A DNA stretch of 64,000 bases from Thermococcus pacificus (GTDB lineage Archaea; Methanobacteriota_B; Thermococci; Thermococcales; Thermococcaceae): the NCBI RefSeq assembly GCF_002214485.1, contig NZ_CP015102.1:186001-250000 (forward strand), in the 5' to 3' direction. The notes under the pieces were generated by a model, which was given only the letters and a program-made list of their open reading frames with translations, searched no databases and was not told the origin of the DNA. Below, piece after piece: positions 1 to 64,000 of this stretch. A program made the translations under genes and the position numbers. Each line of letters begins with the position of its first letter. Within the stretch, counting starts at the first letter, position 1.

Positions 1-1178
1 AATCGCTTGTAGTCGAAGGTCTTGAGTGCCTCCCTAGCTATGATTTCCATTGCCTTAGCCTTCTTTTCGTTGGGGCAGGGGATTTTTGCCCTCAAAGTTA
101 CGTAGCGCGGGACTTCTCTGGCAAGCTCGCTGAGCGGGCCGAGTTTATCAACCATCTCCATAACAAGAGCGCCGGCGAAAATTCCGTCCGGAGTGAGGTT
201 CCACTGGGGGATTATCCACGTCCCGCTCGGCTCGCCGCCGAAGACGCCGCCGTGTCTGGCAAGTTCATCCGCAACCGCAACGTCCCCGACGCGCGTCCTG
301 ATGACTTCACCGCCGAGGGGCCTTACGTAGTCATCCAGCGCAAAGCCAGCATCAACCGTGGTGACGACTTTTCCCTTCCCGAACTTCCTCAGCATGTAGC
401 CCGCTATAAGAGAGAGCATCACCTCGTACTCGACGAAGTTGCCCCTGTCATCAACTACCCCAATCCTGTCAGCATCGCCGTCGTGGGCTATTCCAACGTC
501 AGCGTTCATCGCCTTCACTGTCTTCGCCAGAGCGGAAAGGCTTTTGGCGTTCGGCTCAAGCTCGCGAACGAAGAAGCCGCTTGGGTGGGAGTTGAGCGAG
601 ATGACTTTATTCCCAAGCTCGCGCTGGAGGTACGGGCTTATAATTGAACCAGCTCCATTGCCGGCGTCGAGGACGACGGTGTAGGAGCCGTCGAGGTGAA
701 CCATCTCAAGGGCCCTTTTGATGTACTCCTTTCTCGGGTCTGCCTTCCTAACCCTTCCGATTTCGTTCCAAGGAGCTTTTTTGAAGTTTCCGGAGTCGAT
801 TATCGCCTCAAGCTGAGCCTCCATCTCCGGCGTGTAGGCCATCCCGTTCGGCTGCCAGACCTTTATGCCGTTGTATTCCGGGGGATTGTGGGAGGCAGTT
901 ATCGTTACGCCCGCATCCGCCCCGTAGAGCCTTATCGCAAAGCCGGTTAGGGGAGTCGGAGCCAAACCGATGTCTATGACCTCTACTCCGACCGAGAGAA
1001 GCCCGCTTATTAGAGCGTTCTTCAGCATCTCACCGCTCGTTCTCGTGTCCTTTCCGACGACGACCGTTCCCCCGCCGAGGTAAGTTCCAAGGGCCTTTCC
1101 GACCCTCAAAGCCAGCTCAGGTGTGAGCTTTTCGTTTACGACCTCCCTGATGCCGCTGGTTCCGAAGTACTTTCCCAT
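1..1178 (-). CDS. Phosphomannomutase/phosphoglucomutase, 3' end outside window
   Basis: Alpha-D-phosphohexomutase that interconverts hexose 1- and 6-phosphates for sugar nucleotide and glycan synthesis. The first 392 residues are present; family members are about 450 aa, so the C-terminal domain runs off the left edge. Visible family marks: the phosphoserine loop TASHNP with Ser96, the metal loop DGDADR (233-238) and the sugar-binding loop GGEPSG (314-319). The ATG at 1176-1178 opens directly into the family start [11 protein letters not shown]. Mannose, glucose and glucosamine phosphate preferences cannot be separated from sequence here. The gene has its own short upstream region and is not obviously in an operon with the next minus-strand genes. 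Confidence 0.93.
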
Positions 1179-1257
1179 GATAACCACCCGTGAGAATTAT
1201 GTTTGGTGGTGAGACGGGAGAAATATAATCTTTTCCCAAACACAAAAAGGGAAAAAC

Positions 1258-1716
1258 TCAGAGGAGGCTGAAGCGCGGGGCCTTGACCTTTATGCCGAGG
1301 CCTTCAAGGGTCTTCTTCAGTTCCCTGATGTGAATCGTGGCGTCCCCTTCGTAGAACTTGTAGTTATTTCCCCCTTTGACCTCAATCTCACCCCTCTTCC
1401 CCGACTCAGAGTCGCCGCTCTTTATCTTGACTTCCTTGACTTCGCGAAGCGGTATCTCGAAGTTCTCCGGGCTCTCCTTCAGGATTTCCTCAGGCGACAT
1501 CTCGTAGTACTTGTTCCAGTGGCCGTAGGCACCGGCAACACCCTTGAGGAAGCCCTTAATGCCCCCTCCGGCCTCTTTCTTAATCTCCTTGGCGAGTTCC
1601 TTAGTCAGAAAGACCACTATCATCCTCTCGTTCGTTATGACGAGGCTCGCCCTGCTTTCCCTCATGAAGCCCCTCTTGTAGTCAAGATTGCCGACAACGT
1701 GGAGGACTTTCTCCAT
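1258..1716 (-). CDS. PH-like domain protein, function unknown
   Basis: Soluble 152-aa protein with no signal peptide or membrane segment. The N-terminal half has the pattern SLVITNERMIVVFL, resembling the beta-strand signature (tnkRl-like) of bacterial/archaeal PH-like domains such as those in SHOCT proteins; the assignment is by pattern only. A glycine-rich stretch (residues about 50-62) and a lysine-rich C-terminal beta-rich part follow. It is the last gene of a minus-strand run beginning at 6778 and starts 10 bases after the stop of the lipoprotein gene, so it is probably co-transcribed with it. The cellular role is unknown. Confidence 0.75.
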   Translation of the reverse strand: MEKVLHVVGNLDYKRGFMRESRASLVITNERMIVVFLTKELAKEIKKEAGGGIKGFLKGVAGAYGHWNKYYEMSPEEILKESPENFEIPLREVKEVKIKSGDSESGKRGEIEVKGGNNYKFYEGDATIHIRELKKTLEGLGIKVKAPRFSLL

Positions 1717-1726
1717 TTCCCTCGCC

Positions 1727-2437
1727 TCAGCTGGTGAACCTCGCTATCTCCTCCCCGCTCGGGTTCAGAACCCTGAGGACGAGGTTTCCGCCGAGCCTCT
1801 CGGAGAGGTCCGCAGCCATCTCCTGGTATATGCTCTCAGCGTCGCCTATCTCATCGGCACTGTTGAACGAACTCATGGCACCTATCGTGTATGGGTTGCT
1901 CCCGTCGATGAATATGTCCCACGGGCCGCTTCCCGCGACGGAAACCGCGTAGTCGAGAACCTTCTGAGCGTCGTCTTCACTAACACCTGCGTACCAGACG
2001 GTTATCCCGTTCGACTCGATGTAGGCGTATTTGCTCTCCGCCGAGAATATCTCCTCCTCATCGCCGTTCAGGAGCTTCAGCGTGACCTTTGCCCCGTTGA
2101 AAACATCCTGGGACATCTTGGAGGCCATTATTTTGACGTAGAAGGCCGTTTCCTTGTCGATGTCGCCCGCGCTCTCGTAGGGGGTCGTCACCGTTACTGT
2201 GTAGGAATCCCCACTCTTGGAGACGTAGACGTCAGTTTCCCCGTTTATCTGGAAGTTGTCGCGGACGAAGTTCAGAACTGCCTTAGCCTGGGAGAGCGAC
2301 ACATCGCCGGAGTAGTGAACGGTTACCTCGTTTATCGTGAGGGTCTTCTCCGTGCTCACGTTCGTGTCCGGGTTTTCACAGCCCGCCACGGTGACCAAGA
2401 GGGTCACCGCGAGCAGGGCAAAGATGAACTTTCTCAT
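1727..2437 (-). CDS. Secreted lipoprotein with an internal domain duplication
   Basis: 236-aa predicted lipoprotein: positively charged start, hydrophobic stretch, then the lipobox VTVAGC with Cys20, which would be the lipid-anchored residue. The mature part looks like two copies of one ~95-aa module: copy 1 begins NEVTVHYSGDVSLSQAKAVL, copy 2 begins NGITVWYAGVSEDDAQKVL, and both end in a strand ahead of an acidic segment followed by EEIFS / EEIARFTS. I chose the second ATG (2437) because GGAGGA lies 6 bases before it, while the first ATG (2443) touches the ribosome binding site. Part of the surface-protein gene run 6778-1258. I do not recognise the family. Confidence 0.75.
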   Translation of the reverse strand: MRKFIFALLAVTLLVTVAGCENPDTNVSTEKTLTINEVTVHYSGDVSLSQAKAVLNFVRDNFQINGETDVYVSKSGDSYTVTVTTPYESAGDIDKETAFYVKIMASKMSQDVFNGAKVTLKLLNGDEEEIFSAESKYAYIESNGITVWYAGVSEDDAQKVLDYAVSVAGSGPWDIFIDGSNPYTIGAMSSFNSADEIGDAESIYQEMAADLSERLGGNLVLRVLNPSGEEIARFTS

Positions 2438-2476
2438 ACTCATTCCTCCTTTTTCCGTATTGAAAAAACGAAAGGA

Positions 2477-2860
2477 TCACTTCTTCTCAAGCCTGTATAT
2501 GCCGACGCTGACCCTGTAGGAATCAACGTTCAGCGGGGCCTTGTACTCAACCCTGACCTGGAAAGGCTTGCTTGAGCCGTATATCATGCTGTTAGTTTCG
2601 GATTCGGTCAGAACGTTGTCCTTCTCGTCGAGTATTACTATCTTCTCCACCGTCCCCTCACTGCTCGCGTTGATGTAGTATTTGCCCGCGGGAAGGACGT
2701 GCGAGAGGTAGAAGACGTCGCCGCTCACCGTTTCGGTCTTGACCTCGACGGGCACCTTATCGTAGGTGTTGAGATAATAGTACTGCATGCCGAAGATACC
2801 CACTGCGCCTATGAACAGGAGCAGGAAAAAGCCAACGACCAGTTTTTTGATGAGTCCCAT
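2477..2860 (-). CDS. Single-pass membrane-anchored protein, unknown
   Basis: 127 aa. One N-terminal membrane segment (about residues 5-27, KKLVVGFFLLLFIGAVGIFG) is followed by a beta-rich extracytoplasmic domain of ~100 residues with no recognised motif. The fold resembles many small archaeal cell-surface domains, but no family can be named. The gene lies between the frameshifted mini-gene (2865-2995) and the lipoprotein gene (start 2437) in the minus-strand surface operon; GGTGAT just upstream of the ATG at 2860 is a good ribosome binding site and includes the stop of the preceding mini-gene. Confidence 0.72.
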   Translation of the reverse strand: MGLIKKLVVGFFLLLFIGAVGIFGMQYYYLNTYDKVPVEVKTETVSGDVFYLSHVLPAGKYYINASSEGTVEKIVILDEKDNVLTESETNSMIYGSSKPFQVRVEYKAPLNVDSYRVSVGIYRLEKK

Positions 2861-2864
2861 ACTA

Positions 2865-2995
2865 TCACCTTCCGGCGGCTATCCACTTTACCAGCCGCCA
2901 CACCGCCCAGAGAACTAAGGCGAGGATGGCCAAAAAATGAAAAACCCAAGGAGCGGCCCGAAAACGTGGAAGCCCGTGAGGGGTTCGCCCTCCAT
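2865..2995 (-). pseudogene. Mini membrane protein (~43 aa) interrupted by a one-base frameshift
   Basis: ATG at 2995 overlaps the end of the upstream 416-aa gene (stop 2998-3000), with GAGG next to it. Read straight, the frame stops after 26 codons (MEGEPLTGFHVFGPLL then FFIFWPSSP). Adding a single T in the six-T run (plus-strand A run, 2932-2937) or the nearby five-T run restores one frame that reads LAILALVLWAVWRLVKWIAAGR and stops at 2865-2867, a clean transmembrane helix ending just before the next gene's ribosome binding site. The repaired protein would be 43 aa. A sequencing/assembly error, a real disabling mutation, or slippage during expression could each explain it; the sequence alone cannot decide. 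Confidence 0.6.
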
Positions 2996-2997
2996 CC

Positions 2998-4248
2998 TCA
3001 GCCCTCCACGTTCCTGTATGCTATCGTTATCCTGTGAGAGCAGTCGCCGGTCTTCTCGTGGCTCACGAGGGCGAAGACGGTGTAGGTTCCGTCCGAGTTT
3101 TTATTGACATAAACGTGGCCGGCCTTTACCTCCTCGCCCACTTCACTGCTCGGATAGCCCGAGGAGGGAATGTCGTTTATGGTAACTTCATCCAAGCTCA
3201 TCTCGCCGATGTCAACGTAGTGGCCGAGCAGGGCGGGATAGTCGACGCACCAGGGTTCGGCGGAGAGATCAACGTCCTCCCAGCCGCTAGTCCAGCTCGC
3301 TTTGACCTCGCCGGTCGAGAACTTGACCGCCATGGCCCCGTCGGTGTCGAGCGTTACCCTATGGATTTTCCCGAGCGTCCCAGTTACCGGGCCCGAGGAT
3401 GAGGTCGTTGAGGACGAGAATGACTCGTAGCACTCCCTCGCTTTCAGGTAGATGTCGTAGGCCCTCTTAGCTTCGTCGCTCGACGACTGGTTCTCAGCCA
3501 TTAGCTGTGTCACGTTGTTGTAGGCCTGCACGTAGAGCCTGTAGGCGTCTTCCTCGTTGTCGGGGCAGGAGAAGCCGGCTGCGCCGGTTCCGGAGGTGTT
3601 TCTGCTCTCCGGAGGGGCGAAGGTCACGTTGGTCTGGAACTCGTCGAAGACCCCGTCGAAGTTGTAGTCGTGGAGATCAGGGTTCCCATCGTAGTCAACG
3701 TCTCTCTCGTCTATGACGCCGTCTGAGTTCAAATCCCATGCGTCGACTTTCCCGTCGCCGTTGGTGTCGTAGACGTCGGGGATCCCGTCACCGGTAACGT
3801 CCCACGAGTAGGAGGAGACGCCGTTGAAGGTCGTCTTCCACGTGTCGGTCTTCCCGTTGTAGTCCTCGTCGAGGTAGGCAGTATCGTAGTTCCCGTCGCC
3901 CGTTGTGTCCATGTACACCGCATCGATCTTTCCGTCCTTGTTCCTGTCGGCGAAGAGAATGTAGCTCGAATTAACCGGCACGGCCGCGAAGTTGTCTCCT
4001 ATGTAAACCTCCGGGGAGCCAGTGGTGTTGTTCGCGACCCAGCCGGTCCCTCCGAAGCTTCCTCCGCTCCCTGCCCCGGTCTGAGTTTCGGTCTGAGTCC
4101 CCCTACCGGAATCTCCCCCGGAACCAGGGGAGCCGTTTCTGAAGTCGTCGACCCCCCGGGTGAGGTCGTCTATTATGTGGGGGTTCGTGTAGTAGACGTA
4201 AAGCCCTATAAGTAGCAGGAGAACGATTAAGACGGTGAGTTTACCCAT
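2998..4248 (-). CDS. Anchored extracellular protein with calcium-loop repeats
   Basis: 416 aa. An N-terminal membrane helix (residues ~4-20) is followed by a low-complexity Gly/Ser/Thr linker (40-78) and then about eight Asp-rich loops between residues 101 and 202, for example DRNKDGKID (101-109), DTNGDGKVD (161-169), DLNSDGVID (172-180) and DYNFDGVFD (194-202). These match the DxDxDG calcium-binding loops of EF-hand/dockerin/thrombospondin-3 type repeats. A helical segment with paired cysteines (around 230-275) and a beta-rich C-terminal domain follow. It starts inside the last codons of the 845-aa gene (8-base overlap), so translation is probably coupled. Likely a calcium-stabilised cell-surface protein; its partner or ligand is unknown. 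Confidence 0.82.
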   Translation of the reverse strand: MGKLTVLIVLLLLIGLYVYYTNPHIIDDLTRGVDDFRNGSPGSGGDSGRGTQTETQTGAGSGGSFGGTGWVANNTTGSPEVYIGDNFAAVPVNSSYILFADRNKDGKIDAVYMDTTGDGNYDTAYLDEDYNGKTDTWKTTFNGVSSYSWDVTGDGIPDVYDTNGDGKVDAWDLNSDGVIDERDVDYDGNPDLHDYNFDGVFDEFQTNVTFAPPESRNTSGTGAAGFSCPDNEEDAYRLYVQAYNNVTQLMAENQSSSDEAKRAYDIYLKARECYESFSSSTTSSSGPVTGTLGKIHRVTLDTDGAMAVKFSTGEVKASWTSGWEDVDLSAEPWCVDYPALLGHYVDIGEMSLDEVTINDIPSSGYPSSEVGEEVKAGHVYVNKNSDGTYTVFALVSHEKTGDCSHRITIAYRNVEG

Positions 4249-6778
4249 TGGTCCCCACCTCCACGAAGTTCGGTGAGCTCAGCCAACCGCCATCAACGCG
4301 CCTGAACTTCTTGCCGGTCTCGTAGTCCTCGTAGACTCCCGGTATAGCTGTTTCGTGGAGGACGTAGCCGTTCCAGGTGAACCATCCCTGGTTGCGCTCC
4401 TCTATCTTCTTCCTGAGGTTTACGATGGCACCCAAAGTAGCGTCCGCCATGTTGCCGAAGTAGCCCGTCGGGTCGAGGAGCTTTCCTATCTTCGTCGCCC
4501 CGTCGAGGACGATTATCGAGACTTTAGTGTTCTCGGGCAGGTTCATTTTCTGAAGCTCCCTCGCCTGGTCCATCAAGGCCTTCGCGTCGAGGGCAACGAG
4601 ATAGACGGTTGCGGGCGTTCTGAGCATCTTCACCTTGGCGTTCCCCTTGAATTTCACGGTGTCTCCAACTTTCTCAAAGTTAGAAGCTACGAAGTGCGCC
4701 CAATCGATTGCTCCTCCAGAACCGTACTGGCCGCCGACGAGCCACTGCGGCGGCTCTATTACGCCGGTTATTATCGCGTTGGTAATCGCGGTTCTCTCGG
4801 CCACGCTCTGGGCGTTCCTGTATATGAAGTCCTTCATCTTGATGTCGCGCATTATCGGGTCGTAGCGGTACTCCTCCGCTATAAGCCTGAGCTGGTGCCT
4901 CTTCTCTGGGTCGTCCTTGAAGATGCTCAGGTAGCTGTTTATCTTCTGGTTGGCGTAGACCTTGGCCTCCATGTAGTCGTTCATCTCCTTGACCATCCTG
5001 TCCGGATCGTCTTTGTAATTGTCGTGGAGTTCGTGGAGGTGGTCGATGTAAATCTCGTAGACGGACTTCATCTCCGGGGAGACCTCCATCATCTTCTGGA
5101 TGTAGGATATGTGCCTGTTCATTAGCGATTCCGCCCACTCAAGCTTCTTCTGCTGGATGCAGGCGTCGCAGGCCGCTATGTCAGGGTCGTCGCAGTCAAC
5201 CAGGCCGTCGAGGTCGTTGTCGATGTTGTCTCCTGGAACCTCTTTGGAGACGAAGCTGACCCTTACGGAGTCAGATGCGAGGAGCTTCCTGGTGCCGTTC
5301 ACCGTGCCGTAGAGGTCAACCCTGACCGTTCCGCCCTTCACCGTCGGGTCGCTTACATCTATGATGTCCGCGATGGTGCCTCCCATAACAGCTTCGCGCT
5401 TTTTGGAGCCATCCGGGAGTGTTACAACCGCGTAGAGATCCTTAGCGCCGCTCCCATTCACGTCAGCCAGGAGGGACATCGTGAAGTAGCCGTCGAAGAT
5501 CTGCTTGAGCGTTGCCCCGTTCCGGGGGGCGGTTATCTTCACGGAGTAGCCGGGTGAACCTGCCTGGGAATCTTTGGGGACGAACGTCCAGCTCACCTCG
5601 GCAGTTGCACTACCGTCGCCGTCGTTGACGTTTACCGCCACGCAGAAGGGTCCTTCCTTGAGCTTTCCGGGCGGGATGTAAACCTGGACAACGACGCCCC
5701 CGGAGGCGTTGGTGACCCAGCCGGCGTAGGTGTAGGCAAGCGTCCTGTTCGGAGAGTTGGCAGCGAAGGAGTAGAACTCCATGATGTCGTTGAACACCAT
5801 CGCACCCCCGCTCGCAGGTCCGCCGGGCCCTGAGTAGGAGAAGGAGTAGGAATTAACGTTCGCGTTCTCGTCAAAGGTGTGGAACATGAAGGTGAGCTTC
5901 ACCCCGTTCTTCACGTCCTCCTCGGTGAAGGGAACATTTCCGAGGTAGCCGGGCTTGACGTCAACGCCGTTCCCCGATTCATCAATTATGGTCACTTTGG
6001 TCACCTGGGGTGGAGAGGGCGAGGACTTTATATGGTTCAGAACCGCGTTGAGAACGTTCCTCGAGAGCACGCCGCCGAGGGACTTGCCCATGACCCCGAT
6101 CTTGGAGGGGTCTATCGATGATTCGTAGGAATCATACTCCTCCGCCAGGAATGTCTCATCACAGACGGTTCTGTTGAACTCGTCCGGGTAGCACACAATC
6201 TGGGCAAACTCATCGTGGGGGTCATCCACGGTCAGGGACTTCCAGTGGCCGAAGACCTCTACAACGACCACGTAGTTGTTGAAAACCGCGTAGCGGATAT
6301 ACGCAAACTTCGGGTTCAACTTGATGGACCTGTTCTCAACCCGCGAGCTTATGAGCTGGCCGTTCTTGCTCACGGTGCTGTTGAGGATGATCACGTGGTT
6401 CTCCTGGAAGAAGTAGAATTCAGTGCTGTTGCTTTTGCTCTTCATGAGTGCGTCTTCAACATACATGTTGAGGTAACTTTCCGCGGTGATGATTGACTTC
6501 AACCGCCAGCTACTCAGGTGGTAGTCCATGTTGTCAGTCTCGGACGGGGGATACCGGACCATCCAGGTGTAAACCTCGTAGTCGATGTCCCCGTACGTTC
6601 CGTTCCCGTAAACCAGTACGTACTCCCCCCCGTCCTGCGAAGTCCCCCGGCCACTGCTGACGACGTTCACCCCCGTCCCTGACAGACTCGGGGGAGAAAG
6701 GGCCAGCGCGTAAAAGGCAGTGGAGCCGATAAGGAAGAGGGTAAATGCTATACTCCAAAGGATTTTGTTATTTCCCAC
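4241..6778 (-). CDS. Large secreted protein of unknown function
   Basis: 845 aa with an N-terminal hydrophobic signal/anchor (ILWSIAFTLFLIGSTAFYALA) and no C-terminal anchor. The middle part holds Ig-like beta regions; near residues 535-555 an Asp-rich loop (DNIDNDLDGLVDCDDPD) followed by CDAC resembles calcium loops of the MopE type; a long helical region (~555-680) and a mixed C-terminal domain follow. I chose the GTG at 6778 because GGAGG lies 8 bases upstream; an ATG at 6811 would add 11 residues but has no ribosome binding site and would place RFLPEKEAR before the signal. First gene of the surface operon. No enzyme motif is visible; the function is unknown. Confidence 0.8.
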   Translation of the reverse strand: MGNNKILWSIAFTLFLIGSTAFYALALSPPSLSGTGVNVVSSGRGTSQDGGEYVLVYGNGTYGDIDYEVYTWMVRYPPSETDNMDYHLSSWRLKSIITAESYLNMYVEDALMKSKSNSTEFYFFQENHVIILNSTVSKNGQLISSRVENRSIKLNPKFAYIRYAVFNNYVVVVEVFGHWKSLTVDDPHDEFAQIVCYPDEFNRTVCDETFLAEEYDSYESSIDPSKIGVMGKSLGGVLSRNVLNAVLNHIKSSPSPPQVTKVTIIDESGNGVDVKPGYLGNVPFTEEDVKNGVKLTFMFHTFDENANVNSYSFSYSGPGGPASGGAMVFNDIMEFYSFAANSPNRTLAYTYAGWVTNASGGVVVQVYIPPGKLKEGPFCVAVNVNDGDGSATAEVSWTFVPKDSQAGSPGYSVKITAPRNGATLKQIFDGYFTMSLLADVNGSGAKDLYAVVTLPDGSKKREAVMGGTIADIIDVSDPTVKGGTVRVDLYGTVNGTRKLLASDSVRVSFVSKEVPGDNIDNDLDGLVDCDDPDIAACDACIQQKKLEWAESLMNRHISYIQKMMEVSPEMKSVYEIYIDHLHELHDNYKDDPDRMVKEMNDYMEAKVYANQKINSYLSIFKDDPEKRHQLRLIAEEYRYDPIMRDIKMKDFIYRNAQSVAERTAITNAIITGVIEPPQWLVGGQYGSGGAIDWAHFVASNFEKVGDTVKFKGNAKVKMLRTPATVYLVALDAKALMDQARELQKMNLPENTKVSIIVLDGATKIGKLLDPTGYFGNMADATLGAIVNLRKKIEERNQGWFTWNGYVLHETAIPGVYEDYETGKKFRRVDGGWLSSPNFVEVGTNG

Positions 6779-6780
6779 AC

Positions 6781-6820
6781 ATCTCGCCTCCTTTTCCGGG
6801 AGAAACCGCAAAGGCGAGAT
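6781..6820 (-). promoter_or_regulatory. Leader hairpin that includes the ribosome binding site
   Basis: In the leader of the surface operon, ATCTCGCCT (6781-6789 on the plus strand) is the exact reverse complement of AGGCGAGAT (6812-6820). On the transcript the downstream arm contains GGAGGCGAG, the ribosome binding site for the GTG at 6778. Folding would hide the site. Further upstream in the same leader, CCGTG/CACGG and GGGAGT/ACTCCC can also pair (about 6838-6868). Translational control or a thermosensor-like element is an inference. Confidence 0.45.
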
Positions 6821-6919
6821 AGAGCACCGACTACCAGTGGCCGTGGGAGTTACAAGCCCTCACGGACTCCCGTCGAAATCCATCTCGCGAAAAAGAAAAG
6901 CGGGATGGTCTTATCATAG

Positions 6920-6941
6920 TATTACGCACTCATGAGTAATA
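6920..6941. promoter_or_regulatory. Palindromic site in the upstream region of the surface operon
   Basis: TATTAC at 6920-6925 is mirrored by GTAATA at 6936-6941 with 10 bases between, and ACTCATGAGT (6928-6937) is a perfect 10-base palindrome inside it. It lies about 140-160 bases upstream of the GTG at 6778 and next to the only TATA-like sequence there, so it could be an operator. No regulator is known for it. Confidence 0.35.
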
Positions 6942-6992
6942 AGACTTTCGGAAAAGAAAATTCGGATAAAATTAATGTAAAATGCCGAAGCT

Positions 6993-7769
6993 TCATTCCC
7001 GAAGTTCTTTCGCCAGCTCGACCAGTTTTCTTGCCCGCTCAAGAGAAACTTCGTTTTCGACCTTTCCATCCCGCTTGATCCACGTCCCCACTATGAAGCC
7101 GTCCGCGTACTCCCACAGCTCAGGAAGGTTGTCGTATGTGGTTCCTGAGCCGACCACAACCGGAACCGGTGAAATCCTCTTAGCTAAAGCCAGCTTTTCC
7201 AGATCGACGGGTTTTCCGGTTGCCTTTCCGCTGACGACGACGGCATCGGCTAAACCTCTCTCAACAGTGTCCATCAGGGAATCCTCGAAGTCCCCGAAGT
7301 GAACGGCGTGCTTGACGTGGACGTCGGCGAAGACCCGGATTTTGCTTGGGAGGAGTTTTCTGAGCTTTGCAAGCTCGTGGGCGATGCCCTCTACAATTCC
7401 CTGGTCCGTATAAGCCACACCGCTCAGCACGTTCACCCTTATGAAGTCAGCCTTTACGGCGTAGGCTATCGAGTAAGCGGCGATGCCATCATTGCGGAGG
7501 ACGTTTATCCCGAGTGGAAGGCTGATTTCGTCTCGGATTTCCTTAACTACTGCCGTGAAAGCCGCAACCGTCGTCTTGTCAACGTACTTTGGGAATGGAA
7601 CGTCACCGAAGTTCTCGACCATAACCGCGTCGAAGCCGGCTTTTTCAATCGTTTTCGCGTCCCTCAGTGCGGCTTCAATTACCCCATCAAGGTCGCCGTC
7701 GTAGAGGTAGGAGCCAGGTAAGGGCTTTAAGTGAACCATCCCTATGAGGGGCTTTCTCTCAAAGTCCAT
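6993..7769 (-). CDS. BtpA/SgcQ family TIM-barrel protein
   Basis: 258 aa, full length for the BtpA family (named after a cyanobacterial photosystem I biogenesis factor; archaeal members have no photosystem and unknown substrates). Family marks: start KPLIGMVHLKPLPGS, then AGFDAVMVENFGDVPF, ADVHVKHA, and the phosphate-binding-like GSGTTYDNLPE near the end, all typical of this (beta/alpha)8 group related to the HisA/TrpC type barrels. GGTGATGTT precedes the ATG. The gene stands alone, divergent from the PH/SHOCT gene at 7869. The real reaction in archaea is not established. Confidence 0.82.
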   Translation of the reverse strand: MDFERKPLIGMVHLKPLPGSYLYDGDLDGVIEAALRDAKTIEKAGFDAVMVENFGDVPFPKYVDKTTVAAFTAVVKEIRDEISLPLGINVLRNDGIAAYSIAYAVKADFIRVNVLSGVAYTDQGIVEGIAHELAKLRKLLPSKIRVFADVHVKHAVHFGDFEDSLMDTVERGLADAVVVSGKATGKPVDLEKLALAKRISPVPVVVGSGTTYDNLPELWEYADGFIVGTWIKRDGKVENEVSLERARKLVELAKELRE

Positions 7770-7868
7770 AACATCACCTTGGAGTGTCTATGAGTTTGGC
7801 GTTAAGAGGTTTCTGGCAGGGAAAGGGTGATATACAACCTCCGACTAATTATCTCTAAGGTGATTAAT

Positions 7869-8456
7869 GTGGGAAAAGAGGAAAACCCCAAGCTACCGAA
7901 GTCAGTTCTGAGGCACCTGGAGCCCAATGAGGATGTTCTCTTCTCGATAAGGAAGAAGATAAGCATGGAGAAGCCAAAGTGGCTCCTCGTGACGAACAGG
8001 AGGATAATCTACCTCGACGAGAAAGTTTTAGGGAGATACGACCTCAAGGCGCTCCCATACCAGAAGCTGGAGCAGGTCACGGTGAAGCTCGGGATAATGT
8101 CGTCGGAGTTCATAATAGAGGGGGAGGAGAACATAACCCTCAAGCTCGGCTGGATGAACAAGGAGGAGGCTAGGAAGGCGATAAACGCCATCAAAGACGC
8201 CCTCAACGCTATAGCGGTGGAGCCTGTATCCATCGAGGTCAATAAGAAACTCACAAGTGAGACATGGGTATTGAAGAAGCCAAAGGAGTTCATAACGAGA
8301 ACGATGCCGGCCTACCAGCCTGCCCAGCCCGTTGTTAAGGAGGAGAAGGAAGACCCAATGGAGCAGCTCAAGAAGCTGAAGGAACTCTACGACATGGGCG
8401 TTATAAGCCAGGAGGAGTATGAGGAGAAAAGAAAGAGGCTGTTGGAGCAGATTTAG
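7869..8456 (+). CDS. PH-like plus SHOCT domain protein
   Basis: 195 aa. The N-terminal part has LRHLEPNEDVLFSIRKK and KWLLVTNRRIIYLDEKVL, the usual layout of prokaryotic PH-like domains; the last ~35 residues (DPMEQLKKLKELYDMGVISQEEYEEKRKRLL) are a typical SHOCT helix pair, which in many proteins is an oligomerisation or tethering tail. I chose the GTG at 7869, which has AAGGTGA five bases upstream, over an ATG at 7827 that lies upstream of the ribosome binding site. Its stop overlaps that of the convergent amylase gene by 4 bases. Role unknown. Confidence 0.8.
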   Translation: MGKEENPKLPKSVLRHLEPNEDVLFSIRKKISMEKPKWLLVTNRRIIYLDEKVLGRYDLKALPYQKLEQVTVKLGIMSSEFIIEGEENITLKLGWMNKEEARKAINAIKDALNAIAVEPVSIEVNKKLTSETWVLKKPKEFITRTMPAYQPAQPVVKEEKEDPMEQLKKLKELYDMGVISQEEYEEKRKRLLEQI

Positions 8457-10645
8457 CGCATCTTTCTCCACGCCATCCCAATGGCCAGAACCACAAGAAC
8501 GGCCAGAGAGGCGTAGATGGCTTTAGCAGGCCAGCCCCCCGGCATGTTCCCCGGAGACTCTGAGAGGGAGGGCTCCACCGGGGAGGACGTGATTGGCGGC
8601 CCTTCCGGCTCGGCCTTCAGGAGGACTGTTCTGTTGCCGACCCCGTAGAGTGTGACGTTCAGAGGTTCGAGCTCCTCCCAGGCAGAGCCCCTGTAGAGCC
8701 TGACCGAGAAGGCCGTCCCGTTCGGTAGGGGAACGACGGTGAAATAGTAACCTGTCGAGGACTCCAAGAGGGGCCTCGGCTCGGCAAGCTCGGAGATGTT
8801 TCCTACTATCCACAGCTTACCTGTGAAGTTACTGGCATTGAAAGCGACCAGCGCCGGGATATCGCTGCCGGAGTAGTAGCGGAGCTTCGCCGGGTTGCTT
8901 CTCTTTCCGCCGGCCTCGACCGTGACATCCACCCAGGCGGAGGAGGTTTCAACCTCCGGAACGCGGACGAGTATCTCGCTGGGGCTCCACGAGAGCACCT
9001 CTGCCTCCTCTCCGCCGATGAGAACCCTTCCAGAGCTTCTGAAACCGGCACCACCAATGAGGACTTCCTGACCCGGTTGGGCTACGTAGGGGGTTAGAGA
9101 GCCTATAAGCGGCCCGTCCTGCGGGCGCTTGATGTGGAAGACGTAGAAGCTGTTCTTCGGGAGAGTTAGCATGGCCTTTCCGCCCTTTACAGTCATCCCA
9201 GCACCGTAGAGGGCATCACTGTAAGCTCCGTCCGGCCAGTCGAGGCTCAGTGTGAGGTTCGAGGGGGAGCCCTTGTTCATGACGACGAGAAGTTTATGGG
9301 TTCCGAAGGTTCTCTCAAAGGCCCAGACAGAATAGTTCGCGTATAGAGTTTTGAAGTCTCCAAAGGCTAAAGCGTCGTTGGTCTTCCTAAGCTCCGCCAG
9401 CGTTCTTATGATGCGCGCCGCCTCTGTGGAGTTGTTGAAGACCATCATCGGCCTGTTGTAGGGATCTCCCTTTCCGTCCTTGCTCACGAGGTAGCTCTCG
9501 TCGCCGTAGTAGATAACCGGGATTCCGGGGAGCGTCATCGTCAAAGCAAGGGCCATGTGGAAGCGCTCCAAAGCGTCATCCCGCTTTGCCTCGTTGAGGA
9601 AGCGAACCAGGTCGTGGCTGTCGAGGAAGTTCACCTGCTTGTTTGGATAGACGAAGATGGAGTAATAACTCTCAAGCTCCCCCGCGAGGGTCTCGAAGCT
9701 CCCGACGAAGCCGAAGGTTCTCACGATGTCCTCCCTTATCGGTATGTCGAGAACCGGCGAGACGTTGGAGTAGCGGTAGAGCTCGTGTAGGTCTTCCGTC
9801 CTGTCAGTCGAGAGGGAGTAGTACTCGCCGTAGATGAAGAGCGGCCTCTCCGAGTAGAGCCTGAGGTAGAAGCTCTCGAGCCAGCCGAGCTCCATGTGCT
9901 TGACCGCGTCGATCCTGAGGCCGCAGGCGCCGTTCTCGACGAAGAGTTTGGCCCCCTCCGTGAGGTAGGAGTCGACCCAGGGATTAAGCTGGTTGAAGTC
10001 GGCCAAACCGTAGAGGTTCGCATACTTGAGCGGGATGTCCTCCCAGCGGAAGATGTTGCCGTTGTGGTGGTAGATGGCCTCCCTAATTCCGGTGATGGGG
10101 TTCACGGTGGCGTTCTTGGTGTCCTCATAGTAGTCGGTGACCTTCGTTCCGTTGTCGTAGAGGGCACCAAACTCGCCGTCGGTGGCGGGACCGGCGTGGT
10201 TGGGCACGTAGTCAACGATTACACAGATTCCCCTCTTTTGGGCTTCCTCAACCAGTTCTCTGAAGTCGTTCCAGTCCCCAAAGTGCTCGTCTATCCCCTT
10301 GTAGTCCCTCGTCCAGTAGCCGTGGTAGGGGGCGCTTCCATGGGCCATTTTGTTTATGTTGTCGTTCAGCGGTGAGACCCATATCATCGAGACACCGAGG
10401 CTTTTGATGTAGTCGAGCTTCTCGGTGAGGCCCTCCAGGTCGCCGCCCCAGTAGAGGCGGTAGTTTTTGTGGTCAGGGTCATAGAAAGGCCCGTTGTTGG
10501 AGCCGTTGCCGTCGTAGAACCTGTCGACCATGACCTGGTAGATCACACCCCTCTCCGGAACCAGGTAGGTGTAAGCGGATACCATGGGAGAAAAAAGGAG
10601 TAATGAAACCAATAGCAGGACTATTGGACCCAAATGCTTTCTCAA
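8453..10645 (-). CDS. Membrane-anchored GH13 alpha-amylase / cyclodextrin glucanotransferase-type enzyme
   Basis: 730 aa. Signal peptide (1-24), GH13 barrel with DYVPNH (145-150), catalytic Asp246 in GLRIDAVKH, Glu274 in IYGEYY and Asp345 in FLDSHD; then a beta-sandwich C domain, an IPT/TIG-like domain (from ~515), a further beta domain and a C-terminal membrane helix ending in Lys/Arg. It would act outside the cell on starch, glycogen or maltodextrins. The barrel plus IPT order is that of CGTases and maltogenic amylases; hydrolysis versus cyclisation cannot be decided by eye. Start is TTG at 10645, with GGTGAT four to nine bases upstream inside a TGM. The extra C-terminal anchor suggests the enzyme stays on the cell. 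Confidence 0.88.
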   Translation of the reverse strand: MRKHLGPIVLLLVSLLLFSPMVSAYTYLVPERGVIYQVMVDRFYDGNGSNNGPFYDPDHKNYRLYWGGDLEGLTEKLDYIKSLGVSMIWVSPLNDNINKMAHGSAPYHGYWTRDYKGIDEHFGDWNDFRELVEEAQKRGICVIVDYVPNHAGPATDGEFGALYDNGTKVTDYYEDTKNATVNPITGIREAIYHHNGNIFRWEDIPLKYANLYGLADFNQLNPWVDSYLTEGAKLFVENGACGLRIDAVKHMELGWLESFYLRLYSERPLFIYGEYYSLSTDRTEDLHELYRYSNVSPVLDIPIREDIVRTFGFVGSFETLAGELESYYSIFVYPNKQVNFLDSHDLVRFLNEAKRDDALERFHMALALTMTLPGIPVIYYGDESYLVSKDGKGDPYNRPMMVFNNSTEAARIIRTLAELRKTNDALAFGDFKTLYANYSVWAFERTFGTHKLLVVMNKGSPSNLTLSLDWPDGAYSDALYGAGMTVKGGKAMLTLPKNSFYVFHIKRPQDGPLIGSLTPYVAQPGQEVLIGGAGFRSSGRVLIGGEEAEVLSWSPSEILVRVPEVETSSAWVDVTVEAGGKRSNPAKLRYYSGSDIPALVAFNASNFTGKLWIVGNISELAEPRPLLESSTGYYFTVVPLPNGTAFSVRLYRGSAWEELEPLNVTLYGVGNRTVLLKAEPEGPPITSSPVEPSLSESPGNMPGGWPAKAIYASLAVLVVLAIGMAWRKMR

Positions 10646-10649
10646 ACCA

Positions 10650-10684
10650 TATCACCGAGGGTGATAAAGAAGGGAAATCTATAA
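10650..10684 (-). promoter_or_regulatory. Promoter of the amylase gene with a perfect TGM
   Basis: TATCAC-N5-GTGATA at 10650-10666 is an exact Thermococcales glycolytic motif, the site bound by TrmBL1/Tgr. The TATA-like TTTATAGA (10677-10684 on the minus strand) lies upstream, putting the predicted transcription start near 10655, inside the TGM. A TGM downstream of the TATA box is the arrangement known for repression relieved by maltodextrin, so the amylase is probably repressed without starch sugars. The TGM also contains the gene's ribosome binding site. Confidence 0.8.
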
Positions 10685-10687
10685 ACG

Positions 10688-11350
10688 TTACGGCATTGGT
10701 ATTCTGACGCCCCTAAGCCCGTCATCCGCTGCCTTCGGAACCCCACCAACGTAGCCATCCCCAGATTGCTCGATGGAAACAATGGTGGTGGCGATCTCCC
10801 GGAACAGGTGGTAGTGACCACTCAACTGGCTCCTCTCGACTACATCCCTATTGACCAGGTACACCGCCGCCCTACCACTTCTACCGACAAAGGTGGAGAT
10901 GTTTCTGATGAGACGGAGAAGCTCCCTGTCGGGTATCACAAGGAAGAACTTGTGAAAGCCCAGGACGGGGTTTAAGACAAGTTCCTGCTCAGCGGCGCTA
11001 AAGTAGAGCCTATCGTAGTACTTTGTGTCGAGGGAGTGCTTGTCCACCTCAACGCGACCGAACACGCTCCCGACGTCGCGATTGCCGCCGATCTTTATCA
11101 CGGGGACGTTGGAGAGCCCCTCGAGGTTGAGGCCCACGAGTTCAAGCCTGGTGAGCGCCTCGGCAAACGAGTCGGAGATGTCGTCCAGGAGAACCGGCCT
11201 CCGCCTGTCCCCGCACCTGCGACATATCAGGTAGAGGAGAAGCTCCGGGGAAGAAGTCGAACCGTACTCAACGAGAACCGTCTCGCCGGACCTGAGGCCG
11301 AACAGGATTGAGTCAACAGCCTGAAGTGCTATGTTGCACACCACCCTCAT
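10688..11350 (-). CDS. DUF257-like protein
   Basis: 220 aa, soluble. It has the look of a RecA/KaiC-like fold that has lost the Walker A loop: LRSGETVLVEYGSTSSPELLLYLI resembles the first strand-loop-helix but no GKT/GKS is present. A CRRCG pair lies at residues ~43-47. I assign it to DUF257, a protein family enlarged in Thermococcales, from overall pattern; confidence in the family name is moderate. The gene lies between the amylase (start 10645) and tldE (end 11399), all on the minus strand, with 48 bases separating it from tldE. Function unknown. Confidence 0.65.
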   Translation of the reverse strand: MRVVCNIALQAVDSILFGLRSGETVLVEYGSTSSPELLLYLICRRCGDRRRPVLLDDISDSFAEALTRLELVGLNLEGLSNVPVIKIGGNRDVGSVFGRVEVDKHSLDTKYYDRLYFSAAEQELVLNPVLGFHKFFLVIPDRELLRLIRNISTFVGRSGRAAVYLVNRDVVERSQLSGHYHLFREIATTIVSIEQSGDGYVGGVPKAADDGLRGVRIPMP

Positions 11351-11398
11351 GATTTTTGCAACGTCAAAGTATAAAAGGTTAACGAGGAGCGCAGATTT

Positions 11399-12727
11399 TC
11401 ACACTATCCTGGCACTCGTCAGAACCCTCGGCGAGACGAAGGAGCCCCTGCGGAGGGGTCTCTTACCCACAGCGCTCACCGAACGAAGGAGCTCGAAGAC
11501 GTTGCCAGAGAGCATGTTATCCCGGAAAGGCCTGATCTCACCGTTCTTCACGACGTAGCCGAGCCCTACAGTCAGCGAGAAGTCCCCACTCACCGGGTTT
11601 GCGGTGTGCTCGCCGAAGACATCCTTGACAACAATCCCCTCGAAGTCTTCCAGCGATTCTTTCCCGGGTTCAACGAGGAGGTTGCTCGTCCCTATGTGGG
11701 GCTTTGTCCTAAAGTCCCTGACCGCGTTCCCCGTGCTCTCCATGCCGAGGAAAGACGCATAGGTGAAGTCGAGGAGGAACGATTTAAGAACACCGTCCTC
11801 AATCAGGACCGTCCTCTTACCCGGAACGCCCTCACCGTCGAAGGGATAGCTACCGGAGCCGGCTGGAAGAGTGGCGTCGTCGAGGATGGTCAAGCACTCG
11901 CTCCCCACCGTCTCACCCGGCGATGAGAACCTGCTCCTCCTGAAGTAGATGCTGTCACCGAAGACGTTCTCAAGGAATATCGAGAGAACCGCCTGAAAAG
12001 CATCCGGCTCGAGGAGAACCTCTCCGAAGTGGCCGTCAATGGGCTTTGCCCTCGCGCTCATCTCCGCATCGCGGAGGGCCTCGCGAATACCCTTCTCGAG
12101 TTCTTCAAGCGGCTGGAGCGAGCGGTATGACTGGTAGTAGGAGCCCGTCCCGGTGCCAAGGACCGCGTATACCGAGGCGCTCATCCCGGTCGAGCGACCC
12201 TCCAGCTCAACACCATTGGAGTTCACCAAGCCGTAGGTGTTCACACCAAATGCGAGGGAACCCGAGAGGGTGGAGGCACCCTTGAGCTCGGCCATCAGTC
12301 TAGCGAAGTCAGAGGCTAATGAATAGGCCTCCTCGAAGGGCATCTCCTTTATCCTGCGGTCGTAGAGGTTCTCAACCGCAGCTGGCTTTCCAGGTTCAGG
12401 AAAACCGACGAAGGGAACCTCGCTCACCCTCGCCAGATTAATCGTCTTCTCAACGAAGTCCTCGAGGGTTTTCCTATCGTGGTTCAGGCCGGTAATGTAG
12501 GAGAAGCCCAGCCTACCTCTGTACCCTATCCTGAGGCCCACACCGGAGTAGAACTTCCTCTGGGAGCGTTCAACTTTCTCGCGCTCTATCTTGAAGGAGC
12601 CTCCCCTGCCCATCTCCCAGTAGATCTCCCACTCGACGTTCTTTCCCTCGAGTATCGCGACCAGCTCGTCTATCATCGGCCCACCCGGGGTAACTTCCGG
12701 CGGAAGCTTAAAAGGTATTCGACTCAC
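11399..12727 (-). CDS. TldE/PmbA-type metalloprotease-like subunit
   Basis: 442 aa, homologous to TldE/PmbA, the non-zinc partner of the TldD/TldE peptidase that degrades unfolded peptides and, in several bacteria, matures peptide antibiotics. The family pattern is visible in the centre and C-terminal half: DAFQAVLSIFLENVFGD, SFLLDFTYASFLGMESTGNA, and FRTKPHIGTSNLLVEPG. The HExxxH motif of TldD is absent, as expected for TldE. The start GTG (12725-12727) overlaps the stop of the ferritin-like gene (GTGA); an internal ATG 17 codons later is possible. The partner TldD is encoded 1.2 kb away (13921-15282) on the same strand. Confidence 0.88.
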   Translation of the reverse strand: MSRIPFKLPPEVTPGGPMIDELVAILEGKNVEWEIYWEMGRGGSFKIEREKVERSQRKFYSGVGLRIGYRGRLGFSYITGLNHDRKTLEDFVEKTINLARVSEVPFVGFPEPGKPAAVENLYDRRIKEMPFEEAYSLASDFARLMAELKGASTLSGSLAFGVNTYGLVNSNGVELEGRSTGMSASVYAVLGTGTGSYYQSYRSLQPLEELEKGIREALRDAEMSARAKPIDGHFGEVLLEPDAFQAVLSIFLENVFGDSIYFRRSRFSSPGETVGSECLTILDDATLPAGSGSYPFDGEGVPGKRTVLIEDGVLKSFLLDFTYASFLGMESTGNAVRDFRTKPHIGTSNLLVEPGKESLEDFEGIVVKDVFGEHTANPVSGDFSLTVGLGYVVKNGEIRPFRDNMLSGNVFELLRSVSAVGKRPLRRGSFVSPRVLTSARIV

Positions 12728-13212
12728 CGCTCAATCATCGTCTCGTAGAACTCGAGGAGCCGCTTGTAGGCCTCCTCTTTTATCTCCGCCAGCCTTCCGA
12801 ACAGTTCCGCGGTCTCCTCGTCACCCGTCATCCTCTGGAGCTTCCTGTAAACGTCCTTGCCTATGGCCTCCGACAGGAGGGCTATGGCGAGGGCCTTCTC
12901 GACGTCCTCCACCCCCATCATCTCGCCGCACACAGGGAGTGTGTCCAGCGGGGGAGCGTTGAACTTCAGGGGATCCATGTTGGGGTACAGCCTCTTGAAG
13001 AGCTCCCTTATCTGAGCCGCCTGCTTCCTCTTCTCCTTCGCGAGGTGCTTGAACTCGTCGACGAGTATGCCCTCGACACGGCCGGACAGCCACTCGTAGC
13101 TCTCGGCCCCGCACTCCTCGTTGCATATGGCGTAGCTGAGAAGCTCGTAGCCGTTGAGGTTCCTCAGGAGGACCTCAACGTCTTGAATAATATCAACATC
13201 TATTGTTGCCAT
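12724..13212 (-). CDS. Ferritin-like (rubrerythrin-type) protein
   Basis: 162 aa, nearly all alpha-helical, about the size of a four-helix ferritin-like domain. Candidate metal ligands are Glu residues in the first helix (GYELLSYAICNEECGAESYEWL), an ExxH in EFKH of the second helix, Glu in LLSEAIGKDVY of the third and EIKEEAY in the fourth. The last position normally carries ExxH, so the di-iron site may be altered. Two extra Cys sit in helix one. I chose the ATG at 13212, which has GGTGA just upstream; an upstream start at 13251 lacks one. The gene ends in a GTGA overlap with tldE, so the two are likely co-translated. Confidence 0.75.
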   Translation of the reverse strand: MATIDVDIIQDVEVLLRNLNGYELLSYAICNEECGAESYEWLSGRVEGILVDEFKHLAKEKRKQAAQIRELFKRLYPNMDPLKFNAPPLDTLPVCGEMMGVEDVEKALAIALLSEAIGKDVYRKLQRMTGDEETAELFGRLAEIKEEAYKRLLEFYETMIER

Positions 13213-13227
13213 CTTCACCGCCAAATA

Positions 13228-13243
13228 CCAAGTTAAACCTTGG
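13228..13243 (-). promoter_or_regulatory. Inverted repeat at the ferritin-like gene promoter
   Basis: CCAAG-N6-CTTGG at 13228-13243 has TTAAAC as its spacer, which reads GTTTAA on the minus strand and is TATA-like. The site is 16-31 bases upstream of the ATG at 13212. It could be an operator over the promoter of the ferritin-tldE pair; no regulator is known. Confidence 0.3.
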
Positions 13244-13333
13244 GTATACACCCTTTTGCTCCGACGGCTTCAAAGTGGATTGAAGCGGTGGGAAGTGTTA
13301 AGTGCCCCTTTGGGAACTAAGAACGGTGGGATC

Positions 13334-13924
13334 ATGAGGCGGACTGTTCTGCTTGCCCTGACGATTGCCCTAATGCTCCCGGTGAGCGGATGCATCGGCG
13401 GTCCTGCAGGCACGGCAACTGAACCGACCGAATCGCGGAATATTCATCCCGGCTACGGTGAGTTCAACGCTGGCAACGTTCTCATCGGGGACGGTGAGGT
13501 TATGATGGATCACTACGGCCTGGTGATTCCAGTTAACAGAACAGCCATTCTAAAGGGAATAATTTTTGCCAGGGAGTATCGGGTCTCGTCTGGGAACGGG
13601 AGCGACACCACCGGCTACTACGGCGGAAAAGTGGAGCTCAAAGCATACCTCGCCGACATATTTGTCCAGTACGCCTGGAAAGCCTTAGAATCAGGACTGA
13701 AGCCGGTTTCCGAACTGGAAGTCGAGATAACGCCGGAAACTGTTGAGGTGAAGCCAGGAAAGAACGAGGCCTTCGAGGTCAAGATTGACACCTCCGAAGT
13801 AACTCTGGGAAAGACATACTACCTCTACATAGTCGCCTTCGGTGGGGACGGCTGGAAGGGCTGGGCTGTCGTCGAGGTGATAACTGAAGAAACGACGGTA
13901 ACAAAAGAAACGGAGAACGACTAA
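13334..13924 (+). CDS. Predicted lipoprotein, unknown
   Basis: 196 aa. Charged start, hydrophobic stretch and lipobox (LPVSGC, Cys20) followed by a short Thr/Pro/Gly linker and a beta-rich domain of ~150 residues with three NxS/T sites. I chose the ATG at 13334, preceded by GGTGGGATC, because it opens directly into the signal sequence; an ORF start at 13256 would put 26 unrelated residues before it. The last 4 bases overlap the convergent tldD gene. No family recognised; it would be anchored on the outer face of the membrane. Confidence 0.72.
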   Translation: MRRTVLLALTIALMLPVSGCIGGPAGTATEPTESRNIHPGYGEFNAGNVLIGDGEVMMDHYGLVIPVNRTAILKGIIFAREYRVSSGNGSDTTGYYGGKVELKAYLADIFVQYAWKALESGLKPVSELEVEITPETVEVKPGKNEAFEVKIDTSEVTLGKTYYLYIVAFGGDGWKGWAVVEVITEETTVTKETEND

Positions 13925-15282
13925 CGCATGCCCCCAACCAAAGCCCTCGTGAGGACGTGGGGCCCGCCGTCGTCGACCGGCACGACCTGGCCCTTGCCGC
14001 AGTAGCCGGGGAACTCGATTTTAGTGTCTTTTCCGATTGCCCTGATGTTCTTAAGCACTTCCAGAATCTTGCCTGAGAGCGCGACGTCCCTCACCTGGGC
14101 CTTTATCTCGCCGTTCTCGATGATGTAACCCTCCTTCGCCCCGAATGTGAACGTCCCGCCGGCGGTGTCGACCTGGCCCCCCTTATCACCTATCATGTAG
14201 AGGCCGTTCTTGACCTCTCCAAGCATCTCATCAAGGCTCCAGTCGCCGGGCTCGACGTAGGTGTTGCCCATCCTCACGAGCGGCTGGTAGGCGTAGCCCT
14301 GGGCCCTCCCGTGGCCGTTCGGTTCGAGGTCAAGTAAAGCGCTGGTCTCGCGGTCGTTCAGGTAGTTTACCAAAATTCCGTCCTTTATCAGCTCTACGCG
14401 CTTTGCCTTAATCCCCTCGTCGTCGTAGATGTAGGAGCCGAACTTGCCGGGCAGTGTTGGGTCGTCCACGACGTTTAAGTTTTCAACCGCTATCCTCTCC
14501 CCGAGCCTTCCGGCCAAGATGCTGTCGCCGTTCTTGACGGAGTCGGCCTCGACCGCATGACCGAGGGCCTCGTGGATGAAGACGCCGGTAAGCTCAGGGT
14601 CCATTATCACGTCAAAGACCCCCGAAGGGGGAGCCTGGGCGTGGAGGAGCGAAATGGCTTTCTCCCTCACAAACTCCGTCCACTGTGGTAAGTCTATTCC
14701 CTCAACAAGCTCCCAGCCGGTCGTCCCACCGAAGCTCTTCCAGTAGGTCTGCATCTCGCCGTTCTCCTTGGCCGTGACCGAAAAGCCAAAGCGTATCCTC
14801 GGAACTACCGTCTCTATCTCGCTCCCGAGTGAGTTGAGGTAAAGCTGTTTCTTAACGCCGTCTCCGTAGTAAACGGATCTGCTGACGATTTTTTCTCCAG
14901 TTAAGAGCGAGCTTGCCTCCTTTACGAGGGCCAGCTTCTCCTCGATCTCCACGTCGGTGAATGGCTTCTTAACCGGCATCTCCGCCCTGTCCACGATGGG
15001 GTCTCCTGTATAAATCTTGGAGTTTCCCTTTGAGAGCTTTGCTATTTTCATCGCCGTTTCGATGGCCTTCTCGGCTCGCCCAATGTCGTTGGCGCTGGAG
15101 AAGCCCCACGCCCCGTTGAAGGCCCTGACGCCGATGCCGACCTCGGTGTTGAGCGAGAGCTCCTCGAGCTGGCCGTTCCCCATGCTGAGGTGTGAAGCAG
15201 TAACGCGTGTTATTCTTATTTCATAATATGGTATACCGTAACGTCCCGCCAGCTCCTCGGCAGTTCTCACGAGTTTCTCCAT
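13921..15282 (-). CDS. tldD: TldD zinc metalloprotease subunit
   Basis: 453 aa. Contains the TldD active site FIHEALGHAVEAD (HExxxH, with the two His and a following Glu/Asp as zinc ligands) and the family C-terminal region HGRAQGYAYQPLVRMGNTYVEPG and GGQVDTAGGTFTFG. With TldE (11399-12727) it should form the heterodimeric peptidase in which substrates enter as unfolded chains. I chose the ATG at 15282, which follows GGTGAGG by 3 bases; an upstream start at 15345 would add 21 unrelated residues. The two subunit genes are usually adjacent; here a ferritin-like gene (same strand) and a lipoprotein gene (opposite strand) lie between them. Confidence 0.93.
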   Translation of the reverse strand: MEKLVRTAEELAGRYGIPYYEIRITRVTASHLSMGNGQLEELSLNTEVGIGVRAFNGAWGFSSANDIGRAEKAIETAMKIAKLSKGNSKIYTGDPIVDRAEMPVKKPFTDVEIEEKLALVKEASSLLTGEKIVSRSVYYGDGVKKQLYLNSLGSEIETVVPRIRFGFSVTAKENGEMQTYWKSFGGTTGWELVEGIDLPQWTEFVREKAISLLHAQAPPSGVFDVIMDPELTGVFIHEALGHAVEADSVKNGDSILAGRLGERIAVENLNVVDDPTLPGKFGSYIYDDEGIKAKRVELIKDGILVNYLNDRETSALLDLEPNGHGRAQGYAYQPLVRMGNTYVEPGDWSLDEMLGEVKNGLYMIGDKGGQVDTAGGTFTFGAKEGYIIENGEIKAQVRDVALSGKILEVLKNIRAIGKDTKIEFPGYCGKGQVVPVDDGGPHVLTRALVGGMR

Positions 15283-15339
15283 GATCCTCACCGGTGGACA
15301 TAAAAGGGAGGGGCTTATATGGGTTCTCATAGAGGGATG

Positions 15340-15352
15340 AACCATAATGGTT
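15340..15352 (+). promoter_or_regulatory. Perfect palindrome before the HTH regulator gene
   Basis: AACCAT-A-ATGGTT (15340-15352) lies between a TATA-like CTTATAT (15314-15320) and the start codon at 15365, right at the predicted transcription start (~15342). Position and symmetry suit an autorepressor operator for the adjacent two-winged-helix protein; this is inference. Confidence 0.45.
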
Positions 15353-15364
15353 TAAGTGTTGCCT

Positions 15365-15874
15365 ATGGAGAGGCGAAGTGAGATATTCGATGCCATCAGG
15401 GCGAAGCCGGGGATAACCTTCAGGGAGCTGGCTAGAGAGCTGGGAGTCGGCATAGGCGACCTCCAGTACCACCTGTGGAAGCTGGAGAAGGAGGGCAGGA
15501 TATTTTCGAGGAGAGCGGGCAGGAGGCGCTACATCTTTCCCAGGGGGCTGGAGGAAGACGCCCAGAGGCTCCTCATAGCTATATCCACGGATACAAGGAG
15601 GAGAATCCTGTTGCTCCTGATGGAGGGCCCGATGGGTCAGAAAGAGCTCGCCGAGACCCTGGGCCTCAGCCAGCCCACGGTGAGCTACCACATGAGCGAG
15701 CTCGTGAGGCTGGGAATAGTGAAGGCTGAAAGGAGCGGAAAAAACGTGGTCTACACCCTCTCATACGACCCTGAAACCGTTGTCAGGCTGATAAGGGAGT
15801 ACAGACCCAGCCTGTGGGAGAGGCTGGCGGACGGTCTCATAGACCTGCTCACGAGTGTGGGTGATGAGAAATGA
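15365..15874 (+). CDS. Two-domain winged-helix transcription regulator
   Basis: 169 aa. Two HTH modules follow each other: residues ~3-58 (EIFDAIRAKPGITFRELARELGVG, QYHLWKLEKEGRI) and ~65-135 (TRRRILLLLMEGPMGQKELAETLGLSQPTVSYHMSELVRLGIV), the second close to ArsR-type. A short helical tail ends the protein. No ligand-binding domain is visible. The start is uncertain: no ribosome binding site is seen, so the transcript may have a very short leader; GTG at 15356 would add three residues. The stop overlaps the next gene (ATGA), which encodes a small membrane protein, suggesting a functional pair. Confidence 0.82.
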   Translation: MERRSEIFDAIRAKPGITFRELARELGVGIGDLQYHLWKLEKEGRIFSRRAGRRRYIFPRGLEEDAQRLLIAISTDTRRRILLLLMEGPMGQKELAETLGLSQPTVSYHMSELVRLGIVKAERSGKNVVYTLSYDPETVVRLIREYRPSLWERLADGLIDLLTSVGDEK

Positions 15875-16125
15875 TGGAGATACTGCTCGTTGCCGTGACT
15901 ATCGCACTCTCCCTCGTCCTGGCGGGGATATCCTCTGTGGCCTACAGGAAGAGCCACCTCCGTCCGGCGCTCTACCTCCTGATAGCATTCCTGATCTTCG
16001 CCCTGAAGAAGGTGATAGAGGCCCTGAAGCTGGCCTCGTGGATAGAAAAAGATGTCGGCCTGGTCACAGGGGTTCTCGAGGCCGCAGTCCTTGTCCTGCT
16101 GCTCCTCTCGCTCTGGAGGCGTTAG
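15871..16125 (+). CDS. Small membrane protein paired with the HTH regulator
   Basis: 84 aa with three predicted membrane helices (about 3-23, 33-48 and 62-81) joined by short basic/acidic loops. The gene overlaps the end of the winged-helix gene by four bases, so translation is coupled. Pairs of HTH and small multi-pass proteins recur in archaea, and the membrane protein may sense a membrane state for the regulator; there is no direct evidence here. It ends 4 bases into the convergent usp gene. Family not recognised. Confidence 0.7.
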   Translation: MMEILLVAVTIALSLVLAGISSVAYRKSHLRPALYLLIAFLIFALKKVIEALKLASWIEKDVGLVTGVLEAAVLVLLLLSLWRR

Positions 16126-16571
16126 CGAACCACCATCACAGGCGGCTCTATGAGGCCAACCACTTCCTCGAGCAAGGAGCCTATCCTCGTTTTTCCGCTC
16201 CTCCCGTAGGCACCCATCACTACGAGGGAGTAGTCTCCGGAGTTCGCTTCCTCGAGGATTTTGTCCCTGGCAGAGCCCTCGACTATTCTGAATGAGCAGT
16301 TCACGCCCTGCTCCTGGCAGAACTCAAGGAGGTTGGACATGATGTCCCTGATGCCCTTCTTCATGTCCTTCCATATCGTCTCCTCGAACCTCTGGATATC
16401 CTTGAGGTTCTCACTGATGAGTCCCATGTTAAAGGCCATGGCCTTGGCTTCCCTCCTGTCAAGCACGGAGAAGAGGATAACCTTCCCCCTCTTTCTCTTG
16501 GCTATGGCTATAGCGTGGAGGGCCGCCTTCTGACTCCACTTCGAACCGTCTATGAGTACGAGTATCCTCAT
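16122..16571 (-). CDS. Universal stress protein (UspA family)
   Basis: 149 aa, single Usp domain: start MRILVLIDGSKWSQKAALHAI, the VVMGAYGRSG loop and a C-terminal PPVMVVR strand. The nucleotide loop GAYGRSGKTRIGS is shorter than the classical G-2x-G-9x-G(S/T), so ATP binding may be altered. Third gene of a minus-strand run usp (17883-18434), permease (16576-17862), usp; it begins 4 bases after the permease stop. Likely regulates or signals for the transporter under energy or ion stress, but this is inferred from neighbourhood. Confidence 0.85.
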   Translation of the reverse strand: MRILVLIDGSKWSQKAALHAIAIAKRKRGKVILFSVLDRREAKAMAFNMGLISENLKDIQRFEETIWKDMKKGIRDIMSNLLEFCQEQGVNCSFRIVEGSARDKILEEANSGDYSLVVMGAYGRSGKTRIGSLLEEVVGLIEPPVMVVR

Positions 16572-16575
16572 AACA

Positions 16576-17862
16576 TCACACCCCTATATACCTCACCCAG
16601 AGGAGTCCCATTCCAACCGCCACGGTAGTGAACATCACGATGACGCCGACCTTCAGGAAGTCCATGAAGGTTATTTTCACCCCCTCGCGGGAGGCTATTC
16701 CAATTACGACGACGTTGGCACTCGCACCTATCGCCGTGCCGTTGCCCCCCAGGCATGCTCCAAGCGAGAGGGCCCACCAGAGGGGGTAGATGTTCATGGA
16801 GCTCCCCATGGCCTTTATCAGGGGTATCATGGCGGCGGTGAGCGGTATGTTGTCCACGATGGCCGAGGCGATGGCGGAGAACCATGTTATTATGAAGAGG
16901 GCCTCTCCTGTGCCGCTTATGTAACCTGTTACCCACCGGGCCACGTCATTTATGACCCCCGTCTGGACCAGGGAACCCACTAGGATGAAGAGGCCGACGA
17001 AGAAGAATATCGCCGTCCATTCGACCTTTTCGAGTATCTCATCCGGCTCCATCCTGCTCCACAGGAGCAGCGTCGACGCCCCGAAGAGGGCCACCACCGC
17101 CGGCTCGATGCCAAGCCTGTCGTGAATGAAGAAGAGGACCACGACGCCGATGATGACAGTTACCGACTTCTTGAAGAGCTGGTAGTCCCTTATTGCCTCA
17201 TCTTCCCTCAATCCTTCGATCGCAGAGAGTATCCTGTCCTTCTTATCCCCGGTAACCCTCATCGTTCCCCGGTAGAGGAGGTATATCATGCCCAACGAAA
17301 GCAGGAGGTCGACCGCTGCTATGGGCCCCATGTTGAGGAGGAAATCGTTGAAGCTCAGCCCAGCGGCGGAGCCTATCATGATGTTGGGCGGGTCACCAAT
17401 GAGGGTCGCCGTTCCGCCGATGTTAGAGGCGAACACTTCGGATAGGAGGAAAGGAACGGGGTTCACGTCCATGAGCTTGGTTATGTAGAGGAGCATTGGC
17501 GTTAGGAGAAGGACTGTCGTCACGTTATCCAGGACGGAGCTCACCAGCGCGGTGACCAGCGAGAACATCAGGAGGACCCTCATGGGGTCCCCCTTTGCGA
17601 ACTTGGCCGTTTTTATGGCTATGAACTCGAAGAGGCCGCTCTCCTTTGCGGTGTTGACTATTATCATCATTCCGATTAGCAGGAAGAGTGTGTCGAGGTC
17701 GAGGTACTCTGGAAGCTTCTCCCATGGTACTATCCGAATGAAGAGAACTACCGCCGCGCCGAAGAGGGCAGCGACGGTTCTGTGAACCCTCTCGCTGATT
17801 ATGAGGGCGTAGGTGAACAGGAATACCGTCACCGCCATTGCCGCCATGATGTTCTGTTCCAT
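16576..17862 (-). CDS. ArsB/NhaD-type ion permease
   Basis: 428 aa, about 11-12 membrane helices. Belongs to the ion transporter superfamily with ArsB, NhaD and the P protein: duplicated halves, with SSVLDNVTTVLLLTPM in the first and SAIVDNIPLTAAMIPL in the second, and the NIGGTATLIGDPPNIMIG re-entrant region matched by LGACLGGNGTAIGASANVV. Substrate could be Na+/H+, arsenite or another anion; sequence does not settle it. I chose the ATG at 17862 with GGGGTGA upstream; TTG/GTG/ATG codons up to 17889 are alternatives. Flanked on both sides by usp genes in the same operon. Confidence 0.88.
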   Translation of the reverse strand: MEQNIMAAMAVTVFLFTYALIISERVHRTVAALFGAAVVLFIRIVPWEKLPEYLDLDTLFLLIGMMIIVNTAKESGLFEFIAIKTAKFAKGDPMRVLLMFSLVTALVSSVLDNVTTVLLLTPMLLYITKLMDVNPVPFLLSEVFASNIGGTATLIGDPPNIMIGSAAGLSFNDFLLNMGPIAAVDLLLSLGMIYLLYRGTMRVTGDKKDRILSAIEGLREDEAIRDYQLFKKSVTVIIGVVVLFFIHDRLGIEPAVVALFGASTLLLWSRMEPDEILEKVEWTAIFFFVGLFILVGSLVQTGVINDVARWVTGYISGTGEALFIITWFSAIASAIVDNIPLTAAMIPLIKAMGSSMNIYPLWWALSLGACLGGNGTAIGASANVVVIGIASREGVKITFMDFLKVGVIVMFTTVAVGMGLLWVRYIGV

Positions 17863-17882
17863 GGTCATCACCCCGGCAGGCA

Positions 17883-18434
17883 TCACCAAACTATCACCGG
17901 TTTTTCAACGTGCTGGACTATTCTGAGGACGATGGGGCTTATTGGGGATGTTTTGGTTACCTCTGACCCGTAGCTCCTCGACACAACGAGGAGGTCAAAA
18001 TCCTCGTCTTTGAGGAGTGAGATTATGTCGTCGCTCTTGCTCCCGAGGAAGTGCCTGCGCTCCACACGGAGGCCAAGGCCCTCCAGCCTGGAGGCTATCT
18101 CCCCAGAAAGCTTTTCGGCGAACTCCATCTTGGCATTCCTCAGCCTCTCGGCCTCCTCTCTTCCCAGGGTCTCCTCTATTATCTTGAGGGTCTTCTTCTC
18201 CGAGATGTAAACCACGGTTACTTTCGCTTCTATATAGGCGCTGAGCGTCTCATAGAGGCTCTCTGGTATCTCCCCCGAGAACCTGTCTATAGGCATCAGT
18301 ATGGAGCGGACCTCCGGGAGGACGAACTCCTCGGGAAGAAGGAGGAACTCGCGGTAGCGTTTTGCTATTTCCTCGTACCTTTCGCCTGCAATGCCCCTGA
18401 ACTTCCTCTGGATGAGTTTATTGAAGATGTCCAT
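17883..18434 (-). CDS. Usp-like protein, first gene of the permease operon
   Basis: 183 aa. The first ~45 residues are helical, then a Usp-like Rossmann domain: EVRSILMPIDRFSGEIPESLYETL, VTVVYISEKKTL, DFDLLVVSRSYGSEV and the final EKPVIVW strand. The glycine-rich nucleotide loop is not conserved, so it may not bind ATP. I chose the ATG at 18434, which follows GGGGAGGAGT directly; an ATG at 18446 lies before that site. The stop codon overlaps possible starts of the permease gene. Together with 16122-16571 it brackets the permease. Confidence 0.78.
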   Translation of the reverse strand: MDIFNKLIQRKFRGIAGERYEEIAKRYREFLLLPEEFVLPEVRSILMPIDRFSGEIPESLYETLSAYIEAKVTVVYISEKKTLKIIEETLGREEAERLRNAKMEFAEKLSGEIASRLEGLGLRVERRHFLGSKSDDIISLLKDEDFDLLVVSRSYGSEVTKTSPISPIVLRIVQHVEKPVIVW

Positions 18435-18503
18435 ACTCCTCCCCAACCGGGGAGAGGTGGGAAGTTTTTAAAGCTTTTGTTACACTTATCCAAAACATCA
18501 AAA

Positions 18504-18522
18504 TTCACCGACGTTTGGTGAA
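18504..18522. promoter_or_regulatory. Inverted repeat between divergent promoters
   Basis: TTCACC-N7-GGTGAA (18504-18522) sits midway between the TATA-like box of the usp operon (AGCTTTAAAAAC, minus, ~18465-18475) and that of the protease gene (CTTTATTAAAC, ~18552-18562). A shared operator for both directions is plausible. Confidence 0.4.
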
Positions 18523-18595
18523 AGCCCCTTCAATTTCAAGAATGAACCACAAACGCTTTATTAAACGCCACGTTCACTCAAAAGGGGGTGAATGA

Positions 18596-20542
18596 ATGAA
18601 GAGACTGGCAGCAATGGCGTTTGTTCTGATGCTGCTCCTTCCTGTTACAGGGTTCACCGCCGCGCAGTGCCCCTCAGAGGGACACACCGTTGTGCTGAAA
18701 GCCCCTGCGGTGTCCAGGACTTCAAACGGAGAGCTCACCGGCGTGGCGACCGACTTCGTCATAACCGTAGCACCGGGAACCGGCCACGTCTACGTCGAGA
18801 CATGGCCGCTGGCAGAGGTCGACATGCAGGCGAGCGCGAGGCTCGCGGCCCAGATAGCGGGCAAGGTGCTTGGGGTTGACATGAGCAAGTACGACGTTTT
18901 CATCCATATAAGGGCCGATTCACCGATCATAGGCGGCCCCTCCGCTGGAGGAACAATGACCGTCGGGATAATAGCGGCACTCGAGGGCTGGGCCGTCAAC
19001 CCGAAGGTGATGATGACTGGAATGATAAACCCCGACGGCACAATAGGCCCCGTCGGAGGAATCCTTGAGAAAGCTTCAGCAGCTCACGACGTTGGAGCCG
19101 AACTGTTCCTCATTCCAGAGGGTCAGAGGATACAGTACGTCCAGGAAACCCAGAAGAGGGAGATCGGTGGAATAGTCGAGATAAACACCCAAACGAAGAG
19201 GGTTGACGTCGTCCAGTATGCCAAGGAGCGCTGGGGACTCACGGTGATCGAAATCAAGGACATATACGACGCCGTTTACTACTTCACCGGACACAGGATT
19301 CCAAGGCCCGAGGCACCCTCATACACCCAGATCGACACCTCATTCCTCAAAGACGACGCGCTGAAGGACTACGAGAACACGACCGACTACTACGAGAAGA
19401 CTCTCCAGAAGCTAAAGGATAGCGACGTGGGCTACGGAACCTACGCGACCCTCATGGAGGCTCTCAACGAGGCTAAGGACATACTCAACCAGTCAAAGAA
19501 GTCGATAGACGATGGATTGTACTACACTGCCCTCAGCAAGGACTTTCAAGCGAGGATAATCATAAGGCACGTGGACTGGTATCTGGACGTTAAAACCCCA
19601 GATGACGTTCAGGAGCTTCTTAAAGGGGCCGAAAGCCAGATAAACGCTTCCGAGAGCACCGTTTCAAGCGTCAACATAAGGGGCATTACAATGCTGCAGG
19701 CAATAGCCGCTGCAGAGGAAAGGGTGGAACAGGCCAAGAGCCTCATCGAAGAGGCCTGGAAGTACTATTACTCCGGTGACTACTGGAACGCCGTTGGAGA
19801 TGCCGCTTACGCCTATGAAAGGGCCAAAACCGCCGAGTTCTGGGCGAAACTCGGTGAGAGGTTCGCAGGTGGTGAAGAAATAAGCAGAGAGACCGTTAAG
19901 ACCACGGCGAGGGATTACATAGACGAGTCCAACCTCATAGTTACCTACATCGAGTCGATGTACGGGAACGTGGGCGGAGACCTGAGCGGCAGCATCCAGC
20001 AGGCGGAGCGGTACTACGAGGATGGGAAATACTCCGCGGCCCTCTTCACCGCTATGGAGGCACGCGTCCAAGCCCAGGTGTTCCTCGATACCCTCGGTAT
20101 AGACAACATGACGGTTCTGATGGACAAGTTGAAGTCCATGAAGGAGAACGCCAAGACTGCCATAGGAATCGCTCAGAGCAACGGCGTAACCCCGATACTC
20201 GCGATGGCATACTACGAGTTCGCCGAGAGTTACGAGAAGAGCGCAGAGGAGAACAACAGCCTCAACGACCTCCAGAACGCGATGATATTCTACCAGTACG
20301 CCAGGGAGACGGCCGGGCTGTTCATCGGCGGCACGACCACACCGACGGTGCAGGTTCCGAACAATACTACGGGGATTCCCCAGATAGTTATCCCCTCCAA
20401 CGCGGTGGGGCCAACGGAAACCCCGGCGAACGCCAGTGTCGATGCCACTGGAGCAGGAAAATCCGATGAGTTGCTGGGGGTAGTGGCGGTTATCGCCTTT
20501 GGGACGTTTCTCATTGGTGTCCTGGTGGGAAGAAAGCTCTGA
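18596..20542 (+). CDS. Exported Lon-type (S16) serine protease without AAA+ domain
   Basis: 648 aa. Signal peptide (1-23), then a Lon proteolytic domain with Ser116 in GGPSAGG and Lys159 in GGILEKASAAH, the Ser-Lys dyad of family S16. After it come ~370 residues of helical, coiled-coil-like sequence (possible TPR-like repeats with YY/AW pairs), a Thr/Pro linker near 585-625 and a C-terminal membrane helix (~626-645) ending RKL. No Walker motif, so proteolysis would be ATP-independent and, from signal peptide and anchor, outside the membrane. GGGGGTGA precedes the ATG. Probably processes or clears misfolded surface proteins; substrates are unknown. The well-studied archaeal LonB is a different, cytoplasm-facing enzyme. 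Confidence 0.88.
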   Translation: MKRLAAMAFVLMLLLPVTGFTAAQCPSEGHTVVLKAPAVSRTSNGELTGVATDFVITVAPGTGHVYVETWPLAEVDMQASARLAAQIAGKVLGVDMSKYDVFIHIRADSPIIGGPSAGGTMTVGIIAALEGWAVNPKVMMTGMINPDGTIGPVGGILEKASAAHDVGAELFLIPEGQRIQYVQETQKREIGGIVEINTQTKRVDVVQYAKERWGLTVIEIKDIYDAVYYFTGHRIPRPEAPSYTQIDTSFLKDDALKDYENTTDYYEKTLQKLKDSDVGYGTYATLMEALNEAKDILNQSKKSIDDGLYYTALSKDFQARIIIRHVDWYLDVKTPDDVQELLKGAESQINASESTVSSVNIRGITMLQAIAAAEERVEQAKSLIEEAWKYYYSGDYWNAVGDAAYAYERAKTAEFWAKLGERFAGGEEISRETVKTTARDYIDESNLIVTYIESMYGNVGGDLSGSIQQAERYYEDGKYSAALFTAMEARVQAQVFLDTLGIDNMTVLMDKLKSMKENAKTAIGIAQSNGVTPILAMAYYEFAESYEKSAEENNSLNDLQNAMIFYQYARETAGLFIGGTTTPTVQVPNNTTGIPQIVIPSNAVGPTETPANASVDATGAGKSDELLGVVAVIAFGTFLIGVLVGRKL

Positions 20543-20562
20543 GCTTTCTTTCCCTTTTCTGC
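20543..20562 (+). terminator. Pyrimidine-rich terminator between convergent genes
   Basis: Right after the protease stop the plus strand reads GCTTTCTTTCCCTTTTC, a T/C-rich run typical of archaeal intrinsic termination. No strong hairpin is needed in Thermococcales. It separates the protease gene from the convergent M20 peptidase gene. Confidence 0.4.
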
Positions 20563-20580
20563 AAGGGATAGCGGAGCGCA

Positions 20581-21687
20581 TCAGGTTAGACTCTTCAGGA
20601 ACTCGATGTAGACCCTCTTTACCCTTCTTACGGACTCGACACTCACCCACTCGTTGGGAGAGTGCCAGCTGCCACCAACCGGGCCGTAGACGAGGGTCGG
20701 CTTGCCCAGGTAGGTGCCGAAGTAGTTGAAGTCGCCGACGCTCTTCCCGTAGGTTACCTCTGGTTCGCGCCCGAGGACCGACCTGTGGGCGGACTTGAAG
20801 AGGTTCGCGAACCTGTTGTTCTCCCTCACGGTATAGGGGAGCATGTCCGGCGTTGGCCGCCCGAGCCTTGTGACCTTCAGCTCCCCCTTCAGTTTTATCC
20901 TCTCTGCCAGCTCTATTAGTTCCTTCTCAACCCTCTCCCATTCCTCACCCGGAACTACGTGCCTGTCTATTATCGCCCTGGCGTAGTCCGGGACGCTCAG
21001 GCCGTCGGCAGAACCCTCGATGTGAAGCGTGCAGTAGGAGCCAATGCCCAGTTTTCTATGGCTCCTGAAGCGTATCCTCCCCAGGCTCCCCAAGAACCTC
21101 CCGAGCTCTTCGATGGCGTTGATGCCCATGTGGGGCCTCGCTGCGTGGGCCTTTCTCCCGAAGACCTCCACCTGGACGACGAACCTGCCCCTCGCCCCGA
21201 GCATCAGCGTCTCATTTGTTGGCTCAGCGACGAGAACAAGGTCCGCATTCTCCAGCTTTCCGCTCTTTATGAGCTCCCACGCACCCCTTGAGTAGCCCTC
21301 CTCGTCGCTCACCGCGGTGAAGATTACGTTCGGCCTCTCCCTCTTGGGCAGTTCGGCCAGCTCAACGAATGCGCTCATGAGTGCAGCCAGGCCACCCTTC
21401 ATGTCCGCACTTCCGAGGCCGTAGAACCTGTCGCCGTCAAGTTCGCCCTTTGGGTTCCGCGTCCATCCTGGCGAGGGGCGAACCGTGTCCATGTGGCCGT
21501 TGAGGACAACTGTGTATCCCCTGCCCGGCAGATACGCTATCACGTCGTCCCCGAAGCCCTCTACGGGCAGCAGCTCCACGTCAAAACCGTGCTCTTCGAG
21601 AAACGATGCGATGAACCTAGAGATTTCCTCTTCATGTCCAAAGGGGGAGTCGATGGAGACCAGCTCCTTCAGGAGGTCAAATTCCAT
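20581..21687 (-). CDS. M20 family metallopeptidase/deacylase
   Basis: 368 aa, ArgE/DapE/CPG2-type. Zinc-site motifs: NGHMDTV (His, with the catalytic Asp two residues on), GSADMKGG (bridging Asp), SDEEGYS (catalytic Glu pair), AEPTN, and the final His in GGSWHSPNEW. The dimerisation (lid) domain lies between about residues 165 and 280. It would hydrolyse an N-acyl amino acid or peptide in the cytoplasm; the exact substrate is not evident. I chose the ATG at 21687 with GGTGGGG upstream; an ATG at 21699 is less well placed. Single gene, convergent with the exported protease. Confidence 0.9.
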   Translation of the reverse strand: MEFDLLKELVSIDSPFGHEEEISRFIASFLEEHGFDVELLPVEGFGDDVIAYLPGRGYTVVLNGHMDTVRPSPGWTRNPKGELDGDRFYGLGSADMKGGLAALMSAFVELAELPKRERPNVIFTAVSDEEGYSRGAWELIKSGKLENADLVLVAEPTNETLMLGARGRFVVQVEVFGRKAHAARPHMGINAIEELGRFLGSLGRIRFRSHRKLGIGSYCTLHIEGSADGLSVPDYARAIIDRHVVPGEEWERVEKELIELAERIKLKGELKVTRLGRPTPDMLPYTVRENNRFANLFKSAHRSVLGREPEVTYGKSVGDFNYFGTYLGKPTLVYGPVGGSWHSPNEWVSVESVRRVKRVYIEFLKSLT

Positions 21688-21911
21688 TATCCCCACCAAA
21701 TAATAACAACGACAAACTGTTTAAGTAATTTACCATGTCGCAATGCAAAATTTGACTAAGTTTCTGAGTTTTTGCCACAAATATTGGTAAATCTCCAAAT
21801 TCTAAATGGCAGTCCGAGAACACGTCCGGGGCGTGAAGACCTCAACCGGGAAATTCCGTGGGGGCTTTAGAAACGGGTTTTGTCAAGAAGCCCGCCGAGC
21901 AAGAGTTTGTC

Positions 21912-21989
21912 TGGTGGACCGGGCGGGATTTGAACCCGCGGCCTCCGCCTTGCGAGGGCGGCGCTCATACCAGGCTGAGCTACCGGCCC
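21912..21989 (-). tRNA. tRNA-Ala (anticodon CGC)
   Basis: Cloverleaf on the minus strand: acceptor GGGCCGG pairs with CCGGTCC, containing the G3:U70 pair that identifies alanine tRNA; anticodon stem CCGCC/GGCGG with loop CTCGCAA, anticodon CGC; T loop GGTTCAAATCC; discriminator A and an encoded CCA (21912-21914). A TATA-like box (TTTTTAAAG, minus, 22018-22026) lies about 30-37 bases upstream. No intron. Confidence 0.97.
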
Positions 21990-22128
21990 ACACCCGGTAG
22001 TAGAAAAAGCGGAGAGGCTTTAAAAAGTTTTGGGATAGGTGCGTTCATAGATGGGCAGATTTGAGTTTATTTTCCACTGGAGACGGTGGGTTTTTAACTT
22101 GTGAATGGCAACAGATGGCGGTGATCAT

Positions 22129-23415
22129 ATGAGACCGCTCGACCTTCACAGGAACAACTTTCCCGGCAACGGCAAAATTGAGGTTATCCCGAAAATCCCG
22201 CTCACGGGAGAGACCCTGAGCCTCGCCTACACGCCGGGCGTTGCCGAGGTCTCCCTGAAGATCGCCGAAACCCCAGATGATGCCTTTGAGTACACGAACA
22301 GGGGCAACACCGTGGCGGTGGTCAGCGACGGAAGCAGAGTCCTTGGCCTCGGCGACATCGGGCCCCTTGGGGCGCTCCCGGTCATGGAAGGAAAGGCGCT
22401 CCTCTTCAAGGCCTTTGGTGGCGTTGATGCGTTCCCCCTCGTCCTTGCTGAGAAGGATCCAGATAGGTTTGTCGAGGTTGTAAATGCCGTTTCCCCCTCC
22501 TTTGGTGGAATAAACCTCGAGGACATAGCCTCACCGAAGTGCTTCTACATCCTTGAGCGGCTTAGAAAAGAGCTTGAGGTGCCGGTTTTCCACGACGACC
22601 AGCAGGGAACCGCGAGCGTGGTTTTAGCGGCCCTGATAAACGCCTTAAAAGTTGTTGGAAAGCGGCTCGATGGGATCTCAGTTGCCCTCTTCGGCGCAGG
22701 GGCTGCAGGCTTCGCCACATTGGGGCTCCTCACAGAGGCAGGGGTGAAGCCCGAGAACGTCCGTGTGGTGGAGCTTGTGAACGGCGAGCCGAGGGTTTTA
22801 ACGCCGGACCTCCCGCTGGAGGAGCTGTTCCCCTACAGAGGGGAGCTGCTTTCAAAAACCAACGGCGAGGGAATCGAGGGTGGCCCCGAGGAGGCCCTGA
22901 GCGGGGCGGATGTCCTCATATCCTTCACGAGGCCTGGGCCGGGAGTAATAAAACCCGAGTGGATAAAGAGAATGGCCGATGACCCCGTGGTCTTCCCGTT
23001 GGCCAACCCGGTTCCCGAGATACTCCCCGAGGAGGCCAAAAAAGCTGGAGCGAGGGTTGTTGCCACTGGTAGGAGCGACTACCCCAACCAGGTGAACAAC
23101 CTCCTCGGTTTCCCGGCGATATTCAGGGGGGCCCTTGACGTCAGAGCGAGCACGATAACGGATGGAATGATAATAGCGGCCTCGAAGGCTATGGCTTCAG
23201 TGATAGAGCCAAGCGAGGACGAGATAATTCCCTCCCCCTTCCATCCCGACGTCCACCCGGCGGTGGCGAGGGCAGTGGCGGAGGCGGCAATTAAGGAGGG
23301 CGTTGCGAGGGTTAGGGTAAAGCCTGAAGAGGTCGAGGAGAGGTTGAGGAGATGGAGGAGGTTCTACGAGGAAAACGTTGTTCCATTGAACGAAAAAAGG
23401 AAACTCTACTTGTAG
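22129..23415 (+). CDS. NAD(P)-dependent malic enzyme
   Basis: 428 aa. Oxidative decarboxylation of malate to pyruvate (or the reverse), linking C4 acids from fumarase to pyruvate. Bacterial/archaeal short form: [58 protein letters not shown] (metal-binding Asp pair), a Rossmann [13 protein letters not shown], and [11 protein letters not shown] chose the ATG at 22129 with GGTGATC upstream; the TATA-like TTTTTAAC near 22090-22098 puts the transcript start near 22120, so the ATG at 22105 lies outside it. Ends 10 bases into the convergent fumarase beta gene. Confidence 0.93.
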
Positions 23416-23921
23416 AGGCTTTCACCGTGCGCGTCTATTGCGACAATCAGCGGGAAATCCCTAACCTCGAGAACCCATAAAGCTTCCGGAACGCCGAGGT
23501 CGAGCCAGTGAACTGCTTTGACCCTCTTTACGCTTTCCGCGGCCAGAGAACCTGCACCCCCGGTAAAGGCGAGGTAGACGGCCCTCCCTCTGAACGGCTC
23601 CGGGTTCATCCCGCCTTTTCCTATTATTCCCCTCACCCCGAGGCCCAGGATTCTGTCGAGGTAGCGGTTCATCCTTGAACTGGTCGTTGGGCCTGCTGAA
23701 ACTATCTCCCAACCATCTGGCTTTTTCCTCACTACAGGCCCGCAGTGGTAGATTACAGCTCCCTCCGGATTGAAGGGCAGTTCCTCCCTCGGAAGACTCA
23801 GGATTCGCCTGTGGGCGGAATCCCTTGCGGTCACTATTTCCCCCGAGAGATGAACTATATCTCCCGCCCTCAGTTTGAGCACGTCCTCCCTGCTGAGAGG
23901 AGTCCTCAGCTTCACTGCCAT
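23406..23921 (-). CDS. Fumarate hydratase, beta (C-terminal) subunit, class I
   Basis: 171 aa. Class I fumarase/L(+)-tartrate dehydratase beta chain: [51 protein letters not shown] and [10 protein letters not shown] are the family blocks. Pairs with the alpha subunit to bind a 4Fe-4S cluster and interconvert fumarate and malate. The ATG at 23921 overlaps the alpha-subunit stop (23912-23914) by 10 bases in another frame, pointing to translational coupling; an ORF start at 23978 is inside the alpha gene and unlikely. Product malate is the substrate of the neighbouring malic enzyme. Confidence 0.92.
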
Positions 23922-24772
23922 ACTTCTACCCTCCCGTTCGGTTTTAGCCTTAGAAACGCCCTTCTGTTGGCCCAGCACTGGACTACTAGGCCGACTGGAA
24001 AGCTCGCCGGGTGCCTGTGGGCGACTTCGATTTTGACGTCAAGGGCCGTTGTTTTCCCGCCCATTCCCATCGGCCCTATTCCGAGGGCGTTTATCTCTTC
24101 CAAAAGTTCTTCCTCGATTTTTGCGATCTCTTTATCCGGGTTTCTCTCGCCGATTTTTCTGAGCAGGGCCCTCTTGGCAAGCTTCAAGGAATAGTCAGCA
24201 CCCCCACCAACTCCAATCCCGATGATCACCGGCGGGCAGGGCTTTCCGCCGCAGGCCCTAACTCTCTCGACTACAAACCTCCTGACACCCTCCCAGCCCT
24301 CTCCGGGGGTTAGCATCGCTAAAGCGGAGCAGTTCTCACTTCCCCCGCCCTTTGGGAAGACGGCTATCTCGACCTCGTCTCCCTTATCGAGTTCCCAGTG
24401 GATTATCGGGACTCCCTTCCCGGTGTTGTCGCCGGAATTTCTGCCCCCCAGAACGTCCACCGCGTTGGGCCTGAGCGGGACTTCGAGGGTGGCCTTTCTG
24501 ACGGCCTCAATGATGGCTCCTTCGAGTTCCTTGAGGAAGGGGCTCTCTATTCCGGCCCTGATGAAGAAGGTCATCGTCCCCGTGTCCTGACAGACTGGAA
24601 TCGAGCGTTCTCTACCGATTTCAATTGCTCTGAGGATATTTTCGAGGTTGAAGCGTGCTATTCTGCTGTTTTCTTCTTCGTAAGCCCGTTTGAGGGCCTC
24701 AACGGTATCGTCCGGAATCCTCGTGACTGCAAGTCTTATCGCCTCAACTAGTGCCTCAACGAGCAATGACAT
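23912..24772 (-). CDS. Fumarate hydratase, alpha (N-terminal) subunit, class I
   Basis: 286 aa, full length for the separate alpha chain. Cluster-ligand cysteines are the Cys in IPVCQDTG, the Cys in GGSENCSAL and the Cys in [29 protein letters not shown] and [16 protein letters not shown] are further family blocks. Cytoplasmic, oxygen-sensitive 4Fe-4S enzyme. First gene of the two-gene fumarase operon; CAGGTG lies before the ATG. The operon is convergent with malic enzyme. The related L(+)-tartrate dehydratase cannot be excluded by motifs alone, but the neighbour supports fumarase. Confidence 0.92.
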
Positions 24773-24879
24773 TCACCTGTCAAAAGTTTATCTTAGAATT
24801 AAAAAGTTTGACGTGGGGATTTAAAAGCCACCTCCAGAGCGTTTACCACCATGCTGCAACATCTTTCGCCTTAAGTTTT

Positions 24880-24958
24880 CCACTATACTGGTAAACTTTG
24901 GTCCCAAACTTAACCAGTATACTGGTAACTCCAAGAAAGTTTGCATTTGTGCCGGTAA
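24880..24958. promoter_or_regulatory. Cluster of three related repeats with one perfect palindrome
   Basis: Upstream of the fumarase genes, ACTGGTAA occurs at 24887-24894 and 24921-24928 and GCCGGTAA at 24951-24958, about 30-34 bases apart. The middle copy belongs to the perfect 14-base palindrome ACCAGTATACTGGT (24913-24926). Two copies share the longer form (C/G)TATACTGGTAA. The block lies between the end of serA's operon (24995) and the fumarase promoter. It could be an operator array; no known regulator site matches. Confidence 0.45.
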
Positions 24959-24994
24959 ACCTCCCAAAGGGCATGGAAAAGGGAAAAGAAAAGC

Positions 24995-25912
24995 TCACTC
25001 CTTCAGAATCTCGACTATCTGCTCGGCGACCTGAACGCCAGCCCTCATCTGGGCCTCAACGGTCGAGGCACCTATGTGCGGGGTCAGGACAACGTTGTCG
25101 AACTTGGTCAGCGGGTGGTCCTTTGGCAGTGGCTCCTCCTCGAAGACGTCCAGGCCGGCTCCGGCTATCCAGCCCTCCTGGAGGGCCTTGATGAGGGCGT
25201 TTGTATCTACTACAGCACCGCGGGCGGCGTTGATGAGTATGGCGGTCGGCTTCATGAGCTTGAGCCTCTCCTCGTTTATGAGGTGGTATGTTGCATCAAT
25301 TAGCGGGACGTGCAGAGTCACGACGTCGCTTTCCTTCAGGAGGGTCTCGAGGTCGACAAATTTTCCGCCAACTTCCTTGGCCCTCTCCTCTTTCGGATAC
25401 GGGTCGTAGAGGAGAACGTTCATGCCGAGGGCGTGGGCAATCTTGGCGACCTCGTAACCGATCCTTCCGAAGCCGACGACTCCAAGAGTCTTGCCCTCCA
25501 GCTCAACTCCCATGCACTGCTTCTTGGCCCAGACACCTTCCCTCATCTTCCTGTCGGCGAAGGCCACCTTCCTGGCAACGTTGAACATTAGGGCAACGGC
25601 GAGCTCCGCGACGCTTCTGCTTGAAGCTCCGGGGCTGTTGACGACCTTAATGCCCCTCTCCTTGGCAGCTTCAATGTCTATGTTGTCGAGGCCAACTCCA
25701 GCCCTCCCGATGACCTTGAGCTTTGGCGCGGCCTCGATGACCTTACGCGTAACCTTGGGCTTGCTCCTGACGATAATCGCATCGACGTCCCCGACGAGCT
25801 CGATGAGCCTCTCTTCATCGGGGTACTCCTCGAAAACAACCTCGAAACCGGCGTTCTTCAAAACCTCTATGGCCTTTTCGTGCAGCGGCGCCGCAACGAG
25901 AACCTTCACCAT
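24995..25912 (-). CDS. serA: D-3-phosphoglycerate dehydrogenase
   Basis: 305 aa, short form without the C-terminal ACT regulatory domain. First step of phosphorylated serine synthesis: 3-phosphoglycerate to 3-phosphohydroxypyruvate with NAD. Visible: GRAGVGLDNID, Rossmann GFGRIGYEVAK, INAARGAVVD, and the catalytic His in TPHIGAST with the Glu in FEEEPLP. Start chosen at the ATG 25912 following GAGGTGATGGAA. Last gene of a minus-strand run panE (26586-27500), DUF47 (25923-26570), serA with gaps of 15 and 10 bases. Related 2-hydroxyacid dehydrogenases such as glyoxylate reductase are possible but SerA fits best. Confidence 0.85.
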   Translation of the reverse strand: MVKVLVAAPLHEKAIEVLKNAGFEVVFEEYPDEERLIELVGDVDAIIVRSKPKVTRKVIEAAPKLKVIGRAGVGLDNIDIEAAKERGIKVVNSPGASSRSVAELAVALMFNVARKVAFADRKMREGVWAKKQCMGVELEGKTLGVVGFGRIGYEVAKIAHALGMNVLLYDPYPKEERAKEVGGKFVDLETLLKESDVVTLHVPLIDATYHLINEERLKLMKPTAILINAARGAVVDTNALIKALQEGWIAGAGLDVFEEEPLPKDHPLTKFDNVVLTPHIGASTVEAQMRAGVQVAEQIVEILKE

Positions 25913-25922
25913 TTCCATCACC

Positions 25923-26570
25923 TCATCCCCTTCTTTTTATTGCCATGAGCATGACCTGGTCTGAAGCGTCTTCGGCGCGGTCTGCTATGTCGCCGATCTT
26001 CGTTAATATCTGGTTCCAGATAAGCTTTGCGTAGGTTGTAATGGTCTCGCTCTCAAAAACCTTGCTCTTGACCTCGTACTCAACATCGTCGGCCTCCTCT
26101 TCGGCATCTTCAACCGCCTTGGCCAGCTCTATGGCCCTGTCGACGTCCGAGTTCAGGGCGTTGACTGCATCGATGAGAACCTTGTACGTCTCGATAGCAG
26201 AATCCACGAGGCCGAGTATCTCGTCCTTGAGTTCCTCCGGGATCTTTGGTCTCGCGAGAACCAGCGTGTGGGCCGCGCTTTCCGCCGCATCAGCCACCTG
26301 ATCTATTAGCTCGCTGAGCCTGACGTAATCGCCCCTGTTCGCGGGCAGAAAAGCCCCCTCATAGAGCATCGTCTCAATGCTCCTCCTGAGGGTGTCGGCC
26401 TTGCTCTCAAGTTTGTCAACTTCTCTCTCAAAGGCTTTGGCCCTCTCAAGGTCCTTCTCGAGGTACGCAACCATCAGCTCCCTGAAAGCCACCAGGGACT
26501 CGTTGACGACCTTGAGATGGTCTTCAATGGTCTCAAAAACGCTGCTTTCCTTACCGCCGAATATGGGCAT
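25923..26570 (-). CDS. DUF47/PhoU-like phosphate transport regulator
   Basis: 215 aa, all-helical, typical of the DUF47 family (PhoU-like, linked to Pit phosphate permeases). Start MPIFGGKESSVFETIEDHL; the acidic D/E-x-x-x-D motifs of PhoU-like metal binding appear in EREVDKLESKADTLRR and EDAEEEADDVEYEV. Likely a cytoplasmic partner that modulates phosphate uptake. In many archaea it is adjacent to pit, but here the Pit-type permease is 8 kb away (34444-35406), and this gene is in an operon with panE and serA. Confidence 0.85.
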   Translation of the reverse strand: MPIFGGKESSVFETIEDHLKVVNESLVAFRELMVAYLEKDLERAKAFEREVDKLESKADTLRRSIETMLYEGAFLPANRGDYVRLSELIDQVADAAESAAHTLVLARPKIPEELKDEILGLVDSAIETYKVLIDAVNALNSDVDRAIELAKAVEDAEEEADDVEYEVKSKVFESETITTYAKLIWNQILTKIGDIADRAEDASDQVMLMAIKRRG

Positions 26571-26585
26571 CTCGGACCCTCCAGT

Positions 26586-27500
26586 TTAGACTTCACCGTC
26601 CGATTTATTTAGATTTTCCTTCGCCTTGATCAGTGCCCAGAGCAGTTCGTTCCTCGGTGCTTCCAGGCCGACGGACTGGGCGTACTCAGCGATTTTCCCG
26701 TGGATGTAGTCCACCTCAGTCCTCTTCCCGCGCATTATGTCCTGCAGGGTGGAGTTGTAGTTCTCCCTCGTTCTCTCAATGGTGTCCCAGAGGAGTTCTA
26801 GGGGGTGTATCTCGAACTCCACGCCGAGCTGCTGTGCAACGAGACAGCCTTCCCTGGCGATGTCGATGGAAATTCTCTCTAGGTAGGGATCGTCCTTGAG
26901 GACGCCGTTCTTAACCCCTAGAACCGTTCCAAGACCGTTGATGACGGAGTTGACTATCGCCTTCGCCCACTTCCACCCGATTATGTTCTCACTGACCGAA
27001 ACTTCCAGACCCGCTTTCCTAAAAATCCCCGCAACAGCCTCTACAAATGGCTCATTACCCGTTGGATACTTGCCTATAACGGTTATCCCCTTCCCCATCC
27101 AGTGCACGTGGCCCCACTCGACCAGCATCGCCCCGTTTGTGGTCACACCTCCTATAACCTTCGGCGTCTCCTTTAATGCCAGCTCCTCGTTGCCGAGGCC
27201 GTTCTGGACGCTCAGAATCCACGTCTCCGGCCCCAGGCACTTTCTCGCACACTCCAGGGCCGTTTTGGTTGAATAGGATTTTGTGGCCAGAATCAGCAGG
27301 TCAGGAGGCTCTTCGGGGGCGTAGAGGCTCGCGTTTGGATGAACTGTGAAGTCCTCAACGCCTGAGACCCTCAAGCCGCTTTCATTTATGGCCCTCACCT
27401 GTGGCTCCCTGCCGATGAGAGTTACATCGTTTCCCGCTCTCGCCAGGAGGGCCCCGAAGAGAGAGCCTATGCTTCCCGCACCGAGCACGTAAATCTTCAT
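26586..27500 (-). CDS. panE: 2-dehydropantoate 2-reductase (ketopantoate reductase)
   Basis: 304 aa. Reduces ketopantoate to pantoate in coenzyme A synthesis. Has the N-terminal dinucleotide fold [17 protein letters not shown], the family block [18 protein letters not shown], the catalytic Lys in [15 protein letters not shown], and the C-terminal helical domain ending [12 protein letters not shown] (substrate-binding region) and APRNELLW. Cytoplasmic. I chose the ATG at 27500 with GGTGGTGAG just before; 27518 is an alternative. First gene of the panE-DUF47-serA run, divergent from the SPOUT methyltransferase gene with only 46 bases between. Confidence 0.92.
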
Positions 27501-27546
27501 CTCACCACCAGAAACCATTTAACCCCGTGTCCTTTAATCCTTTCGT

Positions 27547-28266
27547 ATGGACGCTTCAGTTGTTTTGGTGGAGCCAGAGGGGCCGGCGAACATAGGCATG
27601 GTCGCAAGGACTATGAAGAACTTCGGTTTTTCCAGGCTAGTCCTCATCAACCCTAACCTCACGGAGGAGAGCTACAGCTATGCCGTCCACGCCAAAGATA
27701 TCCTAGAGAACGCGCTCGTGCTGGAAGAATTCGGGGAGGCGCTTGAACTCTTCGACCTCGCGGTCGGAACCACCGGAAAGCCGGGGAAGAACTACATCCC
27801 AGACAGGGCGCCGCTGATGCCCTGGGAGCTGAGGGAGACGCTGGAAGGCTATCTTGGAAGGGTCGGCCTCTTCTTCGGGCGGGAGAGCATCGGGCTGAGG
27901 AACGAAGAGCTGGCGAAGCTCGATTTCACGGTAACCATACCGACGAGCGATTCATACCCCATCATGAACCTTGCCCAGGCGGTTGCTGTCGTACTGTACG
28001 AACTGGCCAAAAAACGACCGGAACCTGCAGTGGAGGCTCTCACTCCAGCGACGAGGAAGGAGAAGGAGCAGCTCGTTAAGACCTGGGCGGAACTCCTTGA
28101 GGTGCTGAACTATCCAAAGGACGCCGAGAGGAGGGAGGTCTTCGTCAAGGTCTTCAGGCGCTTCGTCGGCAGGGCGATTCTCTACGGAAGGGAGGTTCAC
28201 ACGCTGATGGGCCCGCTGAGGAAGGCGAGGCTCAGGCTGGAGGAATGTGGGGATGCTGAGCGCTGA
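27547..28266 (+). CDS. SPOUT (SpoU/TrmJ-type) RNA 2'-O-methyltransferase
   Basis: 239 aa. SPOUT knot enzyme: VLVEPEGPANIGMVARTMKNFG (motif 1), VGLFFGRESIGLRNEEL (motif 2) and IPTSDSYPIMNLAQAVAVVLYEL (motif 3), followed by a C-terminal helical extension as in TrmJ, which methylates position 32 of tRNAs. The match to TrmJ is close in length and motif spacing; the exact nucleotide is inferred. The ATG lies so close to the TATA-like CATTTAAC that the transcript is probably leaderless. First gene of an operon with ogt and a TPR membrane protein. Confidence 0.88.
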   Translation: MDASVVLVEPEGPANIGMVARTMKNFGFSRLVLINPNLTEESYSYAVHAKDILENALVLEEFGEALELFDLAVGTTGKPGKNYIPDRAPLMPWELRETLEGYLGRVGLFFGRESIGLRNEELAKLDFTVTIPTSDSYPIMNLAQAVAVVLYELAKKRPEPAVEALTPATRKEKEQLVKTWAELLEVLNYPKDAERREVFVKVFRRFVGRAILYGREVHTLMGPLRKARLRLEECGDAER

Positions 28267-28792
28267 GGTATTTGAGATAGCCGGCAGAAGGGTCTGGATA
28301 GGGGTTTTCTGGCAAGAGAAGATCCAGGGGATAACCTTCTCCCTCGACAGAGAACAGTTCGAGAGGAACGTTGAGAGGCTCTCGGGCTTTCTGAGGCGGA
28401 GGGGGGTGGACCTGGATTTAGCCCGCGAGGGGTCAAACTACCCGGCCCTCGTGAGGGACGTCATCATTGGAAAGGTTGACAACGCCGACGTTTTGGACGA
28501 GCTCTCCTTTGAGGGCCTTACACCCTTTGAGGGGCGCGTTTACGAATGGCTCACGAAAAACGTTAAAAGAGGTGACATTATAACCTACGGTAACCTTGCA
28601 AAGGCCCTTGGGACATCTCCGAGGGCCATAGGTGGGGCGATGAGGAGAAACCCCTACCCGATAGTGGTTCCCTGTCACAGGGTGGTGGCTAAAGACGGAA
28701 TCGGCTACTACACCCCGAGACTGGACGAAAAGGTGTTCCTGCTGAAAATAGAGGGGGTGGAAGGATGGACAAGCTCAAAGCTTACCTCATAG
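28253..28792 (+). CDS. ogt: Methylated-DNA--protein-cysteine methyltransferase
   Basis: 179 aa. Suicide repair protein that takes the alkyl group from O6-methylguanine onto Cys in VPCHRVV. Other family marks: the helix-turn-helix region YGNLAKALGTSPRAIGGAMRRNP, with the arginine finger, and the N-terminal ribonuclease H-like domain. It overlaps the end of the methyltransferase gene by 14 bases; the ATG at 28253 has GGAGG 9 bases upstream. Its own 3' end overlaps the TPR gene by 28 bases, so the three genes form one tight operon. Confidence 0.94.
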   Translation: MLSAEVFEIAGRRVWIGVFWQEKIQGITFSLDREQFERNVERLSGFLRRRGVDLDLAREGSNYPALVRDVIIGKVDNADVLDELSFEGLTPFEGRVYEWLTKNVKRGDIITYGNLAKALGTSPRAIGGAMRRNPYPIVVPCHRVVAKDGIGYYTPRLDEKVFLLKIEGVEGWTSSKLTS

Positions 28793-29793
28793 GTTTTTTG
28801 ATAGCTGTAATAGCTATAGCGGCGGGTATAGTCTGGTACGGCGGCTGGAAGCTGTTGCTTCAGGTGATACTCACGCTTGGGTTCCTCGGCGTTACCCTGA
28901 TGTTGCTGTTCTTCACGGGGCTGACGTTATACGCCGAGAGCTGGAAGTATGGAGCGATACTCGCCATCTTCACAGCCATAAGTGGCTATGGCCTCTATCT
29001 GAGCGCCACATGGCAGAAGCTCAACGTCGTAGCTGGAATTATCGTCTTCTTCATCGCCGTCGTCGCCTTCGGAATCTGGTACATCAGCGAGCCCGACCTC
29101 GGACTGGTTGACCGCTTCAAGAGCGCGGAGAGCCTCGAAAGGGCAGGCAAGTACAAGCAGGCCGCTAGGAAGTACGAGAAGGCCGGAAACTACCTGAAGG
29201 CCGCTGAAATGTACCTCAAGCTTGGGTGGATGGAGAGCGCCGCCTGGGCCTATGAGAAGGCCGGGAAGTATGAAAAAGCCGCTGAAATCTATGAAGGGCT
29301 TTATGAGAAGGAGAAGGACACCTACTACCTCAAGGAGGCCCACGAGTACTGGAAGAAGGCCGGAAATATGGAGAGGGCGGCTAAGGCTTTGGAGCGTTAT
29401 GCCGAGGAAGAACCGTGGTTCTGGGAGGACGTGGCAAAGCTCTACGAGGAGCTTGGAAACGAGGAGAAAGCTAAGGAAGCCTGGGAGAAAGCCCTCGAGT
29501 ACTACAAGAAGGAGGCGGAAGAGGAGGGCGTCTTCTGGGAAGACGTCGGCAACATAGCGAGAAAGCTTGGCATGGAGGAACTCGCAAGGGAAGCATATCA
29601 GAAGTTCCTTGAGTACTGCCTGAAGGAGGCTGAGGAGGACCCGATGTGGTGGAAGCACGTGGCTGAGGCATACGAGTATCTCGGCGAGAAGGAGAAGGCC
29701 GAAGAAGCTAGAAAGAAGTACGAGGAGTACAGGCAGGAAATTATGAAGGCCAACGAGGAAACCTCGAACTTCCCGGGGGAGAAGGGAGAGTAA
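28765..29793 (+). CDS. Membrane protein with cytoplasmic TPR-like repeats
   Basis: 342 aa. Four hydrophobic segments in the first ~115 residues (about 7-23, 29-51, 59-78 and 88-108), then a long helical domain of TPR-like repeats, for example AGKYKQAARKYEKAGNYLKAAEMYLKLG and similar units to residue ~330, with a highly charged tail. It probably holds other proteins at the inner face of the membrane. The gene overlaps ogt by 28 bases and ends at the edge of an accessory patch. No enzyme motif; partner unknown. Confidence 0.82.
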   Translation: MDKLKAYLIGFLIAVIAIAAGIVWYGGWKLLLQVILTLGFLGVTLMLLFFTGLTLYAESWKYGAILAIFTAISGYGLYLSATWQKLNVVAGIIVFFIAVVAFGIWYISEPDLGLVDRFKSAESLERAGKYKQAARKYEKAGNYLKAAEMYLKLGWMESAAWAYEKAGKYEKAAEIYEGLYEKEKDTYYLKEAHEYWKKAGNMERAAKALERYAEEEPWFWEDVAKLYEELGNEEKAKEAWEKALEYYKKEAEEEGVFWEDVGNIARKLGMEELAREAYQKFLEYCLKEAEEDPMWWKHVAEAYEYLGEKEKAEEARKKYEEYRQEIMKANEETSNFPGEKGE

Positions 29794-29794
29794 G

Positions 29795-29929
29795 CTAAAA
29801 GACCGTCTCCATTTCCTTAATTTTGTCAAAATCACGGTCTTTTGGGAGTATTACACTTATTCTATGGGCTTTCATCGTGGCGTAGTGGCTGGCATCGTCA
29901 AAGTCAAGTCGCCGGCACTTCTCAGCTTT
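29795..29929 (-). pseudogene. Remnant of a PIN-domain (VapC-like) toxin, C-terminal part only
   Basis: Minus strand codes for 44 residues ending at TAG 29795-29797: LDFDDASHYATMKAHRISVILPKDRDFDKI, the typical C-terminal block of PIN ribonucleases, with the conserved acidic residues (DFDDA and KDRDFD). The N-terminal half with the first catalytic Asp, any start codon and a VapB partner are missing; upstream sequence in frame is unrelated. A perfect 10-base inverted repeat (AAAAGACCGT at 29797-29806 and its complement near 29834-29844) lies inside. Likely the end of a decayed toxin gene, convergent with the TPR gene. Confidence 0.55.
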
Positions 29930-29980
29930 GGTACAGAATCCTTGGTACCGTGGGCTTTTCAGCGGTTGGGGCTGGAGTTT

Positions 29981-30151
29981 AGGCAGGAGAGGTTTGGTGG
30001 ACAGAGTGTTGTTGAGTCTGTTTTTTCTGTGAAGAGTAGGAGTGGGTGGTTCTGGAATAGGTTTCCATGTAGGTCTTCTTTTGCTTCTGTTCAGAGCTGG
30101 CTGGAGAGCCTCTTCGTAAATTTTCTGAAGGTGATGCCCAGCTCATCTTGA
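29981..30151 (+). pseudogene. Transposase-like C-terminal fragment
   Basis: The plus frame reads RQERFGGQSVVESVFSV, then WFWNRFPCRSSF and VQSWLESLFVNF. This resembles the C-terminal region of DDE transposases of Thermococcales, where a VExxFSVLK-type helix holds the catalytic Glu. There is no N-terminal part, no terminal inverted repeat and no target duplication in sight. Codon use (many GTT, TTT, AGG) differs from neighbours. Identification is by motif memory only and the exact IS family is not named. Confidence 0.45.
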
Positions 30152-30245
30152 CAGTTTCGCATTCGACAATTGTCCAAGATCTTATAAGTTATAATCGAAA
30201 ACCTTAAATACAGGGCTCATGGGGGATGTTACTTGGTGAGATCCT

Positions 30246-30500
30246 ATGGAAAAATCAGAGCAGAATTTGTATGAGATTTTTGGTGAAGTTATAGCGGAAC
30301 AAGACTTTCTAAAAGCGTTCCTGATAACAAGTGCACTTGCCTTCCTACTGTACTTCAGTGCCCCCCAGATAGTACGCATGATGGGAAGAGAAGATCTGCT
30401 GAATGCTTTGAGGGTAACATTAAGCGCCCTTGGAGCATTTCTTGGGTTTATAGTTTCCACAGTGATAATTGAACCAAAAAGGGTAGTGGAGGAGGAGTGA
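30246..30500 (+). CDS. Small membrane protein upstream of the TctA-type permease
   Basis: 84 aa with two hydrophobic segments (about 23-38 and 56-74). Ribosome binding site GGTGAGATCCT precedes the ATG, and a TATA-like CCTTAAATAC lies at ~30202-30211. The stop is 2 bases before the permease gene, so both are on one transcript. It could be the small (TctB-like) subunit of the transporter, though it is much shorter than usual TctB and shows no clear similarity. AT-rich codon use matches the permease and not the surrounding genes. Confidence 0.7.
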   Translation: MEKSEQNLYEIFGEVIAEQDFLKAFLITSALAFLLYFSAPQIVRMMGREDLLNALRVTLSALGAFLGFIVSTVIIEPKRVVEEE

Positions 30501-30501
30501 T

Positions 30502-31860
30502 ATGGAGCTTGCCAGTCTTTTAATTCAGGCCACGCTTTTAACCATGTTCTCTGTTTTTCTGTACGTAATAATCGGAATGATTCCTGGAACCGATGAGACA
30601 GCTACAATCGCTCCAATAACCCTGGCATTCTTAACGGCAGGATTTGATCCATTGTTAATTCTTGCATGGTTCATGGGGACAATAGTAGCATTTAAAGCAG
30701 CCGATGCAGTTCCCACAGCACTCGCTGCAATACCCGGTGGAGTTATGGCCGTACCCCAAGTTCCGGATGCACTTGTGGCCAGGAAGTATGGATACTCTGA
30801 GATACTCCTTAGAAAGGGCATAACAGCAAGCGTCATTGGAACTGTGGTTGCTATCGCGATAACGCTTCCACTCTCATTCTATCTGGCCCCTCTGGGAGAA
30901 TTGCTCAAAAACTCGGCCGGCCCCTTGAACTGGCCGGGGTGGGTTTACTTAATTGTTGCAGGGACTCTACTGCTGGCAATAATGTCAAAGGCAAAGATAC
31001 TCGCACTGCTCTCGATATTTCCATTTGCGATGCTTGTTCAAGGACTCAGGGGATTGTATGGGCACTCGGCATTTATAAGCATCTTTCTGGCAATCACAAT
31101 TGGGCCGATACTTTACGAGCTCTTAACTTTGATCTCTCCGAACAATCATCATTTGAGACGCAGCGATTACGCAAGAATTAAACTCGTAAAAACCAGGAAA
31201 ATTTCATTGAATCCACTCCATCATCTCACTAAGGCTGAAGTAACTCTCTCCTCTATCCTAGCGGGGATAAGTGGGATTCTGGCAACCTTTATGAGTCCGG
31301 TTGGGCTGACGGTTCTCTTTGGAGATCTTATAAAGGAGAGCCAGAAAGATGAGCTCAAAGGGTCGCTCATGGCTTATGCAGTAAGAGATGCTATAAAGAA
31401 CGCCACATACATTGGAGGAACGCTCATACCTCTTATTGCATTGGGAGTGCCTACAGGCCCAATGTCCGCTGGACCAGCTCATCCGTTCTTTGCTGAACTT
31501 GCTTCCTTCGGAGGTTTGACTCCAAGAGATGTACTCCTCCAGAGATACTCAACCTCAACGATAATGCTTGTGACTATCTATGCAACGCTCTTTGCAGCAT
31601 TACTAGCGTATACAATACTGATCAAGTACTCCAAGCAGCTGACACTGTTCGTTTTTAGAAAAGTACCTGCAGAGGCTTTATATGCCACATTTTTAGCCAT
31701 AGTGTTGGTTTTGGCTTATAATGATGCAGGAGTTGCAGGAATTTTTGGTTCAATCTTAGTGGGCCTTATCTCGGCAACATTCGTTAGAAACGGCGTTTCA
31801 ATAGGGATACTCTTCATGGTGCTTGTTGCAGCCCCGTATCTTGTGGGACTTCTATTCTGA
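30502..31860 (+). CDS. TctA-family (DUF112) permease
   Basis: 452 aa, ~11-12 membrane helices. TctA-like family marks: IGMIPGTDETATIAPITLAF near the start, the internal repeat region with MSPVGLTVLFGDLI, and LIPLIALGVPTGPMSAGPAHPFF, which matches the second glycine-rich signature of TctA. Such permeases move tricarboxylates or other organic acids with a periplasmic binding protein; no binding protein is encoded here, so the mode may differ. The gene is clearly richer in A+T than its neighbours and follows toxin and transposase debris, suggesting horizontal gain. Confidence 0.82.
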   Translation: MELASLLIQATLLTMFSVFLYVIIGMIPGTDETATIAPITLAFLTAGFDPLLILAWFMGTIVAFKAADAVPTALAAIPGGVMAVPQVPDALVARKYGYSEILLRKGITASVIGTVVAIAITLPLSFYLAPLGELLKNSAGPLNWPGWVYLIVAGTLLLAIMSKAKILALLSIFPFAMLVQGLRGLYGHSAFISIFLAITIGPILYELLTLISPNNHHLRRSDYARIKLVKTRKISLNPLHHLTKAEVTLSSILAGISGILATFMSPVGLTVLFGDLIKESQKDELKGSLMAYAVRDAIKNATYIGGTLIPLIALGVPTGPMSAGPAHPFFAELASFGGLTPRDVLLQRYSTSTIMLVTIYATLFAALLAYTILIKYSKQLTLFVFRKVPAEALYATFLAIVLVLAYNDAGVAGIFGSILVGLISATFVRNGVSIGILFMVLVAAPYLVGLLF

Positions 31861-32149
31861 GCTCTTTTTCATTATTTTCCTATTTGAGACTGTCAAGATA
31901 TTCCATTAGTAACTTTGGCGGAGAAGATAGCGCTGAAAGCTTTGAGCGGAGGTTCTTAAAGAGAGTATGAAGATTTCAGAGGAAAAAAGATAGTGGACCA
32001 TCTGAAGGAATCGGGGATGCAAAGTCGCTTGGAGAATACGCTAAGACTGCGTTTTCCAATCCTGTTTTGCTTGACAAAATTCTACCGATCTGCTCTTTCC
32101 TCGATAAACCTTTTTAAAATCCTTCCCCAATTCTCTCCGGGTGGTAAGG
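31861..32149. other. Gene-poor AT-rich spacer after the TctA permease
   Basis: 289 bases without a convincing gene. T-rich runs directly after the permease stop may terminate its transcript. Short open stretches in different frames (for example MKISEEKR, and an in-frame stretch around 31993-32118 reading SLGEYAKTAFSNPVLLDKILP) could be debris of a lost gene. The TATA-like CTTTTTAAAATCC at ~32109-32121 is the likely promoter of the NAC gene. Confidence 0.4.
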
Positions 32150-32485
32150 ATGATGGGAATGAACCCGAGGCAGATGAAGAAGCTCATGCGCCAGATGGGC
32201 ATCAAGATGGAGGAGCTTGAGGGGGTTAAGGAGGTAATAATCAGGATGGAGAACAAGGAGATAGTCCTCAAGGAGCCGGCTATAACTGTGATAACCGCCC
32301 AGGGTGAGAAGAGCTATCAGATAGTTCCCGGAAGCGAGGAAGTGAGGGCAATAATAAACGTCTCCGAGGAGGACATAAAGCTCGTTATGGATCAGACCGG
32401 GGCGGACTACGAGACTGCCAGAAAGGCTCTAATAGAGGCCAACGGAGATTTGGCAGAGGCTATCCTCAAGCTGACTGAAGAATGA
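32150..32485 (+). CDS. nac: Nascent polypeptide-associated complex protein (archaeal alpha-NAC)
   Basis: 111 aa. Ribosome-bound homodimeric chaperone. N-terminal basic stretch [26 protein letters not shown] domain ([33 protein letters not shown]) and a C-terminal UBA domain ([36 protein letters not shown]). Full length for the archaeal family. The start is the ATG at 32150 or the one at 32153; GGGTGGTAAGG lies before both. A TATA-like element ~30-40 bases upstream serves as promoter. Core housekeeping gene right after the accessory patch. Confidence 0.95.
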
Positions 32486-32500
32486 TGGAAATGGAAAGGG

Positions 32501-32860
32501 TCACTCCTTTTCATAATCTTTCTTGAAGGCCTCTATAGCCTTTGTCAGCGGTATGAGGTGCATGAGCGCCGGACCACCGGCCATGAGAACAGCCACTAGA
32601 CCAGCTTCAAGAAGCTCCTCTGGCTTTGCGCCTGCCTCGAGGGCCTTCTGGGTGTGGAGGTAGATGCACCACTCACAGCCCGCCGCGATTCCAAGGGCAA
32701 CTGCTATGAGCTCCTTCTCCCTCGTCGTCAGGGCCTTGTTGTCGAGGGTCTCACGGAGGAAGCGCGAGAAGGCGGATATCTCCTTTGGGTGCTCCTTTCC
32801 GAGCTTATCTAAGAGGGCCTCAATCTCCTTGAGCTTTACCATTACGTCTTCTTCCCCCAT
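32501..32860 (-). CDS. Carboxymuconolactone decarboxylase / AhpD-like protein
   Basis: 119 aa, all-helical single-domain member of the CMD family. Contains the redox-type motif CEWCIYLHTQKALEAG (CxxC followed by His), typical of AhpD-like peroxidase partners, and REKELIAVALGIAAG before it. Likely a thiol-disulfide enzyme in oxidative defence; a partner is not encoded nearby. GGTGGTATT precedes the ATG. A perfect palindrome (32913-32927) lies upstream and could control it. Confidence 0.87.
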   Translation of the reverse strand: MGEEDVMVKLKEIEALLDKLGKEHPKEISAFSRFLRETLDNKALTTREKELIAVALGIAAGCEWCIYLHTQKALEAGAKPEELLEAGLVAVLMAGGPALMHLIPLTKAIEAFKKDYEKE

Positions 32861-32912
32861 AATACCACCGTAGAGAATTTGGGGAAGACGGATTAAAGGA
32901 TTTCTAAAACGG

Positions 32913-32927
32913 AAGGTTTCAAACCTT
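32913..32927 (-). promoter_or_regulatory. Perfect palindrome upstream of the CMD-family gene
   Basis: AAGGTTT-C-AAACCTT (32913-32927) lies 53-67 bases upstream of the ATG at 32860, just upstream of T-rich TATA-like sequence. The symmetry suggests a regulator site, for example a redox regulator; unproven. Confidence 0.4.
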
Positions 32928-32940
32928 TGTTATCAGACTG

Positions 32941-33027
32941 CTATCCCCCTCTGGCGGAGTTATATCGATCAACTATGATGCCCGTCCCCATGATGAGCAG
33001 TACCAGATACCCCCACCATACTCTCAT
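32941..33027 (-). CDS. Possible 28-aa membrane peptide
   Basis: An ATG at 33027 opens a 28-codon frame, MRVWWGYLVLLIMGTGIIVDRY followed by a short polar tail and TAG (32941-32943). It has one basic residue, then a single hydrophobic segment, like many archaeal mini-proteins. There is no clear ribosome binding site, and the strong TATA-like sequence on this strand is too close to the ATG, so expression is uncertain. It lies in a 317-base stretch otherwise without genes. Confidence 0.3.
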   Translation of the reverse strand: MRVWWGYLVLLIMGTGIIVDRYNSARGG

Positions 33028-33035
33028 CGCAACTT

Positions 33036-33120
33036 TTTATATATTTAACATGTGTGATGAGCCGGGCTTTAAGGCATTTCCTGGTAGTTCCTTGATGCTC
33101 ATCACCTACTGTAATGTTTT
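33036..33120 (+). other. Promoter, inverted repeat and T-run: possible short RNA
   Basis: A strong TATA box (TTTATATAT, 33036-33044) is followed by GTGATGAG (33054-33061) and its exact complement CTCATCAC (33098-33105), and by a T run (33116-33121) that could end transcription. The predicted start (~33065) and T run would give an RNA of about 55 nt. No tRNA, C/D or H/ACA pattern is complete. It may instead be a control region for hflX downstream. Confidence 0.3.
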
Positions 33121-33149
33121 TCAGAGGTGCCCAAGATAGAGCAAGCTTA

Positions 33150-33167
33150 TTAACCCTGCCGGGTTAA
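33150..33167 (+). promoter_or_regulatory. Inverted repeat directly before hflX
   Basis: TTAACCC-N4-GGGTTAA (33150-33167) ends 10 bases before the hflX ATG, overlapping the zone where a TATA-like CTTATTAA (~33145-33152) and the transcript start should lie. A repressor site for hflX is plausible. Confidence 0.4.
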
Positions 33168-33177
33168 TCTCAATCGA

Positions 33178-34488
33178 ATGAGGGCAATAGGAGTCATAAG
33201 GAAATCCAGGCGGGAGAGGGTTAGCCGGGCCGAGTTCGAGGAGCTCCTCAGGAGCGCCGGCTATGAGGTAGTGGCGATACTCGAGCAGAACCGCGAAGAA
33301 CACCCGAAGTACAACATCGGAAGGGGAAAGCTGGAGGAGCTGAGGGAGCTGGTGAATGAGTTCAAGCCGGATAAAGTCATATTTGCCAACAAGCTCTCCC
33401 CGAGTCAGGCATACAACCTCTGGAAGGAGCTGAAGGTCGAAGTCATAGACCGCTGGCAGCTTGTCCTTGAGATATTCGAGAAGAGGGCCCACTCTACGGA
33501 GGCCAAACTTCAGGTGGAACTCGCCTCACTCCAGTACGAGGTTCCGCTCGTCAAGGAAGCGATAAGGAGGATAAAACTCGGCGACAGGGCCGGCTTCAAG
33601 GGGATGGGTGAATACCAGACCCAGCAGTACCTCAAACACATCCGCTACAGAATGGGAAGAATCCGGAGGGAACTTGAGAGGGTCAAGGCCGACAGGGAAG
33701 TCAAGAGGAAGAGGAGGGAAGAGGTCGGCTTCATACTGCTCGCCCTCGCCGGCTACACGAACGCCGGAAAATCGACGCTACTCAACGCTTTAGCAGGGGA
33801 GGAGATAGAGGCGAGAAACCAGATGTTCACCACCCTGGACACGACCACGAGACGATTCAAGCTCTCCGGGAAGAGAGTGCTCGTTACGGACACCGTTGGC
33901 TTCATCGACGGGCTCCCCCCGTTCATAGTTGAGGCCTTCCACTCGACGCTCGAGGAGATAGTGAAGGCGGACATAATCCTCCTAGTACTCGATGCCAGCG
34001 AGCCATGGGGAGAGATAAGGAGGAAGTTGCTGGCATCACTTCATGTCCTCAGGGAGCTAAAAACGCTCGACAAACCGATGATAGTCGTTCTGAACAAGAG
34101 GGACCTGACGAGCGAGGAGGACATCCTCGACAAGGCGGAGAGGATAAGGGAGATAGTCGAGGAGAGGGGAATAAGCGTTTTTCGCGTTGTCTCAATCTCT
34201 GCCAAGCTCGGTCAGCTCGGGGAGCTCTACGATGCTCTTGAAGAGGTGATACTCACCCTGCCAAAGTACGGGGCTTTCGAGGTAATCGTGAAGGAGCCCG
34301 AGAAGGTTCCCCAGGTCATGGCACTGATAAACGCTATCGGAGACGTCCTGGCGGTCGAGTATGGGGCCGAGACAAGGATAAAAGCGTATGTCCAGACAGG
34401 GATGATAAAAGAGCTGATAAGACTGGGGGTTGAGATAAAACGGCTAGACCAATCCGGCGAAGGCAAAAGCCTTGGAGATGGCCAGTGA
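33178..34488 (+). CDS. hflX: Ribosome-associated GTPase HflX
   Basis: 436 aa. N-terminal HflX domain (residues ~1-180, with YNIGRGKLEELRELV and RAHSTEAKLQVELASLQYE), then a TRAFAC GTPase domain: G1 GYTNAGKST, G2 region FTTLDTTTR, G3 DTVGFIDGLPP, G4 NKRD, and a small C-terminal domain. Binds the 50S subunit and is linked to ribosome rescue and heat stress. No ribosome binding site is seen, so the message may be nearly leaderless. The last 45 bases overlap the 3' end of the convergent phosphate permease gene, an unusually long coding overlap. Confidence 0.95.
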   Translation: MRAIGVIRKSRRERVSRAEFEELLRSAGYEVVAILEQNREEHPKYNIGRGKLEELRELVNEFKPDKVIFANKLSPSQAYNLWKELKVEVIDRWQLVLEIFEKRAHSTEAKLQVELASLQYEVPLVKEAIRRIKLGDRAGFKGMGEYQTQQYLKHIRYRMGRIRRELERVKADREVKRKRREEVGFILLALAGYTNAGKSTLLNALAGEEIEARNQMFTTLDTTTRRFKLSGKRVLVTDTVGFIDGLPPFIVEAFHSTLEEIVKADIILLVLDASEPWGEIRRKLLASLHVLRELKTLDKPMIVVLNKRDLTSEEDILDKAERIREIVEERGISVFRVVSISAKLGQLGELYDALEEVILTLPKYGAFEVIVKEPEKVPQVMALINAIGDVLAVEYGAETRIKAYVQTGMIKELIRLGVEIKRLDQSGEGKSLGDGQ

Positions 34489-35406
34489 TATGAATATCGC
34501 CGTCAGAGGGGTCGCCACCCAGCCGAAGATTATGTCCCTTATCACCGACTTCTTAACACCCTGGCCGGCTAGCAGTCCGACACCCACAACCCCACCCACT
34601 ATTGACTGGCTCGAGCTGACGGGGAGGCCGAAGAAGTTCGCCAGGCTCACCGATATGGCCGAGCCGAACTGTGCCGCGAAGGCCGAAACCGGGCCGAGGG
34701 CGGTTATTTTCTTTCCGACGGTGTGCATGACCGCATAGCTGAACGTGAGGGCACCGGTTGCCAGCGCGAGCGCACCGAAGATGCCCGCCACCTTCGGCTC
34801 CATGAAGCCCGCTCCCACGAGCGGGCCAGAAGCGTTCGCGACCTCGTTCGTACCGAAGTTGAAGGCCATGTACGAGCCGCCCAGGATGGCCAGGGCCTTG
34901 TAGAGTGTCTCGATTGTTGACACGCTCTTGATCCGTGATATCACCCATGAGTAGAACTTGAAAAGAACTATCGCGAATATTCCGGAGAGAATGGGTGAGA
35001 TAACCCACGCGGAGGCTATCTTGGTGAGCGTCCACCAGTTAACTGGGGCGTGGGTGGCGAGGCCGACGCCTATGACGCCCCCGACTATGGCCTGTGTGGT
35101 CGATACGGGCAATCCCTTGACCGTCGCTATTGTAACCCAGACCCCAGCGGCGAGAAGTGCTATAACCGCCATCTCCATCGTTAGATGGCCCTCGGGTACT
35201 ATGCCCTTGCCAACGGTCTTCATGACCTTGTAGCCCTGCAGGTACGCCCCCATGAGGACGAATATTGCTATCGTCAGGGTCGCCTGGCGGAAGCTGAGTA
35301 TGCCTGCACCAACGGCGGTTCCCATCGCGTTGGCGGAGTCGTTGGAGCCTATGTTCCATGCGATGTAGAACGCCACCGCCACCGCTGCGAGCTCCAGTCC
35401 CTCCAT
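34444..35406 (-). CDS. Pit-family inorganic phosphate permease
   Basis: 320 aa, ~10 membrane helices. PiT/PHO4 family with duplicated signatures: WNIGSNDSANAMGTAVGAG in the first half and FNFGTNEVANASGPLVGAG in the second, plus GLPVSTTQAIVGGVIG and GLPVSSSQSIVGGVVG. Cation-coupled phosphate uptake. I chose the ATG at 35406 with GGTGGTGACC upstream; an ORF start at 35520 would add 38 hydrophilic residues before the first helix. Upstream is a TATA-rich region (minus, ~35420-35440) with short palindromes such as ACTATATAGT. The DUF47 regulator of such permeases is at 25923-26570. Confidence 0.93.
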   Translation of the reverse strand: MEGLELAAVAVAFYIAWNIGSNDSANAMGTAVGAGILSFRQATLTIAIFVLMGAYLQGYKVMKTVGKGIVPEGHLTMEMAVIALLAAGVWVTIATVKGLPVSTTQAIVGGVIGVGLATHAPVNWWTLTKIASAWVISPILSGIFAIVLFKFYSWVISRIKSVSTIETLYKALAILGGSYMAFNFGTNEVANASGPLVGAGFMEPKVAGIFGALALATGALTFSYAVMHTVGKKITALGPVSAFAAQFGSAISVSLANFFGLPVSSSQSIVGGVVGVGLLAGQGVKKSVIRDIIFGWVATPLTAIFISLAISKAFAFAGLV

Positions 35407-35574
35407 GGTCACCACCACTATATAGTCTATATATCGGCCTATAGCATGGGAGCTTAAAAATCTAGTGGGTGAAGTTTTTTTGAGAAATGATGCCCGCTTT
35501 TTACCATTGGCGACTGACAACGTTCATCTCTACCCAAAGACAGCTGCCGAAGGGAGCTTAGGACAATACCGAAA

Positions 35575-35621
35575 CTTAAATAAATGTATTGGATGAATAA
35601 ACTTTGACAAATTTGAGGAGG
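35575..35621 (+). promoter_or_regulatory. Promoter and ribosome binding site of the por/vor operon
   Basis: ACTTAAATAAA (35575-35585) is a good TATA box; the transcript should start near 35605-35610. GAGGAGG (35615-35621) is a strong ribosome binding site nine bases before the porG ATG at 35630. No TGM is seen here. Confidence 0.65.
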
Positions 35622-35629
35622 CATGAAGA

Positions 35630-36187
35630 ATGATCGAGATTCGTTTTCACGGTAGAGGTGGACAGGGTGCAGTTACTGCCGCCAACATTTTAGCCTCAGC
35701 AGCCTTCAAGAGTGGCAAATACGTCCAGGCGTTCCCGTTCTTCGGCGTTGAGAGGCGTGGAGCGCCGGTTACGGCCTTCACCAGGATCGACGAGAAGCCG
35801 ATCAGGATAAAGACCCAGATCTACGAGCCGGACATCGTCGTCGTCCTCGACCCAAGTCTTCTTGACACGGTCGACGTCACCGCCGGCCTGAAGGACAACG
35901 GAATAGTCATTGTCAACACCGAGAAGAGCAAGGAAGAGGTCCTTGAGAAACTCAAGAAGAAGCCGGCAAAGCTGGCCCTCGTCGACGCTACCACCATAGC
36001 CCTCGAAATACTCGGACTGCCCATCACCAACACGGCAATCCTCGGTGCCGTTGCCAAGGCCACTGGAATAGTCGAGCTTGACCACGTCAAGGAAGCCATC
36101 CAGGAGACCTTCTCAGGAGCGCTCGGCGAGAAGAACGCCAAGGCTGCAGAGGAGTCCTTCAACAGGACAGTCATCTACGAGCTCTGA
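35630..36187 (+). CDS. porG: 2-oxoacid:ferredoxin oxidoreductase, shared gamma subunit
   Basis: 185 aa. Gamma chain of pyruvate (POR) and 2-ketoisovalerate (VOR) ferredoxin oxidoreductases; in Pyrococcus/Thermococcus one gamma gene serves both enzymes. Family blocks: [24 protein letters not shown] at the start, [19 protein letters not shown], and the Rossmann-like middle. First gene of the seven-gene cluster porG-vorD-vorA-vorB-porD-porA-porB, all plus strand. The enzymes oxidise pyruvate and branched-chain 2-oxoacids to acyl-CoA and reduce ferredoxin in the cytoplasm. Confidence 0.96.
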
Positions 36188-36228
36188 TTTTCTTTCCCTT
36201 CCTTAACCCTGAACGGGTGGTGATAAAG

Positions 36229-36546
36229 TTGAACACGTTGTTTGGCGAAAGGAAAGAGGGGGCCACCAAAATCGTCCTTACAAAGGTGGATGAGTATCCA
36301 GAGGCCCCGATAAGTCTTGGGACTACTTTGAGCAACTTCACAGGTGACTGGAGGACGTTCATACCGATAGTCGACGAGAGCAAGTGTGTCAAGTGCTACA
36401 TATGCTGGAAGTTCTGTCCGGAGCCGGCCATCTACATAAAGGAAGACGGCTACGTCGCGGTTGACTACGACTACTGTAAGGGCTGCGGCATCTGTGCGAA
36501 CGAGTGCCCGACCAAGGCGATAACCATGGAGAAAGAGGAGAAGTGA
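36229..36546 (+). CDS. vorD: 2-ketoisovalerate ferredoxin oxidoreductase, delta subunit
   Basis: 105 aa. Two 4Fe-4S binding motifs: CVKCYICWKFCPEP and CKGCGICANECPTK, forming an 8Fe ferredoxin-like subunit that passes electrons from the TPP site to ferredoxin. I chose the TTG at 36229 because GGTGATAAAG precedes it and the resulting start MNTLFGERKEG matches my memory of the Pyrococcus VorD start; GTG codons at 36217/36220 overlap the ribosome binding site. Located between the shared gamma gene and vorA. Confidence 0.93.
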   Translation: MNTLFGERKEGATKIVLTKVDEYPEAPISLGTTLSNFTGDWRTFIPIVDESKCVKCYICWKFCPEPAIYIKEDGYVAVDYDYCKGCGICANECPTKAITMEKEEK

Positions 36547-36556
36547 GGTGTTGGGC

Positions 36557-37741
36557 ATGGAGTACAAACCCATTAGAAAGGTTGTGAGCGGCAACTACGC
36601 GGCCGCTTACGCTGCCAAGCATGCTCGCGTTCAGGTCGTTGCGGCTTACCCCATAACACCCCAGACGAGCATCATCGAGAAGATAGCCGAGTTCATAGCC
36701 AACGGCGAGGCCGACATCCAGTACGTTCCCGTCGAGAGCGAGCACTCAGCTATGGCAGCCTGTATAGGCGCCTCGGCGGCTGGAGCCAGGGCCTTCACGG
36801 CCACCTCGGCCCAGGGTCTCGCTTTGATGCACGAGATGCTTCACTGGGCGAGCGGCGCGAGGCTTCCAGTTGTCATGGTCGATGTTAACCGTGCCATGGC
36901 TCCCCCGTGGAGCGTCTGGGACGACCAGACGGACTCACTCGCCCAGAGGGACACCGGCTGGCTTCAGTTCTACGCCGAGAACAACCAGGAGGTTTACGAC
37001 GGTGTCCTAATGGCCTTCAAGGTGGCGGAGACCGTTAACGTCCCGGCAATGGTCATCGAGAGCGCTTTCATCCTGAGCCACACCTACGACGTCGTTGAGA
37101 TGATCCCGCAGGAGCTCGTCGACGAGTTCCTCCCGCCGAGGGAGCCCCTCTACGACCTCGCGAACTTCGAGAAGCCCTTCTCAGTCGGCGCCCTCGGAAC
37201 CCCCGCGGACTACTACGAGTTCCGCTACAAGCTCGCGAAAGCCCACGAGGAGGCAAAGAAAGTCATCAAAGAAGTCGGTAAGGAGTTCGGCGAGCGCTTT
37301 GGAAGAGACTACAGCCAGATGATAGAGACTTACCGGACGGACGATGCCGACTTCGTCTTCATGGGCATGGGCTCGCTCATGGGAACCGTCAAGCAGGCAG
37401 TTGACGTTCTCAGGGAGGAGGGCTACAAGGTTGGAGCCGCTAAGGTCCGCTGGTTCAGGCCATTCCCGAAGGAGGAGCTCTACGAGCTGGCAAAGAACGT
37501 CGACGGAATAGCTGTCCTCGACAGGAACTTCTCCTTCGGCCAGGAGGGTATACTCTTCAACGAGGCCAAGGGAGCCCTCTACAACACCGGTGCAAAGCCG
37601 CTGATGAAGAACTACATCGTCGGACTCGGAGGAAGGGACTTCACGGTCAACGACGTCAGGAAGATAGCCGAGAACATGAAGGCCATAATCGAGAAGGGAG
37701 AGCTCGATGTAGAGGTGGACTGGTACCACCTTAAGAGGTGA
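36557..37741 (+). CDS. vorA: 2-ketoisovalerate ferredoxin oxidoreductase, alpha subunit
   Basis: 394 aa. Pyrimidine-binding and substrate domain of [76 protein letters not shown], and the C-terminal KVRWFRPFPKEEL. Start is the ATG at 36557 after GAGGTGTTGGGC; an upstream GTG (36548) is inside the ribosome binding site. Closely related in sequence to porA downstream, evidence of operon-level duplication. Ends in a 4-base zone shared with the vorB leader. Confidence 0.96.
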   Translation: MEYKPIRKVVSGNYAAAYAAKHARVQVVAAYPITPQTSIIEKIAEFIANGEADIQYVPVESEHSAMAACIGASAAGARAFTATSAQGLALMHEMLHWASGARLPVVMVDVNRAMAPPWSVWDDQTDSLAQRDTGWLQFYAENNQEVYDGVLMAFKVAETVNVPAMVIESAFILSHTYDVVEMIPQELVDEFLPPREPLYDLANFEKPFSVGALGTPADYYEFRYKLAKAHEEAKKVIKEVGKEFGERFGRDYSQMIETYRTDDADFVFMGMGSLMGTVKQAVDVLREEGYKVGAAKVRWFRPFPKEELYELAKNVDGIAVLDRNFSFGQEGILFNEAKGALYNTGAKPLMKNYIVGLGGRDFTVNDVRKIAENMKAIIEKGELDVEVDWYHLKR

Positions 37742-37746
37742 GAAAG

Positions 37747-38682
37747 ATGGAGATTCCCGAGAACGTTAAGAAGAGGCTCAGCCTTCCCGCGGAGGAGCAC
37801 TTTTACGCCGGCCACACCGCCTGCCAGGGCTGTGGTGCCGCCCTTGGGCTGAGGTACGTGCTGAAGGCCTACGGTAGGAAGACGATATTCACAATCCCCG
37901 CCTGCTGTTCAACTATCATCGCCGGTGCCTGGCCCTACAACACCCTCGATGCTAACCTCTTCCACACTGCCTTTGAGACAACCGGTGCTGTGCTCGGTGG
38001 CATCGAGGCCGCTTTAAAGGCCAGGGGTATCAAGGTCAAGGGAGAAGACGGTGTCATGGTCGTCGGCTGGGCCGGCGACGGTGGTACGGCTGACATAGGC
38101 CTTCAGGCCTTGAGCGGTTTCCTTGAGAGGGGTCACGACGCGCTCTACATCATGTACGACAACGAGGCCTACATGAACACCGGAATCCAGAGGAGCTCTT
38201 CAACCCCGTTCGGAGCTTGGACGACCAACACACCCGGAGGAAAGAAGCACTTCCTTGAAAAGAGGCACAAGAAGAAGGTCATCGACATCGTTATAGCCCA
38301 CGAAATTCCCTACGCGGCAACGGCGAGCGTTGCCTATCCCGAGGACTTCATTAGGAAGCTCAAGAAGGCCCAGAAGACACCCGGCCCGAGCTTCATCCAG
38401 CTCTTCGCGCCGTGCCCAACCGGCTGGAGAAGCCCAACCGACAAGAGCATCGAGCTAGCTCGTCTGGCAGTCCAGACAGCATACTTCCCGCTCTTCGAGT
38501 ACGAGAACGGAAAATACAAGATAAATATGCCGTCAACGAAGAAGGAGCCGAAGCCCATAGAGGAGTTCCTAAAACTCCAGGGCAGGTTCAAGTACATGAC
38601 CAAGGAGGACATCGAAGTTCTCCAGCAGTGGGTCAACCGCGAGTGGGAGAAGCTCAAGAAGCTCGCTGAGGTCTTTGGCTGA
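37747..38682 (+). CDS. vorB: 2-ketoisovalerate ferredoxin oxidoreductase, beta subunit
   Basis: 311 aa. TPP-binding subunit: HTACQGCGAALGLRYVL (cluster cysteines and pyrophosphate region), the TPP motif [37 protein letters not shown], and CPTGWR near the end. With a third and fourth Cys it holds the proximal 4Fe-4S cluster. Start is the ATG at 37747 after GGTGAGAAAG. Followed by T-rich sequence and a TATA-like AAGTTTAAG (~38711), which may give the por half its own promoter. Confidence 0.96.
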   Translation: MEIPENVKKRLSLPAEEHFYAGHTACQGCGAALGLRYVLKAYGRKTIFTIPACCSTIIAGAWPYNTLDANLFHTAFETTGAVLGGIEAALKARGIKVKGEDGVMVVGWAGDGGTADIGLQALSGFLERGHDALYIMYDNEAYMNTGIQRSSSTPFGAWTTNTPGGKKHFLEKRHKKKVIDIVIAHEIPYAATASVAYPEDFIRKLKKAQKTPGPSFIQLFAPCPTGWRSPTDKSIELARLAVQTAYFPLFEYENGKYKINMPSTKKEPKPIEEFLKLQGRFKYMTKEDIEVLQQWVNREWEKLKKLAEVFG

Positions 38683-38750
38683 CCCTTTCGTTTCATTTTG
38701 TCCACGCAAAGTTTAAGTTTCAAGCTGATAACTCACCAGAGGTGATACAT

Positions 38751-39068
38751 ATGGCTGAGAGCCCGTTTAAGGCCGACATTGAGAGGGTTCAGAAGGAGTA
38801 TAGCGAAAAGATGACGCCCGGAGCGATAGCAACCATACCGGGAAGCAGCGTCATAAACAAGACCGGCTCCTGGAGGGTTTTCATGCCCGAGTTCAACAGG
38901 GACAAGTGCGTCCGCTGCTACCTCTGCTACGTCTACTGCCCGGAGCCGGCCATCTACCTCGACGAGGAGAACTACCCCGTCTTCGACTACGACTACTGTA
39001 AGGGCTGTGGTGTCTGCGCAAACGAGTGCCCGGTTGAGGCCATAGTTATGGTTAGGGAGACCAAGTGA
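38751..39068 (+). CDS. porD: Pyruvate ferredoxin oxidoreductase, delta subunit
   Basis: 105 aa. Paralogue of VorD with two 4Fe-4S motifs, CVRCYLCYVYCPEP and CKGCGVCANECPVE, and the POR-type start MAESPFKADIERVQKEYSEKMTPGAIA. The ATG at 38751 follows GAGGTGATACAT. It is 68 bases after vorB, the largest gap inside the cluster, consistent with a second promoter. Confidence 0.95.
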   Translation: MAESPFKADIERVQKEYSEKMTPGAIATIPGSSVINKTGSWRVFMPEFNRDKCVRCYLCYVYCPEPAIYLDEENYPVFDYDYCKGCGVCANECPVEAIVMVRETK

Positions 39069-39079
39069 GGTGATGAAAA

Positions 39080-40264
39080 ATGCCGATTAGGACCGTTATG
39101 AAGGCAAACGAAGCGGCCGCCTGGGCGGCTAAGCTCGCAAAGCCGAAAGTTATAGCCGCGTTCCCCATTACGCCGTCAACCCTCGTCCCGGAGAAGATAA
39201 GTGAGTTCGTCGCCGATGGAGAGCTCGACGCCGAGTTCATCAAGGTCGAGAGCGAGCACTCAGCGATTTCGGCCTGTGTTGGTGCCTCAGCGGCTGGCGT
39301 CAGAACCTTCACGGCAACGGCCTCCCAGGGTCTCGCTTTGATGCACGAGATACTCTTCATCGCCGCAGGAATGCGCCTTCCGATAGTCATTGCCGTTGGA
39401 AACCGTGCACTCAGCGCCCCGATCAACATCTGGAACGACTGGCAGGACACCATAAGCGAGCGCGACACCGGATGGCTCCAGTTCTACGCCGAGAACAACC
39501 AGGAAGCCCTTGACCTTATACTCATGGCCTTCAAAGTCGCTGAAGACGAGAGGGTTCTCCTCCCTGCCATGGTCGGCTTCGACGCGTTCATATTGACCCA
39601 CACCGTCGAGCCCGTCGAGATACCTGACCAGGAGGTCGTTGACGAGTTCCTCGGCGAGTACGAGCCAAAGCACGCCTACCTCGACCCTGCCAGGCCGATA
39701 ACCCAGGGTACGCTTGCCTTCCCGGCCCACTACATGGAAGCTAGATACACTGTCTGGGAGGCCAACGAGAACGCCAAGAAGGTCATCGACGAGGTCTTTG
39801 CCGAGTTCGAGAAGAAGTTTGGAAGGAAGTACCAGAAGATAGAGGAGTACAGAACTGAGGACGCCGAGATAATCTTCGTCACCATGGGTTCCTTAGCTGG
39901 AACCGTCAAGGAGTACGTCGACCACCTCCGCGAGAAGGGAATCAAGGCTGGTGCCGCTAAGCTCACCGTTTACCGCCCGTTCCCGACCGAAGAAGTTAGG
40001 GAGCTTGCAAAGAAGGCCAAGGTTCTCGCGCTCCTCGAGAAGAACGTCACCTTCAGCGTCGGCGGAGCCCTCTTCCAGGACTTCAGCAGGGCACTCGTCA
40101 ACCAGAAGGAGAAGCCGATACTCGTTGACTTCATCCTCGGCCTCGGCGGCAGGGACGTCACCTTCAAGGAACTCGACGAGGTTCTTGAGATCAGCAAGAA
40201 GGCCCTCGCCGGAGAGGAGTTTGATGAAGTCAACTGGATTGGACTGAGGAAGGAGATACTGTGA
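39080..40264 (+). CDS. porA: Pyruvate ferredoxin oxidoreductase, alpha subunit
   Basis: 394 aa. Same domain plan as Vor[55 protein letters not shown] and [12 protein letters not shown]. Together with beta, gamma and delta it oxidises pyruvate to acetyl-CoA and CO2, reducing ferredoxin. Ribosome binding site GAGGTGATGAAA before the ATG. Eleven bases after porD and followed closely by porB. Confidence 0.96.
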
Positions 40265-40274
40265 GGTGAGGAAG

Positions 40275-41270
40275 ATGGCCGTTAGGAAGCCCCCGATTAC
40301 CACTCGCGAGTACTGGGCACCCGGACACGCCGCCTGTGCCGGCTGTGGGTGTGCTACTGCTCTCAAATTAGCTACCAAGGCCTTCAGCGAGGCCATGGAG
40401 GAGAAGTACGGCGATCCGAACGCCTTCGCCATAGCCCAGGCAACCGGATGTATGGAAGTCGTCAGCGCAGTCTTCCCGTACACCGCCTGGAAGGTCCCGT
40501 GGGTTCATGTGGCTTTCGAGAACGCGGCAGCAGCTGCCAGCGGTGTTGAAGCTGCCTGGAAGAAGCTCGGCAGGAAGGGCAAGATACTCGCCATAGGCGG
40601 TGACGGTGGTACGGCAGACATAGGTATGCAGGCCCTCAGCGGTATGCTCGAGCGCTGGCACAACGCGGTTTACCTCATGTACGACAACGAGGCCTACATG
40701 AACACCGGAATCCAGAGGTCAAGTTCAACTCCATACGGTGCCTGGACCACAACCTCACCGCCGGGCAAGTACTCCATCGGTGAGGACAAGCCCAAGAAGT
40801 GGGTCGCCCTCATCGCTGCCGCCCACCAGGTGCCCTACGTCGCCACCGCGAGCATAGGCAACCCCTTCGACTTCGTCAAGAAGATGAAGACTGCAGCGAA
40901 GGTCGACGGTCCAGCATTCGTCCAGGTTCACTGCACCTGCCCGACCGGATGGAAGAGCCCGCTCGAGAAGGGCGTTGAAATAGCTCGCCTCGCCATCGAG
41001 ACCGGTGTCTGGCCGCTCTTCGAGATCGAGAACGGCGACTTCTTCAACATCAAGATACAGGCACCGGGAGGAGGCGCCAAGGTCAAGCGCGAGGGAGGAA
41101 GGGTCGTAGCTATCGAGTTCAAGAAGCCCATTGAGGAGTACCTCAAGCTCCAGGGCAGGTTCAAGCACCTCTTCAAACAGCCCGAGGCAATAGACCAGCT
41201 CAGGGAGCAGATAAAGGCCATGTGGAAGACCCTCGGTGTCGAAGTCACCCTCCCGAAGCCGGAGGAGTGA
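40275..41270 (+). CDS. porB: Pyruvate ferredoxin oxidoreductase, beta subunit
   Basis: 331 aa. TPP-binding chain: [16 protein letters not shown] (cluster Cys), QATGCMEVV, the TPP motif [37 protein letters not shown], and CTCPTGWKS. Slightly longer at the C-terminus than VorB. Start ATG at 40275 after GAGGTGAGGAAG. Last gene of the cluster; a T-rich terminator follows. Region of near-identity to vorB around the TPP motif suggests recent or conversion-maintained similarity. Confidence 0.96.
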
Positions 41271-41292
41271 TTTTCCCTGTTTTTCATTTTCA
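41271..41292 (+). terminator. T-rich terminator after porB
   Basis: The sequence right after the stop reads TTTTCCCTGTTTTTCATTTTC, three T runs on the transcribed plus strand, typical of archaeal termination. It separates the por/vor operon from the Mrp/NBP35 gene, which has its own promoter. Confidence 0.55.
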
Positions 41293-41314
41293 AACTACAG
41301 ATCCACCCATAAAC

Positions 41315-41381
41315 TACCCATATGTGGGTAACACTGTCAATTTTCTGGGCAAAGCTTTTAAGTCCCTTAGGCCAACCTAAG
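41315..41381 (+). promoter_or_regulatory. Mrp/NBP35 promoter with two inverted repeats
   Basis: TACCCA-N4-TGGGTA lies at 41315-41330, upstream of the TATA box AGCTTTTAAG (41353-41362). CTTAGG-CCAA-CCTAAG lies at 41366-41381, between the TATA box and the predicted transcript start, two bases before the ribosome binding site GGAGGTG (41384-41390). One upstream and one downstream palindrome suggest both activator-type and repressor-type sites. No regulator is assigned. Confidence 0.5.
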
Positions 41382-41396
41382 CCGGAGGTGTTTGAA

Positions 41397-42290
41397 ATGA
41401 CGATCAAAGCTCCCACGCTCAACATAGGCGGTCTCGGTGCTGATCCGCTCACCCAGAGGATAAGCGAGAAGCAGACGAAGTGGAAGTACAAGATAGCCGT
41501 CCTGAGCGGCAAGGGCGGCGTTGGAAAGAGCACCGTCGCCGTCAACCTCGCTACGGCCCTTGCTAAGAAGGGCTACTTCGTTGGAATCCTTGATGCAGAC
41601 ATACACGGCCCGAACGTGGCGAAGATGCTCGGCGTTGACAGGGCCGATGTTCTCGCGGAGAAGCTTGAGGACGGAAGGTTCGAGATGATACCGCCGATGA
41701 ACGACTTCATGGGACAGACGACCCCGATCAAGATCATGAGCATGGGGTTCCTGGTTCCTGAGGATCAGCCCATCATCTGGCGCGGAAGCCTCGTCACTAA
41801 GGCAATAAAGCAGCTCCTCGGCGACGTCAAGTGGGGTGAGCTTGACTTCATGATAATAGACTTCCCGCCGGGAACGGGCGACGAGATACTCACCGTCACC
41901 CAGAGCCTCAAGCTCGATGCGGCTGTGATAGTCACCACCCCGCAGGAGGTAGCGCTCCTCGACACTGGCAAAGCCGTCAACATGATGAAGAAGATGGAAG
42001 TGCCTTACATAGCAGTGGTGGAGAACATGAGCTACCTCATCTGCCCGCACTGCGGCAATGAGATAGACCTCTTCGGAAAGGGCGGCGGCAGGAAGCTCGC
42101 CGAGAAGGAGGGCGTTGACTTCCTCGGTGAGATCCCGATAGACCTCAAGGCGAGGGAAGCGAGCGACGCTGGAATCCCGATAGTCCTCTACGAGGACACC
42201 GTCGCGGCCAAGGCCTTCATGGAGATAATCGACAAACTGGTTAAGAAGCTCGAAGAAATGAAAGATGACACTGGCTCTGAGTCTGAATGA
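41397..42290 (+). CDS. Mrp/NBP35-family iron-sulfur carrier ATPase
   Basis: 297 aa. P-loop ATPase of the MinD/Mrp group: deviant Walker A GKGGVGKST at residues 38-46, DADIHGPN (A'), DFPPGTGDE (Walker B region) and the CPHC pair near residue 215 that binds a bridging 4Fe-4S cluster in the dimer. It inserts or carries clusters to apo-proteins, which suits its place directly after the ferredoxin oxidoreductase operon. Start at ATG 41397 with GGAGGTG upstream; an ORF start at 41322 would lie before the promoter's TATA box. Confidence 0.93.
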   Translation: MTIKAPTLNIGGLGADPLTQRISEKQTKWKYKIAVLSGKGGVGKSTVAVNLATALAKKGYFVGILDADIHGPNVAKMLGVDRADVLAEKLEDGRFEMIPPMNDFMGQTTPIKIMSMGFLVPEDQPIIWRGSLVTKAIKQLLGDVKWGELDFMIIDFPPGTGDEILTVTQSLKLDAAVIVTTPQEVALLDTGKAVNMMKKMEVPYIAVVENMSYLICPHCGNEIDLFGKGGGRKLAEKEGVDFLGEIPIDLKAREASDAGIPIVLYEDTVAAKAFMEIIDKLVKKLEEMKDDTGSESE

Positions 42291-42396
42291 GCCCCTTGAT
42301 CCCTTTTTAAATTTCCACTGCGGGACGATGGGACCGTGCTGGGCTGGCTACATTAACTTTTTAACCATACATGGGTATCCTTCCGGGAGGGAGAGC

Positions 42397-43761
42397 ATGA
42401 GAAAGGTTCCGGTTCTAATTGTGCTCATCCTTCTGCTGATCATCCCCCCTGTTTCTGCAGGTGAGTTAATTTACCACCCGAACAGGGAGGCCTTTCAGGC
42501 GTTTCTGAACTCTGACTCCCCGTACACCGTCGTCTCCGGGAACGATGACTGGGCCCGGGGCTGGGCATACTACGTCGACGAGAGGCTCCATACCCTAAAG
42601 CCCCGCGGAAACGGCACCCTCGTCCTCGTCGGGAACGTCTATAACAACGGTCTGATGGCCTCCCTCTGGAACCAGACGGGCCTTCCAAAAAACGCCTCTC
42701 TTCTTCCTGCCATCATCGTTCTCAACAATACCATCCTCATAACCGGCTCCGAGAACAACATATACCTCACCGAGAGGGCCTTTGAGGGACTGTGGAATCC
42801 CCCTGATGGTTCACTGGTGGCCTTCCTTCTGCTGGCATTCTTCCTCATGCTTCTCTTCCTAATCCTCCTGAGCAACGATGACAGTCACGCCGGGAGGTTC
42901 TACGCCCTTGCATTTTCACTCTACGTCCTCTGGTACCTCACCGCGGAGAGGCCCCTTTTTACGGAGGGCTTCCTAATGGACATGCTCTCGGCCCTTAAGT
43001 TCACCGTCGGAGGCCTGCCCGACTCCCCGCTGAGCGCGCTCATGGGTGCGGCCTTCAGGTTCATCCCCCCGATAGAGGAGAACGTGGTCTTTATCCACTG
43101 GGTGCTGGTGCTCATCATCCTCTCATTCTCCTTCTACCTCGCCCCCAAGAAGGCCCGCGAGCTCGGCTTCCTAGTTTTTGGTTTGGCGTTCGTGGCCCCA
43201 ATGTTTAGAAGCTATCTTGGCCACATAAGCGGGAGCGCCCTCGGCCTTGCGGGCTTCGTTATAACCCTCTCCGTAATCTGCAACGTGACGTTTTCGCCTG
43301 AGAAATGGAAGGCCCTGCTTCAGACCGCGGTTCTGTCGCTCTTCACGTTGCTGGCGATAGCGATAAACCCATATCTGGTTGCTATCCCGCTGATATTCGT
43401 TATAGCGTTCCCGAAGAGACACCTTAGGAACTACGTTTACCTCGTCATAACAGGTGCCAGTGCATTCCTTATGTACAGGGCATTCGGGACGCCCCAGGGA
43501 CTCCCGACCGGGATAAGCGCCAACGCCCTTTCCTACCTTAAGGACTTCCTCCTCAACAGCGGCCTCGCCATCGCAACGGCGGTCTACGCAGCTGCAAACA
43601 GAAAAGAGATAAGGATGAAGGGCCCCACGGCCTTCCTCTTCCTCACGACCGTGATTTACCTTCCGGCGGCCTTCTTCATCCCGTCTCTGTTCCCCTACAG
43701 CTTCGTGCTTCTTGCGGCCTTAACTGTTAGGCTCATCCACGGTCTCACACCTAAAACTTGA
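42397..43761 (+). CDS. Multi-pass membrane protein with extracytoplasmic domain, unknown
   Basis: 454 aa. Signal sequence (1-20, ends VSAG), an extracytoplasmic domain of about 115 residues (PNREAFQAFLNSDSPYTVVSGNDDWARGWAYYVDE; resembles a nucleotide/cell-wall repeat-like domain but not clearly), then ~10 membrane helices to the end. Start is the ATG at 42397 after GGGAGGGAGAGC; earlier in-frame ATGs lie before the TATA-like CTTTTTAACC (~42355). The 3' end overlaps the convergent DUF2110 gene by 11 bases. Family not recognised. Confidence 0.78.
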   Translation: MRKVPVLIVLILLLIIPPVSAGELIYHPNREAFQAFLNSDSPYTVVSGNDDWARGWAYYVDERLHTLKPRGNGTLVLVGNVYNNGLMASLWNQTGLPKNASLLPAIIVLNNTILITGSENNIYLTERAFEGLWNPPDGSLVAFLLLAFFLMLLFLILLSNDDSHAGRFYALAFSLYVLWYLTAERPLFTEGFLMDMLSALKFTVGGLPDSPLSALMGAAFRFIPPIEENVVFIHWVLVLIILSFSFYLAPKKARELGFLVFGLAFVAPMFRSYLGHISGSALGLAGFVITLSVICNVTFSPEKWKALLQTAVLSLFTLLAIAINPYLVAIPLIFVIAFPKRHLRNYVYLVITGASAFLMYRAFGTPQGLPTGISANALSYLKDFLLNSGLAIATAVYAAANRKEIRMKGPTAFLFLTTVIYLPAAFFIPSLFPYSFVLLAALTVRLIHGLTPKT

Positions 43762-44479
43762 TGGCCCCGATGACTGCCCCCTTAAGGTGGGGGCCTATCT
43801 CCTTGATAATGCCCGGAGCCTGGGTTCCCTTCTTGAGGACGAGCAGGGTCTCCATGAGTCCAAGCTCTTCGATCCTCTTCACGTCTCTACCGTGGCCGGT
43901 CTGGATGAGGGCCTTCTCCACGTTTTCGCTCACCGTTCCGGCTATGAAGAGCTTGTCGTGGCCGTCTTCGAGCCAGCTCTTGATGCGCTTCAGCTGTTCT
44001 TTACTGAAGGCCAGCTCAACTTCCCTCGCCCCGAACTCGACCTTCGTGGCGATGACCTCTACCGGCAGGTTGTCGACCCAGCCAAACCTGACTATCATCT
44101 GCCTCACAGGTATGTCTCCAAAGGTTTCCTTCAGGTAGTAGAGGGGCAAAAGAGCGTCCTTCGGCCTCGGCCGGAAGATTCCGATGTCGACGTAGGCACC
44201 GTAGCCGACCTTGCCGAGGTCGATAAACCTTCCACGGTAGGTCTTACCCTCTTCAACGGCCTTGAGGCTGTAGGGAACCTCACCGAACTCCTCGCGGACG
44301 AGGTTTGCGCTTATCTCCTCGTCCTCACCCTTGAGAGAAACCTTGACCCAGTTCTTCTTGACCGCGGAGAGCTTCCACTCAACTTCAAGCTCCCCCAAAA
44401 TGGCCTTAAGCTTCCTGTCGAGCTTAAGAAAACCGCTCCTGTCACCATAAACTTTCTCCAAAATAACCACTTCTTCCAT
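43751..44479 (-). CDS. DUF2110 family protein
   Basis: 242 aa, soluble. The central section YRGRFIDLGKVGYGAYVDIGIFRPRPKDALLP reads like an S1/OB-type RNA-binding strand set; flanking parts are alpha/beta. Assigned to DUF2110, an archaeal family, from pattern and from its position just downstream of the TFE gene (47 bases away, same strand), which I recall as a common arrangement in Thermococcales. A role in transcription or RNA handling is suggested but unproven. Start at ATG 44479 after GGTGAAG. Confidence 0.75.
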   Translation of the reverse strand: MEEVVILEKVYGDRSGFLKLDRKLKAILGELEVEWKLSAVKKNWVKVSLKGEDEEISANLVREEFGEVPYSLKAVEEGKTYRGRFIDLGKVGYGAYVDIGIFRPRPKDALLPLYYLKETFGDIPVRQMIVRFGWVDNLPVEVIATKVEFGAREVELAFSKEQLKRIKSWLEDGHDKLFIAGTVSENVEKALIQTGHGRDVKRIEELGLMETLLVLKKGTQAPGIIKEIGPHLKGAVIGAIKF

Positions 44480-44525
44480 CTTCACCATCCCCGAAGTTCA
44501 TTAAATGGGGACCATTCAGTTCGAA

Positions 44526-45071
44526 TCAGTTCGACTCGCTCTTTCTAGCTTTGGGCTTCTTCCTGAGGCCGAGTTCTATCTCGAGCTCCTCGATGCGCTT
44601 CTTCAGCTCCTCAACAATCGCGGTGTTGTCGTACTGCATGAGCATCTGGCCGCATATCGGGCACTGGAACTCGTATTCCATCGCCTCGTCAAAGGTCAGC
44701 TTCGGGTGCCCCGGCGTCCCGCAGTGGTAGTAGATCTCGCTGGTCTCCTCCTCGAGCATCTCCTTGAGCCTCTTCAGCTCTGCCATCTTCTTAGCGCGGA
44801 GTATCTCTGGGAGGCGCTTCGTCTCGAGGCGCCAGTAGTAGTAATACCAGCCCGTCTCCTTGTCCCTGATGCGCTTGAACTCCGCCAGCCCCTGGTCGTA
44901 GAGCATGTAGAGAACCTTCCTGACGGTGTTGACCCTTATCTCTGTCATCTCGGCAAGTTCCTCGTCGGTGGCTTCCTTCTTCTTCTCAAGAGCCTTGATT
45001 ACCTCAACGGCCTCTTCTCCGCCCATGTCCATTGCGAGTTCGAGGAGTTCCTTGTTCTTGCGCCTTCCCAC
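44526..45071 (-). CDS. tfe: Transcription initiation factor E, alpha subunit
   Basis: 181 aa. Archaeal TFE helps RNA polymerase open promoters. N-terminal winged helix (residues ~3-85: [62 protein letters not shown]), a linker coiled coil ([16 protein letters not shown]), then a zinc ribbon (HCGTPGH ... FQCPICGQM) and a C-terminal helix. The first zinc knuckle has Cys and His rather than two Cys. The start is the GTG at 45071, seven bases after GGAGGT; an ATG at 45113 lies before that site. A long leader with several TATA-like boxes precedes it. Confidence 0.94.
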
Positions 45072-45215
45072 AGCAACGACCTCCGTAGAATATATTTGAG
45101 CCTCCAAATACATACCCTAGGGGGCTGTCCAATATTAAACTATGTGTGCAGGGATATATATAGGTTTTTGTCAAATTTCCAACTCCAATGGACGGAAAAG
45201 AACATTGAACAGAGA

Positions 45216-45503
45216 TCACTCAGTGAAGTACTCGCTGAGAAGCTCCTTCGCGGAGGGCTTGTAGAGCTCGAGAACCTCGATGTGCTCTATAACGTTGCCC
45301 TCACGGAGCTTGAGCTTGACCTTTCCCCCGTAGACCTGAAGGTCGTCGAGCATGCCGTATATAGCATCTTCCGCCTCCAGGGGGCTCTTGAACTTCATTA
45401 TGTACTCCTCCCCGTCGGAGAGGATGAGCTTGACCCAGTACTCACTCTTCCTCTTGAATGGACGGGTAATCTTGGGCTTGAAGTTGTCGATTATGATTTC
45501 CAA
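45216..45503 (-). CDS. Small conserved-looking protein, unknown
   Basis: 95 aa, soluble, alpha/beta with a strand-rich first half (EIIIDNFKPKITRPFKRKSEYWVKLILSDGEEYIMKF) and a C-terminal helix (SAKELLSEYFTE). No motif recognised. I chose the TTG at 45503, seven bases after GGAGGT; a GTG at 45512 overlaps that ribosome binding site. The gene ends 145 bases before the TFE start on the same strand and has its own TATA-like TCTTTAGACC upstream. Confidence 0.7.
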   Translation of the reverse strand: MEIIIDNFKPKITRPFKRKSEYWVKLILSDGEEYIMKFKSPLEAEDAIYGMLDDLQVYGGKVKLKLREGNVIEHIEVLELYKPSAKELLSEYFTE

Positions 45504-45667
45504 GAGCGCCACCTCCGGTCTAAAGACTTTTGGCCTCTCTAAGGCTGTTAGGGTACGGATTTTTAAGGGTTTCTTAAGAGGCTCTGAGAAAATACGCAGA
45601 CTGGTATTTAAACGTTATGAAGGCAATGTTTTTATTCGCGGGAGTTAAGTGGATAAGGGGCTGTGAA

Positions 45668-46642
45668 ATGTGGGCGGTGGAGGCCGAAGATCTGAGGAAG
45701 AGCTATCCCAAGAAGATACCTTTCCCTCTCCGGAAAGTCGAGTGGATCGATGCGGTCAGAGGGATAAGCTTCAGAGTAAAGAGGGGCGAGCTCTTCGGCC
45801 TCCTCGGGCCAAACGGGGCCGGCAAGACAACCACCATAAAGATACTGACAACACTCCTCGAGCCGAGCGGGGGGACCGCCAGAATCCTCGGGCTGGACGT
45901 TAGGAGAGAGACCAGAGAGATAAGGAGGAGGATAAACCTTGTTGCCGAGGGCGAGAGAACCCTCTACTGGCGGCTGAGTGCCTACGAGAACCTCAAGTAC
46001 TTCGCGAGGATATACTACGTCCCGAAAAACGAGGAGAGGGAGCGCATTGAGAGACTTCTAAAGCTAGTTGGGCTATGGGAGAGGCGCAACGACCTCGTGA
46101 TGAACTTCTCGCGCGGAATGAAGCAGAGGCTGGCGATAGCCAAGGCCCTGATCAACGATCCCGAGGTTCTCTTCTTAGATGAACCCACCCTGGGCCTCGA
46201 CGTCCAGAGCGCCATCTTCGTCAGGGAGTTCATAAGGCGGCTCGTCGATGAAGAAGGCAAAACCGTGCTCCTGACAACCCACTACATGGCGGAGGCGGAG
46301 CAGCTCTGCGACAGGATAGCAATAATCGACGGCGGGAAGATAATAGCCCTCGACACGCCGGAGGGGCTTAAGAAGCTCGTGAGGGATGAGGAAACCGTCG
46401 AGATACATGCAAAAGACGTTGGGCCGGAGAAAATCGCCCCCTCTCCCTTCAAGATGGCCGTTGTTGAGAGGAACCCCGAGACCGGGGTTGTAAGGCTTAG
46501 GGCTCAGGTCGATGAGGAGGAGCTGCCAAAGCTGGTCGAGTGGCTCGTGAGGAAGGGAGTTAAGATCCTCTCCGTCGAGAGGAAGGAACCGACCCTCGAG
46601 GACGTCTTCATAAAGCTCACTGGCAGGGGGCTGAGAGATTGA
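45668..46642 (+). CDS. ABC-2 type exporter, ATP-binding protein
   Basis: 324 aa. Walker A GPNGAGKTT, Q-loop region NLVAEGERTLYWRLS, the signature FSRGMKQRL (a variant of LSGGQ), Walker B VLFLDEPTLGLD and the switch His in LLTTHYMAEAEQLCD. The C-terminal ~80 residues are the regulatory domain seen in DrrA/CcmA-like drug and lipid exporters. Start at ATG 45668 after AAGGGG; ORF starts at 45617 lie near the TATA-like TTTTTATTC. Forms an operon with two permease genes. Confidence 0.93.
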   Translation: MWAVEAEDLRKSYPKKIPFPLRKVEWIDAVRGISFRVKRGELFGLLGPNGAGKTTTIKILTTLLEPSGGTARILGLDVRRETREIRRRINLVAEGERTLYWRLSAYENLKYFARIYYVPKNEERERIERLLKLVGLWERRNDLVMNFSRGMKQRLAIAKALINDPEVLFLDEPTLGLDVQSAIFVREFIRRLVDEEGKTVLLTTHYMAEAEQLCDRIAIIDGGKIIALDTPEGLKKLVRDEETVEIHAKDVGPEKIAPSPFKMAVVERNPETGVVRLRAQVDEEELPKLVEWLVRKGVKILSVERKEPTLEDVFIKLTGRGLRD

Positions 46643-47439
46643 TTCTGGCGGTCGTGGAGAAGGAATTCAGAATGTTTTTCCGATATCCCCTCCGCGTAAT
46701 CAGCTCGATCCTCGTGGGGGTAGTCTTCCTTCTCCAGTTCGTTTACTTCGGCCAGGCCGTTCTGGGTGGCAGGTACTCGGCACTGCTTGAGTCCTCCACT
46801 GGAATGGGCGACTATCCAACCTACGCCCTCATAGGCTACGTCCTCTGGTGGGTCTCGGTTTCGCCGATGGAGGCCTACGTCTGGGGGGTGAGAAGGGAGC
46901 TCCAGAGGGGAACCTTCGAAACCAACGTACTGTCCCCTTCGAGGCTCACCGGCCTGCTCTTCGGCCTCGCCCTGAGCTGGCTCCTCATGGACTCCGCCCT
47001 AATGGTCATAGTTTTTGCCTTCGGCGTGTCCCTTTTCGACATACCAGTTACAATCCCCCTCCTCCTGAAGTCCCTGCCGGCGATAATCGCCTCCCTTATA
47101 GCTTTCATGGGCTTCGGCTTCATCTTCGCTGGACTGGTCATGCTCTTCAAGAACATCGGCCCATTCGCCCAGATTTTCGAGTTTGCCATGCTCTTCCTCT
47201 CTGGGGTCTTCTTCCCCCTCTCAGTCATGCCAGACTGGGTGATAGCCATCTCCAGGCTCTTCCCCCTCACACACTCGGCGGTCATAGTCAGGGCCCTCTT
47301 CGCAGGGGGCAGCTACAGCGATGTGGGCTCCTCCCTCCTCTGGCTCCTCGCTTTGATGCCCCTCTACTGGGGCATCGGGTACCTCCTCTTCAGCTGGGCC
47401 GAGAGGACAACGAGGGTGATTGGCTATGGTGGCTACTGA
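46639..47439 (+). CDS. ABC-2 type exporter, permease 1
   Basis: 266 aa, six predicted membrane helices with the ABC-2 plan: cytoplasmic VEKEFRMFFRYPLRV start, a long first loop and the conserved end SGVFFPLSVMPDWVIAISRLFPLTHSAVIVRALFAGG. The TTG start (46639) overlaps the stop of the ATPase gene (TTGA) and has GGGGGCTGA upstream; translation is probably coupled. Substrate unknown; drug, lipid or polysaccharide export are all possible. Confidence 0.88.
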   Translation: MILAVVEKEFRMFFRYPLRVISSILVGVVFLLQFVYFGQAVLGGRYSALLESSTGMGDYPTYALIGYVLWWVSVSPMEAYVWGVRRELQRGTFETNVLSPSRLTGLLFGLALSWLLMDSALMVIVFAFGVSLFDIPVTIPLLLKSLPAIIASLIAFMGFGFIFAGLVMLFKNIGPFAQIFEFAMLFLSGVFFPLSVMPDWVIAISRLFPLTHSAVIVRALFAGGSYSDVGSSLLWLLALMPLYWGIGYLLFSWAERTTRVIGYGGY

Positions 47440-48244
47440 ACTGAGGGCCCTCTGGGGCGTGGCGGTGAAGAGCTGGAGGATATTCCTCAGCTACAGGGTC
47501 TGGTTCATAAGCGACATAGCCATGGGCTTCTTCTTTGTAGGGCAGGCCCTCCTCATAGGCATCGGCCTGACCGGTGAAAGGAACTCCGAGGCCCTGCAGG
47601 AACTCACCGGCTACTCGGACTACGTTACCTTCGCGGTTCTCGGGTTCATGGTTCTGGGCTTTGGATTGACCTTCTTGAGCGGCTTCGTCTGGAGCGTGGT
47701 TGACGAGCTCTACGCCGGAACGCTCGAGTACTCATTCGCGGCCCCTATGAGGAGGCTGACATTCTTCCTCGGCAACGTCCTGACGAGAATCCTTCTCTCC
47801 TTCGTCTACATGGCCTTCTACGTCCCGGCCTTTGTGCTGCTCTTCGGTCTCAGCTTCGATCCGGTCGCTTTTTCGAGAGCTATCCCGGTTCTCCTCCTCG
47901 GAACCGTGGGAATGATAGGCATGGGCATGGCGGCAGCTGGAATAGTGCTCTACCTCCGCGACCCGGGTCCCTTCATAAGCATCCTTGAGATGCTCGTCTT
48001 TGCCCTCAGTGGCGCTATGTACCCGGTGTCGATACTCCCTAAGGGCCTCCAGTACCTCGCGAAGGCCCTCCCATACTCACCGACTACCGAGGCAGTCAGA
48101 AAGGTCGTCGCCTACGGCTACGGAGCCTCAATAAGCGAGATAACCTACCTCCTCCTCGTGTCTCTCACCTACGGGCTCCTGGGATACCTGACCTACAGGT
48201 GGAGTGAAAAACAGGCGAGGGTAGTGGGCCTCAAGACCTACTGA
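47426..48244 (+). CDS. ABC-2 type exporter, permease 2
   Basis: 272 aa, six predicted helices, homologous in plan to permease 1 (start [21 protein letters not shown]; end [33 protein letters not shown]). The two permeases likely form a heterodimer with the ATPase. The ATG at 47426 follows GGTGATTGGCT and lies 14 bases inside the end of permease 1. Its own end overlaps the convergent PfkB kinase gene by 14 bases. Confidence 0.88.
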
Positions 48245-49121
48245 ATGGGAGCTCCATTCCAAGTTCCTCCGCAATCCTGACGACCTCGTCGAGGGGAATG
48301 ACGGCGCTCCTCGCCCCGACCTTCTGGACCGTGAGGTACGCCAGGAGCATGCCCAGTCTCGCCGAATCTTCGAGCGTCCAGCCGTTCAGGACGCCGTAGA
48401 TAACGCCCGCGTCGAAGGAGTCGCCGGCGCCGGTGGAGTCCACGACCTTCGCACTCAGCCCCCTTATCTCTGCCACGTTCCCTCTCTCGTCCCTCACCAT
48501 AGCCCCGCCGCCGTTGAGGGTAACGACGAGGTTTTTGGCCCTCGAGAGGGAAAGGTCAAGGGAGCCGAACTTCCTCCTGTACTCGTCCTCGTTCATCATG
48601 AGGTAATCGACCCTTTCCTCGACGCCCTCTGGAAGGACGGCCTCACCTATGTCAAGGGAGATCGTTATGCCCCTCTCGCTCGCGAACTTCACGACCCCTT
48701 CAATGGTCTCCGGCGGGTTCGAGGACATGTGAATGTGCCTTGCCCTCGACAGGTAGTCGAAGTCGAGCCTCTTGAGAAGATTCGCACCTGGATACTTCAC
48801 TATCCTCTTGTCGTCGCCGTGAACCATCGCTACGGCCACGCCGGAGGGTGCGTCGACGATCTGTATCCCTGAGGTGTCGACGCCTATCTTCTTAAAATAT
48901 GACATATGTGCCTCGCCTATCTCGTCCCTTCCAACAGCCCCAAGGTAGCCGGTCCTCAATCCAAAGTGGGCAAGCCAGGTTATCGTGTTCGCGGCCGCAC
49001 CGCCGAGGCCGAAGTATGCTTCCTTGGCGTTCACCTTCTCGTGGAAATCCGGGAATCTATCCAGGAGCATGATTATGTCGTAGTTGAGGTTTCCGATGCC
49101 TATGACGTCGAGTTTCTGCAT
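48231..49121 (-). CDS. PfkB-family carbohydrate/nucleoside kinase
   Basis: 296 aa. Ribokinase-fold: start [21 protein letters not shown], the first signature [17 protein letters not shown], and the second signature [16 protein letters not shown] with the catalytic Asp and anion hole. Substrate may be a sugar or a nucleoside; archaeal PfkB enzymes include both and sequence does not tell. No sugar-pathway neighbour helps. Start at the ATG 49121 after GGTGAGGAGA; 49130 is a poorer alternative. Divergent from the ACT-domain regulator gene. Confidence 0.88.
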
Positions 49122-49231
49122 TCTCCTCACCCCGCATTTCCCCTTCTGCCTTCCGGGTTAATAACCTTGCCCATTGGGAGAAAGATTTAAATATCCATTT
49201 CTACTCAGTTATGTGTAAGAGGTGAACAAAG

Positions 49232-49822
49232 ATGATGCTCATACTCGAGGCCTATTTCAAGAACTACCCAGCGAGAAGAAAGGTGGCCGAGTTCCTCTTT
49301 GAGAACGGCCTCAGCGTCAAGAACGGCAAGGTTTACCTCAGGGACGTCGAGGTTCCGATAAGTGAGCTCGCCAGAATAATAGGTGTCAACAGGAAGATAG
49401 TCTACCACACCATTGAATACATAGAGAAGACATACCCCCTCAAGCTCATCTTCGCGAAGCTGAACCCCCTACCGAGCCTCATCGACGTCGCACCTCTTAT
49501 GGGCTGGGAGGTTCTTGAGATAGAGCTCGACAAGGACCGGTACCTTCAGGGCTTCTCGGATGTCCTGAGGCTGCTCTATGAGAACGGCGTTCCTGTCATG
49601 GAGGTATTCAGCAGAAACCTCCGTGAGGAGCCCACTAAGCTCTACATAGTCATCGATGGAACTCTCCCCGTCGATGTGTTCGTGAGGGTTAAGGAGATGG
49701 AAGGTTTCAGAAAACTCATCCTCCACACCCCAGAGAAGGACAAAGAAAAGTTTGTCTGCAACTACTGTGAGGTCAAATACTGTCCAAAGAGAGTCCTAGT
49801 CGAGAAGATGGCTAGCCCGTGA
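49232..49822 (+). CDS. HTH plus ACT-domain regulator with a C-terminal Cys cluster
   Basis: 196 aa. N-terminal HTH-like helices ([44 protein letters not shown]), then an ACT-like domain ([63 protein letters not shown]). Matches the archaeal group described as predicted regulators of amino acid metabolism. Cys176, Cys179 and Cys184 near the end could bind metal. GAGGTGAACAAAG precedes the ATG; TATA box GATTTAAATATCC at ~49185. The amino acid sensed is unknown. Confidence 0.84.
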
Positions 49823-50087
49823 CCCTGAACCCTTCAAGGCCCTCCGGTTCTTCCCATTTCACCTCAACCTTCGTTACCCTTGCCATGGGCGGCCCCTGAT
49901 GCGCCCAACCGATTAAAGCCTCGACCCTCTCTTCCTCTCCTTCTACAACGGCCTCAACTGTTCCGTCCGGCAGGTTTCTGACCCATCCTGCTAAGCCGAG
50001 TTTTCTAGCTTCCCTCTGCATGCTCCAGCGGAAGCCGACCCCCTGAACGCGCCCGTGGATTCTGAGGTGCGCCCTTATCCACGCCAT
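49812..50087 (-). CDS. acyP: Acylphosphatase
   Basis: 91 aa, normal length for the family. Hydrolyses acyl phosphates. Active-site block [43 protein letters not shown] with the phosphate-binding Arg in GFRW and the catalytic Asn in VRNLPDG. I chose the ATG at 50087, which opens [14 protein letters not shown]; an ATG at 50114 adds nine unlikely residues. Its last 11 bases overlap the convergent ACT regulator gene. Confidence 0.94.
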
Positions 50088-50158
50088 ACCACATCCCGGG
50101 GTTATTACCCCCACAACCGATTTAAGCTTATCCGTCGATTCTAGAAGTGGGTGAGGAC

Positions 50159-50473
50159 ATGGAGGGGATATTCGTCTACACTACTTTCCCCGACTGGGAG
50201 AGTGCCAGGAAAATCGTCAGGGAGCTCCTGGAGAGAAAGCTCATAGTTTGCGCCAACCTCCGTGAGCACGAGGCAATGTACTGGTGGGAAGGAAAGATAG
50301 AGGAAGGTAAAGAGGTCGGGGCGATCCTCAAGACTGAGGTGAGCAAGTGGAAGGAACTCAGAGAGGCCATAAGGGAGCTCCACCCCTATGAGATTCCGGT
50401 GATAGCGAGAATCGACCTCGATAAGCTCAACAGGGAATACTCAGAGTGGATGGCAAGGGTGCTCTTCGGATGA
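50159..50473 (+). CDS. cutA: CutA divalent-ion tolerance protein
   Basis: 104 aa. Small trimeric protein of the CutA1 family: [64 protein letters not shown] and the C-terminal Trp in YSEWM. Linked to copper/divalent ion tolerance in bacteria; archaeal role not settled, very heat-stable fold. ATG 50159 after GTGGGTGAGGAC. Overlaps the DUF99 gene (GATGA). Confidence 0.95.
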
Positions 50474-51057
50474 TACGCAAGGTCAAGCCCCAGATCCGTG
50501 TCGTCGGCTTCGATGATGGGACGTTTTCTTTCTCTTCCAAACTTAACCGTGAGAGGACCGTTCTGATAGGAGTCGTCATGAAAGGTTCCCAGGAAGTAGT
50601 CGGCGTTCTCTCGCGCTGGATAACCGTCGATGGAAGAGATGCCACCGATGCGATGATTGATGCTGTTCTAAGCTCCCGCTTTAAAGACCTGCGCGTCATC
50701 CTCCTCAAAGGAATAACCTACGCGGGTTTCAACGTCGTGGACGTTGAGAGGCTTTACAGGGAGACGGGCCTTCCTGTGGTGGTCGTGGTCAGAAAAAAGC
50801 CCGACCTTGTTGCTATGGAGAATGCTTTAAGAAAGCACTTTCCCGACGCCAAAGAGCGGGTTGAACTCCTCAGGAAGGCCCCTCCACTCCTTGAGCTCAT
50901 TCCAGGGAAGCTCTACATCCAGGCGGTCGGCCTCGATGAGGAAACCGCCAGGGAGATAGTCCGCGTTACAACGAAAACTGGCCTCATTCCCGAACCCCTC
51001 AGGCTGGCCCACATGATAGCCTCCGCCGTGATGACCGGCGAGAGCACGAGGGAGTAG
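50470..51057 (+). CDS. DUF99 (UPF0215) family protein
   Basis: 195 aa. Archaeal DUF99: [12 protein letters not shown] near the start, [48 protein letters not shown], and the C-terminal [19 protein letters not shown]. Distantly related in fold to endonuclease V (conserved Asp in GFDDG), but nuclease activity is not shown. The ATG (50470) overlaps the cutA stop. Directly downstream begins the promoter of the C/D box RNA candidate. Confidence 0.88.
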
Positions 51058-51087
51058 GTTTATAAGTCCGTGGGAAAAGAAGGAAAC

Positions 51088-51150
51088 GACCGATGATGGC
51101 AACAGGGTAGCTACCGAATCTTGATGTGGAAGCCGTTCCAGTCTGAGGTC
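51088..51150 (+). ncRNA. C/D box guide RNA candidate
   Basis: Order of elements: stem GACC (51088-51091), C box ATGATGG (51093-51099, one mismatch), 14-nt spacer, D' box CCGA (51114-51117), C' box TGATGTG (51122-51128), 14-nt spacer, D box CTGA (51143-51146), stem GGTC (51147-51150) exactly complementary to the first arm. A TATA box TTTATAAG (51059-51066) sits 25 bases upstream of the predicted 5' end. Size and spacing fit archaeal dual-guide 2'-O-methylation RNAs. Targets are not determined: the D guide should pair with a site containing ACTGGAACGG, the D' guide with one containing AGCTACCC. Confidence 0.7.
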
Positions 51151-51987
51151 TCATTCGCACGGTACGAGCAGTACCGGCATTTTTGCATCCCTCATAACCC
51201 TCTCGGCGGTACTCCCCAGGATCAGGTCCTTGAGGAAGTTCCTTCCCTTCTTGCCGATTACTATCATGCTGGCCTTCTTTGCCAGTGCCATCCCTATTAT
51301 GGCCTGACTGGCCGGGCCCACCATAACCTCGGTTTCGAACTTCGCCCTGATGCCCTTAGCTGATTTCTCTAGGTTCTTCCTGGCGGCCTCTATGTTGTGC
51401 TCCAGCTCGTCCACGTTGCCGTAGTCAACTGAGTGGAGGAGTATGCCGCCCTCGATAAGTTCTTCGAACTCCTTAACCGTCTTGAGTATCTTTATCGAGC
51501 ACTCTGAGAAGTCCAGCGCTACCAGCGGCCGCTTGAAGACCTCCGAGCAGTCCCCGGAGAACTCAAATTTATCGTCCTTCTGAACGTACTTCAGGAGCAG
51601 GACGGGTCTCTTCGTGGCCCTCGCGAGGTTTGAGGCGGTACTGCCTACGAACATCCGCCTCCATATGTTCTCACCCACGCTGGGTATGACAACGAGGTCG
51701 ATGTTATTCTCCTCGGCCGTTTCCGCTATCTCCATGGAGGGAATTCCTATCTTCACGATGACCTCAACCTCTGCCCCCATCTCCTTGAGCTCCTCTGCCA
51801 GTTCCGCCAGCTTCTCACGGTATATCTCCTCGAGCTCGAAGGCCTCAAACTCGGCCACGGTTATGTCGATGACATGGATGAGGTGGAGTTCCTTAACTCC
51901 CTGCTCCACGAGTTTTGGGAGGCAGTGCCTGAGCGCGTGGAGCGAGACCTCCGAGAAGTCAGTAGGGTACAAAACCTTCTCAAACAT
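51151..51987 (-). CDS. Two-domain universal stress protein
   Basis: 278 aa with two tandem Usp domains: domain 1 from [23 protein letters not shown] to [20 protein letters not shown], domain 2 from [19 protein letters not shown] to [33 protein letters not shown]. The second domain keeps the ATP loop G-2x-G-9x-GST; the first has GSTASN after a longer loop. Start at ATG 51987 after GGGGTGAACAGG; 51996 is inside that site. Ends against the C/D RNA candidate on the other strand. Role: stress response, details unknown. Confidence 0.9.
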
Positions 51988-52089
51988 CCTGTTCACCCCA
52001 GTACCTATTTGTACTTCAATGTTTATTACAGTTACCCCTGCATTGGAAAGGATTATAACGCTCCGATTGAAGCTTTAACGGTGATGGCC

Positions 52090-53286
52090 ATGGTCAAGAG
52101 GGTCCACATTTTCGACTGGCATAAGGAGCACGCGAAGAAGGTTGAGGAGTTCGCCGGCTGGGAGATGCCCATCTGGTACTCCAGCATAAAGGACGAGCAC
52201 CTCGCCGTTAGGAACGGAGTCGGAATCTTCGACGTCTCCCACATGGGCGAGTTCATCTTCCGCGGTAAAGATGCACTTGAGTTCCTCCAGTACGTCACGA
52301 CCAACGACATAAGCAAGCCGCCCGCGATAAGTGGAACCTACACGCTGGTTCTCAACGAGCGCGGTGCCGTTAAGGACGAAACGCTGGTTTTCAACATGGG
52401 TAACGACACCTACATGATGGTCTGCGACAGCGATGCCTTCGAGAAGCTCTATGCCTGGTTCAACGCGATAAAGCGCGGAATCGAGAAGTTTGGCGAGCTT
52501 GATCTTGAAATAGAGAACAAGACCTACGACATGGCGATGTTCTCAATCCAGGGCCCGAAGGCGAGAGACCTCGCCAAAGACCTCTTCGGCATAGACATCA
52601 ACGAGCTCTGGTGGTTCCAGGCGAAGGAGGTCGAGCTGGACGGCATCAAGATGCTCCTCTCGAGGAGCGGTTACACGGGTGAGAACGGCTGGGAGGTATA
52701 CTTCGAGGACGCCAACCCCTACCACCCAGACCCATCAAAGAGGGGCGAGCCTGAGAAGGCACTCCACGTCTGGAAGACCATCCTTGAGGCTGGAGAGCAG
52801 TATGGCATAAAGCCCGCTGGACTTGGCGCGAGGGATACGCTCCGCCTTGAGGCCGGCTACACCCTCTACGGAAACGAGACGAAGGAGAAGCAGCTCCTCA
52901 GCACCGATATCGATGAAGTAACTCCCCTCCAGGCCAACCTTGACTTCGCCCTCTTCTGGGACAAGGAGTTCATAGGGAAGGACGCTCTGCTGAAGCAGAG
53001 GGAGCGCGGACTGCCAAGCAAGATGGTGCACTTCAAGATGGTCGACAAGGGTATCCCGAGGGAAGGCTACAAGGTTTACGCGAACGGCGAGCCCATCGGC
53101 GAGGTCACCAGCGGAACTCTCTCACCGCTTCTCGGTATAGGCATTGGCATAGCCTTCGTGAAGCCTGAATATGCAAAACCAGGCGTGGAAATCGAGGTCG
53201 AGATAAGGGGTAACCCCAAGAAGGCAGTAACCGTTGCTCCACCCTTCTACGACCCCAAGAAGTACGGCGCCTTCAGGGAGGAGTGA
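52090..53286 (+). CDS. gcvT: Aminomethyltransferase (glycine cleavage T protein)
   Basis: 398 aa. T protein moves the aminomethyl carbon to tetrahydrofolate (or a pterin) and releases ammonia. Marks: [16 protein letters not shown]-type start, [52 protein letters not shown] and the end [17 protein letters not shown]. Archaeal form. I chose the ATG at 52090 after GGTGATGGCC; an ORF start at 51874 is antisense to the Usp gene and unlikely. Other glycine cleavage genes are not in this window. Confidence 0.94.
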
Positions 53287-53317
53287 ATTTTTTAAATCTC
53301 CGCTCCTTTCTTTTTCC

Positions 53318-54151
53318 ATGTCCAAAAAGCACGCTGTCGGTGCGGTACTGCTCTGGTCAACGGTCGCTAGTGCCTTCAAGCTCTCGCTCAGATATTTGAC
53401 GCCGCTCCAGTTACTCTTCTACGCTTCCCTAACTTCACTCATCGTCTTCGGCGCCCTCTACTCCCGTGAGTTCTCACTGAGGAGGGGGAACCTCCGCTCC
53501 GCCTACCTCGGCCTGATAAACCCTCTCCTTTACTACATCGTCCTCTTCTCGGCCTACGACAGGCTTCCGGCCCAGGAGGCGCAGGCTTTGAACTACACCT
53601 GGCCGCTGATGCTAGTCCTCCTCTCGATTCCACTCCTAGGAAAGAGGCCTGGGGCAAGGACTGTGCTGGGGCTCTCCATCGGCTTCCTTGGCGCGCTGGT
53701 CGTGGCCACGAGAGGGGACATAACGGACCTAAACTTCTCCGACCCGGTGGGCTTTGCACTCGGCCTCGGCAGCGCGGTGATATGGGCCTCCTACTGGCTT
53801 CTGAACCTCAGGGATGAGAGGCCACTCGTAGAGAAGATGTTCTGGAACTTCCTCTTCGGCTTTGCCTACGTTTTCACTGCCCTGGCGCTCTCGGGTGGGC
53901 TCGCCCTCCCGCCACTCAAGGGTCTCGTCGGAGCGGTTTACGTTGGTCTATTCGAGATGGGTGTTACATTCCTCCTCTGGTATAAGGCGGTCGAGGGTGA
54001 CATGGCCTTCGCTTCGAACCTGGCCTACCTCGTGCCATTCCTGAGCCTTTTCTTTATCTCCCTCGTCGTCGGCGAGAGCATAGCGCCCGCGACTGTCTTG
54101 GGACTGGCGATGATAGTCGGGGGCATTCTGCTCGGCAGGAGAAAAAAGTAA
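53318..54151 (+). CDS. EamA/DMT-family transporter
   Basis: 277 aa, ten predicted membrane helices in two EamA repeats (AVGAVLLWSTVASAFKLSLRYLTPLQLLFYAS; VGFALGLGSAVIWASYWLLNLRDERP). Drug/metabolite transporter superfamily; exports small metabolites or amino acids in characterised members. No ribosome binding site precedes the ATG (53318), but TTTTTTAAATC lies ~25 bases upstream, so the message is probably leaderless. Starts 31 bases after gcvT. Confidence 0.9.
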   Translation: MSKKHAVGAVLLWSTVASAFKLSLRYLTPLQLLFYASLTSLIVFGALYSREFSLRRGNLRSAYLGLINPLLYYIVLFSAYDRLPAQEAQALNYTWPLMLVLLSIPLLGKRPGARTVLGLSIGFLGALVVATRGDITDLNFSDPVGFALGLGSAVIWASYWLLNLRDERPLVEKMFWNFLFGFAYVFTALALSGGLALPPLKGLVGAVYVGLFEMGVTFLLWYKAVEGDMAFASNLAYLVPFLSLFFISLVVGESIAPATVLGLAMIVGGILLGRRKK

Positions 54152-54196
54152 AGCTTTTAAAGTCAGGGGTGCTTATTTACCAGCGGGCTGGACGGA

Positions 54197-54274
54197 GCGG
54201 TGGTAGTCTAGCCTGGTCTAGGACACCGGCCTCCCAAGCCGGTAACCCGGGTTCAAATCCCGGCCACCGCACCA
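54197..54274 (+). tRNA. tRNA-Gly (anticodon CCC)
   Basis: Acceptor GCGGTGG pairs with CCACCGC; anticodon stem CCGGC/GCCGG with loop CTCCCAA, anticodon CCC; T arm CCGGG-TTCAAAT-CCCGG; discriminator A and encoded CCA to 54274. TATA-like GCTTTTAAA at 54153-54161, start expected near 54185. No intron. Its 3' flank runs straight into the hairpin-rich segment. Confidence 0.97.
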
Positions 54275-54283
54275 CAATTCTAA

Positions 54284-54870
54284 CAAACTTCGCCTTCGCG
54301 AAGTTTGATCAAGGCTCGCATGTCATTCTTGGAGATTCTCAATTTTAAGGTTGGTTTGTTCTTTCACCTGCTGGTTCTGCAGTGTTTTACTGTGGATACA
54401 ACGCCCTTCGGGCGTTGAGAAGAGACCAAAACCTGTTTTAGCTTTCTTTTTTCCACATGCAAACCTTCTTTGGGTTTGCAATCTCAGAGAGACATGCAAA
54501 CTTGTTCTGGCATTTTGAGGAAGTTTACCCTTTGATCAAACTTTGCATGGCAAAGTTTGCTTGCTGGCGCAAAGCGTTGACGGAAAGATTGCGTGCTCGT
54601 TTAAAACGCCAAATTCTGGAGGGTGTTTATTCATCATCTGCTATCTCACAGTATTTGCCTTCCTCAAGGCGTCCTACGGACGCCAGAACAAAACGCAAAC
54701 TGCTTGAATGACTTCTTTTGAAATTAACCCACGATTTACTGGGAATTTGAGATGTGCACGCTGATGATACTGGCCAACTTAAGTGAAAAGGAACTCTTTT
54801 GGTCAAGCTTTTTCCAAAAGCTTGCTTGCGACGTTGGAGCTTTGCTCCAACGCACGGGACGACAGCCCGT
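54284..54870. repeat. Hairpin-rich segment, at least seven short-loop stem-loops
   Basis: Between the tRNA-Gly and the end of the methyltransferase gene (54275-54928, 654 bases) there is no convincing gene. Perfect stem-loops lie at 54284-54307 (10 bp, 4-nt loop), 54399-54417 (8 bp, 3), 54458-54480 (8 bp, 7), 54537-54559 (10 bp, 3), 54668-54684 (7 bp, 3), 54804-54824 (9 bp, 3) and 54832-54852 (9 bp, 3); a weaker 5-bp one is at 54854-54870. Several share CAAACTT/AAGTTTG arms and the word TTTGATCAA occurs at two of them. A spurious 84-codon frame (54457-54711) crosses three stems. Base composition is lower in GC than flanking genes. Confidence 0.7.
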
Positions 54871-54928
54871 TGAGTTTGATTAAGATTCGTGATTAGTTCC
54901 GTTCAAGCGTCTAGCATACGGAGGAGTG

Positions 54929-55537
54929 CTAAATTTTCTCGGGTTTCCTGGCGATCATCAGCCGGACCACGCCGCTGTAGTGGCTCTCCTCGTGCTCGAC
55001 ATCGAAGTATTTCTCCACGAGCCTGTGCGTTTCCCTCAGGGTGTTGTCCCCTATCAGCCACCCGAGGAAAAGGTCAAGAGGCTTGAGGAGGAGCCAGTTG
55101 ACGAGCCTGCAGTCGCTCTTCGTGTGTTCGAGGAACACGGCCCTCCCACCGGGCTTCAGAACCCTGTATAACTCTTTCATCGCTCTCTCCGGGTTCGGGA
55201 TCGTGCAGAAGACGAAGGCTGAAACTACTGTGTCAAAGCTCTCGTCCGGAAATTCCAGCCTCTCGGCGTCCATGACATAGAAGCGTGCGTTCAGACCTAA
55301 TTCCTCGGCTCTCTTCTTGGCCACCTCCAGCATCTCGGGGACGGCGTCAATAGCGTGTAGCTCGATCTCCCGGGAGTAATAGGGCAACATGAAACCAGTT
55401 CCAACACCGACTTCGAGAACCTCCCCTGAGACAAACCGGGCGGCCTTCCTCCTCAACGTGTCGAAGAACCTCTCCAGAGGGCCGTCTATCCGCTCGTACC
55501 TCTCGCCGAGCCTCGCGTACTTCTCCCTGAAACTCAT
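54929..55537 (-). CDS. SAM-dependent methyltransferase (UbiE/class I)
   Basis: 202 aa. Rossmann methyltransferase: motif I VLEVGVGTGFMLPYY, motif II region LHAIDAVPEMLEVAKKR, DAERLEFPDESFDTVVSAFVFCTIPNPERAMKELYRVLKPGGRAVFLEH, and a C-terminal variable part (LLLKPLDLFLGWLIGDNTLRETHRLVEKYF) as in UbiE-like enzymes. Substrate unknown; a small lipid or quinone-like molecule is possible. The ATG lacks a ribosome binding site and follows a TATA-like TTTTAACC by ~25 bases, so the message is probably leaderless. Confidence 0.87.
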   Translation of the reverse strand: MSFREKYARLGERYERIDGPLERFFDTLRRKAARFVSGEVLEVGVGTGFMLPYYSREIELHAIDAVPEMLEVAKKRAEELGLNARFYVMDAERLEFPDESFDTVVSAFVFCTIPNPERAMKELYRVLKPGGRAVFLEHTKSDCRLVNWLLLKPLDLFLGWLIGDNTLRETHRLVEKYFDVEHEESHYSGVVRLMIARKPEKI

Positions 55538-55551
55538 GAGAGAGCGTTCTC

Positions 55552-55561
55552 AACCCGGGTT
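55552..55561. promoter_or_regulatory. Palindrome over the methyltransferase promoter
   Basis: AACCCGGGTT (55552-55561), a perfect 10-base palindrome, abuts the TATA-like TTTTAACC of the minus-strand methyltransferase gene in the 99-base divergent region shared with the SPOUT gene. Possible operator. Confidence 0.3.
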
Positions 55562-55636
55562 AAAACCCTTGCTGGACAGAACCTGGAAGTCGGCAGGCTT
55601 TTAAGGTGCCCCTCGAAAGCTGGCGTGGTGGTGCTC

Positions 55637-56272
55637 ATGCCGTACCTGCTGATAGAACACCTTGAGGAGCTGCGCGACTGGGTTCTCCTGGAGTACAGGC
55701 ACGCGAGCGAGTGGTGGGGAGAGAGGCTGATATTTACCAACGTGGAGGCACACGAGAGGGAAGAGCTCGCGAAGCTGGGGAGCGTTTTGACCCAGAGCGT
55801 AACCGAGTTCCCCTTCGATAGGTCAAAGCTCATAATCCTCGACCCCTTCGCGGAGGAGGAACTGAAACCGGAGGACATTGAGGAGGATAGCATAATCGTC
55901 GTCGGGGGAATCCTCGGCGACTTTGAGTTCACCGGGAAGACCAAGAAGTTCATAACCGAGAGGATCGAAGGCGCCAAAGCTAGACATATCGGGAGCGTGC
56001 AGTTCTCCATAGACGGCTCAGCGATAGTGGCAAAGTTCATCGCGGAGGGGAAGCGGCTGGAGGAAATTGAGTACGAGCTGAACCCAACGATAAAGCTCGA
56101 CGAGTTCAGCGAGATAACGCTTCACTACGCCGTACCGAAGCTGAACGGGAAGCTTCTGCTCACGCCGGGACTGATAGAGCTCCAGAAGAGGGAGCTCGGT
56201 TATATGGAAGCAGATGAAGAGATAAGCGATGATGAATTAATTGAGTTCTTTGAGGGGAAGAGGGAGCTCTAG
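55637..56272 (+). CDS. Sfm1-like SPOUT methyltransferase (DUF431)
   Basis: 211 aa. Resembles yeast Sfm1, the SPOUT enzyme that methylates an arginine of ribosomal protein Rps3: YLLIEHLEELRDWVLLEYRHASEWWG at the start, IIVVGGILGDFEFTGKTKKFITERIEGAKARHIGSVQFSIDGSAIVAKFIAEG in the knot region, and LHYAVPKLNGKLLLTPGLIELQKRELG near the end. Whether the archaeal protein modifies a protein or RNA is unknown. ATG 55637 after GGTGGTGCTC. The 3' end overlaps the convergent DUF2103 gene by 4 bases. Confidence 0.85.
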   Translation: MPYLLIEHLEELRDWVLLEYRHASEWWGERLIFTNVEAHEREELAKLGSVLTQSVTEFPFDRSKLIILDPFAEEELKPEDIEEDSIIVVGGILGDFEFTGKTKKFITERIEGAKARHIGSVQFSIDGSAIVAKFIAEGKRLEEIEYELNPTIKLDEFSEITLHYAVPKLNGKLLLTPGLIELQKRELGYMEADEEISDDELIEFFEGKREL

Positions 56273-56562
56273 TTATCTCCTCCAAACAGCTTCTCAATTT
56301 CCCCCCAAACCCTCACCCTGTCAGCTTTATCGACGACCAGAAAGACCTCCTGAACGCTCCCATCGCTCTTGGCGACGAGCTTTAGGCCGGTCTGGGTTTC
56401 TCTCGTCACCTTTATCTCAAAGCCCCTGGAATCACTCGCGTATATTCTACCCGGGATTACCTTCTTGACCCCCGGAATTCGGGCTATCTCTTCGAGTGGC
56501 TTCTCAAGCCCCTTGAGAAAGTGGTGCTCCCTCTTGACGCCTTTGTGGAAGTGCTTGGGCAT
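56269..56562 (-). CDS. DUF2103-type small protein
   Basis: 97 aa. Start MPKHFHKGVKREHHFLKGLEKPLEEIARIPGVKKVIPGRIYASDSRGFEIKVTRETQTGLKLVAKSDGSVQEVFLVV. The paired His residues at the start (HFHK, REHH) fit the note that DUF2103 may bind metal. No ribosome binding site; the TATA-like CCTAAAAACC ~25 bases upstream of the ATG suggests a leaderless message. Role unknown. Confidence 0.8.
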   Translation of the reverse strand: MPKHFHKGVKREHHFLKGLEKPLEEIARIPGVKKVIPGRIYASDSRGFEIKVTRETQTGLKLVAKSDGSVQEVFLVVDKADRVRVWGEIEKLFGGDN

Positions 56563-56593
56563 ATGGGGAGAATGGAAGAGAGGTTTTTAGGCG

Positions 56594-58300
56594 TTACGCC
56601 CTCTTCCTCACCTTGACGGCGACGCCCTTCTTGGCGTTAACCATCTCTTCCCCAGCGAGGACGGCCTTCCCAACTCCGATTACCTTCCCATCACGGACTA
56701 TGCCGACGATGTCGTCTGGGCGAATCCTCTCGTCCGCCTCGTCAACGCCGACCGCGAAGACGTCTCCCCTGAGGTCAAAGTCAACCTTGACCCAGTATGA
56801 TTTGAGGGCATCGTAGATGCGTTGCATGCCGAAGGGCGTGACGCTTATGACGCCATCCTTGAAGGTCCCGGTTTGCTGGTTATCGACGAAGAGGCGGAGC
56901 ATCTTCGAGCCCTTGACCTGGCCGTTTTCTGGAAGAACGGCCTCTCCGGCACCAGCTCCAAAGTAGAAGTCAAAGACCTTCCTTATGTTCTCAAAGTAGC
57001 GGTAGGTTCTGTCTTCCTTTGTTCCCTCAAGCTGGAATTCCTTCAGAGTCTCGGTTAGGGAGTCCAGGCTCTCCCTGCTCGTTGTGCCGTTCTTCACTTC
57101 CGTGAAGATTATCTCCCTTCCCGTCATCTCTGAGGCGAGCCTGGCTATCTCAACGTAGGCCTCATCGAGGTGCGCTATGATGGGCACATCCTTGGGGTAC
57201 TTTTCAAGGGTCTTGGCGAGCAGTTCAGCGGCCGGCTTTATCTCCTCCTCACCCCAGTGGCCGGTGACGACTATGTCGTATTTAGCTAACCACTCCCATT
57301 CCCTTGGAACGACACCGAAGGGAGAAGTTAGTATAAGCTCGTGGACTTTGCTTATTCCAGAGCCGAGGGCCTCTTTCATGGCTTTCCTGTAGAGGGTGTG
57401 GGAGCGGGAGAATGAGTAGGGCTTTTTAGCCGAGCAGGGGAAGAGGAGCACCAGTTCGGTGTTCTTCGGAGGCAGGAAGCGCTCCTCAACGCGGGAGTGC
57501 CAGCGCTTCACTTCAGGTCTCCTTATTGAGGCGTCGCTTATGAAGTAGACAGTCTCCTTCTGAATCGGCGTGTACTTTTCGAGGTAATCGGGGTGCTCCA
57601 AATCCGCTATGCGGAGGATTCCCGCGTGGTACTGGGTGTGGAAGAAGTTCTCAACAAGGTAGCGGAGCTTTCCCTCTTCGAGGGCCTTTCTAACCTCCAG
57701 GATGGTCTCCTTGGCGAAGTCGAGGGAGTTCGGTTCATCGCTCCAGATGAACGGGCTGAACTGGGTGAAGCCCTTCCCCTCGAAGTCGTAGAGCTTGAGC
57801 GAGCGGGTGTCAAAGGCGTCAACTCCAAGGTAGACCGCCAGCGGATAGAAGAAAGGCTCCAAATCGGCTATTATCATGACGTTGGGAAACCTCTCTCGGA
57901 GCTCGCGCAGGATTTTAACGAAGTAGCGGTACTCCTTGACCAGAATCTTCGAATTGCCGAGGTACACGGCCTCGAAGCCGTATCTCTCTATTATCTTGAA
58001 GAACTCCCCCAGGTACTCGGTTCTCCTCAAAGCCGGAAGGTAGAATGCGTTGAAGCCCTCGTAGTTTACGCTCCAGAGCCTACCGATAGCCTTCTCTATG
58101 ACCTCACCCGGAGTGTAGAAGCCCAGGGGAATTGAGGGAGCCAGGTTGAAGTCGTAGTCCCCCGGTTCATCCGGATGGAAGAAGGAGTTGAACGGGGAGA
58201 GGGTGAAATCTACCCCGGCCAAGGCAGGGGTTCTGAAGGAGTGCTCCCCCAACCTAACCAGGCCCAGTCTTCCTGGCCCTTCGTGTCTAAGGACTTCCAT
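56594..58300 (-). CDS. arcS: Archaeosine synthase ArcS-type protein
   Basis: 568 aa. Archaeosine (G+15) tRNA modification: a TGT-like barrel region (NLAPSIPLGFYTPGEVIEKA, TRSLKLYDFEGKGF), the ArcS core FPCSAKKPYSFSRSHTLYRKAM and LILTSPFGVVPREWEWLAKYDIVVTGHW, and a C-terminal PUA domain (VDNQQTGTFKDGVISVTPFGMQRIYDALKSYWVKVD ... IVGIVRDGKVIGVGKAVL). In Thermococcus ArcS attaches lysine to preQ0-modified tRNA, and a radical SAM partner (RaSEA, not in this window) finishes the base. Start ATG 58300 with GAGGTCTTGCT. Follows the coiled-coil gene by 9 bases on the same strand. Confidence 0.92.
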   Translation of the reverse strand: MEVLRHEGPGRLGLVRLGEHSFRTPALAGVDFTLSPFNSFFHPDEPGDYDFNLAPSIPLGFYTPGEVIEKAIGRLWSVNYEGFNAFYLPALRRTEYLGEFFKIIERYGFEAVYLGNSKILVKEYRYFVKILRELRERFPNVMIIADLEPFFYPLAVYLGVDAFDTRSLKLYDFEGKGFTQFSPFIWSDEPNSLDFAKETILEVRKALEEGKLRYLVENFFHTQYHAGILRIADLEHPDYLEKYTPIQKETVYFISDASIRRPEVKRWHSRVEERFLPPKNTELVLLFPCSAKKPYSFSRSHTLYRKAMKEALGSGISKVHELILTSPFGVVPREWEWLAKYDIVVTGHWGEEEIKPAAELLAKTLEKYPKDVPIIAHLDEAYVEIARLASEMTGREIIFTEVKNGTTSRESLDSLTETLKEFQLEGTKEDRTYRYFENIRKVFDFYFGAGAGEAVLPENGQVKGSKMLRLFVDNQQTGTFKDGVISVTPFGMQRIYDALKSYWVKVDFDLRGDVFAVGVDEADERIRPDDIVGIVRDGKVIGVGKAVLAGEEMVNAKKGVAVKVRKRA

Positions 58301-58309
58301 AGCAAGACC

Positions 58310-59212
58310 TCAGACGAGGTTGTACCTCTGGAGGAGCAGCAGCTCGTCGAGAGTGAGCTTCTCTCCCCTCTTGAACTTCTCAAGGGCCTCAACGGCCTTC
58401 TCGAAGCTGGCATCCTTCTTGGCGTGCATCCTGGCAACGAGGCGGTAGGCGATAAGCTCCTTGTGCTTCTCATCGTACTCGCGTATCTTCTTCTCGATTG
58501 CGCGAAGCTCCTTCCTGACTTCCCTTATCTTGTCGCGAAGCTCGACGACCTTGGCGTGGTACTCGTCGGCCTCCTTCTTGATCTCGTCCGCCTTGTTGAA
58601 GGCCTGGATCATCTGCTCGTGGAACTGCTGGCTCTGGTTGGCGAGCTTCTGTATTTCGAGGCTGATGTTCCTCCTCGCCTTCTTGAGCTGGTCAACCTTC
58701 TTCCTGGCCTCGACGAGCTTCTTGTGGAAGCGGTCCGCCTGCTGGAGTATCTCAAGCTCTGTTGCGAGGACCTGTATCTGGTCCACGATCTGCTTCTCCC
58801 TGTCAGGGGTGATGTTCGGGTTGGTCTGCAGCTCCCACTCGAGCTTCTCTATCTTCTCCTGGATCTTCGCCGGCGGCATCTTGAGCCTTCTCAGCTGGTT
58901 GTACTCGTCCCTCTTCGTCCTGTACTCCAGTATCTCCTGGTAGAGGAGGTCGAGCTTGGCGTTTATCTCCTCGCGGTTCTTCTTAAGCTCCTGTATCTGC
59001 TTGTTGATTTCATCGCGCTTGGCCTTATACTCGCGCCCCTTCTGGCGGAGTTGCTGGACCTCTTTGTTCTTCTCATCCCTCTTCTGCATCCAGCTTTGAA
59101 GCTCCTTCTCAAGCTCGTCGAGTTTGGCCCTTATCTCGTTCCTCTCCTTTTCAAGGGCCTCTATCTCCCTCTTGATCCTCTTAATTTCCGCTGGGTCAAC
59201 TTTCGTCTGCAT
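58310..59212 (-). CDS. Archaeal coiled-coil protein (COG1340-like)
   Basis: 300 aa, almost entirely heptad-type coiled coil rich in Lys, Glu, Arg and Gln from residue ~8 to 255, with a short helical C-terminus (RMHAKKDASFEKAVEALEKFKRGEKLTLDELLLLQRYNLV). No membrane segment. A break near residues 105-135 (MPPAKIQEKIEKLEWELQTNPNITPDREKQ) may be a hinge. This pattern matches a widespread archaeal family of unknown function. The gene sits 9 bases upstream of arcS in the same direction, so a link to tRNA or ribosome work is possible. Confidence 0.85.
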   Translation of the reverse strand: MQTKVDPAEIKRIKREIEALEKERNEIRAKLDELEKELQSWMQKRDEKNKEVQQLRQKGREYKAKRDEINKQIQELKKNREEINAKLDLLYQEILEYRTKRDEYNQLRRLKMPPAKIQEKIEKLEWELQTNPNITPDREKQIVDQIQVLATELEILQQADRFHKKLVEARKKVDQLKKARRNISLEIQKLANQSQQFHEQMIQAFNKADEIKKEADEYHAKVVELRDKIREVRKELRAIEKKIREYDEKHKELIAYRLVARMHAKKDASFEKAVEALEKFKRGEKLTLDELLLLQRYNLV

Positions 59213-59361
59213 CGCTCTTACCCCTCTCCCTTTTTAGAACAGCTGTCCTGCTCAAACATTCTGGACTGAAAAATGAAGGAGTAAATAAAAACTTTTTGGC
59301 TGAGAATAGCGCAACCGTCAGAATGAGGAGCAATGGGACAAAAGGGGAAAGGGCTCGGACT

Positions 59362-60309
59362 TCAGTGCCCCACGACCTGCGTTCCGGTTCTGCCCTCAAG
59401 GGCCTCGACGGCCCTGTCAAGGGAAGCTATCACTGCCCTCTCGCCGCCCCATTCGACGAACCTTATGGCCGCGAGAACCTTCGGCCCCATGCTACCCTTC
59501 TTAAAGTGGCCCTCCTCATAATAGCGCCTCAGCTCGTCCACCGTGACCCTTTCAAGCCATTTCTCATTCGGCTTTCCAAAGTTCACCGCCGCACCGTTGA
59601 CGTCTGTGAGGATCATGAAGATGTCGGCTTTTACCTCCTCGGCAAGCCTCTCGCCAGCCAAGTCCTTGTCTATTACTGCCTCAACGCCCTTCAGCTGACC
59701 GTTCTCCTCAATAACTGGGACACCGCCGCCACCGCTGGCTATGACGATGAAGCCCTTCTCCACGAGGTCGACTATTACAGGAGCCTCGACGTGGCCCTTT
59801 GGATCAGGACTGGGAACGACTCTTCTCCAGCCCCTGCCGGCGTCCTCTATGACAGTCCATCCCTTCTCCCTCGCGAGCTTCTTTGCCGTCTCCTCATCGT
59901 AGAACGGCCCAACCGGCTTGCTCGGGTTCTGGAAGGCGGGGTCGTCCTTGTCAACGAGGGTCTGGGTGACTATCGTCGCCACAGGCCTCTCAACTCCTCT
60001 CCTCCTCAGCTCGTTCACTATCGCCTGCTGAATCATGTATCCTATCTGACCCTGGGTCATTGCACCTGCAACGTCCATGGGCTGGGCTGGGATGCCGTGA
60101 ACGGCTTGACCGGCGTCCATGTGAAGGAGAAGAGCGCCAACCTGCGGCCCGTTTCCGTGAGTGATGACGACCTCGTAATCACCGTCAAGGATTATATCGA
60201 CTATCTGTTTGGCGGTCTTCGTGACGTTCTCCATCTGTTCTTCATAAGTTCCCTTTTGACCTCTCTGGAGAATCGCGTTCCCGCCCAGAGCTATTACAAC
60301 CCTCTTCAT
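59362..60309 (-). CDS. Carbamate kinase
   Basis: 315 aa. Amino-acid-kinase fold: [76 protein letters not shown] and [36 protein letters not shown]. In Thermococcales such carbamate kinases can make or use carbamoyl phosphate with ATP/ADP. Start at ATG 60309 after GGAGGTGAGGGT; the ORF upstream to 60459 has no family similarity. Single gene with TATA-like TTTTTATG upstream. Confidence 0.95.
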
Positions 60310-60446
60310 ACCCTCACCTCCGGGATGAAGGAATAGGCGCATGGGCATAAAAATGTTCGTTAGATGCCAGCCATGTCCATTGGAAAAAGGTTCGGTGGGT
60401 GGGGGAATAAGTTGGCAAAGGTAAAGGGAAAAGAGGTTAGGGGATT

Positions 60447-61709
60447 TCAGAGATACCATTCCGAGAAACTTCCGAGACCGAGCCTCTCAAGGGTTCTCAT
60501 CACTCCGAGGGCTATGCCATCAACCTCTATGCCGCCGGGGAGCTTGTAGGCGTCGCCGACGATGTAAACATCCTGAATCGGGAAGTCTTCCACAGTTTGC
60601 CCACTGGCGACCCTGTTGACCGGGTTCCCGTCGAGGTAGGTCTGGATTAGAAGGATTTCGCCTTCCTCGTCGAGGTTCGGGAAGATTCTGTAGATGTCCT
60701 CGATTCCCTTCCTCTGCTCGGCCTTGACATTCTTCGACTGGAGAGCGTGGTGGAGCATTATTAGAGTGTAGCCCTCCGGGACAAGCTCCGGGGAAATACT
60801 GGACGGCTCGTTGTAGCCGTTTATCCTCTCCGTGTCGAGGGTGAAGACGACTGTGTTGCCTACCCTTGGTTCACCCTTCAGGGCGACGTTGTACTTTATG
60901 CCCTCGCTCGGCCTAAGCGAGTCGACGCGCTTTAGATACTCGCGGTCGAAGTTGTCTCTGCCCATGAGTTCAACGGTCTCCTTTATTCCAACGTTGGAAA
61001 TCAGAATATCGTAGGTGAATTCCTCGTTGTCGGCCGTGAAAACCTTCTTTTCCTCCGGGTCAATCTCGACGGCCTTCTTCCTTGTGAGGATTCTTCCACC
61101 GTTTTTCTCGGTGAGCCTCGCCAGCTCGTCCGTTACAGCGTTACATCCGCCCTTAACGAGACCAGGCCCACCCCACTTCAGGGCCGCTTTTATCTCCCTC
61201 GCAAGTTCTCCAGCGGGAACGTCAAGGACGCTGTCGGCCCAGCCGAGGAAGCTTTTGATGAAGAGGTCAACGAACTCGTTGTCACCAATTTTCTCCCGTA
61301 TCCACTCCCGCCCGCTCATCTCGGCCTCTTCGCCGGTTGGAAGTTTGTTTCTCTTGACGTCCGCGAGGAGCTTCATAGCCCTGGCCCTCTCGCGCCAGCT
61401 TAGATACTTCCAGCCGTCGCGGTAGTGGAAGGTCTTACCTTTGTAGAATATCCTGCCCTTTGGGTCAGAGTTCACTATCGTGACGTTCGCGCCGAGTAGC
61501 TTGAGGAGATGAGCAAGCGGTCCGTCCTCACCATGGGGGAGCATGTGGAAAGCACCGGTGGAGAGACCAAAGCCCCTGTATTCCAGATTAGTGAAGCGGC
61601 CGCCGATGTAGGGGGCTTTTTCGAGGACAGTAACTTCGTAGCCGTTCTTGGCGAGGAAGGAGGAAGTCAAAAGTCCACCTATCCCAGAGCCTATCACCAC
61701 TGCCCTCAT
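60447..61709 (-). CDS. FAD-dependent NAD(P)-binding oxidoreductase (phytoene dehydrogenase-like)
   Basis: 420 aa. N-terminal [32 protein letters not shown] is the FAD dinucleotide site of the amine-oxidase/phytoene desaturase group; [12 protein letters not shown] and the end [23 protein letters not shown] are the matching C-terminal FAD contacts. Could desaturate or reduce an isoprenoid; the exact substrate is unknown. It is distinct from geranylgeranyl reductase in its C-terminal block. GGTGGTATA precedes the ATG. Ends 137 bases before the carbamate kinase start on the same strand. Confidence 0.86.
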
Positions 61710-61769
61710 TATACCACCTAAAAAGCCGAAGAAGAGAGAATATAAAAGGGTATCGAGGGGCAGAATTGT

Positions 61770-63728
61770 TCAGAGCCTCCACTCAACACCCAGGGCCTCG
61801 CTGTAGGCGTCAAGGATCCTCTTCAGATACTCCTTGGCGGTGCCGACTTTGTCTATCTTGAACTTCTCGGCCCAGCGCTCGTTCCCGAACTCCTCGCTTC
61901 CCCTGGCGACGAGGTCTATGACCCTCATTGAGTCCCAGAAGACCGGGGTGTAGCCTGCCTTCCTCGCGAACTCGATAAGGCGCTTAATCTGCTTCCTCGC
62001 GTGCTCCTCCATGTCGACGTTCTCACCGTAGGCGTCCATGAAGAGTGCCTTGAGGACGGGCTTCATCCAGCCCCTGTGGAAGCGGCACCAGCCGACGTTG
62101 TCGTACCAGAACTCCCAGAGGGCGCTCGCTATTATCTTCTGGGCAAGCTCCTCGGGCTCAAGGAAGACGCCGAACTGGTAGAACGTCCAGTATCTTCCCT
62201 GCACCGGAAGCGGGATGTAGTTTCCGATGGCCCAGTACATCGTTGGTGTCATCTCGCCATCCTCGCCGAGCGGTGTGAAGACGGCGTAGTCCTTGAAGCT
62301 TTCTCCGTACTTGAGCCTGTCCTTAAAGCGCTCGTCGAGAATTACACTGGCTTTCCTCTTGCCGAGGCCGATTATCTTGGCTATCTCGTTCTCGGCAAAG
62401 GCAACGCGGTGGGCCAGCTCAGCAACGAGCTTCGCGTTCTTCTCGCTCGCCTCAACGGGTCTCTCAAGTAAGGCATCCTTCGTGAAGTCAGGTTTGTCGC
62501 TTAGGCCGACTTCCTCGGGCTTAAGCAGTCCACGGTGAACCAGCTCAAGAACCCACGCAGCGGTTCCACCGAACTCTATGGCATCGAAGCCCATAGCATC
62601 AACGGCTGGAACGCTTATGTCACTCGCGCGGAGGGTTATAACGCCGCTGAGCGGGCCGTTGGCTTCCCTCGGCTCATACTCGATGTGGTGGCCGTTGGCG
62701 TACTTCTTACAGACGACGGGGCAGGGTTCACCACAGTTCGTCCAGTTCTTTGGCTCGATCGCTTCCTTGTTGAATGGCTCCCAATAGTGCTTCATTATGG
62801 CCTCGTGGATCTTTATGCGCTCCTCCTTCTCGATGTAGGGCATCTGCCAGTTGAGGATCGGAACGAAGTCGCCCTCTGCCGGGTAGTTTCCTCCAAAGGT
62901 TCCACCGGTTTTCAGCTTGGGGTTGTACTTGTACTTGACAGTCTTCTCCGCTATGACGTCGTTGTAGGGCTTCTTATGCACGCCTTCTACTATCTCCTTC
63001 GCCGTTCTGAACGATGAGATATCCTCGCCCGGGAAGGCCCTCTTCCTCGGCTTTCCGCCGAAGATTATCCCGACGACGTTGTGTGCTCTGAGAAGAACGC
63101 TTCCAGAGCCACCTCTAGCGGCCCAGTCCTCGCTCCCCTCAACGCGCTTGCCCTTCCTGAGGGTCTGGGAGAATATGGCGCCATAATTGCTGTTGAGTGC
63201 GGCAGGTCCGACGACCGCTATCCTGTACTCGAAGTCGAAGCGCTCACCGAAGGTGTCTATTAGGTACTGGGTGAGTGCGTAGACACCTTCCTCGCCCTTG
63301 TAACCCCTCCATATCTCAATGAGCCTCTCAAGTTCTATCTCGTGGAGCTCGACCTTAACGTTCTCGCCGTCGTTGTAGAGGATAACGACAACGGGCTTCT
63401 CTGCTTTACCTTCAAAGGTAACAAAGTCCACTCCAACGTTCTTGAACGCGTAAGCGGCTCCACCCATTGCTGATGGGAAGAGCGTTCCGTAGAGCGGCGA
63501 GCGGAAGAAGAACATGAGCCTGTGAGCTCCCGGCAGGATTGAACCTGAGAAGGGCCCCATGCCCATCACAACGACATTCTTGGGGTCGTATGGATCTACG
63601 CTGTGGGTCTCAAGTTTTTCGTGGAGCTCAAGGCCGTAGTCTATGACCCCGTAAACTCCATCCTTCTCGAAATTCTCACTCTCTATCTTTTTCTCGTCCA
63701 GCTTCAGGTGAAGTACCGTGAACCTCAT
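61770..63728 (-). CDS. gor: Tungsten-containing glyceraldehyde-3-phosphate:ferredoxin oxidoreductase (GAPOR)
   Basis: 652 aa, the length of Pyrococcus GAPOR. AOR-family layout: N-terminal tungstopterin domain (MGMGPFSGSILPGAHRLMFFFRSP, MGGAAYAFKNVGVDFVTFEGKAEKP), RGGSGSVLLRAHNVVGIIFGG, then cluster cysteines in NCGEPCPVVCKKY and a fourth in NVGWCRFHRGW. The start FTVLHLKLDEKKIESENFEKDGVYGVIDYG is GAPOR-like rather than AOR or FOR. It oxidises glyceraldehyde-3-phosphate to 3-phosphoglycerate with ferredoxin in the modified glycolysis. Start at ATG 63728 after GGGGTGAGATC. A near-TGM lies in its promoter. Confidence 0.9.
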   Translation of the reverse strand: MRFTVLHLKLDEKKIESENFEKDGVYGVIDYGLELHEKLETHSVDPYDPKNVVVMGMGPFSGSILPGAHRLMFFFRSPLYGTLFPSAMGGAAYAFKNVGVDFVTFEGKAEKPVVVILYNDGENVKVELHEIELERLIEIWRGYKGEEGVYALTQYLIDTFGERFDFEYRIAVVGPAALNSNYGAIFSQTLRKGKRVEGSEDWAARGGSGSVLLRAHNVVGIIFGGKPRKRAFPGEDISSFRTAKEIVEGVHKKPYNDVIAEKTVKYKYNPKLKTGGTFGGNYPAEGDFVPILNWQMPYIEKEERIKIHEAIMKHYWEPFNKEAIEPKNWTNCGEPCPVVCKKYANGHHIEYEPREANGPLSGVITLRASDISVPAVDAMGFDAIEFGGTAAWVLELVHRGLLKPEEVGLSDKPDFTKDALLERPVEASEKNAKLVAELAHRVAFAENEIAKIIGLGKRKASVILDERFKDRLKYGESFKDYAVFTPLGEDGEMTPTMYWAIGNYIPLPVQGRYWTFYQFGVFLEPEELAQKIIASALWEFWYDNVGWCRFHRGWMKPVLKALFMDAYGENVDMEEHARKQIKRLIEFARKAGYTPVFWDSMRVIDLVARGSEEFGNERWAEKFKIDKVGTAKEYLKRILDAYSEALGVEWRL

Positions 63729-63743
63729 GATCTCACCCCTTTG

Positions 63744-63784
63744 TATCACTCCAGGTGTTATATCTTTTTTGAAGAATATTTAAG
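63744..63784 (-). promoter_or_regulatory. GAPOR promoter with near-perfect TGM
   Basis: TATCAC-N5-GTGTTA (63744-63760) differs from the TGM by one base. The TATA box CTTAAATATTC (63774-63784, minus) places the transcript start near 63754, inside the motif, the arrangement associated with repression by TrmBL1/Tgr when sugar is absent. This fits GAPOR as a glycolytic gene. Confidence 0.75.
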
Positions 63785-63883
63785 GCTTCCGCCCGGGCTC
63801 CAAAAATACGGTAGGGGAATATAAAAACGTTGGTGATTAGAAGGGTACAGAGCCGGAATGAACAGAAAAGGGGAATTAAAGGG

Positions 63884-64000
63884 TCACTCCACGTCCTCAA
63901 AGCGCTCTTCAAGCCTCTTGAGGACGCCCGGAAGGGTCGTGTACTCCATGTCCTCAAGCGGTAGCCTGTGCGGCTCGAAGGGCCCGTGCCTGCGCATGTA
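63884..64000 (-). CDS. 3' end of an unidentified gene
   Basis: The last 38 codons of a minus-strand gene that begins beyond the right edge: MRRHGPFEPHRLPLEDMEYT then a Leu/Arg/Glu-rich helix ending FEDVE and TGA at 63884-63886. The codon use is host-like and the frame is open to the edge. I do not recognise the fragment. It lies 156 bases upstream of the GAPOR start and is transcribed in the same direction. Confidence 0.6.
   Translation of the reverse strand, partial: YMRRHGPFEPHRLPLEDMEYTTLPGVLKRLEERFEDVE

Follow-up and report, generated by a model that had tools for sequence, protein, structure and literature searches.

Palindromic arrays behind tRNA genes: a dispersed non-coding repeat family in Thermococcus and near relatives

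The REP/BIME of enterobacteria and pseudomonads are extragenic palindromes that occur in many copies, form mosaics of alternating orientation, are non-autonomous and have a resident RAYT (Y1-type) transposase. The arrays described here are alike in being palindromic, extragenic, mosaic, multi-copy and non-autonomous, but their units are longer (about 260-290 bp), they are anchored at tRNA genes and Y1/RAYT is absent from the genome that carries them; they are REP/BIME-like mosaics in kind, yet the lack of RAYT and the added tRNA anchoring make them a variant distinct from REP/BIME. MITEs, such as those of Sulfolobus, are likewise small and non-coding, resemble inverted repeats and vary in presence or absence between genomes. 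Hairpins were seen at the ends of the units here. The arrays differ from MITEs in their tRNA-anchored stacking; a search confined to Y1 gave no parent transposon, and no target duplication was recognised.

Other described systems resemble the arrays in their location. The TRE retrotransposons of Dictyostelium insert at the flanks of tRNA genes of any isotype and encode their own machinery; the Thermococcus arrays show the same preference for tRNA flanks but code for nothing. Integrative elements targeted to tRNA genes bring a duplication of the tRNA 3' end and an integrase or Cas1, neither of which was found at our array, and a CRISPR array has unrelated spacers between near-identical direct repeats, whereas the spacers here are homologous. 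In Thermococcus itself, the inversions studied with IntpTN3 are bounded by two tRNA genes, in some cases unlike ones (Leu/Thr, Leu/Gly), and IntpTN3 failed to recombine unlike tRNA pairs in vitro (PMC5495485). The sites are tRNA genes in both cases, but the available part of that report takes the tRNA sequences as substrate and leaves arrays unmentioned (PMC5495485). We found no account of a tRNA-flanking hairpin family in the open-access literature, and this palindromic repeat family appears to be undescribed.

A three-unit array directly after tRNA-Gly

The array lies in a window of 64,000 nt from Thermococcus pacificus (NZ_CP015102.1, positions 186,001 to 250,000, forward strand). A sequence-only reading of this window had singled out the segment 54275-54928 for seven perfect stem-loops in fewer than 600 bases, a composition unlike the host, recurring CAAACTT and TTTGATCAA words and the lack of an evident gene. 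All seven stem-loops exist, between 54284 and 54852 (stem of at least 7 bp, loop of 3-8 nt), compared with a mean of 0.41 and a maximum of 3 in 300 dinucleotide shuffles; with stems of at least 8 bp, there are six against 0.11. Shuffled sequence of equal composition fails to give as many hairpins, and the patch is the densest 654-base tile in the window, non-overlapping tiles containing at most three. The whole segment also folds more stably than its shuffles, both as DNA (z = -6.8) and as RNA on the two strands (z = -8.0 and -9.8). Its GC content is about 44%, against about 55-58% in the surroundings, and both words are confirmed in the segment and nearly missing from the rest of the window. 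Intrinsic terminators, already doubted as a cause of such density, were rejected, as the hairpins are not accompanied by T-runs and extend over 600 bp. The features are as follows.

54197..54274, + strand: tRNA-Gly (CCC), the anchor gene (ARAGORN and Rfam)
54275..54559, + strand: unit 1, adjacent to the tRNA, with class I start CAATTCTAACAAACTTCGC... (homologous start at 16 tRNAs in the genome; copy alignment)
54284..54307, unstranded: H1, the tRNA-adjacent big hairpin CAAACTTCGC-CTTC-GCGAAGTTTG, followed by GATCAAGG (perfect stem, covariation)
54399..54417, unstranded: H2, central hairpin of unit 1, CAACGCCC-TTC-GGGCGTTG
54458..54480, unstranded: H3, with a 7-nt loop, perfect in the window copy
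54537..54559, unstranded: H4, big hairpin at the junction of units 1 and 2, with TTTGATCAA at 54531
54560..54824, + strand: unit 2, with class II start CTTGCTGGCGCAAAGCGTTGACGGAAAG...
54668..54684, unstranded: H5, central hairpin of unit 2, GGCGTCC-TAC-GGACGCC
54804..54824, unstranded: H6, big hairpin ending unit 2, CAAGCTTTT-TCC-AAAAGCTTG
54825..54894, + strand: unit 3, truncated, carrying the nested two-hairpin cassette H7/H8
54832..54852, unstranded: H7, CGTTGGAGC-TTT-GCTCCAACG
54854-54870: H8, imperfect, after H7
54895..54928, unstranded: locus-specific spacer outside the family, common only to the orthologous loci L105 and L114
54929..55537, - strand: methyltransferase-like gene (an ORF, named by reading only), anchor of the orthologous locus

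The array begins right after the CCA of tRNA-Gly, and no more of the segment than 54275-54894 belongs to it. In this and other arrays, big hairpins with AAACTTTGC or AAGCTTTT arms alternate with smaller, GC-rich central hairpins whose arms are GACGCCC, GGCGTCC, GCGCTCC or AACGCCC. The spacing of the hairpins is about 110-140 bp overall, mostly 105-115 or 135-145 bp, and separates half-units ~90-120 bp long whose orientation alternates, each turn being marked by a near-perfect hairpin of 7-10 bp with a loop of 3-4 nt. Among similar half-unit pairs (E<1e-3), 95 are in opposite orientation and 94 in the same orientation in their loci; half-units are homologous in either orientation, and a unit thus forms one long palindrome that has diverged. 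The stems, which had been thought unrelated, are recurring classes common to all copies of one repeat family. Only six of the seven perfect hairpins are conserved in other copies: the paired cells of H3 (54458-54480) amount to 45-53% there, and H3 is probably incidental. CRISPR-like or integron-like cassettes were rejected, given that the spacers are non-coding and the homologous half-units alternate in orientation.

The cassette at 54832-54870 is ~40 bp long (CGTTGGAGC..GCTCCAACG CACGGGAC..GTCCCGTTG). It was also observed in L028, L049, L075, L078 and L012, at a nearly fixed point in the arm of the class I hairpin. Elsewhere, unit junctions follow two rules, GCTTG|TTCGCC and GCTTC|AGCGCTGG. 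The start of unit 2 stands directly after the tRNA in copies L022, L023 and L025, and because units of type 2 or 3 take this place elsewhere, the window array looks stacked; its newest unit would be the one closest to the tRNA.

No conserved reading frame was found in the window array across aligned copies, which agrees with the initial impression that no gene is evident, and relatives have no intact gene at the orthologous place. The earlier suggestion of a decayed gene peppered by palindromic repeats finds no support: the 84-codon ORF at 54457-54711 and others are not open in the aligned copies, which differ by frame-breaking lengths, and the segment is itself the repeat. Of the options first proposed, two come nearest to the evidence: a structured DNA serving a role of its own, and an element placed at the 3' end of a tRNA. 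Rfam detected only tRNAs and snoRNAs and no known RNA family at the array, and such a family was rejected as its identity. A C/D box small RNA, sR22 (RF01275), is located at 51089-51148 and is unrelated to the arrays.

A repeat family tied to tRNA 3' ends

The patch belongs to a palindromic, non-coding family that is dispersed in Thermococcus and near relatives. When whole genomes were searched with the segment, T. pacificus itself had 21 places and 34 of the 36 other genomes of the genus contained matches, with no match in the other families of the genome sample; the cassette region (query 522-620) recurs most widely of all the family's modules. A genome-wide search for the hairpins, proposed earlier from the sequence, did reveal dispersed copies, with 32 occurrences of the big-hairpin pattern AARCTTYKN{3,8}MRAAGYTT in the genome against 0 for a reversed-pattern control. 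Most genomes of the genus have 6 to 55 such places. The pattern is absent from G018 and from the incomplete G083, and occurs twice in G003; these three genomes may help to locate the responsible gene. The sister genus g11 has 10-13 places in its two complete genomes, while the counts in the other sister genera are near background or ambiguous.

These places are polar with respect to tRNA genes. In T. pacificus, 25 of the 32 hairpins are found no more than 1.5 kb past the 3' end of a tRNA gene, against 1.0 for random positions; the proportions are 27 of 36 in G012, where 13 directly follow a tRNA, and 26 of 48 in G001, whose tRNA list is incomplete. Counted by gene, 25 of the 46 tRNA genes of T. 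pacificus, representing at least 14 isotypes, have an array start within ~20 nt of their 3' end. The first hairpin is at a nearly constant distance from the tRNA end, and H1-type hairpins share this distance at many tRNAs. Class I starts, (n)CAAACTTCGC-CTKC-GCGAAGTTTGATCAAGG, follow 16 tRNAs, and class II starts, (n)AGCCCTTTCTnACGAAAGCGCTGGCGGAA, follow 9, including the intron-bearing tRNA-Trp and a tRNA-Ser. Default tRNA-finding settings missed the tRNA-Trp with its intron and one tRNA-Ser, which were then recovered, and several arrays seemingly without a tRNA proved to be behind these genes. Only L063 and L064 lack a tRNA in this genome, the former with an RNA ligase gene on one side and an RNA methyltransferase gene on the other. 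The sequence common to array-bearing tRNAs of the at least 14 isotypes is limited to the T-arm.

Two array loci without a tRNA are conserved (L063, L064, L012, L015, L019, L079, L080), and their content varies among species. At L028, a single hairpin is located 5' of a tRNA-Leu gene.

The earlier idea of an element placed at a tRNA 3' end is borne out in general form, with 25 of 46 tRNAs linked to an array, but not as a classical insertion by a tRNA-directed integrase. The attachment repeat it had envisaged is not above control level: at the distal border, the longest matches to the tRNA 3' end equal those of a control with other tRNAs. No integrase or Cas1 gene was detected inside the window array. 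Given this control-level duplication and the lack of an integrase reading frame, insertion by an integrase or as a casposon was discarded. Likewise, the Y1/RAYT transposase (PF01797) is absent from the genome itself and from 46 of the 61 genomes of the genus, which excludes a resident Y1/RAYT as the mobiliser.

Filled sites, empty sites and covarying stems

The orthologous tRNA-Gly locus was identified through the flanking methyltransferase-like gene, located in 53 of the 61 genomes of the genus. In eight genomes, the distance from the tRNA-Gly CCA to this gene is 26-29 nt, an empty site; in array-filled sites, it is 658 nt (this genome), 407 nt (G009) and 193 nt (G016). The change between the filled and empty states could have run either way, as this genome and G016 have the outermost spacer in common. 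No target-site duplication was recognised on comparing filled with empty sites.

Whole units also differ between close relatives. L012 and L080, whose flanks are 97.4% identical, differ in the presence of entire units: an additional unit splits the terminal hairpin at GCGAA^GTTTG, and the opposite arm of this hairpin carries the small cassette. The units of 346 bp at two tRNA-Val genes, L025 and L049, are 98.8% identical; in L025 compared with L049, units are separated at CAAAC^TTCGC, which is the same point on the other strand. A recurrent synteny break is located exactly at tRNA-Gly. Across L081-L110, about half of the orthologous loci have an inverted tRNA-Gly and lack the transporter gene that otherwise adjoins it on the far side. 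The inverted tRNA-Gly beside the methyltransferase-like gene sometimes has a hairpin on its new 3' side.

Covariation was assessed in profile-aligned copies for which stem perfection was not a selection criterion. H1, H2, H4, H5, H6 and H7 have 85-94% Watson-Crick cells and ~100 compensatory cells, with most compensatory changes in H5. Among tRNA-sense copies only, pairing is 81-89%, against 19-35% with slid partners. The mismatches in these copies comprise 35 G.U and 33 A.C, compared with 5 and 0 in tRNA acceptor stems, a small control. G.U as frequent as A.C is unlike an RNA constraint and suggests hairpins or cruciforms formed by DNA, or else a mutational process at the DNA level; the hairpins look as if they were kept as DNA and not as sense RNA. 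Their loops are short and oriented, many of them being, on one strand, of the GNA type closed by C-G. GNA loops closed by C-G are unusually stable in DNA. The loops of AAGCTTTT hairpins in tRNA-sense copies are TCC, TCT or CCC in 19 cases and GGA in one; big-hairpin loops hold one orientation, and free loop flipping was rejected as the source of their variety.

Proposed mobile modules and competing explanations

We favour, with a probability of about 0.5, the reading that the arrays are non-autonomous mobile modules, similar to REP/BIME or MITEs, which insert at the tRNA 3' junction or in terminal hairpins. Each new unit would enter at this junction or within the hairpin that ends an established unit, older units would be displaced outward, and the hairpins would be the DNA structures recognised by the responsible machinery. 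From the filled and empty sites and the whole-unit differences with junctions inside hairpin arms, we infer that the units are mobile. Recombination among arrays and fold-back template switching may act alongside insertion, and homologous recombination between arrays together with gene conversion could explain much of the exchange.

The main rival takes these last processes as sufficient: the arrays would be passive products of homologous recombination and gene conversion among tRNA loci, tRNA genes being places of recombination in these archaea, and of fold-back template switching at hairpins, which builds inverted units and keeps stems perfect, with no transposition enzyme involved. The nearly identical unit at the two tRNA-Val genes fits this account, as do the synteny break at tRNA-Gly among relatives, the half-units inverted in alternation and the short perfect stems with variable loops; the published inversions also terminate at tRNA genes (PMC5495485). 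We nevertheless consider it rather improbable, because the single recurring break point in hairpin arms and the rule-like junctions look specific, the one orientation of big-hairpin loops in tRNA-sense copies is unlike free flipping, and the tRNAs of at least 14 isotypes behind which arrays start have only the T-arm in common.

Bolder than the mobile-module reading, and doubtful at present, is the proposal of a new class of archaeal module, which would target the 3' flank of any tRNA gene as well as hairpins of its own kind, with a putative recombinase recognising the DNA hairpins; the modules would stack into arrays, and these would then serve the tRNA-bounded inversions as recombination sites.

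Alternatively, tRNA-flank arrays could be selected as useful to the cell. They might, for instance, bind proteins or form cruciforms and thereby insulate strongly transcribed tRNA genes, stall forks or anchor the nucleoid. This seems quite unlikely: while such a role would suit the family's retention by almost every species of the genus, the fixed place behind tRNAs and covariation without strand bias, about half of the tRNAs have no array, orthologous tRNA loci are freely with or without one, and G018 has none and G003 two. A structured non-coding RNA co-transcribed with the tRNA is very improbable in view of the parity of G.U and A.C mismatches in sense copies (again with the small acceptor-stem control), the lack of an Rfam match and the freely variable number and content of units, even though the arrays lie directly downstream in tRNA orientation, are polar, fold far better than shuffles, have covarying stems and present some central loops as UNCG on the sense strand.

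An array was observed next to an archaeal phage integrase gene (PF16795) in G010, one of the array carriers (L072:1572-2435). The least credible origin, despite this neighbour, is from viruses or plasmids that had integrated at tRNA genes, which are the classical targets of integration in Thermococcus (PMC5495485), as the tRNA 3' end duplication does not exceed control, there is no reading frame, plasmid and phage records gave no match to the arrays, viral contigs contained no tRNA-adjacent hairpin (one exact pattern searched), and one module type stands behind 25 tRNAs.

About half of the tRNA 3' flanks are occupied by this repeat family in a well-studied archaeal genus. The arrays provide a system in which to ask how perfect DNA hairpins persist in organisms growing near boiling, and how tRNA genes come to be targeted by an element that codes for nothing. 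They are plausible candidate recombination sites for the tRNA-bounded inversions of Thermococcus, and attractive as substrates because IntpTN3 could not reproduce unlike-tRNA inversions on tRNA sequences alone (PMC5495485). If this is true, the arrays might explain those inversions (PMC5495485), and if a hairpin-targeting module class exists, they would be recombination sites for the inversions that shape Thermococcus chromosomes.
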